From: Atriophallophorus winterbourni
Taxonomy: Eukaryota; Platyhelminthes; Trematoda; Plagiorchiida; Microphallidae
Length of the DNA: 64,000 bases
Assembly: GCA_013407085.1 (NCBI GenBank)
Contig: JACCGJ010023477.1
Span: forward strand, 94,425 to 158,424
Direction: 5' to 3'
The number at the start of each line of letters is the position of its first letter. Within the stretch, counting starts at the first letter, position 1. Shown piece after piece: positions 1 to 64,000 of this stretch. The notes under the pieces were generated by a model. It was not told the origin of the DNA and searched no databases. It saw only the letters and a program-made list of their open reading frames with translations. A program made the position numbers and the translations under genes.

Positions 1-80
1 TTGTTGCCATATTATTCTGTGGTTTTTTGTAAAGCTGTATGCTTTTTAGACCATTAAAATTGAATTGAATTGAATTGAAT
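1..80 (+). repeat. CR1-like 3' end with (TTGAA)n tail
   Basis: The segment ends in a GCTTTTTAGACCATTAAA-type block followed by repeated TTGAA units. The same terminus recurs at 22797-22880 and 62157-62242, and on the minus strand at 4385-4470. Short tandem repeats at the 3' end in place of poly(A) are typical of CR1-clade non-LTR retrotransposons. Only the 3' UTR of this copy is inside the window. Confidence 0.8.
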
Positions 81-91
81 AATATATATCG

Positions 92-685
92 ACGGGCCAA
101 CAGATTGTTAGGAATCTGGCTGGTAACGTTAGCAAGGATAATGAACGTCTACCTTCGCACTACGATGGAGCATGCGGTAGAGGTCTGAGCCACTTGGCTG
201 AGAAAAGATATTGCTCTCTTTGATGCAATCTATCACAGAGAGACAAAGTTAATGATGGGTCTTCGCAATGCTCCATACACCGAAACCTTTTGACGTATGG
301 GTCTATGTGACTTTACCCAAAGAAGGATACGGTGCCATATTATCTTGACCTATAGAATTATGTTTACCGAAGGAAATCCACTAAAACACTTGCTTGATGT
401 GTGTGATGGGAAAGTGAGACGCGGACATACTTTATCACATTACGTCCAATTTTACCGTATTGTTTGTCCGTGCCATTTTTTCTCCCAATATGTAGTGGAC
501 TCTCCTTTTCTGGCGGTGTTTAAAGCGAAATTGGAGTTACATATGCAAAAGTATATCATTCGTGAGTCTTATATATGATATTATCTATTCCATTTATACT
601 ATTATATTTTTCACATTTTCATTCATACCGTCATTCTGTGGTGTTGTAAAGTATTAAATTTTTAACCATAAATCATTAAATCGAT
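92..685 (+). pseudogene. CR1-like reverse transcriptase C-terminal remnant plus 3' UTR
   Basis: Conceptual translation gives the region after the RT catalytic core, including RRIRCHIILTYRIMFTEGNP, with stops and frameshifts. It matches the minus-strand copy A at 8117-8749 closely (LLGIFRRIFGRFSL, then LCDFTQRRIRRDIILTYRI). The 3' UTR at 580-680 recurs at 51925-52060 and 53380-53520 and ends near an AACCATAAATC motif, so this is a second 3'-end subfamily distinct from the TTGAA-tailed one. It is a 5'-truncated, inactive copy. A short piece with the other family's CTTTTTGGACCATTAAA end follows at about 704-722. Confidence 0.8.
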
Positions 686-952
686 GGTTGGTTTCACGAT
701 TAATGCTTTTTGGACCATTAAAAACCGGGATTTTGCTGAGATATAAAGCACTAAACACAGTGATAACTGAGAAAGGCCGTGTTGCTCACCTACTCCGCAC
801 GTACACCTCACTTTGCGATTCCGTGTTTAGACACCGTAGCTCGTTGATTGGCTTCCATTTGCAACTTTGTATCTTCACAATAAACATTCATACTTCACAC
901 TATCGATTGGAGCAAACCACCGGATGTTTATGCTAGCTCTCGTTCCACACAG

Positions 953-1530
953 ATGGATATGCTTGCGACAACATTTAAACGCATGTCCACACAACCTACA
1001 TACGTCCATCAAGCTGGACAGCTTCACCAAGTATCCAATGCAACAGTTTCTAGACCTTACGTTAAGGAAACGTCAGAGGGTATAAGTCGAATCTTGAATT
1101 ACGCAGGTATACGAGTAACGCATAAAAGGGGTACAACGCTCCGATCATTATTAAAGCATCTCAAGGATAAAACACCTTCAGGCTGCACGACGAATTGCGT
1201 AAATAAAATCAACTACAAGGGTTGATCGGGAGTATATATCGGGCAAACATCCAGAGAAATTAGTACTAGGATAAGTAAACACAAAAATCGAACCGGTAAG
1301 CAGTCAAACATTTCCAGTGGATATCAATCATTGATGAGAGATTTAGCACTAGCTGAACACGTGCTTCACACAGGTCTCAGCATTGATCTTGATAACGTAG
1401 AAGTGATAAGGTGGGTAATAAAACCATACATTGAAGGACCTCACGCTGAGGCGGTTGAGTTACCGAAGGCTGGTAGGAATGCAGTCAATAAGATGGATGG
1501 GGCCGATATCTCCACAATCTGACGTATGGG
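953..1530 (+). pseudogene. Penelope-like element GIY-YIG endonuclease remnant
   Basis: The frame reads a connector (RILNYAGIRVTHKRGTTLRS, then LKDKTPSGCTTNCVNKIN), then YIGQTSREISTRISKHKNRT, then LAEHVLHTGLSIDLDNVEVI. That order is the linker, the GIY-YIG catalytic segment and the histidine-containing region of PLE endonucleases. One in-frame TGA sits just before the YIG motif at about 1224. The second cysteine pair expected just before it is lost (NYKG). The RT that should precede it is not visible upstream, so the copy is truncated. A hammerhead-like motif follows on the same strand at 1795-1845, as in other PLE 3' regions. Confidence 0.8.
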
Positions 1531-1794
1531 TCTGCAGCGGATGAACATTAACGTACGTGACAGCTAGTGTGCGCACCAAGCTCTTAATCGAGCTAATCTG
1601 TCAGCAGATATCATTCACACCTTCCAAGACCAAAACAATTGAGGGATTATACTGCACGGGGGTGTGCCAGTAGATATTGATCGGGCCTGTTTATCATAAC
1701 GAGCACAGAACCCACCCTGGACTTTGCGGTACTTAGCCAGCTTAGGATTGGTCAGGTGAATGAAATTTAAGCTTGATCACTTTTTTACTATTGA

Positions 1795-1845
1795 CACACT
1801 TGGCCTGACGAAACTTCTGAGACAGAAGCGACACGTTCCCAATAA
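1795..1845 (+). ncRNA. Degenerate type I hammerhead ribozyme of PLE type
   Basis: The core CTGACGA is at 1805-1811. Helix II CTTCTG pairs with CAGAAG (1814-1819 with 1823-1828). The GAAA position reads GACA (1830-1833), followed by CGTT and CCCAA. The CTTGGC before the core can partly pair with CCCAA after it as helix I. Three relatives lie in the window (19389-19425 minus, 19735-19775 plus, 47328-47370 plus). Hammerheads are known in PLE pseudo-LTRs. The A-to-C change in GAAA makes this copy probably inactive. Confidence 0.6.
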
Positions 1846-1859
1846 ACAGCTCTCACAGA

Positions 1860-2740
1860 TTCATTGCAAACTTTCTTTATTTCACTTTAGCCAACGCTTA
1901 TGCACAGCGCACTATTCAACCCCTTTGCGCAATACACCTTTTGTCATAGTCTCATAAAAGTCATCGATGCCAGAGTTTGTGGAGACCCCGAGGCTTGACC
2001 AAACTATTTGGAACAAGGCCATGGCGCGTAGAACAAATTAAAATTGTCAACGTCTTCAGAACTATGTGAGCAGTTTAGTCTTTGTATCACTAACAATTTC
2101 ATTCAAACATACCCACGTTCAAAGAAATTGCATCAGCTTGTTCTTCGTCTCGTTGAGCGCAGTAATATGAAAAGCACAATACTCAAGCGATCATAACAGA
2201 GCGCAAATGCTCACGCAGACCATTTATTGATTCGTGCAATACTGAAACTCACAAGACGCGATTTTAACATGCAACAATGATTGATAAGCCAAGGATCGAT
2301 GCTGGCCTTTTGCGCGAGTCTAATCTTACGGAACTATGTATGAGAAATTACCCAACAAGACTGCATAAACTCGTTATGTCTTCCCTCTTCGACATTGAAT
2401 GAGCAAATCAATTTAACTATTACATCTCAGAAGCTTTTTTTAAATTTGCCGGGGCGTCAGACAAGTGTCTTTGCACGGATTCAACATTATCCGTTCACTG
2501 CCCAAACGTTTGAGAACACAAACTGCTGTTGGAAGAAGATTCAGCTATCGTTTCCCAACACACATAGTAGCTTTTGTCGAAGATATACCGCTTTTTCCGG
2601 CATTTATGGAATTTGGGATTGTATAAAATATGAACAAAATCAAAGTCCATAGTCAACGGACTGTATCACTTCCAATTAGCAGTGTTGAAAACGGTCAGTT
2701 TCACATATCTGACCATTCACACTACTTTCTCACGATCGAT
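1860..2740. other. No gene recognised
   Basis: The stretch has short open frames only, the longest about 85 codons at 2395-2652. That frame shows no recognisable domain and no repeat match inside the window. Probably decayed repeat or spacer. Confidence 0.5.
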
Positions 2741-2779
2741 TAATAGGATTAGCCATGACAAATTGTTTGTTCAAAACAA

Positions 2780-3113
2780 GTTCTTTGTTTGGTCCCGACA
2801 CCAGTGTAGCGAGTGGGTGGGTTTGGGAGGGACCGGAAATCAATGTGCCAGGTCTTTTCGGGTCAACAAGTCGCAGCTGGCAAATGGTTACATTTCGTTC
2901 CAACAAGAACCGCTAAACCACCCCGCGTTGCACACACGCACATCCAACGTGTATCGATTCATCCCTGAGGTCAACCTGACCAACGCTATTCGCGTTCACC
3001 CACCATTCCCAAATCACAAGATAATCCAATTGGTCAATGGTGTTTATTAAGCACAAGACAAATAAAGAAACACACCAATGTATTGTGGTGCTCACATTCA
3101 CATCTCTTACACA
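2780..3113 (-). repeat. Dispersed repeat block Y
   Basis: The part at about 2935-3085 recurs, often inverted, at 38995-39170, 42405-42530 and 54640-54710. A shared hallmark is TTTATTAAGCACAAGAC next to GTTCACCCAC. It lies directly next to a hammerhead repeat at 3114-3151, and the copy at 38.9 kb keeps the same order (hammerhead then Y, read along the ribozyme strand). The two therefore probably belong to one composite element. Open frames across it are not conserved between copies. Confidence 0.6.
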
Positions 3114-3200
3114 CCACTACCGGTTTCTGGCTGTTTGCCGTCATCAGGTGGAGACAGTATGATCAGGTTCAGTGAGGCTTGAAACAGTGGTGAAGTGTTA
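3085..3200 (-). ncRNA. Hammerhead-ribozyme short repeat, subfamily 1
   Basis: On the minus strand, CCAC (3151-3148) precedes core CTGATGA (3147-3141). Then come a helix II of GGC/GCC around an AAACA loop, GAAA (3127-3124), CCGGTA (3123-3118) and GTGG (3117-3114). CCAC and GTGG pair as helix I, and the predicted cleavage is after GTA. Helix III is the self-complementary ACCGGT. The outermost helix II pair is C-A, a mismatch, while all other core positions match the hammerhead consensus. The post-ribozyme tail (GGGATG-like, then GTGAGCACCACAATA) is shared with copies at 56218, 3653 and 22887. Confidence 0.75.
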
Positions 3201-3252
3201 ATCAATGTTATGCTTGGTGTTCACCTTGTGTTCGCCGAGCTTGCGTAGTTGT

Positions 3253-3299
3253 TCTTGGATGTTTCGTCATCAGGCTAGATGACATCATTAGCAAAACTT
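3253..3299 (-). ncRNA. Hammerhead-like motif, left arm of inverted repeat
   Basis: On the minus strand the core reads CTAATGA (one change from CTGATGA). It is followed by helix II GTCATC paired with GATGAC, then GAAA (3265-3262) and CATC at the cleavage region. The right arm shows CGTC there. The core G-to-A change probably abolishes activity. Confidence 0.6.
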
Positions 3300-3487
3300 C
3301 TTTCCAAGAATTCTCGAGCGTGGCACTCAACAACAAATTCAATTAACCAGCATCTCCAACTGGCTACAACATATGGACAAATGAGAAACCGCTCACGGAG
3401 AAGGCATAACATAAACTCGACCAATCCGCGGGAGTGACCGTGAACGGTCAGGCAAACAGTATAATAACCAACGAATTCGAACTGCAA

Positions 3488-3535
3488 GTTTTGTTGATGA
3501 TGTCATCTAGCTTGATGACGAAACGTCCAAGAACA
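3488..3535 (+). ncRNA. Hammerhead-like motif, right arm of inverted repeat
   Basis: The core position reads TTGATGA (3494-3500, expected CTGATGA). Helix II GTCATC (3502-3507) pairs with GATGAC (3514-3519). GAAA is at 3520-3523 and CGTC at 3524-3527, with predicted cleavage after 3527. CAAGA afterwards pairs with TTTTG before the core as helix I. Helix III is the minimal palindrome ACGT, which usually implies action as a dimer. Confidence 0.65.
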
Positions 3536-3639
3536 ACTACGCAAGCTCGGCGAACACAAGGTGAACACCATCCACATTCTGAGCTACGAATATTTTCCTC
3601 TATTGCTGAATGTTATACTTGCATGCCACTGGTGTATAG

Positions 3640-3910
3640 AGTTCTTACCAGTAGTGGTGTGTAAGGGATGTGGATGTGAGCACCACAATACATTGGTCTT
3701 TTATATGCGCCTCGAGCTCTAGGCCAGTAATCACTTTGTGATTCTGTATTTGAATGAAACACACGCTTATCTTATATATAGGCAAACAAACAATTACAAC
3801 GGTGATCCTCAAACATGTTTGTCTCGGTTGTCACTTCGACCTGATTTGGTAATCGATTTCGTGCCAACCTGTACACTTCAATATGAAACGCTTTTGGTTA
3901 AGATTTCATT
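3640..3910 (+). repeat. Hammerhead-repeat 3' half joined to repeat block X
   Basis: 3653-3695 matches the post-cleavage half of the hammerhead short repeat (GTAGTGG, then GTGAGCACCACAATAC), but the ribozyme core upstream is absent. 3740-3900 is repeat X, with AACATGTTTGTC and TCGATTTCGTGCC blocks shared with 54715-54830 and, inverted, 38750-38900. A more diverged X copy is at 51440-51600. No credible coding frame. Confidence 0.6.
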
Positions 3911-3949
3911 ACGCACCTCCATGTCTTAATCGACCGAAAGAGAATTACA

Positions 3950-4384
3950 AAATATTTATAGCCTTCTATTGCATTGCACGAACTAGTCTAGGCGAAATTT
4001 CTGAAGCCATCGAAGCCACGTAATGAGTCCTAAAAGGTTCAATACTGACTCCAATACGGCTCCGATTACGCAATTGACCATTTGCTTCCTCCGAACTCAG
4101 ATGCTTTCATGGTAGAAAAATCAATAAGCGCATCAAAAACCACAGGATGACGAGGTATATATAGCAATAATGTAAAATCTTCCAGGAATTAACAGAAACT
4201 GTCACCGTACGGTTCATTATCTATTCATTGAGCTTCGAATCGAAAGCTTCAACTGATTTCTTCGGACCAGATGTTGCATGTGAAACAAATTCTGACCGAG
4301 GTAAAAATGTCCGATGAATGTCGAATCGAGAAAGTGGGGTACTTAAAATTTTGAATGTCTGCGTTTCCGAGTAAGGGCCTTGAG
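3950..4384. other. No gene recognised
   Basis: AT-rich sequence without a long frame or a repeat match that I can see in this window. Confidence 0.4.
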
Positions 4385-4600
4385 ATTTAATTCAATTAAT
4401 TCAATTTAACGGTTTAATAAGCATATAGCATTACAAAAGCCACAGAATAATATGCGAATTACGAATAACATAAGTAGTATAAACGGGATTTGTTTGCTTT
4501 CTGAGCAGTTCAGGAATCAGGTAAAAATCAATTGGACAGAAACTGTTTTCGATCGGTTAACTAGTAAATGTTTGAGGGGATGATCGTCCGTGTGCAAACT
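4385..4600 (-). repeat. CR1-like 3' UTR and TTGAA-type tail
   Basis: Read on the minus strand it matches 22690-22880: an AATTCGCATATTATTCTGTGG block, then GCTTTTGTAATGC, then an ATTAAA-like block and AATTGAATTAATTGAATT. This is a 5'-truncated copy. Upstream RT sequence is too decayed to follow beyond about 4600. Confidence 0.75.
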
Positions 4601-5280
4601 TTTAACTCAGCATAAGTTCACTCCGTATTCGTTTTTGGGTAAAAATATGTTGGCCATGTTATCACATTCGTTGCTGAACACGGTGATAAATCCTGTTAAG
4701 TAGATCAATATCATTCTTTAGGCTTGGATTGCATATTCAATAAGTTTTAAGTAAGTTGTGTACGGTATCGGTATCTGTCGTGAAACGCCTGAATATCCTA
4801 GTGAGTTATATATATTTGAGACCGAGGATTCTAGTACGAGCACGGATCCATGATTGCGAAGTTTTTGTGCGTTGCTTTGAGCTGGAATTGTGATTAACGG
4901 ATACATCTACATTTTTGTTGTATTTTGTGTAGTGTAGACTTTTCTTGCTCTACTACATAATTCGTTAGTCCGCATTTTTTCATTGACGATAAATTCTTAT
5001 TGTACATTTTTGGTATATTTTTGAACACTCACATAATACCATACCATGAGCAATTTTTTATAAGTAATGTTTTTCACATCAAAAAATCACAGCTATTCCA
5101 TAATCAACTTTCCAACTGCTGTGCGGTCGCATTATTTTACCTGACACTTCTGTTCATATCTTCACCGAATCGGCTCAGATTTATCCCATTCCGAAAATTC
5201 TGTGCTACTTTCGATCATATCTATCGGAATTTATTTGTTTTGCTCTTGTTAACGGATTCACTGCAATATTGACATATCGA
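4600..5280. other. No gene recognised
   Basis: Only short frames, such as about 90 codons at 5000-5272, with a hydrophobic AT-driven composition. The right edge probably grades into the 5' UTR of CR1 copy F. Confidence 0.4.
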
Positions 5281-6595
5281 CGTAAATATCTTAGTTTTCT
5301 CACGCGCGCAAACATTTCCCCATCGCTAACTATTCTACAGTTTTTGCTATTATTGCGAAGATCGCGTCGAACAACACACTTCAGTACTTATTTCTGTATC
5401 CTACCTTGTGTGATTAACGATTTATAGTGGATTATTTGCTAAATGACGAAATCACGAGTTCCAAAGCAAAAACACCGACCAATCGACCAAACGTCCAAGC
5501 TCAGCCGAATAACCTACCTCAGGCTACCAACATTTGTGACCGCATCACGAGATCTAACATACGGACAAAAAATCGATAGATCAAGCTGTGACAGCGACAA
5601 TGAACCTACCTGACCTCTGTGCCAAGGGCCTGGATACGGCGAAGGCAACAATTGTTGCAATGGCCAGCCCAGCTGGTAGGACGAACCTCGACACGCAGAA
5701 TTGTTCCGAGGTCACGTGCAATGCGTGTGAACAACCGGCGAGTAAATTCATAACGTGTTTTCTGTAATAGGTAAAATCCAAGGTAAATGTGACCGTACTT
5801 TTGCCCTTGATTCGATAGCATTGATAAATAATGAAGAGGTTCCAGGCGCCTGCTGTGCCTGTGTTCGTTGCAGAGCCAAATTCTTGCACGATGCGGATAA
5901 TTGAAGCAAAATTATAATTTCGAGTTGAACCTTCGACGTGTGGAGGAAATATTGGTGTGTACGCGAGTGATCACCGATGTGAACAATCATATCGATACAC
6001 CGATTTCGGAACCACCACTGAAGGTATCTGAGACTAAGCCTATTGTTTTGCCAAAAAAGAAAAAAGCAGGGTTAATCCCGTTTAGGAATCAGTTAAAACG
6101 ACCACGGAATTATGAAATTCTTAAAAAGGATATGCTGTTACGGTCGATCTCAGCTGTACACTCCAAAACTGCTGTACCCGACTCACAAAGTCAAGCCTAA
6201 AATGGTTTAAATTAAAAAACTGACTTTCCGGTTCGCAAAAAGAACTCCCCATACGCGCTGAGCGTGATATGTACGAACGTTAGCGAGTCCCAAGAAAGCC
6301 TGTTTGATAACAAACAGAAAGACGATCTCAAGAAATTATCTTAACTTTGCCACCTAATGCAAATTGACGCAGACAAAGTGAATCGTCACTCAATTTCAGC
6401 TCACATTGGTCAACCTCGGTTGCTGAAGGTAACACTGAATTGCGAGGCTGATATAGAAAAGTATCATCAAGTATAGTTCTACTTCGTGTACCAGAAAATA
6501 CTTATCGAGCATCGATTCAGGAAACCGTAGAGCACGATGTCAAGCAGTGGCAATACAATGCGTGTTCTCTAGATGGCACCACTAAGTTCGGTCCA
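5280..6595 (+). pseudogene. CR1 copy F, 5' half: ORF1 remnant
   Basis: A start ATG at 5443 opens a lysine/arginine-rich N-terminus (MTKSRVPKQKHRPI), then the frame breaks. A cysteine-rich segment follows at about 5700-5890 (VTCNACEQ, FITC, then CCACVRCRAK). This resembles the PHD-like zinc finger of CR1-clade ORF1 proteins, which bind nucleic acid in the retrotransposition complex. Further on, IGQPRLLKVTLNCEADIEKY (about 6390-6460) matches LGQPRLLRITVRSERDLENI in copy B ORF1. Several stops and frameshifts. The copy stops at the MULE terminus at 6596, and RT sequence of a CR1 resumes on the other side at 15100. Confidence 0.7.
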
Positions 6596-6760
6596 CGACA
6601 GTTGCTCCTTGACAATTGCTCCCCGACAATTACTCCGCGACAATAGCTCCTTGACAATAGCTCCTTGGTATATTTGCTCCTTGCCCAATTGCTCCTTGCC
6701 CAATTGCTCCTTGTCCAATTGCTCCTTGCCCTATTGCTCCTTGACCAATTGCTCCATGAC
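6596..6760 (+). repeat. MULE left terminal inverted repeat, iterated GCTCC units
   Basis: About eleven units of the form GCTCCTTGACAATT recur every 13-17 bp. The outer 30 or so bases match the reverse complement of the other end almost exactly. Inner units diverge in a different way, with many reading CTTGCCCAATTG. Confidence 0.85.
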
Positions 6761-7036
6761 TTTTAGATCACGATCAGATTGGTTAACATTGCGACGAAAA
6801 TAATTCATACAAGTGGAGACAAGTATTTTTCTTCTTTGAACATTTTAATAAAAATTGATTAAATTACTATAGATCACTGTAATAACAATAACAATTACTA
6901 AGCCATGTGTTTTTCAGTGTTTTTCACAAAATCCTGGTCTCATGTCTGATAACTGCACACAAAAATATCACTGTTATAAAACATCTTCCAAACTACTGTC
7001 TTGATTGTCTTCTCCTTCTTCCTCTGCAACAGAAGC

Positions 7037-7990
7037 CTACAAATTGTAGCAAAAGGCAATGCTCTTCAGTACACTCACGGTGTCCCGACCCTGCTGACCT
7101 TCAAAAACTCTTTCAATTCTTTCTGCCAGTTTGATGTGTTTCTTCCTTTTTGGTGGTGGGGGCTGACCACTCAACAGCTGGGTTATTGTGTTTTTGTTTA
7201 ACATCTGTTCATTTATGATGCTGTCAATGAATCTGAACATATGAGGGAAGAACGCTCCCACAAGGGACTGCATTCTGTTGTGCCAGACCTCGATACTGTT
7301 GTTGGTTTGTAGCATGTCTGGCATGGTGCGTTCGTACTGGTTCCACAGTTCAATGGAAACATGGGGGGCACGGCGTTTAGCTCCTTGCCGTCTTGGGTGG
7401 CCTCCCGATCCAGGTGTCTTCAAAAATAGTCAACAAAGCTCGCTCCATTCTTGCCATGCATGTGACGAAACTGGATTTCTGTCAGAGTTTCCAATGCCCC
7501 CCAACAACTTGGTACGGGGGAAGAAAAGAAATGAAAAACGCAGGAAGACACCGAATCCAACATGCAAAAAGACCATCCTCTTCAGCATAGGTGGTCGCTA
7601 ATCCAAGTTGCTGACACTTCCTCAAGCAGCACTGACCCAGATGAAAGAAGCAGCCTGTCACTACAATGCCACGAAACCCCTGTTCAAAAGCACGGATGGC
7701 AGCATTTTCAAAGTCACACATCAAGGTCGTCGGTGCAAGGTTTGGCTGCAGCTCTCTGAGAGCCTGTTTAAAAAAGAAAGATAAAAAGATAAAAGCATCA
7801 AAACGCATATGTGTCAGCAAAGGGTGAAAAATGTCATGAAAATAATGAAAATGATGAAAATAACCCTAACGCTTATCATGCTGAATAAGATAATGGTATT
7901 ATGTAACTGTAGAATCCAACGATATACTGCCGTTGTTTTTCCAGGCTGCAGTGCAAACACCACCGGCATCATGAGTCCTTGGCAGCAAAT
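7037..7990 (-). pseudogene. MULE transposase, 3' part (second Asp and Glu of DDE)
   Basis: The MULE resumes at about 7985 with MMPVVFALQPGKTTAVYRW, which continues the FHQSYTIH end at 14130. After a probable intron it reads ELQPNLAPTTLMCDFENAA, with the second catalytic Asp at 7713-7715. Then come GCFFHLGQCCLRKCQQLGLA, the conserved Cys/His segment, and TNNSIEVWHNRMQSL, with the catalytic Glu at 7289-7291. The C-terminus ends at 7037. A frameshift or loss separates the two open blocks near 7430-7480. All three catalytic positions are present, so the parent element was probably autonomous. Confidence 0.8.
7756..7907 (-). other. Probable spliceosomal intron in the MULE transposase
   Basis: Reading minus, a GTTACAT donor lies at 7907. 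A long pyrimidine tract (TTTATCTTTTTATC, then TTTCTTTTTT) ends in AAACAG at 7764, with a further CTCAG acceptor at 7756. Using the 7756 acceptor keeps the frame (YRWILQ to ELQPN), and this matches the usual spacing between these conserved MULE blocks. Which of the two acceptors is used is uncertain. Confidence 0.55.
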
Positions 7991-8116
7991 TCAAATTCAA
8001 ATTCAAAGATTTATGGCTAAAAAAATTAATACTTCACAACACCAAAGGATGGCGGTATTAATAAAACATGAAAAAATACAATAGTATAAAAGCAATAGAG
8101 AATATCAAATGTAAGG

Positions 8117-9935
8117 CTAACGAATGTTATTCTTTTGCATATGTAATTCGAATTTCACTTTAAACGCCGCCAGGCAAGGAGAGCCCACCACAGGTTGTGG
8201 TAGGGAATTCCAAAGATATGTAGCACGTATGGCGAAAAAATGGCGCCAACAGTCAATACGGGAACTTGGGACGTAAAGGGATAAGGTATGTCCGCGTGTC
8301 ACTTTCCCATCACACACATCAAGCAAGTGTTTTAGTGGATGTCCTTCGGTAGACACAATTCTATAGGTCAGAATAATATCGCGTCGTATCCTCCTTTGGG
8401 TAAAGTCGCATAGACCCAGACGTCGCAATCTTTCGGTGTACGGAACATTGCGAAGACCCATCACTAACTTTGTTGCTCTATGATAGATTTTATCGAAGAG
8501 AGCAATATCCTTTCGCAGCCAAGGAGCCCACACCTCTACTGCATAATCCATCGTAGGGCGAAGGTAGACATTCAGTATCCTTGATAACGTTACCAGAGAG
8601 AATCTTCCAAATATTCTTCGAAAGATACCCAACAATCTGTTCGCCCGTCGATATGTGTTCTGGCAGTGCGCTGTGCTCTTCAGGTTCCTGCTAATCCACA
8701 CTCCAAGATCTTTTTCTAACGAGCTCCATGCTAGGTTTTCAGTTACCAATCAATATGACCAAGGAACATTCTTGCCAAGATGGAGCATCTTACATTTTTG
8801 TATGTTGAATGACATGTCATTTATGGCCGCCCAATTCGACACGCTGTCCAAATCCGTTTGCAGTTTCTCACAATTCTCTGCAGAACTTATTGTCGTCCAA
8901 ATGTTCTTATCATCCGCTAACAGGACCATTTGGACGATATGAGGGGGGTAAATCATATATGTACAACAGAAAGCGGAGCGGGCCTAGCACAGACCCTTGT
9001 GGGACTCCACTGGTGGTTTTGAACGTTTGGGATAGCGCTCCGTTAACTTTAACTCGGGCGTCGCGGTCTGACAGATAGTCGCACAACCATGAGAGGGGTG
9101 GATCACATATTCCTAAACGCATCAGTTTTTGAAGAAGCAAATGATGATTGACTCTGTCAAAAGCTTTCGAAATGTCTAGGTAACAGACGTGGATGCAAGA
9201 ACTTTTATCCATCTCCTTTGTCCTGTCGTCTAACGTGAGAAGAAGATTCGTGAGACAAGATCGGTGTGATCGAAATCCATGCTGCGCTGGCGAAAACAAA
9301 TTATGCGATTCGAAGTGTGCAACTATTCTTTCCGAGACTATACGTTCCATGAGCTTAGCAATAACAGGTGAAAGTGTGACGGGACGATAATTTGCAACGA
9401 TCTGCAACCGGCTTTTAAAGATAGGTGTCATCACGCCGGACTTACAATCTTTCGGTAAAACTCCCTTAAGGAACGAATAGTTAAACAGGCTGGAGAGCAG
9501 TTCACAAAGCTGACGGTGACAGAACCTGAGCACATCCGATGTGATGCCATCCGCTCCTGGGGATTTTCTTACCTTTAGTTTGAGCAAATGACTTGCAACA
9601 ATCATTGGATTTATCGAAATATCGCACAACGTTTCGATTCCTGTTTCAATTGAACACTCAGAACGTTCCACTAATACCTTTGGCACGAACACCTTAGAAT
9701 AGTAAATTGCCAGAGCATTTTTGGTTTATAACGCTGTTTCAGTTAGTTTTTCGCCATTCTGGATGGGAAAAATACCTGGTTTGACTTTTGCTTTCGCGTT
9801 CATGATTTTGTATAATAACTTAGGGTTGCGTTCCATTTTCGATAGGAGCATCAATTGGTGCGCTTTCTTATCCTCTCGAATAAGCGCAGTCACTTTGTTG
9901 CGTAGTATAGGGAAATGTTGCCAAGAAGTAGAAGT
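8117..9935 (-). pseudogene. CR1 copy A reverse transcriptase
   Basis: Motifs appear in order: KSPGADGITSDVLRF, NYRPVTLSPVIAKLMERIV, QHGFRSHRSCLTNLL, CYLDISKAFDRVNHHLLLQK, SGVPQGSVLGP, then LLADDKNIW, LGVWISRNLKS and IYHRATKLVMGL. A frameshift at about 8910-8956 breaks the frame just before the catalytic YXDD-type box, which reads LADD where other copies have FADD. The C-terminal 210 codons (8749-8117) are still open. The 3' UTR of about 120 bp follows. Confidence 0.9.
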
Positions 9936-10096
9936 AATTCAATGTAATTCAAGGTTTTTAATGGTCTAAAAAGCAACAAGCTTAACAACAACCATAGGAT
10001 GGTAAAAATTGAAATTTAAGTGTATAAACAATATAAGAACATAGATTAAACAGTATATAAGTGTTCTGGAAACGAATAATGCAATAAAAATTCGTC

Positions 10097-12109
10097 TTAT
10101 TTCGTTTTAAAGCCATGCAAGCTAGTGGCGTGAGCAACGGTTGAAGGTAAACTGTTCCAAGTAAAACAGACACGGACAGAGTAAAAATACCTTCTACAGC
10201 TCAGGCGGGAATGGGGTACGACCAGCACATATTCATGAGTCCGATAATTCTTCGTATCCCTTAGAGTGAATAAATCCTGTAAGGGATGGTTCGGGGCATG
10301 GAATGTTTTGTAAAGTAAGATAAGGTCTCCTCTGATTCGTCGATAGGGAAAATCAAACAGATTAAGTTGAGCTATCCTTTCTTTATATGGTTTGTTTCGG
10401 ATGCTAAGAACTAGTTCCGTTGAACGGTGATAGATTCGCTGCATACGTTCCACATCCCTCTTGAGACACGGAGACCATGACTGCACACCGTATTCCATGA
10501 CTGTTCTCAAGTATGTATTCATGATCCTTGGGAATATCTTGGGCGAACATTTCCCAAAATACACGTTTGAGTTTATTTAGAACGCGTGTTGCTTTTTTAA
10601 AGGCACTGTTAGTTTGAAGTGATGTTTTTAAACTGAAGCATATCCAGACACCCAAATCTTTTTCTTCACTGCAATTTTTAAGGACATGCGAACCTATGTG
10701 ATATGTGAACTCTACTCGATTCCCCACATTCATGATCCTGCATTTGTTGAAATTAAACGGCAGTTTGTTCTTCAACGACCAGCTGTGAAGCGTATCAAGA
10801 TCCTTTTGTAATAGCAGACAGCCTTCTGGACTACGAATGCTGCGCCAAATCTTTATGTCGTCCGCAAATAACGAAATGTTACATCGAACAATTTCCGGTA
10901 TTTCATTGACATAAACCAGAAAGAGGATCGGACAAAGGACTGAGCCTTGGGGAACTCCGCTAGTTGCTGCAATTGGTTTGGATTATGCACCATCAACACG
11001 TACCTGGTTAGTGCGATTTGTTAGGTAGTCATTTAGCCAATTCAGCAACTTTCCAGTGATACCAAGCCTTTCAAGCTTCTGCAGTAGTAGGGAATGGTCA
11101 ACACGATCGAATGCTTTTGAAATATCAAGTAGCACGCGTGTATTGCTTGTCCTTTATCTACCGATTTTGTCCAATCATCTAGCGTTACCAGTAAATTAGA
11201 CAAACAGGAATAATTTCGTCTGAATCCATGCTGGTTCCTCGAAAGCAACAGATTATTCTCGAAGTGTTTCATTAGATCGTCAACAATGAGTCGCTCAAGT
11301 AATTTTGAAATCACTGGTAACAGAGTAACGGGTCGGTAATTGGAAACATCGGAGCGATTTCCACCTTTGTAAATTGGAGAAATTATTCCTCGTTTCCAAT
11401 CTGTAGGAATCACTCCGCTTGCCAGTGTTTGCTCGAACAAATAAGTGAGTGGTTTGTATAGCAAACTCGCAAATTGCTTCAATATTTTCGGGGTTATTCC
11501 GTCGGCCCCAGGAGACTTTCCGGTTTTAAGATTAAATAAACCTTGGAGGACGCGTTTCTCAGTGACACTTATTTCACTTAGGGCAACCGTGTTTGAAAGT
11601 GTTGGATTTGGGCTGTTTATTGCATGTTCTATCGGGTTGAATACCGATGAATAAAACGTGGCTAAAGCATCAGCAGTTTCTGCTGCAGTTGTTGTTGGTC
11701 CAGCTGATGTGTTCACGGACGCTACTCCAGGTTTCACCTTAGCTCGATCGTTAACCGTACGATATAGTATTTCGGGGTTTCGCTCCATCATGCTTGATAT
11801 CACATCTTGGAAGCACAACTTGTCTTGGATGACAAATTCGTTTACTTTGTTCCGCAGTAAACGGAATGTTTCCCAGGTCTCGGATGATGGGTTTTGCCGA
11901 TGGTGTCGCCAAGCAATGTTTCGTACCGTTAACCACTTACGAGTTCGGCTTCTTACTATAAATTCAAAGTTTTTTCTTGAGTTCCTGAGAACAAATTCGG
12001 AGCTCACTTCGATTGAACTTTTGAGATTAGATATTAGCCATATCCAAAACTCATGTACGTTGCTGGTTTCCGGTTGGCAGTTTAACGAGTTTTTCAGAGC
12101 ATCACTCAA
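10097..12109 (-). pseudogene. CR1 copy B reverse transcriptase
   Basis: Long open block 12109-11042: RNSRKNFEFIVRSRTRKWLT, then RNPEILYRTVNDRAKVKPGV, GKSPGADGITPKILK, WKRGIISPIYKGGNRSDVSN and NQHGFRRNYSCLSNLLVTLD. A frameshift occurs at the ISKAFDRV box (reads IFQKHSIVL). TSGVPQGSVL and SLFADDIKIW follow at about 10850-10960, with the catalytic Asp pair intact. Open block 10775-10404 gives the region after the core, and 10564-10097 the C-terminus (RRIRGDLILLYKTFHAPN). Inactive as read because of frameshifts. Confidence 0.9.
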
Positions 12110-12306
12110 CGCCGGAGTGTTGATCCGCCTAACTCTTTTACTGGCATCATTTGTTCACTATTTGTTTGCTGAGTCTGCAGCCACGTTTCCGTTACGGCGA
12201 TGATGTCTGGTGAACATCTAAGAAAAACTGCACGCAGTTCACCGATTTTGTTTCCGAGACATTGTGCGTTGGTGTACATGCATTTCATAGTTGTTTTTCT
12301 CAACAA
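12106..12306 (-). pseudogene. CR1 copy B endonuclease start, internally deleted
   Basis: It opens MKCMYTNAQCLGNKIGELRA, then SPDIIAVTETWLQTQQ, the first motifs of the endonuclease (N and E metal ligands). It then runs within about 60 bases into DASKRVRRINTPALSDALKN, which is the linker before RT. Copy D has about 200 residues between these points, so most of the domain, including the catalytic His motifs, is lost. Confidence 0.8.
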
Positions 12307-12359
12307 GGATGGGGTGTGGGGAAGAAGGCTAGTGGAGTGCAGAATATATGTTAGGCCGA

Positions 12360-13650
12360 CTACTCCAGAGTCGGCAACTGAAGGTTTTTTGCTTGCAGGG
12401 ATGCTTGATCGTTTTGGGGTTGTACTGTTGGAACACAGTGATCTATCGTATCGGCTGAAATTGTTTCTGACACGTCAACAACTGATTGACTTGGTAGTGT
12501 TTCTATTGAACTTAGTGGTGCATCTATCTTTCCAATATTGTGTTTCGATGCACCTAGTCTAATTTCTCGCGGGATTATTCTGCGGCCATTTTCCCAACGA
12601 GTTTTGACCGTGTTCAACATATCATTACGCAAGAACGTTATTTTAAGGGGCTTAGGACCGATGCCCTTATAATTCGTAGATTTGGGGATGTGGAACGTGT
12701 CCGTCACAGCTACATCATGCAAACCAAGTATATCACTGAGGAATCTCCATAGTAACTGATCGTGTTTGCGCTGCACCGCTTTATCAGTTGCTCCATCAGC
12801 TTCTGGAACTCCCAAAAGGATTATAATTCGATCATCCCTCTGTTTCGTTTGGTTTTGTTGCTGGTCCTTTCGGGCCCTTTCCCACCAGGGCACATCAGCA
12901 AAGATCCTTGCAGTGGTCTCTGACCGCTCCTTACGCAGGAGAAATGCGAATAGTAAGATGTTTTCAAGATCCCTTTCAGAGCGAACCGTGATTCTAAGCA
13001 ATCTTGGCTGGCCCAGATTTGAAGAAGTAGGTTTACGGCTTAGTCGTATTAATGATAGAGGTTCAACTGGCTCCAAGTCCATGTTGTTGCACAACCTTTT
13101 CCATTCTTCTTTATCGTGCTATAGCCTGTCCCTTAGTTAGGTGGCACTCGTTTCCTTTACGTTGGTGCAAATCACACTTAGTCCATGGACTGAATGTACA
13201 CTCTGTGTTTGGCGCTTTCGCTGGTTGCTGGACGTTTCAACTACCTTAGATCAAATACCTATAGTGTCCACTTTGGGAGTGTTTTGCACGATGACTTTGG
13301 GTTTTGAACCTAAGGGTTTTCGCTGATCCTTCAGGTGAGCAGGTGGCTTTGGCTTTGTATCTTTTTGCGAACCAGGGATGTTTTGGGCAGACAGGCCTTT
13401 AACAGTCGCATTTGTAAAGGAGGCCTTTTGATGAAAAGGACGCTCCTCAAGACACTCCGGAACAGTTGCTACAGCTGAACATTCGTGTTGAAAGATCGAA
13501 GATCTAGCGTTTATCTGACTGGTATTACCGTCAGTGGTTTCCGATTTATTGAAAAATATACTGGCAAACTGAGAATTGTGAGTCTCTACCGATGTCATCA
13601 ATGTTTGTATGGTAAGCTCTAAGCTCAGCATCCGATCATCCAGGTTGTTT
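12360..13650 (-). pseudogene. CR1 copy B ORF1
   Basis: The N-terminal part (13650-13251) reads NNLDDRMLSLELTIQTLMTS with leucine spacing suggestive of a coiled coil, then a basic stretch. The C-terminal part (13094-12360) has LGQPRLLRITVRSERDLENI, ARIFADVPWWERARKDQQQN, DRIIILLGVPEADGATDKAV and LKITFLRNDMLNTVKTRWEN. These are hallmarks of the ORF1 C-terminal domain in this CR1 group, with counterparts at 6390, 22971 and 27490. The two parts are separated by stops. The role is presumed RNA binding and chaperone activity, by family. Confidence 0.75.
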
Positions 13651-13724
13651 GCTTTATGCTGCACCCACGCTGCTCGCTCCAGTGCTATCCACTTTTTTGT
13701 TCTGCTGCGGACAACAAAACGAAG

Positions 13725-14130
13725 TTAATCGACGCAGCTTTTCTGAACGATCTGCGAGTTCTCGTCTATCTTCATTTTCAGGAAACCTACAAGCTCGTTC
13801 CATTGCGAGTCAGGAGTTATATTGTCCTTCTGAAAGTGCGGAATCTGCACGAGCGATTTACTCAGAGCCAATTTATTTACCCGTCGAACCACCCCATTCG
13901 GAATATGCGATTGCTGAGTACTACAAACATAGTCGAACACAAGCACTGAATGGTCGCTGAGACCCAGTGGAGCCTGGAATTCGATCGCTTCGATAGATTG
14001 TTCCTCCGACGTTAACACCAAATCCAAGACAGAGTGGCGGTGTGAACCTCTCCTCCGGGTGCATTTGTGAACATGGTTGTATAACGGGATTGAATCTAGT
14101 ACCTCTCTAAATTGGTATTCTGGTGTTTGT
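13725..14130 (-). pseudogene. CR1 copy A endonuclease C-terminal part
   Basis: The frame is fused by insertion to the MULE transposase frame. It encodes SVLDLVLTSEEQSIEAIEFQ and LGLSDHSVLVFDYVC, the C-terminal motifs of an apurinic-type (exonuclease/endonuclease/phosphatase) domain, including the SDH histidine motif. Copy D has the intact counterpart at 28300-28510. The joined reading frame mixing MULE and CR1 is an insertion artefact, not a fusion protein under selection. Confidence 0.8.
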
Positions 14131-14800
14131 GGGATGTGTATTGTGTACGATTGATGGAATAAGCTGGGCGCCACTTTAAATGTTCCATCGGCAAACCAGT
14201 GTTGACTTTCAGAAAATAACATCAGATTTTCGTGGGTTGAGAAAATCAGAATGCGCCGAGAGCCAGGTCCAGAGTCGTGCAGAAGAAAGAGCTCTCCATC
14301 ATCAAAGGTCTTGTAGTCATCAGGAATATTCAGATCATCCAGACTTGCAGGCAGTGGTGGGACCCGACCATTGCGGTTTCGCGTTCTTTGTATTTGTCTC
14401 TTAAGTGCCTGTTCTGTTGGCAAAGAAGCTGCTGTGACTTCAGAAACGCCTGTACACTGACTGGCAATGATCACCATTATGGTTTCTTCTGTTGTAGACG
14501 CTTGTCTTTTGATGGAATCAACTACGTTCAGAACATTCTGGCGACACGCGTCGGGGGCATGGCCGTGCTCTGATGACTTCAAGACTGTATTTCGACGGAG
14601 ATGGAGTCGCCCGGACAGTGGTCTTTTCACTTTCGTTCACACACATAAAAATCAACAGTGGGGTCACTCTTGCTGGTTTCCTTTTTGTTGTACACGAAAC
14701 GTTCGTAGCAAGCCTTAGGTTTGCCTTTTTCAGACAAATACCAAGTAACGTGTCTGTCCATTTTGAAAGGTAGCCTTCAACTGAACTATTCAACTATTTA
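14126..14800 (-). pseudogene. MULE transposase, 5' part (FLYWCH-like finger and first DDE Asp)
   Basis: Reading right to left, a methionine near 14762 opens MDRHVTWYLSEKGKPKACYE and continues to FYVCERK (about 14640), a stop, then KDHCPG. The Cys spacing and aromatic pattern suit the FLYWCH-type finger that often precedes MULE transposases. A linker follows (RRILIFSTHENLMLFS), then FADGTFKVAPSLFHQSYTIH, with the first catalytic Asp at 14187-14189. The sequence then jumps into CR1 copy A endonuclease at about 14130. One nonsense codon (CGA to TGA type) lies in the finger. MULE transposases cut and rejoin DNA in the nucleus. Confidence 0.75.
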
Positions 14801-14928
14801 TGGCAATCAAACAAGTAAATAAGTGAACTGAGTTCGAGCTCAAACCAGCAAGAGTGACCCCACTGTTGATTTTTATGTGTGTGAACGAAAGCGAAAAGAC
14901 CAGTGTTCCGGGCGACTCCATCTCCGTG
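14597..14928. repeat. Inverted duplication of the FLYWCH-coding segment
   Basis: About 85 bases at 14597-14682 recur as reverse complement at 14842-14927, near-identical, around a spacer of about 160 bp. The minus-strand copy has a stop in CERK*KDHC. The plus-strand copy reads through as VCERKRKDQCSGRLHLRG. The second copy also borders the palindromic GAGTTCAAGTGAACTC at 14935-14950. Confidence 0.75.
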
Positions 14929-14957
14929 GAACTGAGTTCAAGTGAACTCAGTTCACT

Positions 14958-15079
14958 TTTACAAGGAGCAAATGTCCAAGGAGAAACTCTTCGAGGAGTT
15001 ATTTGTCAGGGAGCAATTGTCAGAGGAGCAATTGTCAAGGAGCAACTGTCGGGGAGCAATTGTCAAGGAGCAACTGTCG
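14958..15079 (-). repeat. MULE right terminal inverted repeat
   Basis: Eight GGAGCAATTGTC-type units, the reverse complement of those at 6596-6760. Inner units are irregular (GGAGAAACTC, GGAGTTATTTGTC). The arm is shorter than the left one, so the unit number has changed since insertion. Confidence 0.85.
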
Positions 15080-15089
15080 GTAACCCAGA

Positions 15090-16610
15090 TATTTCTAATG
15101 CCGTTGTTGTGGCTACTTGTCGAATTCCTTTTCCGCCAAATAATATCCATTTACAAAGGTGGTTGTCGTTATTAAGTTAAAAATCACAGGCCGGTGACAT
15201 TGCTGTCTTCTGTATCAAAAGTTTTTTGAGCGAATAATAACCGCCGAAATAGTGCGACATCGGAAAACGAACCAACTTTTGGCAGTTGCTCAACATGTAT
15301 TTCGCAGAAATCGCTCTTGTCTAACAAATTTGCTGACAAGCTTAGAAGATTGGACGAGGGTTGTAGATGCGTGTGGCTGTATTCGTGCGTGCTACCTGGG
15401 CATTTCTAAAGCTTTCGACGGTTTTCATCATAATTTACTCACGAACAAGTTAAAGAAACAAGGTATTGTTGGAAAACTATATGAATTGAAAAGTGATTAC
15501 CTCAGTAACAGACACATCAGATTTCGTGTGGACGGCCTATTATCGAAGAAAATCGATGTCAATAGTGGTGTTCCACAAGGCTCAATGCTTGGACCAATAC
15601 TCATCCTAGTCTATATGGACGATATACCAATACCGAATGACAGTGAGATGGTTTTTTTTGCTGACGATATAAAAGTATGAAGGCGAATCAGCAATGCGTA
15701 TTATTGTATTTTGCTGCAAAACGATTTGAATGCTTTGTACAACTGGTCATCCGAAAATAAACTGTCATTGAATATGCAAAATTCGAAGATCATTCAGAAC
15801 GATCGTGATTTTGGCTTTTCCTATCAATACAAGTTCGGCGACAGAAACCTAGAGTACACTGAAGAAGAAAATGACCTGGTTGTCTGGATTTGCGGTAGTT
15901 TGAATATTAGTCCAAATGCGAACCCGTTTACAAAGCGCGTCTCGGCTGTTCGGCACGTTACGGCGAATATCTGGACGCTTTCCCCGGGGTTTTTTCCTCT
16001 CGTGATGAACACATATATACACTCGGTTCTAGACTATGCCACACAAGCCAGGACACAATGGCTCCAAAAGACTTCTTACTTCTGGATCGCATATATCAGT
16101 GAGCTTCTAAGGTTAACATTTTACTCGAAAATATGCCATTCGCCGGGCGACTCAGACGACTGGAGCTGAGGACACTTGCACAAAGGAGAATACGACGTGA
16201 TCTCATCCTCGCATACAAAATACTTTCTACTGTTTCCCACCCTTTGGACTTATTGCTTCACCTTCGAACTTCCAGCAACAGCCGTGGAGCTGGTTGCAAT
16301 TTGGAAATACCACATTCCAAACGGAACTGCCGCAGGTAATTTTATTTGGTGCGTTTGATTTGTTTGGAATTCCCTGCCTGTCGATTTGTTAAACTCAAAC
16401 AGTTTATCTATATTCAAATCGAAACTTGACGATTATATGAGAGCTCATACAAATTTGGCCCCAGAACTATTAATAAACTAACATCGTCCCATTGATTTTG
16501 ATTTTATTTATACATTTATACATTTGTACCTATAGTTCCACTCTATGGTTATTGTAAAGTTAATTGCTTTTTCAACCCTAAATATTTAATCTTGCACATT
16601 ACCGGTTTTT
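15090..16610 (+). pseudogene. CR1 copy F, 3' half: reverse transcriptase
   Basis: After the MULE end the frame gives IISIYKGGCRY, HRPVTLLSSVSKVFERIIT, RNRSCLTNLLTSLEDWTR, CYLGISKAFDG, NSGVPQGSMLGPILILVYMD and MVFFADDIKV, then a stop and a further open block (NALYNWSSENKLSLNMQ, then YTEEENDLVVWICGS). The Asp pair is intact. The C-terminal part (16133-16340) is frameshifted (AQRRIRRDLILAYKI). The 3' UTR runs to about 16600. Since the left flank of the MULE is ORF1, about 600 residues between are missing from this copy. Confidence 0.8.
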
Positions 16611-16659
16611 GCCGCTTTTAATCTCCGTTTATGGTTCGTCTAAATTGAAGCTATTTTTC

Positions 16660-18590
16660 ATATATATGACATCATTGATGAATCTATTACGTATTCTCAC
16701 GTGTTGCTCCCTCTCGATGTAGATGAGGTGGTCAGTGATCTTATTTATGCTATGCTAGAGGACAAGCCATACGAAAAACTCACATCCTAATTAATAGATC
16801 GGGGTGGTATTTCCGATCTAAAGAACATGGACACCTTATTACAAAATGGCTCTTGGGGATGAAAGAGCTACTTGGAGACAAATGATTGAAGAGTGCTTTT
16901 CCAATCAGTTGTGGTTTAAATAACTCAACTAATATTTGCCATGCGCTTGCTGGTTTGCTTATTTACGTAATATTAGAGGAACTAGCACAAGCGGCTGATA
17001 AAATGTAGAAGCAAAGAAATTCGATCAAATTAAGATAGATTCTACACCACTCAATTCGCACTATCCATGTTCGGATATTGAAAAACAAGGCGCTGAACTT
17101 ACTCATGTGGTGAACTCATTATCGTCGAAATCCTCATAACGACCACCCTTAAAATCTAAATCTCGACCATCAAGAATCCCTGAGCATATTTGTTGGTACC
17201 ACAATAGATATGGGGATAAAGACTCAAAATGCATGCCCATGTTAGAAAACCATCAAATTCAAAATTCAGCCATTAACAGCGACCAAACCCGAGTAACCTG
17301 TTATACGTTAAAGATAAATCGATTGGTTTACTTTTCTTGGTCGATACTCTCGATGAAATAATCGTCATTCCTTCTGCATCCATTTCCTCAAAACCGTTGT
17401 CCTACACGTTACAGGAGGCAGATGACACCCTAGTTAACACTCGCGACCAACGCCTTCTAACCCTCAATTTATGACTGAGACGCAGATTTTACTTGGTGCT
17501 TATTATTGCTGAGATTAATTGCCCCACTATCGTTATCGACTTTTTGTCTCACTTCATCCTAACTGTCGAAATTAAACAGTGAAGTTTAGTGGAAACGACA
17601 ACCTCATTTCAAGTGTGAAGCATCAATACCAGAACCATTTTCTCGGGGAGCAATAATTTCACTCCAGTAATTTCGAAATTTAGTTCTGTACTGCATGAAT
17701 TCTTCTCCATCATGCAACCTTCACGACCGATATAAAAGTGGCCCACTCTATGAAAGACCAGATCGTCACTAGCACAGTCTGTTTCAGACCGATCCGTTTT
17801 ACCCTTCTAAACTGAAATTGCGAAAGTCAGGTTTGAGCATAAGCTGAAGCTTGGATTCATTCGCCAATCCTCCAGCTCCTGGTCGTTATCACTACATGTG
17901 GTCCAACTAGAAGATGTCAGATGAGTGAAAGCCGTGGTGTTTACCGCACTATTGACAACCCGATTGGTGCCGGACATATCTCCGGTGCCACATAGACACA
18001 ATTTCCGTTTGAATCTTTCCACCACACTTATTCTAATCAAGCTTGATATTGTCCATGCTTACTGCCACATCCCGGTAGCCGGAGAAGAAATACTTATCAG
18101 TGCAGTAACCAATCTATTCTGCTTCTACGAATTCACTCGAATGCCTTTTGGTCTGAGAAACGCTGCAAGACTTTTCAGCGTATCATCGACCAAGTGCTTC
18201 GAGGTTTGCTGTTGGCCTACGCATACATCGAAGACTTTTTAATTGCCCGTAACTCTCCAGAACTGCACACCACACACATTTGTGTTGTTTTGGAGCGTTT
18301 CAATAACCGAAATCAACCCTAGTAAATGCATTTTCGGTACAGACACACTGTATTTTCTCGGTCATCGCCTCACTTATTACACATATTCCTGAAAAACCAA
18401 GCGATTTACGTCTTTCCTGTTTCAACAACGGTAATTAAGTTGCGCCGTTTTATTCATATGATCAATTTTTAACGCCATTTTATTCCAGACTATGAACATG
18501 TCATTGCCCCTCTAACCGATTTGCGCAACTCTAGAGCAAAATCACATCAGCTTTCGCCAGAGACACTTGAAGCTTTTACCGCGTCAAAAA
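16660..18590 (+). pseudogene. CsRn1-type Ty3/gypsy LTR retrotransposon remnant (gag-protease-RT)
   Basis: Gag-like DVDEVVSDLIYAMLEDKPYE lies at about 16720-16780. A CWYHNRYGDKDSKCMP motif at 17190-17240 matches the unusual gag zinc knuckle of the CsRn1 group. The protease region (LVDTLDEIIVIPSAS, 17340) has the usual DTGAE motif altered. The RT region at 17750-18360 includes DISPVPHRHNFRLNL, LIKLDIVHAYCHIPVAGEE and FTRMPFGLRNAARLF. Later FGTDTLYFLGHRL is recognisable at about 18330-18375. Stops are frequent and the YIDD box appears shifted. I saw no LTR pair, RNase H or integrase. A CR1 fragment truncates it at 18590. CsRn1 was described from the fluke Clonorchis. Confidence 0.75.
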
Positions 18591-19060
18591 AGGCTTTTTG
18601 CAGTGACACCTCACGAAATTTGTGATCATATGTGTGTAGAGGGTGATCGGATCTGGCAAAGAGATGAGGAAGATTGAAGTCCGCCATGAGTAGTAATTGC
18701 GAGCTTCGCTTATAATAACCTGTTATTTTGAGTATCATTCGAAGCTGGGAGCGATATTTGATCCCAAGAATTCAATCGTCCTGTGACACATTCGTGAGAC
18801 TGCACCAGAGGGTATCTTCGAAATCAAGGTTTGGATCGTGAATTTTCATGCACTGAAGCCGTTTGTGACAGTATAAAGCCACAATACCACCTCTTATTGG
18901 GCGATCGTTCCGGATTAGCATCATGTTGGGGGTTGAGAGTTCACTTCCAGTCATACAGGATTGAAACCAGGTTTCAGTATCAGCGTGTATCGTTTGCACA
19001 GCTCGGTCAGTTCAGTCAGTTTGTTGCACAAACATTGTTCTAGACATAGTCTTAACCTCT
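18590..19060 (-). pseudogene. CR1 endonuclease fragment
   Basis: On the minus strand: NKLTELTELCKRYTLI near 19010, then TETWFQSCMTGSELSTPNMM, DFEDTLWCSL and LLLMADFNLPHLF, with the DFN metal-binding/catalytic motif. It ends at HKFREVSLQKAF, where it abuts the gypsy remnant. Only the N-terminal two thirds of the endonuclease is present. Copy D shows the same order at 27862-28340. Confidence 0.75.
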
Positions 19061-19320
19061 GATGGCCGTTGGAGGTGTTCAATATCACCATCCGCTGGGT
19101 AGTGACTACCTCCATTTACTCTTTTAATACGTCTGCAACACCAGTAGAATTCTAAAGCAAACAAAACTAAACTTAAAAGTGGATTACATTAGTTTGATGG
19201 GAACAATGGTAATTTTCGATGAACATAATATACATTTCAGTGATCCGAACTCGCATCGCACAACCATTACAGAATACGTCATCAACATGATACATTTCAG
19301 CAATCGATTGGAATATGTTT
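19060..19320. other. No gene recognised
   Basis: Short unassigned spacer between the CR1 endonuclease fragment and the PLE pieces. Contains only short frames. Confidence 0.4.
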
Positions 19321-19324
19321 GGGG

Positions 19325-19430
19325 CCGATCGTGTATTTATAATGCACAGGAATTTGAATGCAATCGGTTAGAGTAGTTTTTGGGTAACGTTTCACTTCTG
19401 ACACAGACGCTTCTTCAGACCAAGTGTGAT
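19325..19430 (-). ncRNA. PLE-type hammerhead motif, minus-strand arm
   Basis: On the minus strand, CTTGGT precedes core CTGAAGA (19418-19412, fits CTGANGA). Then come a short imperfect helix II around a TGT loop, GAAA (19393-19390), CGTT and ACCC. The ACGT helix III is palindromic. The sequence beyond (CCAAAAACTA, then CCGATTGCA) is repeated, inverted, at 19760-19800. This is the best core of the three minus/plus partners in this area. Confidence 0.6.
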
Positions 19431-19734
19431 AGTCAGGACAGGGAACATGATTAAGAAGTAGTCAACCCACCACCAATTATTTGACCTTATCACTAAACAG
19501 CCTATAGTACGCCTACAGTGTGTCACGTCTCGTGGGAATGACCAGGATCAGTGGTCCATTTTCCTCACAGTGTTTATCCAAAACAATCTGATACAAGTGA
19601 ACACGGTCAAGGTCATTTGATACAGCTGCCCACACAAGTAAAAGCACATAACTAACGGGGCTAAGGCTATTTTTGAAAAAAATCTAATTAACTAGTAGGT
19701 ATAAGGTGAATAAAAACTATTTACTTTCGCATCA

Positions 19735-19825
19735 GTGCCGATCTTCTGTGTCAGAAGTGAAACATTACCCAAAAACTAATCTAACCGATTGCACTCAAAT
19801 TCCTTTGCATTATGATACATTTCAA
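19735..19825 (+). ncRNA. PLE-type hammerhead motif, plus-strand arm (core damaged)
   Basis: Helix II CTTCTG-TGT-CAGAAG (19743-19757) and GAAA (19759-19762) are kept, but the CTGANGA core before helix II is lost. About 65 bases after it mirror 19350-19415. The two arms form an inverted pair about 330 bp apart, as in PLE insertions with inverted ends. Confidence 0.55.
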
Positions 19826-19839
19826 TTCTAAATATGTTC

Positions 19840-20425
19840 CAAATAGCAAGGAACCACACTTCAGAATTTGTAGTCGGACTAGAAAATGGTTGACAAAGCG
19901 AAAAATGGCATGTGCTATTTACAGGGTCGCCAGAACTGATTCGATCTGGGCAAACGTTCGGAATTGTGGAATCAAGTCACAAATCTCATCCGAGAGGACA
20001 AACAATATCATTAGCTCCAGGTGGCAGTAAGAATGCAGCAAAATCCCAAACTGCTCTATCGAACTGTTAACGAAACTAAGAAGCTGAAATCCGGTGTTTA
20101 TACGATCATAGCAGATAACGGACTAACTGATTCTGTGCTGAAAACCGCTAACGTTCTCGCCAGTTTTTATTCACGAGTTTTCACCTCCAAGAATGCATTA
20201 CAATAATCGGAATTGTTGGTACCAATTGTGCCGGAGAATATATGCGATATATGCATCAATTCTGAAATCGTGCAGCACAACCTACGCAGGATAAATATCA
20301 ACAAGTTCCCGAGAGCTGGCATAATCACACCTGCAATCCTAAATTTATGCGGCAATCAAATGTGCGAACCACTTTGTGATTTATTTATTCACAGCGGTCA
20401 CGTGTGCAAAATTTTATCGGAAGGC
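19840..20425 (+). pseudogene. CR1 copy H, linker and RT N-terminal fragment
   Basis: Reads CSRTRKWLTKRKMACAIYRV, QQNPKLLYRTVNETKKLKSG, ASFYSRVF and KFPRAGIITPAILNLCGNQM (the SPGADGITP box, degraded). It stops at about 20425, where ORF1 sequence of copy G begins. Clear homolog of 28690-29240 in copy D. Several stops. Confidence 0.75.
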
Positions 20426-20429
20426 GGTA

Positions 20430-22880
20430 AGCCGCAAAGCCCGACAGGCTAATTGTTTTGTTTGTCGTGATAAGGTCCATATGAAGTGCGATGCTACTTT
20501 GACAGTCGATGCCCTTACGGTTATCAATTAAGACGAAATTCCAGGAGTTTGCTACATCTGCCAGATATGCAGATCTCAATCGAGAAATTGTACGAAGACA
20601 ACTGTGAGCACACAGACCGACGCGGATATAAAAATTTTATGTTTAAAGAGTAGTGTACAAAGAATCGAAGGTCTGCTAAACGAGCTTCTGATTGGTAAAC
20701 TCGGATATAGAGCACATTGTGAATATCATGTCTCCTCCTCGGTTATAGAAAGGCAGCAAACCGAAAAAGTTGATGATCAACCTGTACACAAGCGCCCACA
20801 TAATTAGAAACACTTTTCTGATGCGAAATCCTCTGGCACTAAATGGTTACGAAGACCAAGATCCCTGCTCATCGGGAGGTTCCGCTTAAACAATCGGTTT
20901 TAACTTCTAATGTTGCCGCTCCAAACGTCGCAAAAAATCTCTCTGTAATCTGTACCAACATACAGGAGTCTAGCGAGACACGTCTGGCGAATAGACCTAG
21001 AACAATGGTCCAAACGTTTTACGTTGATGGGGTTGGAAACGATAAAACCTTCAGTTGTTACACGTTTGGTTCGCCACCAAAGCTCCCGACACCTTGGCGA
21101 AGCGCGGCTACTAAAAGACACTCTTGCCTTTCAAACCTTCTGCTCTCCCTCGATGACTGGACACAAGCTGTAGGCAAAGGTCTCACCATACACGCGTGTT
21201 ATCTTGATATGTCCAAAGCATTCGATCGTGTCAAACACAGTCTGTTACTAAAAAAATGGAGCAATATGGCATCAAGGGTTCATTACTAGCCTGGTTTGAT
21301 GATTTTCTCCGCAACCGTGTCATTCGATTAAGGGTTGACGGTGGTTTATCACGACCCATTGCAGTAACGAGTGGGGTGCCGCAATGATCATTGCTTGGAC
21401 CAATTCTCTTCCTGATCTATGTAAACGACTTACCGAAACTTTTTCGCAGCAAAATCTTGTTATTTGCGGATGACATCAAGCTGTGGACACAAGTACGCAC
21501 AACTGAAGATTGCAGACAGCTTCAGCTGGACCTTGATGCCTTACAGAACTGGTCAGTTAGAAATGAACTACCTTTCAATTTCAGCAAATGCAAGGTATTG
21601 ACTGTTGGAAGACATTTTGAGTTCTCTTACACCCTTGGTTCCCATATTCTTGAAAGCACTGACAAGGAGAAGGACTTGGGTGTGTGGGTAAGCAGCACGT
21701 TGAAACCGTCGCATAACGCCACAGCTGTCTATGAAAAGACGTCGCGAGTTTTGCTTCTTCTAAAACGCGTGTTCGGGAGTTTCACGAAGCAAATAGCTCA
21801 TCGAATAATTAATACATACTTGAGGCCAACCATGGAGTATGCGGTTCTGGATTGGTCACCCTGGCTACAGAAAGACATCAGTCTTTTGCAGAGAATATAT
21901 CATCGGACCACCAAGCTCGTACGTGGTTTGAAACATAAACAACACGAAATTCGGATTACAAGCCTCAATCTCTTCGACTCTCCCTACCGCCGTCTTAGAG
22001 GCGACTTGATTCTTATGTTCAATATACTGCATACCCACAACCATCCCCTGAATCAACTATTCACACGACTACCAACACGAACAAGCCGGAGTCATAACTT
22101 TTTTTCATTTTCATTTTCAGCCCTCTCCGTGCCGGGTGGCACATGAGGCGAAGACAACTTCACGCCAGTGGTTCCGGTCTGTCGCTGCTTCCGTTGCCGT
22201 CTGCACCTTGAATCCTTGTGCATGTAGTTCGCGTTCCAACGTTCTGCGCCAAGTTTCCTTGGGCCGTCCCCTTTTTCGTTTACCTTGCGGATGCCAGTGC
22301 ATGGCTACCTTCGTATGCGAACTGGGATCCATCCTGCAGACATGACCGAACCACGGATCTGTTGTCATCGTTTCCGTAGCAATGTAGGTTTTACGGGATA
22401 GGGTTGCTAGCCCTAAGCCCAACCCTCCTCCTTTCTCAGACGGGCTTGGGACCGTCCTTGGCGGAGTTGGAGTCATAACTAAACAGTACAGTACAGGCTG
22501 AACTGTCGAAGGTATTTTTATTCTGTACGTGGATGTTTTTACATGGCACTCCCTACCCTTGTTAACGTTGCACACTCACCCAACTTGGATATATACAAAT
22601 CGAACTTGGACAACTTCATGTCGACCAATCCAAACATTGAAACAATATATTCTGCATCATAAAGCTTTGAACCAATGCATCGAAGTAAACTAGACATATT
22701 TAGCCTATAAAACCGATTGAAAACAATTTCTGCTCTATGTATTTTTACGTGATTCCTGAACTAATCAGTAGGCAAACAAACCCCTTTTTCTAACTATGTT
22801 ATTTGTAATTCGCATATTATTCTGTGGTTTTTGTAAAGCTATGTGCTTTTTAGACCATTAAATTGAATTGAATTGAATTG
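20430..22880 (+). mobile_element. CR1 copy G, ORF1 joined directly to RT
   Basis: ORF1 (20435 to about 21050) has the cysteine/histidine finger ANCFVCRDKVHMKCD followed by VCYICQIC, then STQTDADIKILCLKSSVQRI. At about 21050-21115 it passes straight into HSCLSNLLLSLDDWTQAVGK, so the endonuclease and the first half of RT are missing. RT motifs: CYLDMSKAFDRVKHSLLLKK, SGVPQ then stop then SLLGPILFLIYVNDL, LLFADDIKLW, LGVWVSSTLKPS, YHRTTKLVRGLKH. The frame is open over 251 codons (21391-22146). The 3' UTR ends in TTGAA units at 22880. An RTE-derived piece interrupts it at 22100-22468. Confidence 0.85.
22100..22468 (-). mobile_element. Short non-autonomous RTE-derived insertion with 12-bp TSD
   Basis: The insert is flanked by perfect copies of GGAGTCATAACT (22088-22099 and 22469-22480). 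On the minus strand it starts with a G-rich leader (GGGTTGGGCTTAGGGCTAGC, then CCCTATCCCGTAAAAC). It continues into a frame encoding WFGHVCRMDPSSHTKVAMHW, KRKRGRPKETWRRTLERELH and TDRNHWREVVFA, the C-terminus typical of one RTE/endonuclease-RT family. It ends in AAAATG-type repeats. About 370 bp, far shorter than an autonomous element. It is the youngest-looking insertion in the window. Confidence 0.85.
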
Positions 22881-22884
22881 TAAG

Positions 22885-22920
22885 GGATGGGGATGTGAGC
22901 ACCACAATACTTTGAATTGA
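22885..22920 (+). repeat. Hammerhead-repeat tail between two TTGAA blocks
   Basis: GGGATGGGGATGTGAGCACC and ACAATACTTTG, the distal part of hammerhead repeat subfamily 1, sits between a (TTGAA)n tail (22861-22881) and another TTGAATTGAA run (22912-22930). It lacks the ribozyme core. Confidence 0.7.
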
Positions 22921-22924
22921 ATTG

Positions 22925-23345
22925 AATTAAACATTGAGAGGGATATGGAGATTGTTCATTTGAATTCTTATTGTTACGTGACATGCCTACGTGCAATGCT
23001 CGAATCTTCGCCGATATACCCCGTTGGGAAAGAAAAGGATGCGTAGACGTCCGTAAGAAAATCGATGAGCGCAGTATGATCCTTCTAGGCGTTCCAGAGG
23101 CTAACAGTACAACAGAAGCTGTGAAACAACAACATAGCACACATTTGCGAGGTCACCAATCGAAACTTTACAAACAGCATAGCAGGTTGAACTGCCGCAT
23201 ATATGCATTTTCCGTTCGCAATGTGCAACTGTGGAACAGTTTACTTACTCATGTGGTACCATCTGGAACAGTTGAAGTTTTCAAGAAATCACTAGATATC
23301 CAAATGGACAAGTATGTTTTTTTATGTTTGACAATAATGATTGTC
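22925..23345 (+). pseudogene. CR1 copy I: ORF1 C-terminus joined to RT C-terminus
   Basis: One open frame (22971-23414) reads ARIFADIPRWERKGCVDVRK and SMILLGVPEANSTTEAV (ORF1, as in copy B). At about 23140 it passes into SRLNCRIYAFSVRNVQLWNS and FKKSLDIQMDKY (the end of RT). The whole endonuclease and RT catalytic core are deleted without loss of frame. Its 3' UTR resumes after the RTE at 27361-27445. It may be a non-autonomous derivative rather than a random relic. Confidence 0.75.
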
Positions 23346-24092
23346 ACGGCCGGGGCGGTTTTCGGGATAAGCTCCCAATTCCAAAAATGCTCCAATGGCC
23401 TGCGTCTCATATAGCCTTTGACAACCAAGTCCAGCTCCTGGCCTGCACGCGTGGTCCTGTGTGACCCGGCGGAACTGCTTCTACTGACAGGAGAAAGGGC
23501 GAGAGCGGCTGACTGGCGCCTCAAAACCAGCATGCTTCAAGCAGGTGGAGCTCGTTAGTTCATGAAGGCAGGCCAACTAGGGGAAGGAAAATCCTTATCT
23601 TAAACCTCCACTGCCTTGTAGCTACATCCATTCATGGAAAAGGCTTCAGGAGTCAACCTCGAGGAAAAATCCGGAGCCGGAGTCCCGTTAGGCAGTCCGA
23701 AGTTTAATCAACTTCGTCCTGCCAGCTCCTGCGATGGCATCGTTGTCCAAACGTATCAGCCTAGCTGTTCCTTTGGTTCCAGTGGTGCCGTAGAGAGGGA
23801 GCACTTGTCGCATGCGCAAAAGCTAGTTCTCAATAATGAACTGCCCAGGCGTACATCACAACGCACCAATGGAGATGACACTCCATTCCGCTTCTACGGA
23901 AAATAACACAAGAAGCAGCAGATACCGGTTAAAAGCTACGGCTCGACAGGCGTAGAGCTGAGCGCCTGGAGCTGATTTCGACGGCGGTAGAGACTCTCAG
24001 GTCTCATTGGACGGCTACCGCACGCCTCAAGCTGGGCAGCCCCCAGTCAATAAGGTGCCGTCTCGCCACGGTCTGCTATCCTTATTGGGTGC

Positions 24093-24869
24093 ATGGGTAT
24101 CAAGAATCAACCAACAAGCAAACTGTATTTTTTTGCACCAGCGAATCGAAATACCAAACAACAAATGTCAGTTCTGAAAATTGGAACCTGGAACGTCCGG
24201 TCCATGCTTCCAGGATTTCATGACGACGTCTCGAATATCAGAGGCGTTAGAAAGTCCGCCTTGATTAACAACGAGCTAAAGAGGCTGAATGTCGACGTGG
24301 CTGCCCTACAAGAGACGCGCTTACCAGACACTGGTAAGCTAACAGAAAGTGATTACACATTCTTCTGGAAAGGAAGAGGTTCCGATGAGCCTCGACTGCA
24401 TGGAGTTGGGTTTGCCGTGCGAAACGACATATTAAAAGCAACAGAACCGAGCAGCAGCGGGAGCGAACGGATTTGGACTCTAAATCTGAGGTGCATTACT
24501 GGTACCATTACGTTGGTCAAAGTTTATGCACCGACGCTCTCTGCGACGCCTGCTGAAAAAGACGCTTTTTATCATAACCTCACAGCCGTCCTGAAAAACG
24601 TGCCACAGAAAAACGGTGTAGTGGTATTGAGTGATTTCAATGCCAGAGTTGGTGCAGATTACGAGTCTTGGCAAAACTGTCTCGGAAGGTTCGGTGTAGG
24701 TAAAACCAATGAAAATGGGCAACGCCTTTTAGAATTGTGCATTCAGTTCAATCTTTGTGTCAGTAACACTTTCTTTCAAACAAAACCACAGCATAAATCT
24801 CTTGGAAGCATCCTCGCTCTAAGCATTGGCATCAGCTTGATCTTATTCTTGTTAAGCGTACTAATATAG
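24093..24869 (+). pseudogene. RTE apurinic-type endonuclease
   Basis: The start ATG is at 24093, with a second in frame at 24165 (MSVLKIGTWNVRSM). Motifs: KIGTWNVRSM (Asn ligand), NVDVAALQETRLPD (Glu), RGSDEPRLHGVGFAVRND, ITLVKVYAPT and VVLSDFNARVG (DFN). The frame diverges near 24790 (HKSLGSILALSIGI, where HxxTWxHP is expected) and ends at 24869, so the last part and the catalytic SDH His are frameshifted. The next frame contains DCDTDHSLVCAKLKL, which supplies that DH motif. The domain nicks target DNA to prime reverse transcription. It is the best-preserved endonuclease core in the window. Confidence 0.85.
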
Positions 24870-24874
24870 GAAGC

Positions 24875-27299
24875 GTGCTCCTCACCAGATCATATCAAAG
24901 CACAGACTGCGACACTGATCATTCACTGGTCTGTGCAAAACTGAAGCTCCCCCACACGAGATTTCACCGCACCAAATTGTCTGCTAAGCCTAGGATTGAC
25001 GTCACTCGCATGTGCGAACCTAATCTAACTGCGAGATTCGCAAAAGCCTTCACGGACGAGTTTAACAAGACAACCTCACTTGAATCTGCTTCAGAAAACT
25101 GGGAATTGATAAAAAGCTGCATATGCCGAGTCGCACTTTCCACTTTCGGTCTGAAGAAAGCTCGAACGAGCGACTGGTTCGAAGCAAACGATTCTGAGAT
25201 GAATGCTGTGCTGGATGAGAAACGCTCAGCATTATTGAGGTTCAAAGGTATGCCAACAGATGAAAACTTACGTCTTCTAAGAGCAGCTAGAATTAAGGTC
25301 CAACAGACTGAAAGGCGATGTGCAAACGACAATTGGACTGAAGTTAGCCTCAATATCCAAAAAGCTGCGGATACCGGCAATTTTCACGGTATGTATGATG
25401 GGATCAAGAGAGCCATTAGCCCAAAGAAACTTAAAACGACTCCCATTAAGTCTTCATCTGGTAAGCCGATTGTCGATAAAACTCAACGGATGGAAAGATG
25501 GGTAGAGCACTTCTCCTCCCTCTACTCTAGGGACAGTAAGGTTCTACCGCATGCACTTGAAAATGTCGAACGGTTGCCGACCATTGAATATCTAGATACC
25601 CATCCTACTCTTGATGAGCTTAATAAGGCAATCGACAGCTCAGCGAATGGGAAGGCCCCCGGTGACGACAAAATTCCAGCTGAGCTAATCAAATGCGGTA
25701 GAGCAGCATTATTCCAGCCTCTTCACCATTGCTTCTTCAGTGCTGTAGGGGGTGTGTGTCCGCAAACGAGATAGAGACACACCGCTCATCACGCCATTTA
25801 AGAATAAGGTGAACAAGCACTGCAACAATTACAGAGGATCCTCCATTCTGAATGTTGTAATCAAATTGGTTTGCTAAAGTCTATAAAATATCCGGATGCA
25901 ACATTTAGCTGATAATTTACTTCCGATTCAATGTGGCTTTCGCAAGGGACTAGCAACCGTTGACATGATCTTCTCCCTGAGACACTTCCAAAAAAGTTTC
26001 GGAACGCGTTTTTTTATTAATTTCACTAGGCATTCGAGTACGTTAGCAGGGAGGGTCATTTTCAAATGCTTGATCCTGAATCGGCTGCCCTCCAAGGCTG
26101 CTGAGACTCGTTATTTCGTTCCACTTAGGAATGAAAGGCTGAGTCCCATTTTAGGTTGCAGTTCAGAGCATTTGAAATTCGCCGAGGCGGTCAAACAAGG
26201 GTGGTTTCTTGCTCCCGACGCTGTTTCTGGAATTTCTCTTGCTCTGGTTCTGAAGCCACGCTTTTAAGACGAGACGAAGGCGAAGTGATGCAAGTTTGTA
26301 AACCTGAACCGGTTTAGAGCACAAACCAAAGTACGGATGTGATAATCCGTTACCTTTTGTTTTGCCGACGATTCAGCCTTTATTGCTCCCTCCAAGAGAA
26401 CCTACAGTCCCGCTAATAGACTGTTTATTCGGTCGGCATGCAAAGACTTTGGTCCTAACAATCGCATAGCAAGACGCAAAAGTACTTGGGTCAAGGGACT
26501 GTATCGCCACCAATCATCATTGTTGGAAACTGTCAGCTCAAACCAGTACATCGTTTCACATATCTTGGTTCAACAATTGCGGATAATCTCTCGCTAGACA
26601 CGGAGATTGATAAGCGGATTGGCAGAGCAGCTGTCATTTTGCCCCGATTGAACTCTCGTGTTTATAGGTAACTGCAAGCTGACTGTGAAGACAAAGATGA
26701 TGGCATACAGCGCGTGCGTACTAAATGCCTTACTATACGGCAGTGAAACCTTGGCCACCCACGCAAGACACGAACGGAAGCTGAATGTTTTCCATCTACG
26801 AAGCATCCTTCGTATATTGAACATATCGTGGATGGACAGAGTGACTAACGCTGAAGGGCTTTCAAAAGATGGTCTACAGAGCATGTTCACCCTAATATGT
26901 CAGCGCCGCCTGCGGTGGCTTGGTCATGTCTATAGAATTGAAAATGGTCGTATTCCGAAAGATCTACTCTACGGTGAGTTGCAATTAGGAAGTCGACCAT
27001 TGGGCAGACCGCACTTGCGGTACAAAGATATTAGCAAACGAGATATGAAAGCTCTTGACATTGACCCCGCAAGCTGGGATGAACTTGCTCTTGACCGCTC
27101 ACTTTGGAGGCATTGTGTAAAGCGTCGACTGCAAGCCGGTGAGGAGCAAATACAGCTCCTGGCTGCTGAACGCAGATCACGCCGCCGGCGTGCCACTAAT
27201 GCAATACAACAGAGTTCTGACTATCGTTGCAAGCGCTGCGGGAGAGATTGTTCCTCCCGAATCGGACTGTTTAGTCATTCAAAAAGTTGCAAAACATGA
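24875..27299 (+). pseudogene. RTE reverse transcriptase and C-terminal domain
   Basis: 24875-25774 carries DTDHSLVCAKLKL, TSDWFEANDSEMNAVL, VEHFSSLYSR and GKAPGDDKIPAELIKCG. A frameshift follows, then NYRGSSILN (25835), QCGFRKGLATVDMIFSLRHF, degraded VKQGWFLAP, FADDSAF (26370) and FTYLGSTIADNLSLDTEIDK. The final open block 26658-27299 has ACVLNALLYGSETLATHARH, RRLRWLGHVYRIENGRIPKD and a C-terminal finger, CKRCGRDCSSRIGLFSHSK. The region 25980-26180 around the DxxKAFD box is scrambled, so it is not functional. Confidence 0.85.
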
Positions 27300-27360
27300 A
27301 ATTCATGCGATGTGATGTACATCCATGGTCGACATCGACCGACGGAGGCCAACAACAATC

Positions 27361-27445
27361 TAACAATATTTTGATATTTTTTATGATCCTACCCAATGTA
27401 CATTTTTGTGGGTCTTGTAAAGCATAGCTTTTTACCCGCATATTA
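27361..27445 (+). repeat. 3' UTR end of CR1 copy I, displaced by the RTE
   Basis: Contains TGGGTCTTGTAAAGC and ATAGCTTTTTACCCGC, close to the TTTTTGTAAAGCTATGTGC end of copy G. It therefore completes the CR1 copy whose coding part stops at 23345. Confidence 0.55.
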
Positions 27446-27479
27446 TCTATGAATAAACACAACTATAAACAGTGGCTAT

Positions 27480-27840
27480 ACGTTGCAGAAGCGATTGGAG
27501 CTCACGAAAGTGTTGTCGCGAATAACTTCAGGATACCGAGGTCATCAAACTACGAAGGCGATGGACCACCCCATTTAAAACTCACTTTCTTAACTTCTGC
27601 TATGACAGCCTTTGTCAGATAAAATTTGAAAATACACATTGAAAATATCCCCAATGACCTTAGACTCAGCATACCGAAGGCTGCTTCCGAAACACAAGCT
27701 GCAGCAACGCCGTGTGAAGACACGGACAGACAAAACTCCGAAGTTGTTTCAATATACTGCAGTGGTCCGGCTCTTAGAGGGTCGGACATACAAACATCAT
27801 CCGCGTAGGCTCGCTACACACGAAAACCACTGTTAAATGC
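27480..27840 (+). pseudogene. CR1 copy D ORF1 C-terminal part
   Basis: VAEAIGAHESVVANNFRIPR, NYEGDGPPHLKLTFLTSAM and PALRG-like segments match copy B ORF1 (LGLHDVAVTDTFHIPKSTNY, LKITFLRNDM). It ends just before the endonuclease. One stop lies at about 27620. An ORF1 nucleic-acid-binding role is presumed by family. Confidence 0.65.
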
Positions 27841-28635
27841 ATATACACAAATGCACAGTGATTGCGGAACAAAATCGCCGAATTATCCCATTTTAACGCT
27901 CAGTTTTCTGCTGACTTCATCGCTGTTACTGAAACATGGTTTTACGATCAGGTGAACGATTGCGAGCTAGCACTTCTCAACATGATCCTACTTCGACGAG
28001 ACCGTTCAAGATCAGGTGGTGGAGTTCCTTTGTATTATAACGAACGTCTTCAACGCACAGCTGTACCTGACACAAGGTCTGAGCTAGAGGACACTATGTG
28101 GTGTAGCCTTCGCTTGGAAACTGGAGAGAACTGTATACTTGGTGTGATCTACCGCTCACCCAACTCTTCCGATCCCCACAATGAAACTTTGTTACAAATG
28201 ATGCGCAACGCTGGAAACCTTAGAGGATGCCAATTGTTAATAATGGGTGATTTTAACCTCCCACATCTCTACACCAAAAGTGTGCATACTCAGCAATCCC
28301 TTAAGTATAAATTCCGTGAGATAATTACTTGCACTCCCCTATACAACCATGTCCATTCATTCACTCGACAAAGGGGCCTCAATGAATCATCAATTCTAGA
28401 TCTGGTTTTAACCTCCGAAGCAACAGCAGTAGAGTCAGTGCAGTATCATAGTCCTTTGGGGCTAAGTGACCATCTGGTGTTGTCCTTCGAATTCGTGTGC
28501 AACGCCAGAAGGGCGTCGGGCGACGTTAAGTTCATCAGGAGAGTCGATTACTTCGGCCTTCGCGGTGCCATTACGATTATGGAGGAAAACATCTCGATCT
28601 TACGAATGCAGATACTCATTGTTCTAGTCTGTTAA
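27841..28635 (+). pseudogene. CR1 copy D endonuclease
   Basis: Nearly complete apurinic-type domain: YTQMHSDCGTKSPNY-like start, FIAVTETWFYDQVNDCEL, RSGGGVPLYYNERLQR, DTMWCSLRLETGENCILGVI, LLIMGDFNLPHLYTKS, SSILDLVLTSEATAVESVQY and LGLSDHLVLSFEFVC. The E, DFN and SDH motifs are all present. The first Asn motif lies upstream of 27862 and is frameshifted (a methionine at 27862 is the open-frame start only). It is followed by IRRVDYFGL, then the RT linker. Confidence 0.85.
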
Positions 28636-28689
28636 GTTATATCGGTACAAAACTAGACGAAAATTCTACCTGTGTTCCCAAAAGGAAAT

Positions 28690-30470
28690 CAAGAACATTT
28701 TGCTTCAAACTCCGAAGCCGCAATCGGAAGTGGATAGCCATGCGAAATTCCGCATGGGCTGCACACAAAATAACACGAACAGACGCATCTTGGGAACACT
28801 TTCGTAGTTTTCGTAACAAGGTGACGTCCTTAATCCGAGAAGACAAGCAATATCACCATTTTAAGCTGATCGACCAGATGGAACGACATCCTAAGTTGCT
28901 GTACACCATCGTAAACACCGCGACCAAGGTTAAACCAGGTGTATTTCCTATCCAGACAGAGAACGGACTGACTGATAATGTCAAGGATACAGCTGATGCC
29001 CTAATATCATTTTATGCGCAAGTATTTTGTCCAAAGAACGTGTCAACGCTGACGTCTTTGCCGCGCCCACTACAGGTCGAATGCCTTAGTAACATCGAGG
29101 TAAATCCTACGGTTGTGCGAAAGCATTTACGCGGACTGAACGTTCGCAAATCACCAGGAGAGGATGGAATAACACCTGCTGTTCTGAAGTCATGCGAGCT
29201 GGAGCTGTGTGGCCCACTATGTGTTCTATTCAGGCATTCATTGAATACGGGAACAGTACCAACTCAATGGAAAACCGGTGTTATTACAGCAATCTACAAA
29301 GGGGGCAGTCGTTCTGATCCGGAAAATTACCGCCCTGTGACGCTTCTTTCAGCGGTTTCTAAAGTTGTGGAACGCCTGGTGTGTGAATGACTTGTTGATC
29401 ATCTCTAGAACCATCAGCTAATAACTTTCACACAACACGGATTTAGGGAAACATATTCATGCCTGTCTAACTTGCTCACGACTCTAAATGACTGGACGCA
29501 AGCACTAGACCAAGGGCGTTCCGTCCATGCCGGTTACTTAGATATATCTAAAGCATTCGATAGAGTGAATCACTCCTTAATGCTTCAGAAGCTGCTGCGT
29601 CATCGGAAACTTACTATCATTGTTCACAAGTTAGCTGTCTGGACGCAAAGTAAAAGTCAGAATAAATGGTGAAACTTCTTGAACAATTGAAGCCACGAGC
29701 GGAGTGCCTCATGGTTCGGTTCTCGGTCCGATACTGTTTCTCATATTTATAAACGATCAACCGAACTTACTAGCATGTAAGCTTTCTTTATTCGCAGATG
29801 ATGTAAAAATCTGGACGAAGGTCAACTCTATCGAGGACTGTCAAGTTCTGCAAGGAAATTTCAATAAGCTGCACCATTGGTCAATCCAAAACAAACTGCC
29901 ATTCAATTTCCTCAAGTGCAAAATTTTGCAAGTCGGAAAACCCTTTCCCTTTACCTATACACTTGGCATCCACCCGCTTGAATAGAGTACATCACAAAAA
30001 GATCTCGGAATCTTAGTGTCTGACACTTTGAAGAACAGCCTACAGAGAGAAGCCGTGCAGCCTACAGAGAGAAGCGTGCAGCTTGCTCGGTTTACTGAAA
30101 CGCATTTTCGGACGTTTCCCACCACATTCACTCGCGAAAATACTAAACACTTACATACATCCCGTCGTTGACTACGCTGTAGAAGCTTGGACCCCATGGA
30201 TGGAAAAATCATCTCGCTCCTCGAACGAATTTATCATAAGGCAACCAAAATGGTTACCGGATTGAATAATTTAACATTTGAGCAGCGACTGACCATACTT
30301 GGACTGTGCACCCTCGAGCGCAGACGTATCCTACACGACCTCACTCTGACATATCGAATCATCTACGCGGAATCCCACCCTCTCAAACACCTCTTAAAGT
30401 TTGTTTCCGTTGTCCCCACACGCAGCCAACTTTTGACCATTTAAATCCCACACACACGATTGAATTGTCG
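28690..30470 (+). pseudogene. CR1 copy D reverse transcriptase
   Basis: Open 28740-29390: SLIREDKQYHHFKLIDQMER, KSPGEDGITPAVLKS, YKGGSRSDPENYRPVTLLSA. A TGA at about 29388 interrupts it (ERLVCE, stop, LVDHL). Then FRETYSCLSNLLTTLNDWTQ, GYLDISKAFDRVNHSLMLQK, PHGSVLGPILFLIFINDQP and LSLFADDVKIWTKVNSIEDC, with the Asp pair intact. Further frameshifts occur at about 29670 and 30040. The C-terminus is at 30187-30444 (IYHKATKMVTGLNNLTFEQR). Confidence 0.9.
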
Positions 30471-30839
30471 TCGTCACTTCTTCGCTGTTCGTGTATGCTT
30501 TTTGTGGAAAAGCTTGCCGACAGATCTTGTTACATCAGCGAACGAGCACATCTTTAAACAAAGGTTACGAAACCTTATGTTGAGAACCACTGCACTGGCC
30601 CCTACCTATTGATGTCTATATTTTTTAACGCCATCGTCTAAAACACCGTCCATCCAAAGATTCTCATCCCTCAGTCTGTGTCGCTATTGAGGATTATTTT
30701 TGCTCACCTATGAAGAACATGGATATGATCACAAAAGTAACAATTTTTGAATTTTTATACGTATATATTATGGTACTGTACAGCAATTTGCTTTGTTAAC
30801 CATAAATCTTGAATATCTCAGTGAAAGTGTTGTACTGAC

Positions 30840-32150
30840 TGACTAAAAGAGAGGAATTATAACATTAATCTACAAAGGTGGAACTCGCTCTGGCCTAGCA
30901 AATTACCATCGTTAAACTCCTTACAGTGATTTCAAAAGTTATGGAGCGAATTGTGTGCGAAAAAATTGTGACTCACCTTGAAGCCCAAAACTCGTTGCTC
31001 ATAGAGCAACATGGATTTCCGAAGTCTCGTTCTTGCTTACCTGACCAACTGGAGATAATGGCCGACTTGACGCAGGCACTGGATGATGGTGGTTGCGTGC
31101 ACGCCTGTTACTTGGACATATCAAAGGCGTTTGATCGCGTGGACCATTCTATACTCCTGAGCAAGCTGCACGATGTTGGTATTAATGGGCGCCTTCTTAC
31201 CTGGCTGAGATGTTACCTTCTTGATCGCAAGGCAACTGTACGTATCGATGGCGTGATGGCCGGGGAAATCGAAGCCACTAGCGGTGCACACAAGGTCCGG
31301 TACTTGGTCCGGTTCTCTTTTTGGTCTGCATCATCGATCTTCCGGAACGTGTCACAGCCAAAATAGTTATTTGCGAATCACGTCAAGTATGGACTGTCTG
31401 CGCTTACAAAGCGATTTGGATATATTGAACAGCTGGTGAGAGCGAAACAAACTTCCATTCAACTTAATAAAATATAAAAATTTTCAAATAGGCAAATATT
31501 TCATCGTCTCATACAACCTTGGATCAAAAAACAGGAATGGAGAAACAAAGAAAAGGACCTCGGCGTATGGATTAGTGGAAGTCTTAAGAATAGCATAAAA
31601 TACGAATCAGTGTACAACCAAGCTAGCCTCATTCTAGGCATGCTTCGGCGTATTTTCGGACATTTTTCCCGTTAATCTTTACCCATGCTCATAAATACTT
31701 ATATTAACCCGGTGATGGATTACTCAGTGAAAGCTTGAGCACCATGACTACAAAAGGATATCAAGCTGCTCGAGAGGATTTATAACAGAGCAACTGAAAT
31801 GGTTGGCTGTCTCCGCAACCTAACATATGAAAATCGACTTGTGCCTCTTAATTTAGAAACGCTGCTTCGCAGACGGGTTTGATTTGATCTAATCCTAACT
31901 TATAAAATAATGAAATCAAAGATGCACTCTCTGATGCATCTATTTCGGATCCGGTCAAGCCATGTCACACGTACTCACCCACTGGCATTTGATACTCTGC
32001 ATTCTCACCGGAACTGCCGTCGGTTCTTCTATTCGGTGCGCGACGTGGACCCACGAGATAACAGTGCAAACCAACTGGTGCTGCCACAGCTGGCGCAACC
32101 TCAGACAGTGTGATGGCTGATTGCTTTATTTAAACGGAATAATCCCTAAG
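30840..32150 (+). pseudogene. CR1 copy E, RT remnant
   Basis: Starts at GIITLIYKGGTRSG, then VMERIVCEKIVTHLEAQNSL, HGFPKSRSCLPDQLEIMADL and CYLDISKAFDRVDHSILLSK (open frame 30926-31366). After SGAHK the frame is lost and the FADD box is not readable. Later fragments (YINPVMDYSV-like at 31700, ERIYNRATEMVGCLRNLTYE at 31770) show the rest of RT is present but decayed. The 5' end abuts copy D. Confidence 0.8.
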
Positions 32151-32439
32151 CCTTCGAAATACTTTTGTTGAATCTTTCGATCTGTTGAAAACTACACATT
32201 ACTGCAGCAGATGTATTCATTGACGTTCCTCTCTACATTTGGCTATCCATTCTTTCGGAAGAGTTTGAATGAATATTTCTCCTCTTCTTTCTTGACTTAG
32301 TCGGTATTGCAGTGTGCTTTTGCGCTGTACAATAATGTACGAACACAGCATCGCTTGTGTGTGGCCTGGGGCTTGCATCTGAATATCAAAATTTGATCCG
32401 TGTGTTCATTATCTGTATACCCCTGTTTCTTGGTCGACG

Positions 32440-32640
32440 GACCAATAAGAACACGCCAACAACGAGGACATGCGAGAATTCTAGCCAATCGCAACACAAC
32501 AGATAATTTCGAATGATGCCCGACGCCCAGTTGCCTCAAAAGACGTTTCGCTGATGATGTCATCAAGTTTGATGAAAAAGCATCCGTAATCAACCTTACT
32601 AGCTCGGAGATCAACTATGACCTACACTACAAACACAATT
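32440..32640 (+). ncRNA. PLE-related fragment with hammerhead-like motif
   Basis: An intact core CTGATGA at 32551-32557 is followed by helix II TGTCATC paired with GATGA. The GAAA position then reads AAAA and helix III is lost. It resembles the arms of the 3216-3569 inverted repeat (TGATGTCATC, then TTGATGA). Preceding sequence (AGAATTCT, then CAACACAACAGATAATTTCG) resembles the spacer there. Confidence 0.45.
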
Positions 32641-32659
32641 TCAAACGCGATCATATGGC

Positions 32660-33295
32660 TCGCAGGGTGATCGATAATAAATCCACAGTAAATGCACACT
32701 TGTATGTAAGAAAGTTACCAATCTTTATTTTGCCATTCGGTTGAATTTCCTCTGGAAATCGTTTCGATTGCATCTGTTATGGTGTACATTTTCTCAAGCA
32801 TTGATCAGTATGGGAAGAGGTTGACAGTTAATTTACGCATGGCAGAAAGAAGATGAATTTGTACGATGCAATTATCACGGCGCAATCTTTGTCCCAATTT
32901 TTTGCTTGCTCTCTTTCTCATATGATACGTTTTGTTATTTATATTGTGTCCTGTTATACTGGAGGTATGCTCATTTACGAAGAATGCACGCCACATTGTT
33001 ATCCTATCTGATGTGTACTTTGTTTCAAATGCTTTGCTCGGCAATCGCGATTCTCACGGTCATTCTGGTATGTCGTTTTGATTTGGGGTTATCTAACAAA
33101 GAGGTCGTCCTCGCGTTAAGAATATGTGTCCATTTCAACAATTGTAATGAACAAATTGTCACCCCAAATCTATTGCGGATATCCAATGGTACGATTTACG
33201 ATGATTTTTAATGCTGGCCCGTTGGGATAGATATCCATGTTTAGAAATCTAACACAATCCTTCCACTCTTATTACATTGAAATTATACAAACTGC
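32660..33295. other. No gene recognised
   Basis: Contains a hydrophobic frame at about 32906-33211 without a recognisable family, probably chance in AT-rich DNA. The right end may hold promoter or 5' UTR sequence for the ORF at 33320, but I see no convincing TATA box. Confidence 0.35.
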
Positions 33296-33319
33296 TTGAT
33301 CAAGCATTACCATTTGAAG

Positions 33320-33958
33320 ATGTTGAGTAAAATGAATAACCTTGCTCTCAATCGCAGCGTAGTGGTGGTCATGTTTATGATTTTTCTGTTCTATCTCAAA
33401 TTCAAACTATCGTTTGTCAAACAAAATGTCCTGCCAAGGGATCGTGTTTACGCATATATTTATAAACAAAATTTACCATCGAGATTACATCATGTGGCAA
33501 AGCGCTACACTATTATTCATCGATATAGTCGAGGACTACGTTATCCTATTGCACAGTCCGGATCTAGACAAGTTACCGGACCACCGAGTTTGTATTTGCT
33601 GAAGAACAAACTGTCGCAAATTTGGAACATTATACCTGTCCATGAATCTATCAGATATATGTGGAATACAATGGAACAGTCGATATCGAGATATTATCTA
33701 CGTATATGGCAATTATTTCGCAATACATCTGCCCCAAGTGTCCTTGATTATTTGCAGTCCCTTACAAGTAAAGTGCAAAATTTCACAAGCCCATTGAACC
33801 ATGTGCTTGCTATCGACGTTGTTGAAATTCGTGATGATTATTCGGAAGAATTACCACGTACCGTTACAAATTATGTGGCAACATTTCAATGGGAAAACTC
33901 TGTGTCGCATTGCAAACAAGACCAAATAATTCAGCAACACGAACCGGAGCAACAATAA
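33320..33958 (+). CDS. Unrecognised membrane-anchored protein, about 212 residues
   Basis: I chose the first ATG (33320). The open frame continues a few codons upstream without another ATG. Residues about 13-30 (SVVVVMFMIFLFYLKFKL) form one strong hydrophobic segment near the N-terminus after a positive patch, suggesting a signal anchor. The remainder is basic in its first half (RLHHVAKRYTIIHRYSRGL) and acidic and glutamine-rich near the end. No catalytic motif or family is recognised, and it does not match the retroelement ORFs around it. An AATAAA lies 180 bases after the stop. It is the best candidate for a host gene in the window, perhaps a single-exon gene or one exon of a longer one, but chance or an unknown element is possible. 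Confidence 0.4.
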   Translation: MLSKMNNLALNRSVVVVMFMIFLFYLKFKLSFVKQNVLPRDRVYAYIYKQNLPSRLHHVAKRYTIIHRYSRGLRYPIAQSGSRQVTGPPSLYLLKNKLSQIWNIIPVHESIRYMWNTMEQSISRYYLRIWQLFRNTSAPSVLDYLQSLTSKVQNFTSPLNHVLAIDVVEIRDDYSEELPRTVTNYVATFQWENSVSHCKQDQIIQQHEPEQQ

Positions 33959-34136
33959 CGTTGCTGGCTCTGGATGAATTGTGCCAGTTTGAATCGACGT
34001 AGTACCGTATATTGCCAGGTTGGACAATTACGAGGTTGCGATCATGATATTAGTAACAACAGCAATGTAACAATAACGTATTCGGGTTTGCACAATTAAA
34101 TATGTATTAGTCATTCAAGTACCTCTGTTGTTCATT

Positions 34137-34142
34137 AATAAA
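34137..34142 (+). promoter_or_regulatory. Possible polyadenylation signal after the 33320-33958 ORF
   Basis: AATAAA, about 180 bases after the TAA stop. Such hexamers are frequent in AT-rich DNA, so this supports the ORF only weakly. Confidence 0.3.
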
Positions 34143-34149
34143 AAGCAGA

Positions 34150-35500
34150 AGTGAATTCAAATGTTGATCGTGCAAATAATGTGTGCATCATCTGTTCAGT
34201 TAAATCTTTGTCCTGAAAGGCATGAAGTGGATCGCCTTTTAATGATTTATTCAAGTGAGACATACATACGTAACTTATGCACGACTCTAATTCCACCTTT
34301 AGTTTTCGAGGAATTCAAGACAGGTCGCGTGAAGACCTAGGCATTGACTGTAAAGAAAGATGTAGATGCCCCAGTCGTGCGTCCCGTCTACGGGGTTTCA
34401 AATCGGAAACGTTAATGTATACGAACTTGTAACCATTTCGCTAAGGATCGATGTGTTCCAGTTGACATATTTCGTGATATCATTGAAGCCGGATAATCCA
34501 TCAATAAGTTTAGCCATACAAAAGTATAAATAAGCATAATGAGATCCAGCGCATTTTCATAGAAATTCACAAAAGTATTACACATGGCATAGGTAGCTGA
34601 AAACCCGTACTAGTAACCTTTTCGAAGGTCCCAATCGGGGTTCCAGCGATCAGATATCACATTGGTTAGTTACGCTCCGGCATATGTTCCCAAACCGTGT
34701 TCAGTGGCTGTCTTTCAATACACATCTTATTGGAGTCTTTCTTTATCCTTGTATGTTTTCAAGTTGGGTGACGACGAAAGATCGTTTGGATGTATGGCAG
34801 TCGCAAGGGAGCCGTGGTACTGACGTCGCTCTAATCGTTCACGAAACTTTTTTGTTTGTGTTCATTTGTTTATAGAATCCCTGGATATTTCAGTCCCATC
34901 ATTCCTCATCTAATAGGGGTTTAATTTTTCATAGTTGTAGGACAGTTAAACATTCGGTACATGTTACCGGTGTCATGATGTCTCTGATGATGGTGACTGC
35001 ACAGTTGCATATATGTGCCCGTACAGTGAATGAAATGTGATACATGGATCATAATACAAATAGCCGATGTCTGAGCTAGAACCGGATAAAAACAGCTCGT
35101 ATAATTTTTCAAATACTGACTATTGCAATTGGCAGTAGTCTTGAAACTTATATTCATATCCGCCTAGCAATCCCATATGATGTGGTTCCCCAGCTTACTG
35201 AATCCATAGTAAAAAAAACCATAAGAATGCATGCGAGAATTTATTTTGTCATTGCAGAAAACAAATCGTTCCAAACGTTATTCTGAAAATTCAAGTATAG
35301 TGTAAATTAATTTGCGAATATGCATGTTTATTTAAAAGATTATTCACGGCGCTCGAGTAAGCATAGAAATTAATGGAGTTTGGAGCAGTTTGTTCTTTTC
35401 AACAAATCAAAAATAATACAATGGAACATCATGATAACATTGGCGTTTACGATAATCTTTAATTTGGAAATCGATTCGCATGGGTCAAAACGACAATGTT
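34150..35500. other. No gene recognised
   Basis: Short frames only, the longest about 78 codons. No repeat family or RNA gene that I can recognise. Confidence 0.4.
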
Positions 35501-35504
35501 TGCC

Positions 35505-35700
35505 ACCACCGCTCGCTGTTGTTGTTGTCGTCGTCGTCATTGGGCTTCATTTGATCGAGGTTGACAATGAATGTACATCACAAGCGCATGTTGGTTTTAT
35601 GCGTCAAGGCGTTTGAGAAACGATCTCTCTCGCGGCCCAAGTATCGAGAGACCTTACCCGACCGATCGGCGGCTTTTCACACAGAAGATGTGAACTATAG
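35505..35700 (-). repeat. Degraded RTE 3' end
   Basis: On the minus strand TTGTGATGTACATTCATTGT, CAACCTCGATC and a (GAC/AAC)n tail align with the 3' UTR at 27300-27360. The finger-coding part before it is barely recognisable (CTTGGGCCGCGAGAGAGATC). Confidence 0.5.
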
Positions 35701-35800
35701 TTGGCCGCTGCGAGCACTATCTAGCCTACAGTATCTTCAAAGTGCGCCATCAACAACACGTTCATCCCAACTCGCAGAGCTAATGTCAGAGCTAAATTTT

Positions 35801-36000
35801 GTTCCATCACATACACCACATGCATTCACCCATATTGTAAAGACAGCGAAATTAATTAGTCAACGGGAACAATGTAAAAGGTTATTGCCTCAAATAATCG
35901 ACAGCCAGCCTAGCACAGCCATGCCATGAATGAAAGACCAACGTAATGTAATCAAGTAAACCAATCAAATAAATGGAAATGATTTGGTTTCAGAGGACTG
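35801..36000 (+). repeat. 200-bp direct repeat, copy 1 (possible LTR part)
   Basis: Matches 38260-38460 at clearly over 80 percent by eye, from GTTCCATCACATA to GGAAATGA and TGGTTTCA. It contains CAATCAAATAAATGG, an AATAAA hexamer near its end. The pair brackets 2.26 kb with a gag-like remnant, which suggests long terminal repeats, but the ends are not a clear TG...CA pair. Confidence 0.6.
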
Positions 36001-36933
36001 TAAAAGACAAGTTAAGTGTCATGTAGCTTTGAAATTATTCTTTTTCCTCTCTACTTTCGACTTTTATACAATGCCGATTTGTGTGACTTGAATTTGGGTT
36101 TTGTTTGTTTTCTCTTTAGAATTTAGAACTTGAACATTGCTTTTTGTAATTGTCTTATTGGAAATATTCTGTTCACATACTTGGTGAAGCTTTTGTTTTA
36201 ATTCCTTGTTTATGCCATTGTCGGTCATTGTTGTTGAATTTGGTTGCCATTTTGTGCACTTGAAATTGGCTTGTATTTTGACACCACTTTTGGGTGTGTT
36301 GTCTTTGACAGACATTTTGGACGGCAATTTTGGTAACTCCTTTCATTCTATTTATATCTCAGGTCATCATTGAACGTGGTTGCATTTGATATAATTGATT
36401 CTGGAGTATTTTGGCTCAACTATTTGCTGTACGTTCTCATACAGTTGAGGTATTTATAATTATTGTTGTTGTAATTGTTGCTAATAACAGTACCGTATAA
36501 CATCCGAATTGTGGGTTTGAACTTGCCGAACTAAGAAACGGGTGTAATACGCGTTACTGACGTCACGCACTTTACAGTACTCAACTTGGAATTGCAACAA
36601 TTTGACTTTTGATTTGTACCGTATTTTCTCAACCGGAGAAATTACTGTGGTCAACTTGGATCGTTTCAATTGGATTCGAGTCACAACTTGTTCTTGACTG
36701 TTACAGTATTTGTCTTCACCGGAGAAAATACTCGTTTTGTTTCATTGCAATCGAAGCAGTATTGAAATTGGCCGACGCTCAGCTACGTCGTCAAAATCGG
36801 TGAACGAACCTGATCTATCATCAGTGAATCTGTGCGGATTGGAACGTTGAAGCTTGAACCATTCCACAACATTTTTGTTGAACACTCGGTGACGTTCATT
36901 TAATTTGTGTTTTGAAGTCATTATTGTACATCT

Positions 36934-37560
36934 ATGATGCCTGAAGGTTTAGCAAAGTTAGTGCGTGGTTCGGTTAGGTCCCTAAAAGATAGTCACAATG
37001 GTGCGGACGATTTTGAATCTCCATCTGTTGGTAGACATGGACTCGACTGTCACTGTGTAGCATTTAAAACGGAACTTGAATTGGAAAAGGATTTAGCGAC
37101 TGCTCATGCTACAATCACTAAATTAACTCATGGCAGCAGTCATAGACAACCATCAGGCCTACCTTGTGTTGTGGCACACTCAGTTTTAGATGAGTTCTTG
37201 GAAGAGGCCCGGCGATTGATTGGCCAATCAAAAGGCTTTGCGAATCTCAGCTTGTCAATGTGTAAATGTCAAGTTGCCCTTACTCTATTGGAGTGCCAGG
37301 AGGTTTTAAACGCCAGTGCTACTTTAGAGTATATAGTGCATATTTTAACGGGTGCGTTCTAGCAACAATGGGCTGATCTGCAGAACGCTATATACTGCGA
37401 GGGATTAAAACTTATGTTTCAACAACTCACAGACTTTGTGTCACGTCGAGCTCTTATTGATTGGAGTCGATTTGGTCAGTTGTCCAAATGTTGCCGAACG
37501 GATTCAATAGCAAGGCCTGTTAGCCTCGTTGATTGTCAAGATCGTTGAAGGATCTTGACG
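36934..37560 (+). pseudogene. BEL/Pao-like gag remnant
   Basis: From ATG 36934 the frame runs 142 codons to a TAG, then stays open about 60 codons more. VLDEFLEEARRLIGQSKGFA, KCQVALTLLECQEVLNASAT, LEYIVHILTG, then after the stop QQWADLQNAIYCEGL, FQQLTDFVSRRALIDWSRFG. The order LN, L-IV-LP-like, Q-WAD, G, F-L-FV-RRA, FG is the pattern of BEL/Pao gag core domains as I know them. No pol, protease or integrase follows. It sits between the two direct repeats at 35801 and 38260. Confidence 0.5.
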
Positions 37561-37569
37561 TTTGTGTTG

Positions 37570-38255
37570 TTTGGTTGTTCTCGTTTGTGAAGCTGAGTTA
37601 CCTGACCTGAATTAGCTCAGTTGTATTTTGTGACTGAATTTCCCTCCAAACGATACCCGAGGGATAACATGAATGGAGTCATCAATGAAGTCTGTTAATC
37701 CCTCTTTGCATTAAGGTAAATAACGGTTATTATGTATGGAATGTACGATTTCAAGGCATGCGAATCCCGATCGTACTGTTCTCACTTGATCAGCGCGAAC
37801 GGAACGAAAGCAGTAGATGTGTATGTGCGATGGAAATGCAAATGAAAATATTTGTACTATGGCATTGTTTAGCTAAATGTATTTGAAAATAATACAAATG
37901 GTCTAGCTTGACGTACGTTACACGCAATAATGTTCTGAGTTATACATACAATTGATAATTCTATGATAATTCATTAGGTCCTTCAATTTTGCATTAAAGT
38001 TAATCTCAGTTAGGTTAATTAAATTGATGCCTCAATCTCATGAAATTTGCATAGAATCTTACAAAATTATAGATTAAGAAACGCTTTCCAAAATGCTGTT
38101 AAACGGTTTAATTAATTTTATTTGAATTTCAAAAATAGACTTACCTTTGTGCACCTCAATTTTGTTCTGCAAAAACAGAGTAAGGTTTAAAGATAAATCC
38201 CATGGGAAATCAGAACCTCAGTTCAGTCATGGAATTGATGAATATTCGTTTTAAA
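37570..38255. other. No gene recognised
   Basis: No frame beyond about 60 codons. If the flanking direct repeats are LTRs, the pol region that should lie here has been deleted. Confidence 0.4.
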
Positions 38256-38259
38256 TTGC

Positions 38260-38460
38260 GTTCCATCACATATACCACATGCATTCACCCATATTTTAAA
38301 GACAGCGATAATAATTTAAGTCAACGGAAACAAAGTAAAAGTTATTGCCTCAAACAATTGACAGCCAGCCTAGCACACCCATGCTATAGATGAAAGACCA
38401 ACGCAATGTAATAAAGTCAACCAATCAAATAAATGGAAATGACGTGGTTTCAAAGGGCTC
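38260..38460 (+). repeat. 200-bp direct repeat, copy 2 (possible LTR part)
   Basis: Partner of 35801-36000, with the same AATAAATGGAAATGA block. It is followed by 280 bases of unassigned sequence before repeat X. Confidence 0.6.
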
Positions 38461-38739
38461 ACATCCGCGCCACACGCTTTTAGTGATACCTCGTGGCGAC
38501 ATGATATTGTGGATGTACGAGGCGCATTAGCGATGAGTGCGAATCACGAGATTTCGAAGGATTTGCAGAACTCCACCCTCGGGTACAACACAAGAGCAAA
38601 ACTGCCAAAAACACCAGCGATAATAATTGTAAATTCGTAATAATTCGGGTTACATAAGGATTTTATTAAGAGCGTTCACGCGAAAACATTTTCGAAAGCA
38701 TGCACACATGGAGAACGTCAAACGAACATGCAAGTTATC

Positions 38740-39175
38740 AAGGTCGGTAAAATATGCTTAGATTCAGGACGTTTTGTAGCGTACCGGCTTGCACGAAATT
38801 CAAAGACAAATCAGATCTAAGTGACAACCTGGAGAGACATAGTTCAGGACAGTGTTGAGGTTGTTTGAGTTGCCCCTTATAAGATAGGTGTTTCAAGCGC
38901 ATTCGTATCGCTGATCTCACTGTCCATACCTGATGAATGCAAACAGCACGAATCCGGTCGTTGGGTGTGTTTGACGGAAAAGCATGCAAATGAGTATTTT
39001 GTTTCATAGGTGTTTCTTGTTATTTGTCTTGTGTGTGATAAACGCGTTTGACCAATCGGCTATCTCTTGCGTTGTGGGCTCGTGGGTGAACACGAATAGC
39101 GTTGGACGGGTTGACCTCATGGATGAATTGGGTTCAAACTTGACGTGGCTATTAAGCGCGAGTGGGTAACGTAGT
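38740..39175 (+). repeat. Composite repeat: block X, hammerhead, block Y
   Basis: 38750-38900 is X inverted relative to 3740-3900. A hammerhead motif lies at 38921-38966. 38995-39170 is Y inverted relative to 2935-3085 (GTGATAAACGCGTTTGACCA, then GGTTGACCTCATGGATGAAT). This is the most complete arrangement of the three parts seen here and suggests a single element of at least 430 bp. Confidence 0.6.
38921..38966 (+). ncRNA. Hammerhead-ribozyme repeat, subfamily 2
   Basis: Core CTGATGA (38930-38936), a short helix II of TGC/GCA around AAACA (38938-38948), GAAT in place of GAAA (38950-38953), then CCGGTC (38954-38959) with predicted cleavage after C, then GTTGGG. CCATAC before the core pairs only partly with GTTGGG. 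The last A of GAAA is changed, so activity is doubtful. Confidence 0.6.
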
Positions 39176-41010
39176 CGTTTTTAAACTGATGTCATGGATG
39201 TTTCGATAGGAGTTTTTGACAGCCACCGCTCGTAAGCCCGTATTAATCTGACACAATCATTTCCGGTTTGCTCTCCCCACCCGGAACAATTTTATTCCCA
39301 GCCAGTCTGTTAACTAGTTTTGGTGCACCGAACAATGTTGGCAAAATACAGAATCAATGAGTGACTGTTAATCTAGTAGTAAAAGGTTTTGGTGTTTTTA
39401 TTTGACCATTTTAAAAATCCATGAATATCCTCGTGAGTAGTATTTCCAAATATATACGACCTGGTCGCCTGCTCTGCACGTTGTATGAGGTAAACGCATT
39501 CGTAACTTTCGTCGCTCCAAACGACTCAGACTTAGCGAACCAAAGGTTTGAAACTGGAAATGAATTCTAGTTGATTTAGAACGATAAAATTTTGCATGTA
39601 GAACAAAAAAACATTTGCGATTTGGAATGATTATTGCCTACCCATGGAGTGCATGTTTAATTGGAAAGCGTTTAGGTAATTCATTTGTTGAGTGTTCAAA
39701 CCCGCTGGAATAATGCATCTCTACCTGATTTTGGCTGTATCCATTATTCCTTTTTTAGGCAATGCGAATAGTTTGGCAAACAGATGGGAAATTGAACGAT
39801 TGATTGAATTTCCGTGACAGTAAAATTCCAAAGTAACCACTGTTGCCTCAGAGAGTGACCAATTAAAAGTTTTAGTCATCGAACACTGTTTCAATAATCA
39901 CTGAAACATTTCTCACCGTTGCTAAATACTGCGGGAATTGCCTTAAAACGGGTTGTTCTATTTAAGTTTAGTTGGGAATCAGTCTCCTTCAAAAAATCAT
40001 CTGTTTTATCTCTCACTTATTGAGCATCAGCTAATAGAGCAAACTCGCAAATTTCGAACAAATTGATCCAATGTGTTACTGAGAGAGTTATATTCATTAA
40101 CCGAGGTCTATTTTGAGAAAACAAGCATATTTTCGAGGATTAACAATTAAAACATTCACACAAACGAAAGAAAGCGGTTTGCAGTATTGAATCATTCGTT
40201 TTGATAATTTTTTGCCAGTTTAAATGTACATTTTAGTTGAACATAAAAGAAAACTTACTTTATCCTTTAAGCATTGAGCAACTAAAGTGCCTATAAAATG
40301 ATGAAGTCGGTGGAGTTAATGGAAAATGGAAACTTTCATGGTGCCGGATGAACAATTAAAGCGATCTGTACCCTCCATGTCGCAGTCGTGATGACAATCA
40401 TGACTATTTCGACTATGCTGCTACTCGTGAGTAGTTAAAAATGAAAACCCTATTAGATTCAATTGTCCGAGGCTATCGTGTTTTCGATCCGAGGAACTGA
40501 CTTGATACTGATTGTTTTCCCATCCAAGGATATACTGCTTATTAGTTCACGATGGTTTAAAATGTCTTCTTACTTTTATATATTTTATTGTGTGCATAGG
40601 TTCAAAATTACCTATTGAATATCTGTCGAAACTACCATGAACATCTGACTCAATGCCACAGCCGTAAGCGCTGAATAGTGGAAGCCAAACCGGGATCATT
40701 TGGGTCTAGAGAGTATTGGATGGTAACATTACAAGGAAAATATTTTCTGAAGCATAAGGATATGACCAATGCCAGTCGCTATCGAATGCTATGCAATTAA
40801 TCAAGTTTAGTCAAACGAATCCAGGAAGTTGAGCGCTCGAACTGAACCAGTTGGCATGAAATCGATCAAGAAATCAAATCGAAGGGACAATTAGAAACAA
40901 TATGTTAATGTCTATGTTGTATTTGAGTCATTTACAGATGTACAAGATAGCTGCCTGTTTTGCTTTTAGCATGTACACGGTTGATCAATTGGCTTTGCAT
41001 GTGTTGCGGG
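39176..41010. other. No confident gene; one short signal-peptide-like frame
   Basis: AT-rich sequence with many stops. The only item of note is a 34-codon frame at 39713-39817 (MHLYLILAVSIIPFLGNANS), which reads like a secretory signal sequence. No other exon can be tied to it. Confidence 0.35.
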
Positions 41011-41012
41011 AT

Positions 41013-41204
41013 TCGTGTGTTGTTGTTGTTGGCCTCCTCCGGTCGATGTCGACCATCACAAACGTGTGATTTGTTTCATGTTCCAGAGATTTTTGAAACA
41101 CTAAACAGCCCGATATGAGAGGAACAATCTCTCTCGCAGCGCTCGCAACGATAGGCAGAACTCGGTCGATCGGCGTCAGTTGCACGCCGTCGGGGAGTAG
41201 GGTT
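41013..41204 (-). repeat. RTE 3' end fragment
   Basis: On the minus strand it matches the finger-coding end and 3' UTR of the RTE: CGAGCGCTGCGAGAGAGATT, then GATGGTCGACATCGACCG and GAGGCCAACAACAACA. 5' truncated, about 190 bp. Confidence 0.8.
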
Positions 41205-41209
41205 GACGT

Positions 41210-42400
41210 AATTAATGTGAAATCGAGTATCATTAACCATGCACAGACTACGTCAAAGGGGCCGCGATTTAATTTCAATCGACCTGACGTCACCCACTAC
41301 ACATATTTCATTATGGCTTTGTAGGTTAATATGAATGTTGTGCCTTCTAATAAATGCAAAACGCGATTTCTATGGTTTCTGTGTCAGGCAGACATTGTCA
41401 ACATTGTGAATATTTCCCAGAATCTGATAGAAAGCTGTGTAAATTTAAAAGCAAACTCGCAAGAAAATGAATAATATTGATGTTTTGATTGTGTGGTTTC
41501 CAATTATCGACTGAACACATGTGAAAATAATGGAAGCCATTTTGGTGTAATAAATTGAACATTTAGTTGCTCCGAAGGTAATACTAGTCGGAATAAAACA
41601 GTGACAGCAAATTTCAATGACTTCTGATTTTCTCGAATGCCATTGAATTACGGTTTTGCTGTGAAGAATATCGATCAAGTTATTATAACTAACCTTTTGT
41701 TTTGGAGCATTTATATGCTGGAAAAGAAAATTTGCCTTTTTATCGATTGGATCATGCCCAACTCAACAGTCAACAAAGAGCCTATAAATGCCTTGAATTC
41801 CCTCGAAAAACTTTATCCAACCCCTGTCCTCATTATACTTTCATACAACTGCAAAAGATTCACCTAAGGACCGTAATGTCTCCGTAAAATCACGCCTATC
41901 ATGTTCCAAGCAATGTATTAAATACCAAACAATCAAAATCAGCGAAATCCCCCTGAATGACAACTACGATAGGCTGGGTATACTGAATTAGCTTTTAGTG
42001 CGCTAAAGTAGTCAAGGAAGAGAAATTCAATTAGAACATTCTATGTATGACGCTCTGCCAACCTTTATGGAATAATGGGGAAAGAGACCGTTAATTGCGA
42101 ATAGGTTTTAACTAAACAAACCTTGATAAAATGAACAGATATCAACTTTGAACATGGCCAAATGCGAATTCCACAATATTAATTATTAAGCGGCCCAGAA
42201 AACTACAATCTCTCAAAAAGTGGAGGTTATAAATGCATTAACGATGAGGTCATAAGCAGAACATCATCCTTCGGCTTAAAACAAACGCAAGAAGTGCCTA
42301 AACGAGGGAAGACGTCCATTGCGAATCCGAAATAATTTGTAATCTGGAAGGATTGCACGAAATCGGTTCAAGCCAGGCCGTCATCGAACTCATGAGATGG
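41210..42400. other. No gene recognised
   Basis: The longest frame (about 76 codons, 41637-41867) has no recognised family. No internal repeat match. Confidence 0.4.
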
Positions 42401-42404
42401 AAAA

Positions 42405-42530
42405 CGTGTTTTTTTACCGTGTGTAATAAACGCGTTTAACAAATCAGCGTTCCCTTGTGTTGCGAGATTCTTAGGTGAGCGTGATTATCATTGGCAACAT
42501 GTCCGCAATTTGGTATACAATGCTGGATGA
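42405..42530 (+). repeat. Repeat block Y fragment
   Basis: GTAATAAACGCGTTTAAC and TCAGCGTTCCCTTGTGTTGC match 39010-39080, in the same orientation. Downstream to 42690 I see nothing assignable. Confidence 0.5.
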
Positions 42531-42699
42531 TATGTTTATAGTCACATCGGGTGTCATAGAAGCCGGTGCCAACAACGTAATGGACGTTCGCAAAGAATAT
42601 GGGTGTGTACCTGGATTGACGTGAGGTATTCCACCTCCTTAAACTCCATTCAATACGGGCATTGGGATGCCGTTAAATGAGCTGGACGTCCTGACTTAA

Positions 42700-43390
42700 T
42701 ATGCTGCCACTCAAACAACCGCAATTTGACCTAGGCGACCAAGATGATGGTTCAGAGCGTGTGCGTGCTAAATGCTTCACTTTAGGGCAGTTAGACGTGG
42801 ACCATCTAGGCAAAACACGAACGAAAGCTGAACGCTTTAGATTTACGAAGCATCCTCTGTATATTGAATATATTGTTGATGGATAAAGTGACTAATTCTG
42901 AAGTGCTTTCAAAGGCTGGTCTAGAGAGCATGTTTTACGTACTACGACAGCGTCGTCTACGATTGCTGGGTTATGTGTAGAGAATTGAAAATGGTCGTTT
43001 TCAAAAAAATCGAATTTATGGTGAGTAAAATGCAGGAAGTCGATTTGTAGGCAGAGCGCACTTGCGGTGGAAGATTTTTTTTAAAAAAGTAATGAAATCC
43101 CTTTGCATTGACCCTACGAATAGGGATAAACTTGCTATTGAACACACACTTTGGAGGCACCGTGTAAAACGTCATGCCCAATTTGGGCTGCTGAACAAAG
43201 TTCTTGCCGCCTGCGTGCAAATGACACCGAACGATTGATTATTGCCCATCGCTACAAGTCCTGTGAGATCGTTTGTTCCCACCAAATCAGACTGTCAAGT
43301 CATTCGAAGCGCCGTGTAGCATAAAACCAGCAGACTTCTGCGATGCAAATCCATGTTCGACATCGACCGAAGGACGCCAACAACAAAAGA
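42700..43390 (+). pseudogene. RTE RT C-terminal fragment with 3' end
   Basis: Runs parallel to 26700-27355: GTGCGTGCTAAATGC, then TAKHEROKEN-type decay of the ACVLNALLYGSETLATH region, HPLYIEYIVDG for the SILRILNISWMDR region, a KIEFMVS-like GELQ region, and the ACATCGACCGAAGGACGCC 3' end. Many frameshifts. The KRRLQAGEEQIQLL region is deleted. Confidence 0.75.
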
Positions 43391-43743
43391 TTATCCTTGC
43401 TACAGTAACGTGAAATTCGTTTACATAGTGCCTTGGACTGATGTTTACCAGTTTCCTACTTTTCCAAGGATTACTGTATATCCAGGTTGACATTAGCAGA
43501 GGGTGGTCATCATGACGGTCATTCATAGTTGAGTTAAGTTAACAAGTGATTGAGTTTGTCTGCGGTGTCCATTGCAGAAAAATTCCGTAAGTTCGGTTGG
43601 TTTTTGTTAATTTTGAGAACTGCTTCGTTGGAAATTCAGAAAAGATCAAAGTTGATACAGCGAAATCACTTACGAATTTTCACTTCACCTTTTAGGTGTT
43701 TGAACAAGATGGAAAAGTTTAATAAAATATTATTCACATATAT

Positions 43744-44085
43744 ATGCATGTGGATTTAAAAATCGACTGCAAATGTTATTTTAATCAAATGTTTCTGATT
43801 TCATGTCAGAAAAGCACACACAAACGTGAATCAAGATCGGAACCTGCCGCAAACCGCATCATACATGAATCCCACAATGCCTTGAGTAAGCATTTACTCA
43901 TAAACATGTTTCGACATTTGAATCTAAAGTGGTGGAGATGGTCAGGTTATTCTGCGTTCCTTTTCATTATGTTTGTAGTGAAAAATTATTCAACAAATTT
44001 CATCTTTAAATTTTTAACTAATACTATCCCGAATGTGAACAATTATGGTTTCATGATACAGCGCGTTAGTAATTTGACAGTTTGA
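43744..44085 (+). other. Unassigned 113-codon open frame
   Basis: From an ATG at 43744: an N-terminal Cys-containing part, a basic middle (STHKRESRSEPAANRIIHES) and one hydrophobic stretch (WSGYSAFLFIMFVVKNY). I recognise no family. AT-rich composition and no partner exon make chance likely. Confidence 0.2.
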
Positions 44086-44099
44086 TTACCACGCAAAGA

Positions 44100-45470
44100 G
44101 GGCATTAGCCACTGGTTCATTATACAGAGCAGAGCTGAGAAGTAAATTCCTGAATTTTCTCCTTAATTGAATCTAATCATCTGATTCTTGGGTTGGAAGC
44201 AATTTGGTTGGCTACGAAATTGTGTTACGTTAACTGTATGCGAAGGCAGGTTGCATTTCTTTTCTCTTTTTCGCAGGCGAATACAAAAATTACTGAGATA
44301 ATCTGCAAAATTTTCAATAAATTGAATCATTTCAACGAACCACCAGTGCTTTAGCAACTTTTCATTCTCGTGTTCTCAAAAATAATCGTTTTATTCATAA
44401 TTTGAATCCGCAGATCGAGCCACACTTAGATTCATTGAGTCACGTGATAGTCGAGAAGGCCACAGTTTAGTTAAATCTTCGCAAAGAATCGAAGGCTCAT
44501 AATGTTGATAAAATATTCCCTTCGTTCTTCAAATAAATATCATTATTCGACCTATATTTTATAGGCTTTAAAATCCACGGAACGCAACCCCGACGCGCTT
44601 GCTGCGTCAGTAAGTAAGTAAGGAAGTTCTAATTCAGAAAATAGTTCACAGCCCGATTAAGTGAAAAACTCAAAAAGGATTTTCTTCCGTTTCAACACGA
44701 AACACACCCAAAGATAGTCAACACGTAAGTGCATGTTGTTACGGTATTATTTACTCCAAGTAATGATGAATTAACTATATTGCATTATTTCATGCGGTTT
44801 ATCATTTTTCAACAAAGTTGTTCGCAAAGATTGCGTCATCACATGGGAAAATATCCGACCGGAAGCTAATCGCCAATGAATACAGTATGTCCTCACGTCA
44901 CCCTTAAAATCTTTTAATCAATTTTTTAAATAAAAGTCGTTGGCTATCCCAATTACAATAGAAACTTGCGGTTGGAAATCTGTTGCAGTTTACACGTTAA
45001 ACATCAATGCATTAATGCGAAAACCTCGGTTAACTCAGGGATGGAGGGATATATGCCGTCCGTTTCTATGACTCATCATCCTGTATTTATTGCATATCTG
45101 ATTTCTTTTTTCTATTGTAAGCTTTAGGAATCCAGCAATTTCGAAACCATCTGCATTAAGATTATTCAATAGCAAACAAACAAAAAATCGGTTTACGAAA
45201 GAATTACACGAATACTCTTCACGTTAAAAACTGTCTTCTAATAGAAATCAGTATAACCATCATCAGGTATCGATTAATGTATACATAATAGGGAACTAAC
45301 CTGTGAATTCTAAAAATAGTTTTGTGTGGATATAATCAAAAATTGTCTTTCAGTTCAAGAAGAAATATCGAACGCAATATATTTTCACATATTGACACAT
45401 TTTAGTGTTAAATTAGAATTCTTATGAACGATTGGTCGGCGGAAGTCTTAAGATAGCAAAGTAATTGTAA
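44100..45470. other. No gene recognised
   Basis: AT-rich, stop-rich on both strands. Nothing assignable. Confidence 0.4.
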
Positions 45471-45900
45471 ATTTATGGAATAATAAATAGCCCTGGAACA
45501 GAGAATCGAAAAGAGTTTGGTGTGCGGGTAAGTGACACTATAAGGATGCCAAGACAACGCAAATCTCTCTATCAGAAAACATAACAAAAATGCTCATCTT
45601 TAAAGGTAATCTTTGGGACGTTCTAAAAACAGACAACTCCCGTATAATAAGTAATTACGTAAGACCCACGATGGAATAAACAGTTTAAGTGTGGTCGCAA
45701 TGGCTTAAAAAGATGATGCGAATTTGCGAATAATATACCATCGAGCTAATTAACTTGTCTTTGGACTCAGTCGAAACTTTACAATGTGCGAATCACAACC
45801 CTAAACGTTTTTGATTATCCACGTCGTCTTTCCCGAAGGTATTTAATTTTAGTTGAGAATATTATTACTATAGCGAATCACCTTTATCAATGCTTAGTTA
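45470..45900 (+). pseudogene. Ancient CR1 RT C-terminal remnant
   Basis: KEFGVRVSDTIRM, NYVRPTME, VWSQWLKKMMRI and FDYPRR are readable across frames. They align with LGVWVSSTLKPS, TYLRPTMEYAVLDWSPWLQK and FDSPYRRLRGDL in copy G. Very decayed, so among the oldest copies here. Confidence 0.6.
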
Positions 45901-45904
45901 ATTT

Positions 45905-46430
45905 ACGGGGCTCTGAAGATGGTTTTTATACTCTAATCGGATAAGCGTAATTGATTTCTTTAGCACAATAACATGCTGCATAAAACATAACACGTTATCG
46001 AATTTTGTCAAAATTGAAGCAAATATTATGTCTGCTGAAAGATGATCTGAAGGTTAGTCTGCAAAGTTCATCGTACAATACGAGCGATATCAGGGTATTA
46101 AAAATGTGAGAATAGATGAATTTTTAATTCGAAACACATAAAACGTATGTTTTTTGTTCCGAAAGATGGATGACTTTATTCTGTATTTAACAAAATATAA
46201 AAGAAATTTATAAAAAAGACATACCTTTTGCAACGTCTTTTTCTAAAAAATTAACATGTTGGGAACAATGAAAATATTTTAAATTAACGAACAATTTGCA
46301 AAATAAATTTTTGATATGTTATTTACCAGTTCTTTCCGTGCCGTATGTATAATACCAACCTAAAGAGATTTAAAACAATATCACTCAATCGAATAGTAAA
46401 GTGCAAATATAACGCAATATTAGCAAATAT
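45905..46430. other. No gene recognised
   Basis: AT-rich spacer before the PLE. Confidence 0.4.
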
Positions 46431-46431
46431 T

Positions 46432-46536
46432 TCGGTTTGTTTTTCTAAACAAATTTTGTCCCAATCAATCAGTTCCGTCTCGTTTTCGGTGCATCTAGAT
46501 TGATCATTCAAAAATAAGAGTATGAAATAATATGAA
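46432..46536 (-). repeat. PLE flanking direct repeat, 3' copy
   Basis: About 100 bases from TATTTCGGTTTGTTTTTC to AATAAGAGTATGAAATA, over 90 percent identical to 47406-47507. The pair brackets the PLE RT. Such pseudo-LTRs, formed by partial tandem copies, are characteristic of Penelope-like elements. Confidence 0.8.
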
Positions 46537-46559
46537 AGAGAAACCGTAGCTCACCAAAC

Positions 46560-47298
46560 CTTTTCCGTGTTCGGTTGCGGATGTTTAACTCTGTTCAATT
46601 GGAGCTTAATTAAGCTTTTGGGGTAACCATGATTTCCAAGTCTGCAACTGACTTCTTCATAAGCTCGTCTCTTATCTGCATCATCGCTGCAAAGGCGGTC
46701 AACCTTGTAGAATAGCGATTTTGCTATAAACTGAAATACCCTTTTAGGGTGCGCAGATGTAAATATCAAAATGGCATCCGTGTCGATGGGCCTGGATTAT
46801 TGGATTCAAACTATTGAGATAACTATGAAATTCTTCTAGTCTGTTTAGCTTTATGATGTCGAATGTATCGTCGACATAGCGCTACCATATCTTTGGTTTT
46901 AACGCTTCGTTTCTCAAAGCTATCTCTTCGAAGTGCTGCATGTACATATTCGCTAGCACTGAAGAAATAGATGAGCCCGTCGCTAAGCCATCGTTTTGTT
47001 TGTATAGCTGTCCATTAAATAAGAAGTGTTTCATATTTAGACAAATTGCTACACCGTTGATGATTTGTTGTACACTCATGTTGGTAAGATCCTTCAAGGT
47101 CATATCGGAGTTGAGCGATTTCCTCAATAATTCTAAAACGCTTGTAGTGTCAACATTCGTGAACAAGGAGCTTACGTCAAAACTAACCATCATCTCATCC
47201 TTCCCAATTGGTACGGTACTTAAGCGACGAACAAAATCAAACGAGTTCCTAATAAAAAAATTCGTGTTACCAACCAATGGTTTCAAAAGCTGAGCCAT
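46560..47298 (-). pseudogene. Penelope-like reverse transcriptase fragment
   Basis: Reading minus from ATG 47298: MAQLLKPLVGNTNFFIRNSF, MVSFDVSSLFTNVDTTSVLE (RT motif with catalytic Asp), MKHFLFNGQLYKQNDGLATG, SSISSVLANMYMQHFEE, then PKIW, stop, RYVDDTFDII, with the catalytic YVDD at about 46870. Then LIFTSAHPKRVFQFI and the region to about 46560. PLE RTs are related to telomerase RT. N-terminal part and GIY-YIG domain are absent. One nonsense codon lies immediately before the YVDD box. Confidence 0.9.
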
Positions 47299-47299
47299 T

Positions 47300-47370
47300 T
47301 ATACCTGAACACTGTTCGTACCGACACCCTTGGTCTGACGAATTTTCTGTGTTCAGAAGCGAAACGTTAC
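47300..47370 (+). ncRNA. PLE hammerhead ribozyme, best PLE-type copy
   Basis: TTGGT (47330-47334) directly precedes core CTGACGA (47335-47341). Helix II TTCTG/CAGAA around TGTT lies at 47345-47358. GAAA is at 47361-47364, then CGTT, then ACCAA, which pairs with TTGGT as helix I. Helix III is the palindrome ACGT. Predicted cleavage falls between GTT and ACC (after 47367). It lies on the strand opposite to the RT next to it, implying an inverted PLE end. Confidence 0.7.
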
Positions 47371-47405
47371 CAAAAACTTACTATAACCGATTCATTGCAA
47401 ACTTT

Positions 47406-47507
47406 ATTTCGGTTTGTTTTTCTAAACAAATTTTGTCCCAATCAATCAGTTCCGTCTCTTTTTCGGTACAGCTGGATTGATCATTTAAGAATAAGAGTAT
47501 GAAATAC
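47406..47507 (-). repeat. PLE flanking direct repeat, 5' copy
   Basis: Partner of 46432-46536, with a few substitutions (CTCTTTTTCGGTACAGCTG against CTCGTTTTCGGTGCATCTA). It directly follows the hammerhead unit on the plus strand. Confidence 0.8.
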
Positions 47508-47744
47508 TAAATCCGTATTCCAACGTATTTCAATCAAATACAACGAACGATCGGTTTGGAGCTGTCTGTACCCAAAGTGTAGGGACAATGCGATCGGGAT
47601 TCGCATGCATTGAAACAGCGAAGGAAAGGTAAACCATTTTTCGGCTTTTACGTCACTGATAGATAATGCTAGCATGACACTTCTGTTCAACCACACGTGC
47701 TCACGAGAACTCATGGGCTTAGACGAGTAGCCGTATTTGCACTC

Positions 47745-47812
47745 ATTTCCATCATATAATCACCTCACGCCTGGATTCGTGCTGTTTGCACTCATCAACT
47801 GAGGATCTTGAG
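47745..47812 (-). ncRNA. Hammerhead-ribozyme repeat, subfamily 2 (degenerate core)
   Basis: On the minus strand: CCTCA, TTGATGA at the core (47798-47792, first C lost), a perfect helix II GTGC-AAACA-GCAC, GAATC where GAAAC is expected, CAGGC, then GTGAGG. Helix I (CCTCA with TGAGG) is well kept even though the core is mutated. The tail ATGATGGAAATGAGTGCAAA is shared with the copy at 55907. Confidence 0.6.
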
Positions 47813-48382
47813 ATCATAACCGCACATTTTTAAAAATTGCGTAAACGGCAAACTTAGTTTTTTTAATTAGGCCATTGTTGGATAAGACTGATACGACCAA
47901 TTTCTTCCATCCTCCGTGCATGATGATGCATTTTCATGATGCACAAACACACACAGCGCATAACGGAGTAATCAATAATATTTCCCTGATAACTATTCGT
48001 ACCTCATGGGGCTATATAAGTTCTAACACTGAAATACCTTAATAGTGAAATGATGATAATTAGTGCGCAAGTGTCTAACGCTTCTTGACATTCAATCCTA
48101 TCATACGTGCACCTAGTCTATTAAATACTCAGATTTTTAATGCGAGTGCAATTACGGTAATTTGGTTAGACCGCGTTGTTCTCTCAGCACTCGTGCTACA
48201 ATCGTTACCTGGTGCTTTGCAAACTGTGTTTCTGTGACAAATCAAAACATTTCTCTCATGAGGGCCAACAAGTATTGATTATCTATCGAATACTCCGATT
48301 CTCACTCAAATTGAGCAATATTTATTCTCTTCTTAACCTCGCAATACTCAGAGTTTTCCTTGGAGCAGCTAATGCAAAAACA

Positions 48383-48395
48383 AATTGATAGATAA

Positions 48396-48454
<59 letters not shown>

Positions 48455-48479
48455 GATAGAGAGATAGATAGATAGATAG

Positions 48480-48544
<65 letters not shown>

Positions 48545-48580
48545 GATAGACAGATAGATAGGTCGATAGATAGATACATT
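48383..48580 (+). repeat. (GATA)n microsatellite
   Basis: About 190 bases of GATA units, with scattered GATAAATA, GAGATA, GACA and GGTCGATA variants. The translated frames across it are pure repeat artefacts. Confidence 0.95.
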
Positions 48581-48954
48581 GTAGTATACAGTAGATAGAC
48601 AGTAGATATTATAGACATGTGTTTTGTATCGAACAACTTTTATTCAGCAAATAGTTTTCTAATTTATAAAATAACTCACATTTTTTTTGTCCTCGTTGTA
48701 AGAAACTAAATTTTTGGGTAGAATGATGATTATTTTGAATGAATTTCTCAAAGACACAAAATATTTAAGATGGAAAAATATAAAATTTTCTCTTCTATTC
48801 CGTTGATTCAGTCTGTCATTTTGAAGACATTTTAAAGAGTAGCTTACATGTGAATTAAGCATCATAGTCGCTATCATATCATTTGATTTTTGAAGAATCT
48901 CTCAAATTGTTGTATCGTTTTCTCAGAATATTAATAAGTAGTCTTTAGTTGTAC

Positions 48955-49180
48955 TGTTTTTTTGGCCTCCTTCTGTCGATGTCGACCATGGATTACATCA
49001 AAATCGCATGATGTTTTCATGTTTTACAGTTTTTTGAATGACTAAACAGTCCGATTCGGAACGAACAATCTCTTCCGCAGCGCTGGCAACAAAAGTCAGA
49101 AATCTGTTTTAGGGTGTCAGTTACACGCCGGCGGCATGATCTGCATTCAGCAGATCATCTGCTCCTCGTGAAATTAGTCT
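48955..49180 (-). repeat. RTE 3' end fragment
   Basis: On the minus strand: the finger frame CQRCGRDCSFRIGLFSHSK, then ATCCATGGTCGACATCGAC and AGGAGGCC followed by A-rich sequence. Well preserved and 5' truncated; about 225 bp. Confidence 0.85.
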
Positions 49181-49375
49181 ACATAATTCCACGTATAGAC
49201 CCAGCAATTGCTGCGGTAATTATTGCTAGATACCGTTAATAGTGAGAAAGACAAATGAGGTAAAACAATCACACACGCTGTTGTAACATGATGCATTGAT
49301 ATCGCGTAACCCTTCGGGTAGCAATCAACTCAGAAATCTCAGAAAATGTGTCCGACATACCTAGTCAAATGATGA

Positions 49376-51327
49376 ATGATGAGGACGATTAAGCTATGTG
49401 AATTTAGGTCAATCCTTGTATCATGTCATATTGTCCAGTACGTTTTTGTACACACGGACTTCGACCGCGCTCGAAGCGACGGTAACTACGTAACCTTCCT
49501 TCCGTTTCACAACCAATTCTCAATTGACGTTAACCTGGATTACGCTTTGACTAATGCGCCACGAATTTTTAATCCCCGTAAATATGCGCCGATTGGAAAT
49601 TCTTATCACTGTGTGATATCAATACTCCCTAAAATCTAAAATCTTGATCGTCACGCTGTCCCTCCGCTGTCTTCATTAATCAATCTTGAGATTCAACGCA
49701 TGCGAGATATTTATGTGAAATCAATTTTGAGAACAAATAACAGTCGCCAATTATGAAGGGCGCTCAAAGGTTTGTATGGCAAAAACAGGAAGGTACTTCC
49801 CATTTATCCGTGATATAAATTCATTAAATGAATCTTTCCCCTCTTTTGCTGAAAGAATGCGCACGTGAACTTTCTTCATCTCTTCCATCTTCAACAGATG
49901 CATTGAGAGAAGTATTTTCCTGACAGTTGCAAGCCGGTACGTATTACACCAATCCCCAAAAATGATCCTGAGAAGTACCGCCCCATAGCGTGTACGTCGC
50001 AGCTACTCAAAGTACTGGAAAGTATAGTGCTACGACGATTTGTTTAGAGTTGCCAGGTAGAAGATTCGCATCAGTTCGCGTACCGCAAAAATCGTTCGAC
50101 AGTCGACGCACTCGCGTTGCTAACTGACCATGTATCCCGGTCATTGGATTCAAAATACAAAGCGGTACAGGTTTGTTTGCTTGATTACACCAACGCTTTC
50201 AACAGTCTTATCATACGTTCTTTGCTCAAACAACTTCATGATTGTGGTGTACCCCTGAACCTAAATCACTGGATAGCGTCCTATTTTCAGGACCGCGTGC
50301 AGTATACTGCCGTGAATGGTAAAGTGTCCAATTCTGTAACGATTTTTCGCGGTGTTCTACAAGGCGCAATACTACCCCCCTTCTTTTTTCTATCTACATT
50401 TCTGATCTTCCTTGCTTTCATTCCACTCTTATTCTAAAATATGCTAATGACATTGATGTTGTTTTTGACCACCATAGACGTGTTGACTCTCCTACATCTG
50501 AATTTATTATCAATAACATTGGCCAGTGGTCATCCTCGCTTGGTTTATCGTTAAACCCTCAAAAATGCAAGAAGGTAATATTTTCAAACTTAGCTGGTCA
50601 GCGTCGTGAAACTCTGCTTCAAGGAATTCCCACGATTTCTTTCAATGGCTCGAACTTCCGCAGAAGCGCATGTTCCAAGTATCTTGGCGGCATTTTATCA
50701 CAGAGTGTCAAATGGACCGATCATGTGACTGCACAGTACTTGAAGGTTAGAAGCTTATAATTAGCTGTTTCTTCTGATGTAGTTAGATGTTTTGTTTTTT
50801 CTTGCATTGTTCCCATTTTATTCTACGCATCCCCTATAATTTTTCCTGGTCTTTTTGAAAAGGATTTTTTTGATGATCAGGAAAGAAATCAAATTAATTT
50901 CAAGATTGAGCTCTTCCTCTGCCGAGTTAATTCGTGATATGATCGTCGAACACCACTTTCGTGAATGTGACGGATTGGTCAGAGTCATATCGTCTGATAA
51001 TGCACACCCACTGCATGAGGTCTTCATGGCTTGCAGATCGTTCCCAGCTACGCGTAGTCAACATATCGTCCCGTATGCGAGAACTGAGAAATTCAAAAAT
51101 TATTTTATTCTTTACCTGGCTCGATATTTGGTTGTTCATACAAAAGTTATTCTCGATTTGAGGAAGGAACTGACAGAATAATAACTGAAGTGGGATCATC
51201 TTTGTTTGACATGTATTGTTTGTTTAAAATGTTCATTCTATTACGTGTGGTCGAATTAATTGTATCGCTGAAAATTCGTCTACTCGAATAAAGCCATTTT
51301 TCTTCTTCTTCTTCTTCTCCTTCTTCA
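49376..51327 (+). pseudogene. Third non-LTR lineage (Jockey/RTE-like) with (TTC)n tail
   Basis: An endonuclease end (LDYALTNAPRIFNP, then GNSYHCVISILPKI), VRITPIPKNDPEKYRPIACT, FAYRKNRSTVDALALLTDHV, VCLLDYTNAFNSLIIRSLLK, VLQGAILPPFFF, ILKYANDIDVVF (FADD-type box altered to YAND), LSLNPQKCKKVIFSN, SKYLGGILSQSVKW and a C-terminus HPLHEVFMACRSFPATRSQH, YARTEKFKNYFILYLARYLV. Stops at 49639 and several later. The 3' end is AATAAAGCCATTTTTC followed by TTC repeats. The RT differs clearly from both the CR1 and the RTE copies here. Confidence 0.75.
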
Positions 51328-51399
51328 ATCCAACGCTAATCCTTATTCACATCATACATTGATATTGTATACGCAGGTTATAATGAAAATATCACGCAA

Positions 51400-51600
51400 A
51401 TGCATCTTACATAGGCACATTTAGCATGGGCAACACTGTACCGAACATGTCCACACCGGTTCTCACTTCAATTTAAATTGCCAATCGATTTCGTTCCGAT
51501 CGGTTCACTTTAATACCAGGCTGAACTTGGCTTATTTGATCGACCGTTACCAATTGCATATCTTTCGATAACGTCAGACGTTATCCATCTTTTCTTGTTT
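51400..51600 (+). repeat. Repeat block X, diverged copy
   Basis: AATCGATTTCGTTCCGATCG and TTACCAATTGCATATC match 54790-54860 (GTCGATTTCGTGCCGACC, ACTAATTGCGTATC). It has no hammerhead next to it. Confidence 0.45.
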
Positions 51601-51924
51601 TTAAAGATCTTGTCGCTTGAAGCGTTCTGATGCAATCCTTTCGTATTCAGATTTATACGGGTTTTTCTATTATCATACTCGTTAGTTCCGGCGTTTCCGT
51701 CTCCCGTGTTGTGTCGAAAGATTCCATTTTGCATATCATTTGAACGCTCCTAATTAACGCTCCACAATATCTGCACTTGACTCGAACTATGCAGCCTACG
51801 GTGGAAATTCTATGCCTCCGAATGGTAGTTCATAGAATGATTACAATAAAAAAGGGGTTATTATGGCGAATATATGCACAGATAAAGGCATCGCTCGCCC
51901 ACATACACGGCTTCTCTGACAAAA

Positions 51925-52060
51925 GACTAGGACTTATATATGCAAACGAACATCATCCGTGAGCCTTAGATTTGATATACCCTACTCATTTTATACTATT
52001 ATATTTTCACATTTTTATTCATATAGTAACAATCTGGTGTTAGAAAATTCAGGTCAATTT
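51925..52060 (+). repeat. CR1 3' end, AACCATAAATC-type subfamily
   Basis: CATCCGTGAGCC, then TTATACTATTATATTTTCAC and CAATCTGGTGTTAGAAA align with 555-650 and 53395-53490. It has almost no coding part, perhaps about 130 decayed bases before it (51780-51920). Confidence 0.65.
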
Positions 52061-52064
52061 CTTT

Positions 52065-52925
52065 TTAATTGGTTGTAAGCAGATTTCAACATAGTTACAG
52101 ATATTTCAACCAAACTCGTCAGTGGTTTCCAAAACATAACTTAACCGGAACGAGTGCAAAGGTTGAACCTCTCAATCCTGTTTGTGAAACGTTTTCAGAA
52201 GTTTTCTACCAAACTGCAAAGAATTTATTCCCGTTTGGACTATCGCCCTTACGTTTATTTCCTACCTGCCTTTCTTTTTTGCAAATATTGTTGCCGCTCC
52301 CAACCTTGAGATATTTATTCAAAATTTGGGCATACATACAAATGATTTAACTGCACCTGCGCACCGTGAGAATTTAGAACGTTTATGAATTATGTCTTGC
52401 TCTTAAATGAATAACTAATATTCTAACAGAAGCTAACTGCTACTTATCACTACGAATTTTTAGATCATGAATGTAGGGTTGGATTACGTTTAGAGGCGTT
52501 GTAATGACATTATATTTTTATCTATCGATCGATGGTGAAATAAAAACAGTTCAACTAAGACTCACATTGACCGATGGCACACCCTGTGTCAAAAATCGAG
52601 TAAATTTTGTCAAACGATGAAAGCAATTGACTTAAAAAATTTGAAAATTTTAATGGTAGACGGAAAAATCTGCATTGGCATGCTTAAGTATTTTCTATAT
52701 ACAGCAAATGCAGAAAATGCAGAAGGGTAGAAAAAACTGAACTTTGAAACTATTGTTGTATAATCTTCGTATATTTTCCATTATTTTAATGCTATACCAA
52801 ATGCACCTGAAGTTAAGTGCAATTCCATATTCGGGAACAACGGATAATCTGATGCCTTTGCTCTGTTATTACTGATTACGCTTAAGAGAATTCTACCAAT
52901 ATCGACAGGATATGAGATTTTTACA
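52065..52925. other. No gene recognised
   Basis: A frame of about 93 codons (52069-52350) shows no recognised domain. The remainder is AT-rich. Confidence 0.4.
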
Positions 52926-52929
52926 TATC

Positions 52930-53515
52930 TTTCAAAGAATATTTGGAACATTCTCGCTGGTAACGAAACCGAGGTTAATGAACATCAACATTCGCGGTAC
53001 GATGAATAATGCGATATAGGTCTGGGTTCCTTGGCTGCGCAATATATAGCTCTTTTCAATGAAATCTCTATCACAGAGCAGCAAAGACAGTCATGTGTCT
53101 TCGCAATGTTCCGCACATCGAACGTTTGCGAACTATCAGACTATAAGACTTTACATAAAGGTGAATACGGCGCGCCATTATTATATAGACTTGGATCTAC
53201 CGAAGGACATCCACATAGGCACATGTTTTAAGATTGTGATGAGAAAGTGTCTCGTGGCAATAGCTTATCACTTTACATCCCATTGTTTTGCCGTACGTAC
53301 TATAATTTCTTAGCATTCCCTAATTTAATATGTGGTGTGCTCTCCTTGCTTGGTGATGTTTAAAGCAAACTAGGACTTATATATACAAAAAACATCATTC
53401 GTGAGCCTTGCATTTGATAAACCCTACTCGTTTTATGCTATTATATTTTCACATTTTTATTCATATCCTAATAATGTGGTGTTGTGAAGTAATAAAGATT
53501 TAACAATAAATTATT
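52930..53515 (+). pseudogene. CR1 RT C-terminal remnant plus 3' UTR
   Basis: RIFGTFSLVTKPRLMNINIR, VWVPWLRNI and the FRTSNVCELSDYKTLHKGEY frame mirror LRRLGLCDFTQRRIRRD of copy A through frameshifts. The 3' UTR matches 560-680. Same subfamily as copies A and D. Confidence 0.7.
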
Positions 53516-53519
53516 TAAT

Positions 53520-54490
53520 CAATGAATCCTAGAATAACCAGTTTTGAGAATTCCACATATCCCACTACTACACTGCTTGAAGCATCGTATCCTGAGCAAA
53601 ATCAATGCTAACACACAGTTTTAAGTGGAGCTATTGGTATAACAAACAAGAATGTATATTTGATTCTTTGAGGAAATTCAATATTTTAGAAATACTCCAC
53701 TTACTTGTATCCTTGTCTGGAAAGACAAATGCAATAATGATTTTTAAACATATTTCATGTTTGGGAAACACATTTTGTTAACCAAAGAAACATTTTATAT
53801 TTATTTACGTCATATCAACCTCAGAATCTTAACCTGTTTCATGCAGGACACCACGCGAAATCGGTATTGCATGGGATCTTCTGCCATTTTCCACCATATA
53901 GTGAAGACGACCTTTCAATTAGGATGCAATCCATTGGATAATGTTTGATGGACACCACATTTGAATTGTTCTAGGTGTAGGATACTTCATACAATAATAA
54001 TAGTAATAATAATAATAAGTGCGGAGCAATGATATGAAGCCATTTGACATTGTTTTACCGACAATATCAGATTTGTCGACCTGTTGAACTGTCCATGCAT
54101 ATTAGGAAACATCATGAGACAGTTCATGGTTTCAGCGTCCACACACTTTAATGGCGGATAAATAAGCAAACATCAGAAAGATGAGGTTAGCACACAACCA
54201 TTTACAATAATTTTAATTGCATCTTCCTAATCGGCTTGAGAGTAGCTATCCCATATTACCGTTAAATCAAAGAATCAAACACAAGGCATAAAACATAGGA
54301 AAATGATAGCTCGATATTTGACAAACCTTGCTTGCTCATTGCGTCTGAAACTGTTCAAGTAATATAAAACATAAAGTGTTTTAGGTACAAATCTACTACA
54401 CGATAGAGAAAAAACGTATCATATTGTAGCGGGTGAGGTACTACCCGATAAAGTAAAACGGATCATATTGTAGCGGGTGGGGTAGTGAGG
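53520..54490. other. No gene; short tandem repeats only
   Basis: A small (TAA)n tract lies at about 53993-54019. A duplicated ATCATATTGTAGCGGGTG unit occurs at 54418-54440 and 54462-54485. No coding signal. Confidence 0.45.
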
Positions 54491-54639
54491 TCGGAAATGA
54501 TTGTGTCTTCTCATTTTAAGTTACCAATGGGCAGGTCGCCAATTGTCTCATTTATGTTTCATTTGTCCAACAATAGCCACGTTAGCCCCCGCGTTTCACA
54601 GCCACTTGAACTTGGGCACCAGATCCACACCAGAGGTCA

Positions 54640-54880
54640 TTTTGTCCAACGGTAATCAGGTTCACCCACTACACAAGAGGCGTTTATTAAGCACAAGACC
54701 AATCACAAAACACACGCCTATGTTATATGGGCAAAAAAACAATCACAACACGGATCCTCAACATGTTTGTCCCGGATGTCACTTCGATGTGTTTGTAAGT
54801 CGATTTCGTGCCGACCAGTACGTTTGACGGACATTGACTAATTGCGTATCGTTCGATTGCGGATGACATTGCCAATCGTC
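54640..54880 (+). repeat. Repeat blocks Y and X joined without a hammerhead
   Basis: GTTCACCCACTACACAAG and TTTATTAAGCACAAGACC (Y) run directly into AACATGTTTGTCCCGG and GTCGATTTCGTGCC (X). In the copies at 2.8 and 38.9 kb a hammerhead lies between or beside these parts, so this copy shows a different arrangement. Confidence 0.55.
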
Positions 54881-54884
54881 TCAT

Positions 54885-55895
54885 CGCTCAATATATGTTG
54901 TCGCTTGAACTGTTCGTAGGCCATCATTCCGAAACCCGAAAAATTAGGAGTTCGCAATTTGGTGTGCTGAAGGGTGGAGTTCTTCATTTCATTAAAAGGC
55001 TCGTGATTAACACGCATCACTATTGCACTTCGCAACCCAACACTATTAATTGAAAAATCTTTTTTTAATTTAGTTCATGTTGAAATAATGGTTCATTCTT
55101 GTTTCAATTATAATTCCTTTATAAAATTGCATTAAATGTGAGACAATAAACGAAGCTCACCCAGGAGACCGCGTGCACCAGAAACTGTCAAAAGGAGCAT
55201 TAAAGGAATCGTGTAAGTGACTTCGAACTTGGTTGCAATGGCAGAAAATCGATGGATAGATAAAATTGAACACTCTCATTGTATTTCAAATACTTGTAAC
55301 ACTAACCAGGGTTTTATGCATTACACGATGCTTCATAGTTTTATTTTGAGTACGATCTATACGATTCGTATTGGAATGTGACCGGGTCAAGGAACCTCTC
55401 TCCTAAAAGATTACCAAGTGACGGAAAACGGTGAAGACTTATCCATTAAGATGATAGCGTACTTCGGTCCCAAATATGTTAGTATACATTTGTGGCTTTT
55501 CTACCAACCACTCCAATATTATATACTCACATTGTACTGTTTATTCATTAAATACGAATTGAACAACGGCTTTATTGCCGCAAGTCTCTATGTGTTGCTT
55601 TTGTGAATATTCGATTTGCAGTGCGGATCAAACAAGGTTATTATTGAACTTCCGTTCTCCGGATTGCTAAGTGAGTTAAAGTTGCTTCATCCTTGGTTTT
55701 AATGATCAATTCGAGAACTGAACATGATTGCAAGCATCACGAAAGCGATCGTGAAATGGTTTGTACAAAGAACACGCAACTACGAATATTCTTTCAAACC
55801 AGTTAACTTGCGTATGTGTGATTGAACAAATCGCTTATTTCAGCATATAAATCAATGACTTAAATGGTCACCAGTTATTCACTGTTTCTGGTCGT
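54885..55895. other. No gene recognised
   Basis: Short frames only. No matches within the window. Confidence 0.4.
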
Positions 55896-55899
55896 ACAG

Positions 55900-55975
55900 A
55901 TATTGCCTGATGAGTAAAAACAGCACAAAATCATTTGTAGACATGTGTGTGATAGAGGGGTGAGCAAATACGTCT
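55900..55975 (+). ncRNA. Hammerhead-ribozyme repeat, subfamily 2 (degenerate)
   Basis: Core CTGATGA intact at 55907-55913, then GTAAAAACAGCAC (helix II weakened), AAAATC for GAAACC, and the tail GATAGAGGGGTGAGCAAATA as in the copy at 47745. Cleavage site not recognisable. Confidence 0.5.
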
Positions 55976-56164
55976 ATTTTGTGCATCAAACTGTTTATAA
56001 TATCTATCAATTTTCGAAAATGGCGCTTTATATCGGCTTCGCCGCATTTATTTGTATACATTACCACTAGCTCTCAAATTTCCCACGTAAAATTATTGCA
56101 TTTCAGCTTTGTTGAACGCTAAGTTAGCTCACGTCAAAGGTTTGCCGTTAATTCACAAAGTGTA

Positions 56165-56300
56165 ATCCACAGTGTAATCCACTGTTTCAAGGCTCACTGA
56201 ACCTGATCTTACTGTATCCACCTGACGATGGCAAACAGCCAGAAACCGGTAGTGGTGTGTAAGGGATGGGGATGTGAGCAACACATTACTTTGTGTATGA
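56165..56300 (+). ncRNA. Hammerhead-ribozyme short repeat, best-preserved copy (subfamily 1)
   Basis: CCAC 56218-56221, core CTGACGA 56222-56228, helix II TGGC 56229-56232 with GCCA 56238-56241 around AAACA, GAAA 56242-56245, CCGG 56246-56249, cleavage triplet GTA (56249-56251), GTGG 56252-56255. Helix I (CCAC/GTGG) and helix II pair perfectly, all invariant core bases match, and helix III is the palindrome ACCGGT. Predicted cut after 56251. A GTGTGTAAGGGATGGGGATG tail follows. Type I topology, as in known schistosome SINE-like ribozymes, though helix III here has no hairpin loop. Confidence 0.85.
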
Positions 56301-56494
56301 ACCCTGTTCACGCTTTGTTATTGATTTCTGAGGACACATATCCTAGACGACGATAGTGAAATCTGAAACGTGTGCTACTCAATCATGTACCTCAAGAGGC
56401 AATTGATCCTGTGTTAGACCAGTCTGTACTAAGCGAATGTCTAGATTAATTTTACAAAATAATTATAATGTAACAATAAAGCTAATTTGCATGC

Positions 56495-56580
56495 ATTTCC
56501 ATCACACGCACAGCCCACGACCGGTTTATGGCTGTTTGTACTCATCAGGTAGGGGCAGTAGGATCAGGATCTGCATGTAA
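56495..56580 (-). ncRNA. Hammerhead-ribozyme repeat, subfamily 2
   Basis: On the minus strand: CCTAC, core CTGATGA (56548-56542), GTACAAACAGCC (imperfect helix II), TAAA for GAAA, then CCGGTC and GTGGGC. The tail TGTGTGATGGAAATGCATGC matches the family. It lies only 240 bp from the subfamily 1 copy, in opposite orientation. Confidence 0.6.
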
Positions 56581-57104
56581 CTTATAACTTTGTTCGAATT
56601 GTGTGTTTTCGTGAAAAAGTCAGTTTATGCAGTGTTAATTGCATCCATTTTCCTTGAAACACTTTTAAATGTTGCCCTATTTTTGGAACAAGAACACGTG
56701 CTTTTGACAGCCACCTTATTACTCCAGTTTCGAAGACGACGGTGACGTAGTTATTCAATGTGTTGCTCGTCTTCGAACCCAGAAAACTGCGTATAACTTG
56801 ACTTCGCTAATTTGTATCACGCAAGATCTGATACTATAAACTTAGCGATCGATACGCAAATGTAGCAATCAGACATTAGTAACAATTATTAACAATTCAG
56901 TTGACAACCTGTAATACGTAGGATTTGCATTGGAATTTCGTTTCTAATATCAGAGTCTTACGATTCAAACTCCTCGCTATTTTACGCAAGCATTGATGGC
57001 GTTCACGAGCATTTTTTTACTACTTCGGACTCGAAACCGAAAATGGATAGATAAAAGCTACCACAAGAAAACGACTTTTAGACAGGTTGAAGTAGCTTAG
57101 ATGT

Positions 57105-57300
57105 TCCTGTTGTTGGAATCTTTAGTCAACGCCAGCCATAGATGTACATCACAAGCGCATGAAGGTTTCATGCTCCATAGTTCTTAAAATGACTAAATAA
57201 GCCGATTCGGGTGGAACAATCTCTCCCACAGCGCGCGCAACGATAGGTAGTAATCGGTCAAACGGCGTCAATTGCAGACGAGCGGTGTGATCTGTGCTAA
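57105..57300 (-). repeat. RTE 3' end fragment
   Basis: The finger-coding end (CGTTGCGCGCGCTGTGGG, then GAGATTGTTCCACCCGAATC) and TTGTGATGTACATCTATGGC, then ATTCCAACAACAG-like, align with 27180-27355. 5' truncated and moderately diverged. Confidence 0.75.
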
Positions 57301-57589
57301 ACCTTCCCAGGTTGAAAATGACGTTTCACAATGCCTTCAAATCGGCCGTACATACAATTAATTTCTCCAAGGGTAAAATGCATCAAATATTTTCGGATCA
57401 ACTAAAGTCAAATTTGGACGTGCACTTTAGAACGAAGTACGAGATACCGCGACTTGCAGTGAATCGTTTGACCCGAAAACTTTCGCTAGTAAACTGGATC
57501 GTATGTCAATCAATTAAGACGGACAAGAAAAGTCGTTCAGTCGACAAATTGTAAATCGATGTCGGGACATGTTTATCATTTTTTAAATT

Positions 57590-57662
57590 TGTGGTGATAT
57601 TATTGTAACAGATGAAAATTCGTGTGTACGAATAAAGTCATTTTTTCTTCTTCTTCTTCTTC
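57590..57662 (+). repeat. 3' end of the (TTC)n-tailed non-LTR family
   Basis: GATGAAAATTCGTG, TACGAATAAAGTCATTTTTT and TTC repeats match 51265-51327. The 250 bases before it (57300-57560, an 86-codon frame) have no match in the first copy and are unassigned. Confidence 0.65.
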
Positions 57663-59590
57663 AGAATTGAGCGCTCAGGAGCAAGTTCTTTCCAACTTGT
57701 ATTGTCAAAGGCACGAGCTATCGTAACTCTTAGTCTAACGTTTTTGCACCGCAATGCCGTCTGCCCAATAGTCGACTTCCTAACTTCAACTAACTATAGA
57801 GCAAATGTTTTGGAATATGACAACTTTCCAAGTCACTATAGACGGCGCTGCCTTATGAGAGTTAACATGCTCCGTATATCATCTTTAGAAAGCACCATAC
57901 AAAATAAGGTATTGGTGACGCAATGTCAACTGATATGTCACACAAGCACACACAGTAATCATAAATACAATAGGTAAATGAATAATCAATTTATAGTGAC
58001 GGCATTTAGCACACAAAATTTCATTTCTTCGTTGCTGATCAAAGTTTATAAATCTGCACTCACACTCTCTGATTGAAGCTGTAGTAATCGAGGACAAATT
58101 AAAAATGAAAAAATAATGTTTGAAGAAAATTTCTGTGTCAATGAATACCGGACAAACATACATGAACTTCATGAAACAAAATGTTGAAACTTCTACTTCT
58201 TTTGTTGATATTTGCACAACGTTAAAACAAATCTTGATATCTGAGTTCAAGATGTACATATGGATCCTTCGTTCGAGGTAGATGACATCACAAGTGTGTG
58301 ATGATCTCAAGTACCACCATCTGAACACCTTGATTGAATCGCATCTTCCACTGATATCGCGTCCGTTCTAAGCGATAGTCAGTACTCAGCCGATTGGTAC
58401 TCGCAAACTTATCTCAACTTTGCTCGCAAATATATATATATATATATATATTGTAAATAGATATAATTTCATACTTACGTTCTGTGATTGGTTCTGTTAG
58501 TATAGCGGTTGAGAAAACGCCTCATTGTTAATAGGATTTTAATATTTGACAATATTTATGGAAATCATAGAAAGATATCACTTATTTCAATATTACTTTA
58601 TCGGTTGCATCAATTAATTATGACGTAGTAACCTAATGCAAATTGATTTGATTCTTCGCTCTAGCGACTTCCGACGGCAAAATCCAGCAACGTTCCATTT
58701 AAATGATACTTATGCCATTCGTATGATACATATACTTATTAATATGATATTTGTTCATTGATGTTACGAACCGCATTTGGTGTAAAAAACACTTGCTCAC
58801 ACTTTGTGAAGGGTCATTTGTAAGTTGCAGAATAGCAGGTACTGCGAATCTTACGCTATAAACGTGCAAATAAATTCGATTATCCGAATACTGCCTGCTA
58901 CTGAGAGCACTAGAAGAAATATTTCTCTTTGTGAATCGGTTTGTTTAGTCATTCAAACAGATGTGTAGGATGAAACATTCATGTCCAACTTCGACGAAAC
59001 AAGTTTAACACATTGCGGTTAACACAGAAGCTTCTAAATATATGACAGATGTTATGGGAGATGTTTTTTGCTCAAACATTATTGTGCTTCAGTGCAGTTT
59101 GCTTATAGTCAATGTCAGTTGCCCAACCACAAACACGGTTCAAGCGATTCTGAGCCTTTAAGTTTTTGTTCAACTTCGTTTGATTTTAACTTGATCCAGG
59201 AGATAAAAACATGACTATGGTCCAATGAGCGATGATGCAGCGGGCAAAATAAATCTTTGAGTTGGCTACGATATTTCTCATCACATTCCTAGCACAATGA
59301 TTAACACGATTAGTTGTTTTATAAGCTTTAAGCGAGGCAAAGGAGCTTTGATTCTTTTAGTTTTGAAATAATGGTAACATTGAGGATATCGTAGGAATAT
59401 TTTGTATATTTATTTAGTTCATTTTACATGAATTAATTACATATCAGATAAAATATACAAGTATTCAAGGATTTATGTTTGAAAATGATAACAATTTCAA
59501 ACATCACAGGTTTAAGTTAGAATTGAAATTGTGACCATAATATACACCGAGTAGAGTATATCACATGTATGTCTGACGAAATAATGTTTG
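57663..59590. other. No gene recognised; short (TA)n tract
   Basis: A (TA)n run occupies about 58428-58452. A long frame on the minus strand (about 57885-58328) has no early ATG and no recognisable domain. Confidence 0.45.
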
Positions 59591-59594
59591 TTTG

Positions 59595-60020
59595 CATTTT
59601 AAATCTAATTAAGCTTCAAATACGGTCACGCAAAAAGAGTCCATCACAGGTTGAGATGAGGGATTACACAACAATATGCCACACACGATTTAAATGGCAC
59701 CGAAAAACAATATTCGAGTTTCAGATGTGAATGGATAGGATTTGTCCGGGTGTCACTTTCTGCCTACACTCTCGGAACAAGTCCCTTAGCAGACTTCCTT
59801 TAGCAGACAAATTTATTTGCAACAATAATTTTGTATCGTATCGTCATTTAAGTCAGGTGTAAAGAAAACTGCGAAGAAGTATCAAATTCTGTCGTCTAAT
59901 TCCGTTGTTCAAATGAGCGCACGGTTTCAGAACAACAGTATGTGATTGACTGTTTGAACACCGTGGTTCGTTGCAAGAACCATATTCAATAGCAGCATTC
60001 AAGTATACCTTCGTTTACCA
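59595..60020 (-). pseudogene. Ancient CR1 RT C-terminal remnant
   Basis: Parallels 8150-8560: CATCACAGGTTGAGATGAGG, ATGTGAATGGATAGGATTTG and GGTGTCACTTTC on the plus strand correspond to CACCACAGGTTGTGGTAGGG, ACGTAAAGGGATAAGGTATG and CGTGTCACTTTC. No open frame survives. Confidence 0.65.
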
Positions 60021-60049
60021 TTTTACCACTGTGTCAATTCTCACTGAAT

Positions 60050-60140
60050 CTGAACTTACCGTCTCCAACTGATAATTATTAATAACGAGAAAGAAGCTGT
60101 GGTGTGCAAGTGCGGGGTGCGTGAGCACCTGGATATACCA
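60050..60140 (+). ncRNA. Hammerhead-repeat relic, subfamily 1
   Basis: TCACTGAATCTGA and CCGTCTCCAACTGATAATTA align with the upstream and core part of the copy at 56195-56230. AGAAAGAAGCTGTGGTGTGC and GTGAGCACC align with the rest. The core (CTGATAA) and helix II are destroyed. Confidence 0.5.
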
Positions 60141-60144
60141 ATAA

Positions 60145-61855
60145 ATGTTTGCACCTTCCAGAGGACCTAATTAAAAGTAAATTTAATTACCTTTAACTTT
60201 TGTGTGACTGGCTTAACTTGTGGATCAGTAAGCTTGTTTAATATCTGAAATATCCCATGCATCCAAGCATCGATCGGAGTTGAGAAAGTTGCAGATTATC
60301 ATCAAAAACTATGTTAGCACCTACGAACGCACGGAAAGGTAATCTGTGGTCTGTTTTAGTGCTTGACGAATAAGTACTTTTTGTCTATTTTAACTTAGTG
60401 GTTGTTTTAAAGAGCCCTAATTAACAATAGTATATATATATATCCCAATTTATCACCGGAAAACTTAACACCACATTTAAGAGTGTAAATCCATCATTGC
60501 TAAGCAAATTTGGTAACTTACCTATCAAGAGAGTTTTGCAATTATGTTCTGTTCAAGAGATAATTTCACATTTTATAAATAATTTCACGTAGAATTATTC
60601 AAATGACTTTTAAGAGCCAATTAAATAATCAAAAAGCTTATGATTGATCCTTTTGCAATTACGGAAATTTTGTATTGCTTTCAAGAAAGCTTTTGTAATA
60701 CTGCTATGCTGACCTTGTTTCGAAAGTGATCGTGTTCCTTCTGTTGAAGCTCGAGTTCAGCATGAGTTACTAATAGCCTGCTAATCGTTCTTTACTAATC
60801 GAAGTCGATATCTCTTCCAAAATGTATAAATCGTCAAACTAATCAACATTATGTTCATCATTATGGTCGGCATTACAGGGTAGCATATCCCGAAGGCGTC
60901 ACTGCCGTCAGACCATTATTTAATTAATACATATAATGATGAGGATGTGTGGGACTTGAAATGCAACTAAATCTTCAGAAGATTAGGCGCAGACACGAAG
61001 AAACGCGTTGCATACACCGCGAATCGAACAATCATTCAACCTGTACACGAGTAGAGCGACATCAGCATGACCACTTGCTTGCAACTTGCCATGCCAACCA
61101 AGATTAACATTTCCTCGCCAGTTCACATAATAATACATAAGACATCCTTTTTGATTGTAATACATTTAGGACTTCATTTAATATGTCAAACGGATTCCAC
61201 TTCTTCTCAATTCGGAAGCTTGTGTAAACCATCAACAATATTATTATTTTTCATTGCAATTTACGGGTGCAATCCATCAACGCTTTGTCAATAATTCGAG
61301 ATAGCTTAATGCTGCGTGTTTAAAGCGGATATCTGCAAGTCTAAATACAAATGCACATTAATCGCACGAATATTAAACTCAAACTTTGCGATTTTGATCA
61401 ACTGAAAGTCTCGAAAATGTATTCTTTCACGAATCTTGTTTTTGTGTGATCAGTGTCTCTGAATCGGCTATGTATATTTTCAATGTTCCAACGTTTCAAT
61501 TTTTACACATTGAACAACCTTGTTGCTTTTAACAATCAACATAATATGTTTATCTAGTTTTCTTAAACGTTGGGCCAAGTTGATCACTTTCCACTACTAC
61601 AAAAGCCGTTAATGTAAAAAAATGATTTTGAGCTGGACCAAGTAAAAAAAAATCTTTGAATCTGGGTATGCGGTAGCCTAAACAACAGCATGAATTGTGA
61701 GGTCATCCACAAGCAAACTATCAAGAATCTAGTTATTCTGCAGATAATTTTCGAAACCTTCTCGCCTGGCAATTCGCCCACAATCTTGAAAACTTAGTTA
61801 ACTTTAATTATTGAGCTTGCTTAGCAGGCTCGGACTCCCTGATTAAACAAACAAT
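60145..61855. other. No gene recognised
   Basis: AT-rich. Frames of at most 75 codons without a family. Confidence 0.4.
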
Positions 61856-61859
61856 GTAC

Positions 61860-62242
61860 TAATGGTTTATAAAATATACCATCGTGCAACCAAACTAGTA
61901 AGTGGCTTCGAGAAACTAACGTACGAAAAACGATTGCAAAACGGAGACACTCCAACTCTCTTCAATTATGCCTTCGGTGTGATATGATACTTATATAGAA
62001 AAATTTATATTTGCCACATTCTTTAAATTGTTTATTCGAATACCGTGAGTCACAACATACACAATGCTACTAGTCGACCTTACAACCCATTCAACCGGTT
62101 GAAAACAAATTCTGCCCTTTGTATTTTTTGTGATTCCTGAACTGATCAGTTACTTACTATGTTATTTGTGATTCCCATATTAACATGTGATTTTCGTAAA
62201 GCCATGTGGTTTTTTAGACCATTAAATTGAATTGAATTGAAA
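61860..62242 (+). pseudogene. CR1 RT C-terminus remnant and TTGAA-tailed 3' end
   Basis: YHRATKLVSGFEKLTYEKRL is readable at 61880-61940, then the frame is lost. The 3' UTR (GATTCCTGAACTGATCAG, then ATGTTATTTGTGATTCCCAT, then TTTTTTAGACCATTAAATTG) matches copy G and ends in TTGAATTGAA at 62242. Confidence 0.8.
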
Positions 62243-62249
62243 TTCAACA

Positions 62250-63170
62250 TTCCCTTATTAGCTGTCGCCGAGATGTTGATTGTGTGCGTGTCTGTTTGCT
62301 TTAGGAATGCTCTCCACCATTGTCACCACTCCCAGCGTCGAAACTTCCATTCGACATTTGGAAATATTTTTGTTGCAAAACGATTTAACTACACCTCTGT
62401 ATTGACTCATGGTAGGTACTATACCCGACATTGCTTTTTATGTAAATATATTTACTGTGCTTTGGTAATTGGAAAGCCATGTGAATTTTGTCAATATCAA
62501 TTCTTTAATTTTCTTCTTCAGTGTTCATCTTCTAGAATCTATCTTACGCTTCAGATGATATGCACTCTTACATTTTTAACTATGTATATTTTTCTTGTAA
62601 AAATCCACAAATGTCAAGAATTTGTCGAGATTGAATTTCGTCTATTCTGATCTAAGAGCTCGACGTCATTATTTATTGCTGAAATTCAAAAACGTAACAG
62701 TTTTGCACTGTTTCGAAATTCAGGACAGAAAATAGAATCGCTGTTCGCTTTACTCAACATATTTTATGGCTTAAATTATTTCATGGTTTTACTTTATTGT
62801 AGTAACTGCAAACTCACTTTGACACATGACATCTGAGGGTGTGGGAAAAGACCGCAGGATTAATATTGATTAAAAAGCATATCTGAAAAATACATATTAT
62901 AAATTGCAATTTATTTCATGTATGTATATAATAACAACCACCGGATCACTATTAATATCATTCATGATGAGTATTCATTCGGTATTGTTCAACAATTGAT
63001 GAGATTATCTTGTAATCAGAATCCTTCTGTGGCTATTCACACTAAATTTATTTGTAAACATTTCATACACTTAGATTCTTGATCTTAGCTGTGTTACTCA
63101 CAAAGTGATCTCTCACGCATTACCGGTAGACTGAGAGTCTTTGTGTTTTGTCGGTGTTAACTTTAGTCAT
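62250..63170. other. No confident gene
   Basis: A long frame to 62650 begins without an ATG inside the repeat tail, so I do not treat it as a gene. Confidence 0.4.
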
Positions 63171-63176
63171 CAGACT

Positions 63177-63452
63177 TCAACAGATTTCGTTCATCGTGTT
63201 CAAATATCTCCCAAATGATAACATTGATTTGTTTTCTAGTTTGTGTAATCTTGTTATTATATTTTGGATTTGATTGTCACTCTTGGATTGTCCGAATCTC
63301 GGAATAGATATATCGGCAGCAGAAGGATCCAGATCGCTATTCTTTTTATGGAAGAGCATGTGTATTAATCGTTCTTCCATGACTTGATTACAGCTAGCAA
63401 CGCCCCCGTGACTAAGGCTATTTTGCACAATCGGACTTGAAGAGGAATACAT
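63177..63452 (-). other. Unassigned 91-codon frame, possible exon
   Basis: An ATG at 63452 opens a serine-rich, mixed-composition sequence (SSSPIVQNSLSHGG, NQVMEERLIHMLFHKKNSDL, NIITRLHKLENKSML) that looks less AT-driven than its surroundings. No family recognised and splice sites not established. Confidence 0.25.
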
Positions 63453-63532
63453 AAAAATATCATGTAAACGCCTTGACTAGTTTATATCCTTGTTTAAAGG
63501 AAAGACCAACTACAATCTCTCTCATTGCAGAA

Positions 63533-63706
63533 ACTTCAAACATTTCGACGAGGGTAGAATCTGACGCAAATTGTTTAGATTCTCTTCATGAAAGATCGAT
63601 TAGGAATATGCTACAATTGAAAGTTCAAAAAATGCAAGGAGATGCGAATAGACGAGAATTCCAATGTGCCTGTCTATTTAAGCAACTCAATATTAATTTC
63701 AAATGA
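63533..63706 (+). other. Candidate terminal exon
   Basis: A strong acceptor-like ATCTCTCTCATTGCAG ends at 63532. The following open frame reads TSNISTRVESDANCLDSLHE, then MLQLKVQKMQGDANRREFQC to a TGA at 63704. Charged, helix-like composition. No matching upstream exon was identified. Confidence 0.25.
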
Positions 63707-64000
63707 AACCTGTTGTCACGATATGCAAAACGTTTTCATTGTTATGTCATGTACAATCGTGATTCTGGATATGCTGCGACTGACTTTCTGAATCTTTCTG
63801 TCTGGGACACTGCGAACTAAAATGGAAAACTACGTATACGTGATCACGGAACACACATCGCAAGATTGCATCCCGTAGCTTTAGAGGAATATTTTACTAT
63901 TGTTTAGAATATAAAATCAGGCGAATAAAACTGCAAGTGCCTTCCTGAAAGAATGTAGGGGGAACAAATGAAAAGTCTCAGTCGCCGATACCACTTGAAG

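Follow-up and report, generated by a model that had tools for sequence, protein, structure and literature searches.

The window analysed here, the whole stretch of 64,000 nucleotides, carries a type I hammerhead ribozyme core at 56218-56255 on the forward strand, which reads CCAC-CTGACGA-TGGC-AAACA-GCCA-GAAA-CCGG-TA-GTGG. The original prediction of perfect helices I (CCAC/GTGG, 56218-56221/56252-56255) and II (TGGC/GCCA, 56229-56232/56238-56241), with all invariant core bases present (CTGACGA, 56222-56228; GAAA, 56242-56245), was confirmed in the sequence, with the cut expected after 56251. A strict hammerhead descriptor matched the window twice, at 56222(+) and 3147(-), and 200 Markov-shuffled windows gave a mean of 0 matches, indicating that the core is real and not a product of chance. 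When contigs of viruses and prokaryotes were scanned for the pattern, 0 matches were obtained. The limits of the repeat copy containing the core, as defined by the extent of genome matches and by the unit alignment, are 56175-56293 and not 56165-56300 as first proposed. The features of this copy are as follows.

56175..56293 (+): A1, putative dispersed retro-copy, positions 1-119 of the repeat unit described below; genome matches centre on this span, which is 98.3% identical to the unit
56208..56212 (+): CTTAC, which could form the 5' side of an outer helix I (sequence, pair counts from old copies)
56218..56255 (+): type I hammerhead core, helices I and II, predicted cut after 56251 (sequence, descriptor)
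56245..56250 (+): ACCGGT palindrome, forming helix III only with two motifs paired (sequence, dimer fold)
56259..56263 (+): GTAAG, which could form the 3' side of this outer helix I (sequence, pair counts)
56284..56293 (+): CATTACTTTG, at which isolated copies end on the 3' side, differing at one base from the PLE-1 terminus CATTACATTG

The hammerhead had been called complete, which overstates the case, as helix III consists of CCGG without a loop; a complete single-motif hammerhead was rejected for this reason. Compared with canonical retrozyme helix sizes, the window copy has the loops and the outer helix I, possible beyond an internal loop as CTTAC in the upstream part (X) and GTAAG in the downstream part (Y), and a loop-less helix III. 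The covariance match that had been predicted proved sub-threshold (RF00163, 136 nt, 12.3 bits against a gathering score of 34, E 3.5). No Rfam family reached its gathering score in the 64-kb window, and the hammerhead was absent from the Rfam results for 54000-61000 up to E 1. Without a loop, the CCGG helix cannot close within one motif, so that two paired copies would be needed; because ACCGGU is its own reverse complement, two motifs can pair at helix III. Hammerheads of newts and viroids have been reported to pair in this way (PMC6155905), as have those of amphibian retrozymes (PMC7229834). The minimal hammerheads of Penelope-like elements (PLEs) have, as here, a minimal helix III with a dimer expected (Cervera 2014 and Lunse 2017, as cited in later papers), and the PLE-1 family described below has one. 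Judged from the sequence, a palindromic helix III that lacks a loop suggests a hammerhead acting as a dimer. The minimum-energy structure of a single motif was not a hammerhead, and two copies folded without constraint took the dimeric hammerhead shape. The energy gain of the dimer was equalled in 221 of 300 shuffles, and dimer stability was therefore rejected as support. In a three-unit RNA model, helix III pairing reached at most 0.12, and was 0 between adjacent units. As no partner motif lies beside the single copy in the window, its ribozyme is probably weak or inactive.

Eleven pieces of the family were found in the window, namely A1 and the following.

3074..3190 (-): A2, old copy that passes the strict descriptor (descriptor, family search)
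3647..3697 (+): A3, old copy with a decayed hammerhead, matching the unit onward to position 179
22878..22914 (+): 36-bp fragment, unit 84-119, within an ATTGA-type simple repeat
37741..37853 (+): decayed relative (profile)
38889..39001 (+): relative, second subfamily (blastn)
47523..47621 (-): decayed relative, about 200 bp on from 47723..47825, same strand (profile)
47723..47825 (-): relative, second subfamily (via the 38921 copy)
55873..55978 (+): decayed relative (profile containing it)
56481..56590 (-): relative, second subfamily (blastn)
60026..60138 (+): decayed relative (blastn)

At least eight relatives had been predicted. Six of them, near 3085, 3653, 22887, 38921, 56495 and 60050, were recovered by blastn from the 56165 copy; the one at 47745 was linked via 38921 rather than directly, and the support for the one at 55900 is a profile that already contained it. 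The seed of this profile included seven of the eight, and it gave two pieces outside its seed, 37741-37853(+) and 47621-47523(-). The description of an abundant hammerhead-bearing family holds as to abundance and dispersal, but the strict descriptor was passed, with an intact motif, by only 2 of the 11 window pieces. A2 sits inside a longer repeat, with a 5' flank like that of A3 and a 3' flank like that of the 38921 copy (shared spans 3074-3299, 3486-3697 and 38911-39128). As for the wider window, much of 33846-64000 is repeated, in pieces, at 95-99.9% identity at the start of the same contig (G000:C14303:986-25329; L049, L009, L050), by either a segmental duplication or a two-haplotype assembly. 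Many broken LINE-type reverse transcriptase (RT) and endonuclease frames lie at 8117-31366, and a 222-bp GATA array lies at 48387-48608.

The layout around the ribozyme (X-HHR-Y), which had not been recognised at first, corresponds to positions 1-119 of a 243-bp tandem repeat of 45% GC. We searched the genome (537 Mb, 15,840 contigs), which gave 1943 first-look candidates, unconfirmed as copies; 41 matches were listed and 40 candidates scored. A density of 27 pieces in 200 kb applies to two contigs picked for holding hits, one of which partly duplicates the window, and is not genome-wide. At least three head-to-tail copies, with one hammerhead per unit, were present in 26 of the 40 fetched stretches, which include two window places. 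The spacing of array units was 242-245 bp in 70 of 97, and the whole 3.8-kb stretch of L025 was array. The longest open stretch in the unit was 65 codons, stops occurred in all six frames, and the 243-bp unit, having no long frame, carries neither RT nor GIY-YIG endonuclease. A coding origin of the conserved block was rejected, as its frames stop and the differences among copies were by eye not biased to silent changes, although an ATG follows or overlaps the core. At unit 187-210, the array unit has a 7-bp hairpin (GGTTCGT/ACGAACC) followed by TATATAA, possibly a promoter, and several isolated copies begin at about unit 1-3, downstream of this hairpin.

The suggested kinship to schistosome hammerhead repeats and to retrozymes was upheld, and the repeat matches published traits of animal retrozymes. 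In published accounts, these are short units in tandem array that bear type I hammerheads and are expressed in circular form, with PLEs as suspected helpers (PMC7229834, PMC7761336). Metazoan non-LTR retrozymes are reported as head-to-tail units of about 150-450 bp, against 243 bp here, and share with the present repeat the type I hammerhead (here as a motif), a GC content below 50%, the lack of protein coding, target-site duplications of more than 4 bp and the presence of PLEs in the same genome; the loop-less helix III is unlike that description (PMC7229834). SMalpha of Schistosoma mansoni, likened here by description and not by sequence, is likewise a short hammerhead repeat tied to satellite DNA and mobile copies, with 335 bp against 243 bp (PMC8490949). 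By its sequence, the element at 56175-56293 fits an animal-type non-LTR retrozyme; an animal source is suggested by the LINE and PLE content and by the hammerhead type.

The invariant core was kept in 75 of the 95 usable units (of 97), on which all unit counts rest, and the base pair at the base of helix II was C.A in 54, U.U in 23, U-A in 12, U-G in 2 and other in 4; the window copy has U-A. The mismatches C.A or U.U in 77 of 95 units would be expected of a hammerhead that was once active and is now inert in nearly all units, with the repeat spreading without cleavage. The same explanation draws on the identity of 21 non-redundant old copies, which was only slightly higher in the core (0.671) than in the 5' (0.583) and 3' (0.548) parts (permutation p 0.025), and on a report that the PLE hammerhead is dispensable for insertion in vitro (PMC11167929). 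Such a fossil is, however, at odds with the intact core of 75 of the 95 young units and with stems that pair above slid controls (71% vs 28-39%), and we consider it rather unlikely. The compensatory changes in the helices that had been anticipated found modest support only, in pair counts of old copies. Among 23 sequences, 71.2% of cells paired, compared with 67.7% in shuffles, 6 of 500 of which reached the observed value, and with 28-39% when the partner was slid. Cells changed on both sides numbered 21 vs 15.4 in shuffles (29/500), pairs with a change on both sides 9 vs 8.0 (177/500), and the covariation score was 0.196 vs 0.172 (45/500). Together, the structure and conservation signal in the old copies appears modest.

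To describe isolated copies, 11 insertions were hand-picked from clusters, excluding the arrays L010, L041 and L058, the simple-repeat copy 22879 and the duplicates L009, L020 and L044. Eight of the 11 had direct repeats of at least 10 bp (10-54 bp) at their borders. The target-site duplications were as follows.

L014: 12 bp
L019: 13 bp
L021: 10 bp
L023: 16 bp
L042: 10 bp
L045: 10 bp
L055: 13 bp
L059: 54 bp
Without a clear duplication: window copy A1 (5 bp), L040 (6 bp), L043 (4 bp)

Mismatched flank pairs shared at most 7 bp in all 110 cases, none reaching 10 bp, and 7 of 2000 random pairs did so. The L059 insertion lies inside the 3' region of a PLE copy whose sister copies are uninterrupted (L059 9080-9300, L060 5750-5980). 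At the 3' side, 9 of 13 termini were exactly ...CACATTACTTTG, 42 nt past the cleavage site, and 2 more were within one base; the deviating termini were the left end of L040 and L055. These 13 termini come from 12 insertions, with L037 added and L040 counted twice, and the ends of L021, L040, L042 and L043 were moved back 2-6 bases by hand where the alignment overran. The old copies A2 and A3 read CAATACATTG at the terminus site; they were rejected as proof of an old terminus, as A3 matches the unit to 179 and A2 lies within the longer repeat shared with 38921.

Inverted 5' parts were present in 6 of the 11 isolated insertions. The outer end of the inverted part was at unit 236 in L014, 228 in L021, 238 in L023 and 237 in L045; L055 ends at unit 2, near the other inverted ends, where TTTACCTTT resembles the main start site, and both outer ends of L040 are near unit 121-123. 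Some inserted stretches (256, 309 and 315 bp) are longer than a single unit, which implies that the templates were multimeric or circular. In the genome, then, the insertions show a constant 3' end with 5' ends that vary, target-site duplications and, often, an inverted 5' part. Spread of a plain satellite at the DNA level, by unequal exchange or extrachromosomal circles for instance, with the hammerhead irrelevant, would suit the many high-scoring copies in arrays and the array lengths of 768 vs 348 bp at two related sites. Against it stand the duplications, the constant 3' end and the 5' inversions of isolated copies, and the uninterrupted sister sites of L059 disfavour it for such copies; as the whole explanation it is very improbable, and DNA-level spread may account for the growth of arrays.

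PLE signatures were present in the window and in the sampled contigs. Those in the window are listed below.

1025..1564 (+): PLE GIY-YIG part, PLE-1 relative (tblastn, 71% identity)
1668..1884 (+): part of a PLE pseudo-LTR bearing a hammerhead-like motif, 80% to PLE-1
46572..47328 (-): PLE reverse transcriptase part, broken
47294..47409 (+): part of a PLE pseudo-LTR bearing a hammerhead-like motif

The PLE-1 family was named from L058:2089-4703, which has N-terminal, RT and GIY-YIG parts; as these lie in separate open frames, this copy is broken as a gene. PLE-1 has its own minimal hammerhead motif. A query with its pseudo-LTR gave 3055 first-look candidates, unconfirmed, of which 40 were scored at 95-100%, and 20 of the 40 listed were read over 120 bases. 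In 17 of these 20, the PLE sequence ended at or within five bases of CATTACATTG; the other 3 continue into the frame. All 20 reach query position 249 or nearly so, and copies ending earlier could therefore not appear. The 17 ends have 13 distinct flanks, four duplicating the flank of another; the exact 10-mer CATTACATTG was found in 9 of them, the others differing by one or more bases, and three of the 17 extend about four bases beyond. Counter to this, four PLE loci, older or rearranged, have other ends: three older copies stop at PLE position 217-222, and the tandem units of C13641 also at 197; an end at 268 occurs in these units as well. These units (G000:C13641, L058-L060) are about 6.6-7 kb long with PLE-1 parts, some inverted, and two of them carry retrozyme arrays of unequal length at the same place.

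The retrozyme terminus CATTACTTTG and PLE-1 CATTACATTG are one base apart over ten. With at most one mismatch, CATTACATTG occurred at 49 of 527,622 sampled positions, the elements themselves being part of the sample, and 12 times in the window vs 8.4 expected. Given this rarity, a chance match exactly at the terminus seems unlikely, yet it concerns ten bases compared post hoc. The distance from cut to end differs, PLE-1 ending 91 nt past its own expected cut and the retrozyme 42 nt past its cut; an equal spacing was rejected as an argument, since the ends of three older PLE copies lie 41-46 nt beyond their motif, close to the retrozyme value, but that of PLE-1 lies at 91 nt. A review states that animal retrozymes show no motif revealing their mobiliser, which makes the likeness of the two termini a point of interest, and it names PLEs as likely mobilisers from shared hammerheads and co-occurrence (PMC7761336). 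A shared 3' end of retrozymes and PLEs was not reported in the literature searched, and may be in print; likewise, the published account of metazoan retrozymes, as far as available to us, was not found to describe inverted 5' parts or a PLE-like 3' end (PMC7229834).

As an alternative, the repeat could be a SINE that a LINE of the same genome mobilises, with the hammerhead as a passenger and the inversions arising by L1-like twin priming. Duplicated target sites and inverted 5' parts occur with LINEs as well, the window has many frames of LINE-type RT and endonuclease, and LINE twin priming would also invert. The retrozyme terminus, however, is neither a simple repeat nor poly-A and resembles that of PLE-1 when compared with PLE ends, and we regard movement by a LINE as improbable. 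A repeat that is a deletion derivative of a PLE pseudo-LTR, moving by the same mechanism as the one proposed here, seems unlikely, if less so than the LINE explanation. It would agree with the minimal hammerheads carried by the pseudo-LTRs of PLEs (PMC7761336), with the motif of PLE-1 itself and with the similar 3' ends, but the hammerheads of PLE-1 and the repeat differ and their flanks are not clearly alike (upstream likeness p 0.025 in one of four comparisons, 0.12-0.51 in the others). Unlike PLEs, the repeat is without RT or endonuclease and forms 243-bp arrays.

On this evidence, 56175-56293 is probably a retro-copy of an animal-type non-LTR retrozyme that is used by the PLE machinery of the same genome. 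The arrays would be transcribed as multimers, in which neighbouring hammerheads may pair via ACCGGU and cut as dimers. The resulting multimeric or circular RNA, suggested by the inserts longer than one unit, would then be used by the PLE machinery, which would begin reverse transcription at the internal site CATTACTTTG, 42 nt beyond the cut, and could prime on both target strands. A purified PLE protein was reported to start reverse transcription internally and to extend both target strands, which suits a fixed internal 3' end together with inversions (PMC11167929). This protein, of the Poseidon PLE of Anolis, would by such activity yield the pattern seen here; Poseidon is autonomous and the retrozyme is not, and its use of retrozyme RNA was not found described in the part of that report available to us (PMC11167929).

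More tentatively, and with slightly less than an even chance in our estimation, the retrozyme and PLE-1 may share a start signal, CATTAC(A/T)TTG, much as a SINE shares the tail of a LINE. In that reading, the RNA would offer two start sites separated by roughly half a unit, one near unit position 119 and the other at about 228 to 2, and priming of both target strands at these sites would give the inverted insertions and the half-unit copies, A1 in the window among them. If true, sequence alone would have identified what mobilises an animal retrozyme. Should the shared signal and the two-strand pattern hold, the mobiliser question could be tested with a single protein and a single RNA, and the comparison of retrozyme and PLE 3' ends could be extended to other genomes having both elements. 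In addition, a 28-bp fragment of the repeat was seen at L051 within a PLE frame, apparently flanked, by eye, by a 10-bp repeat.
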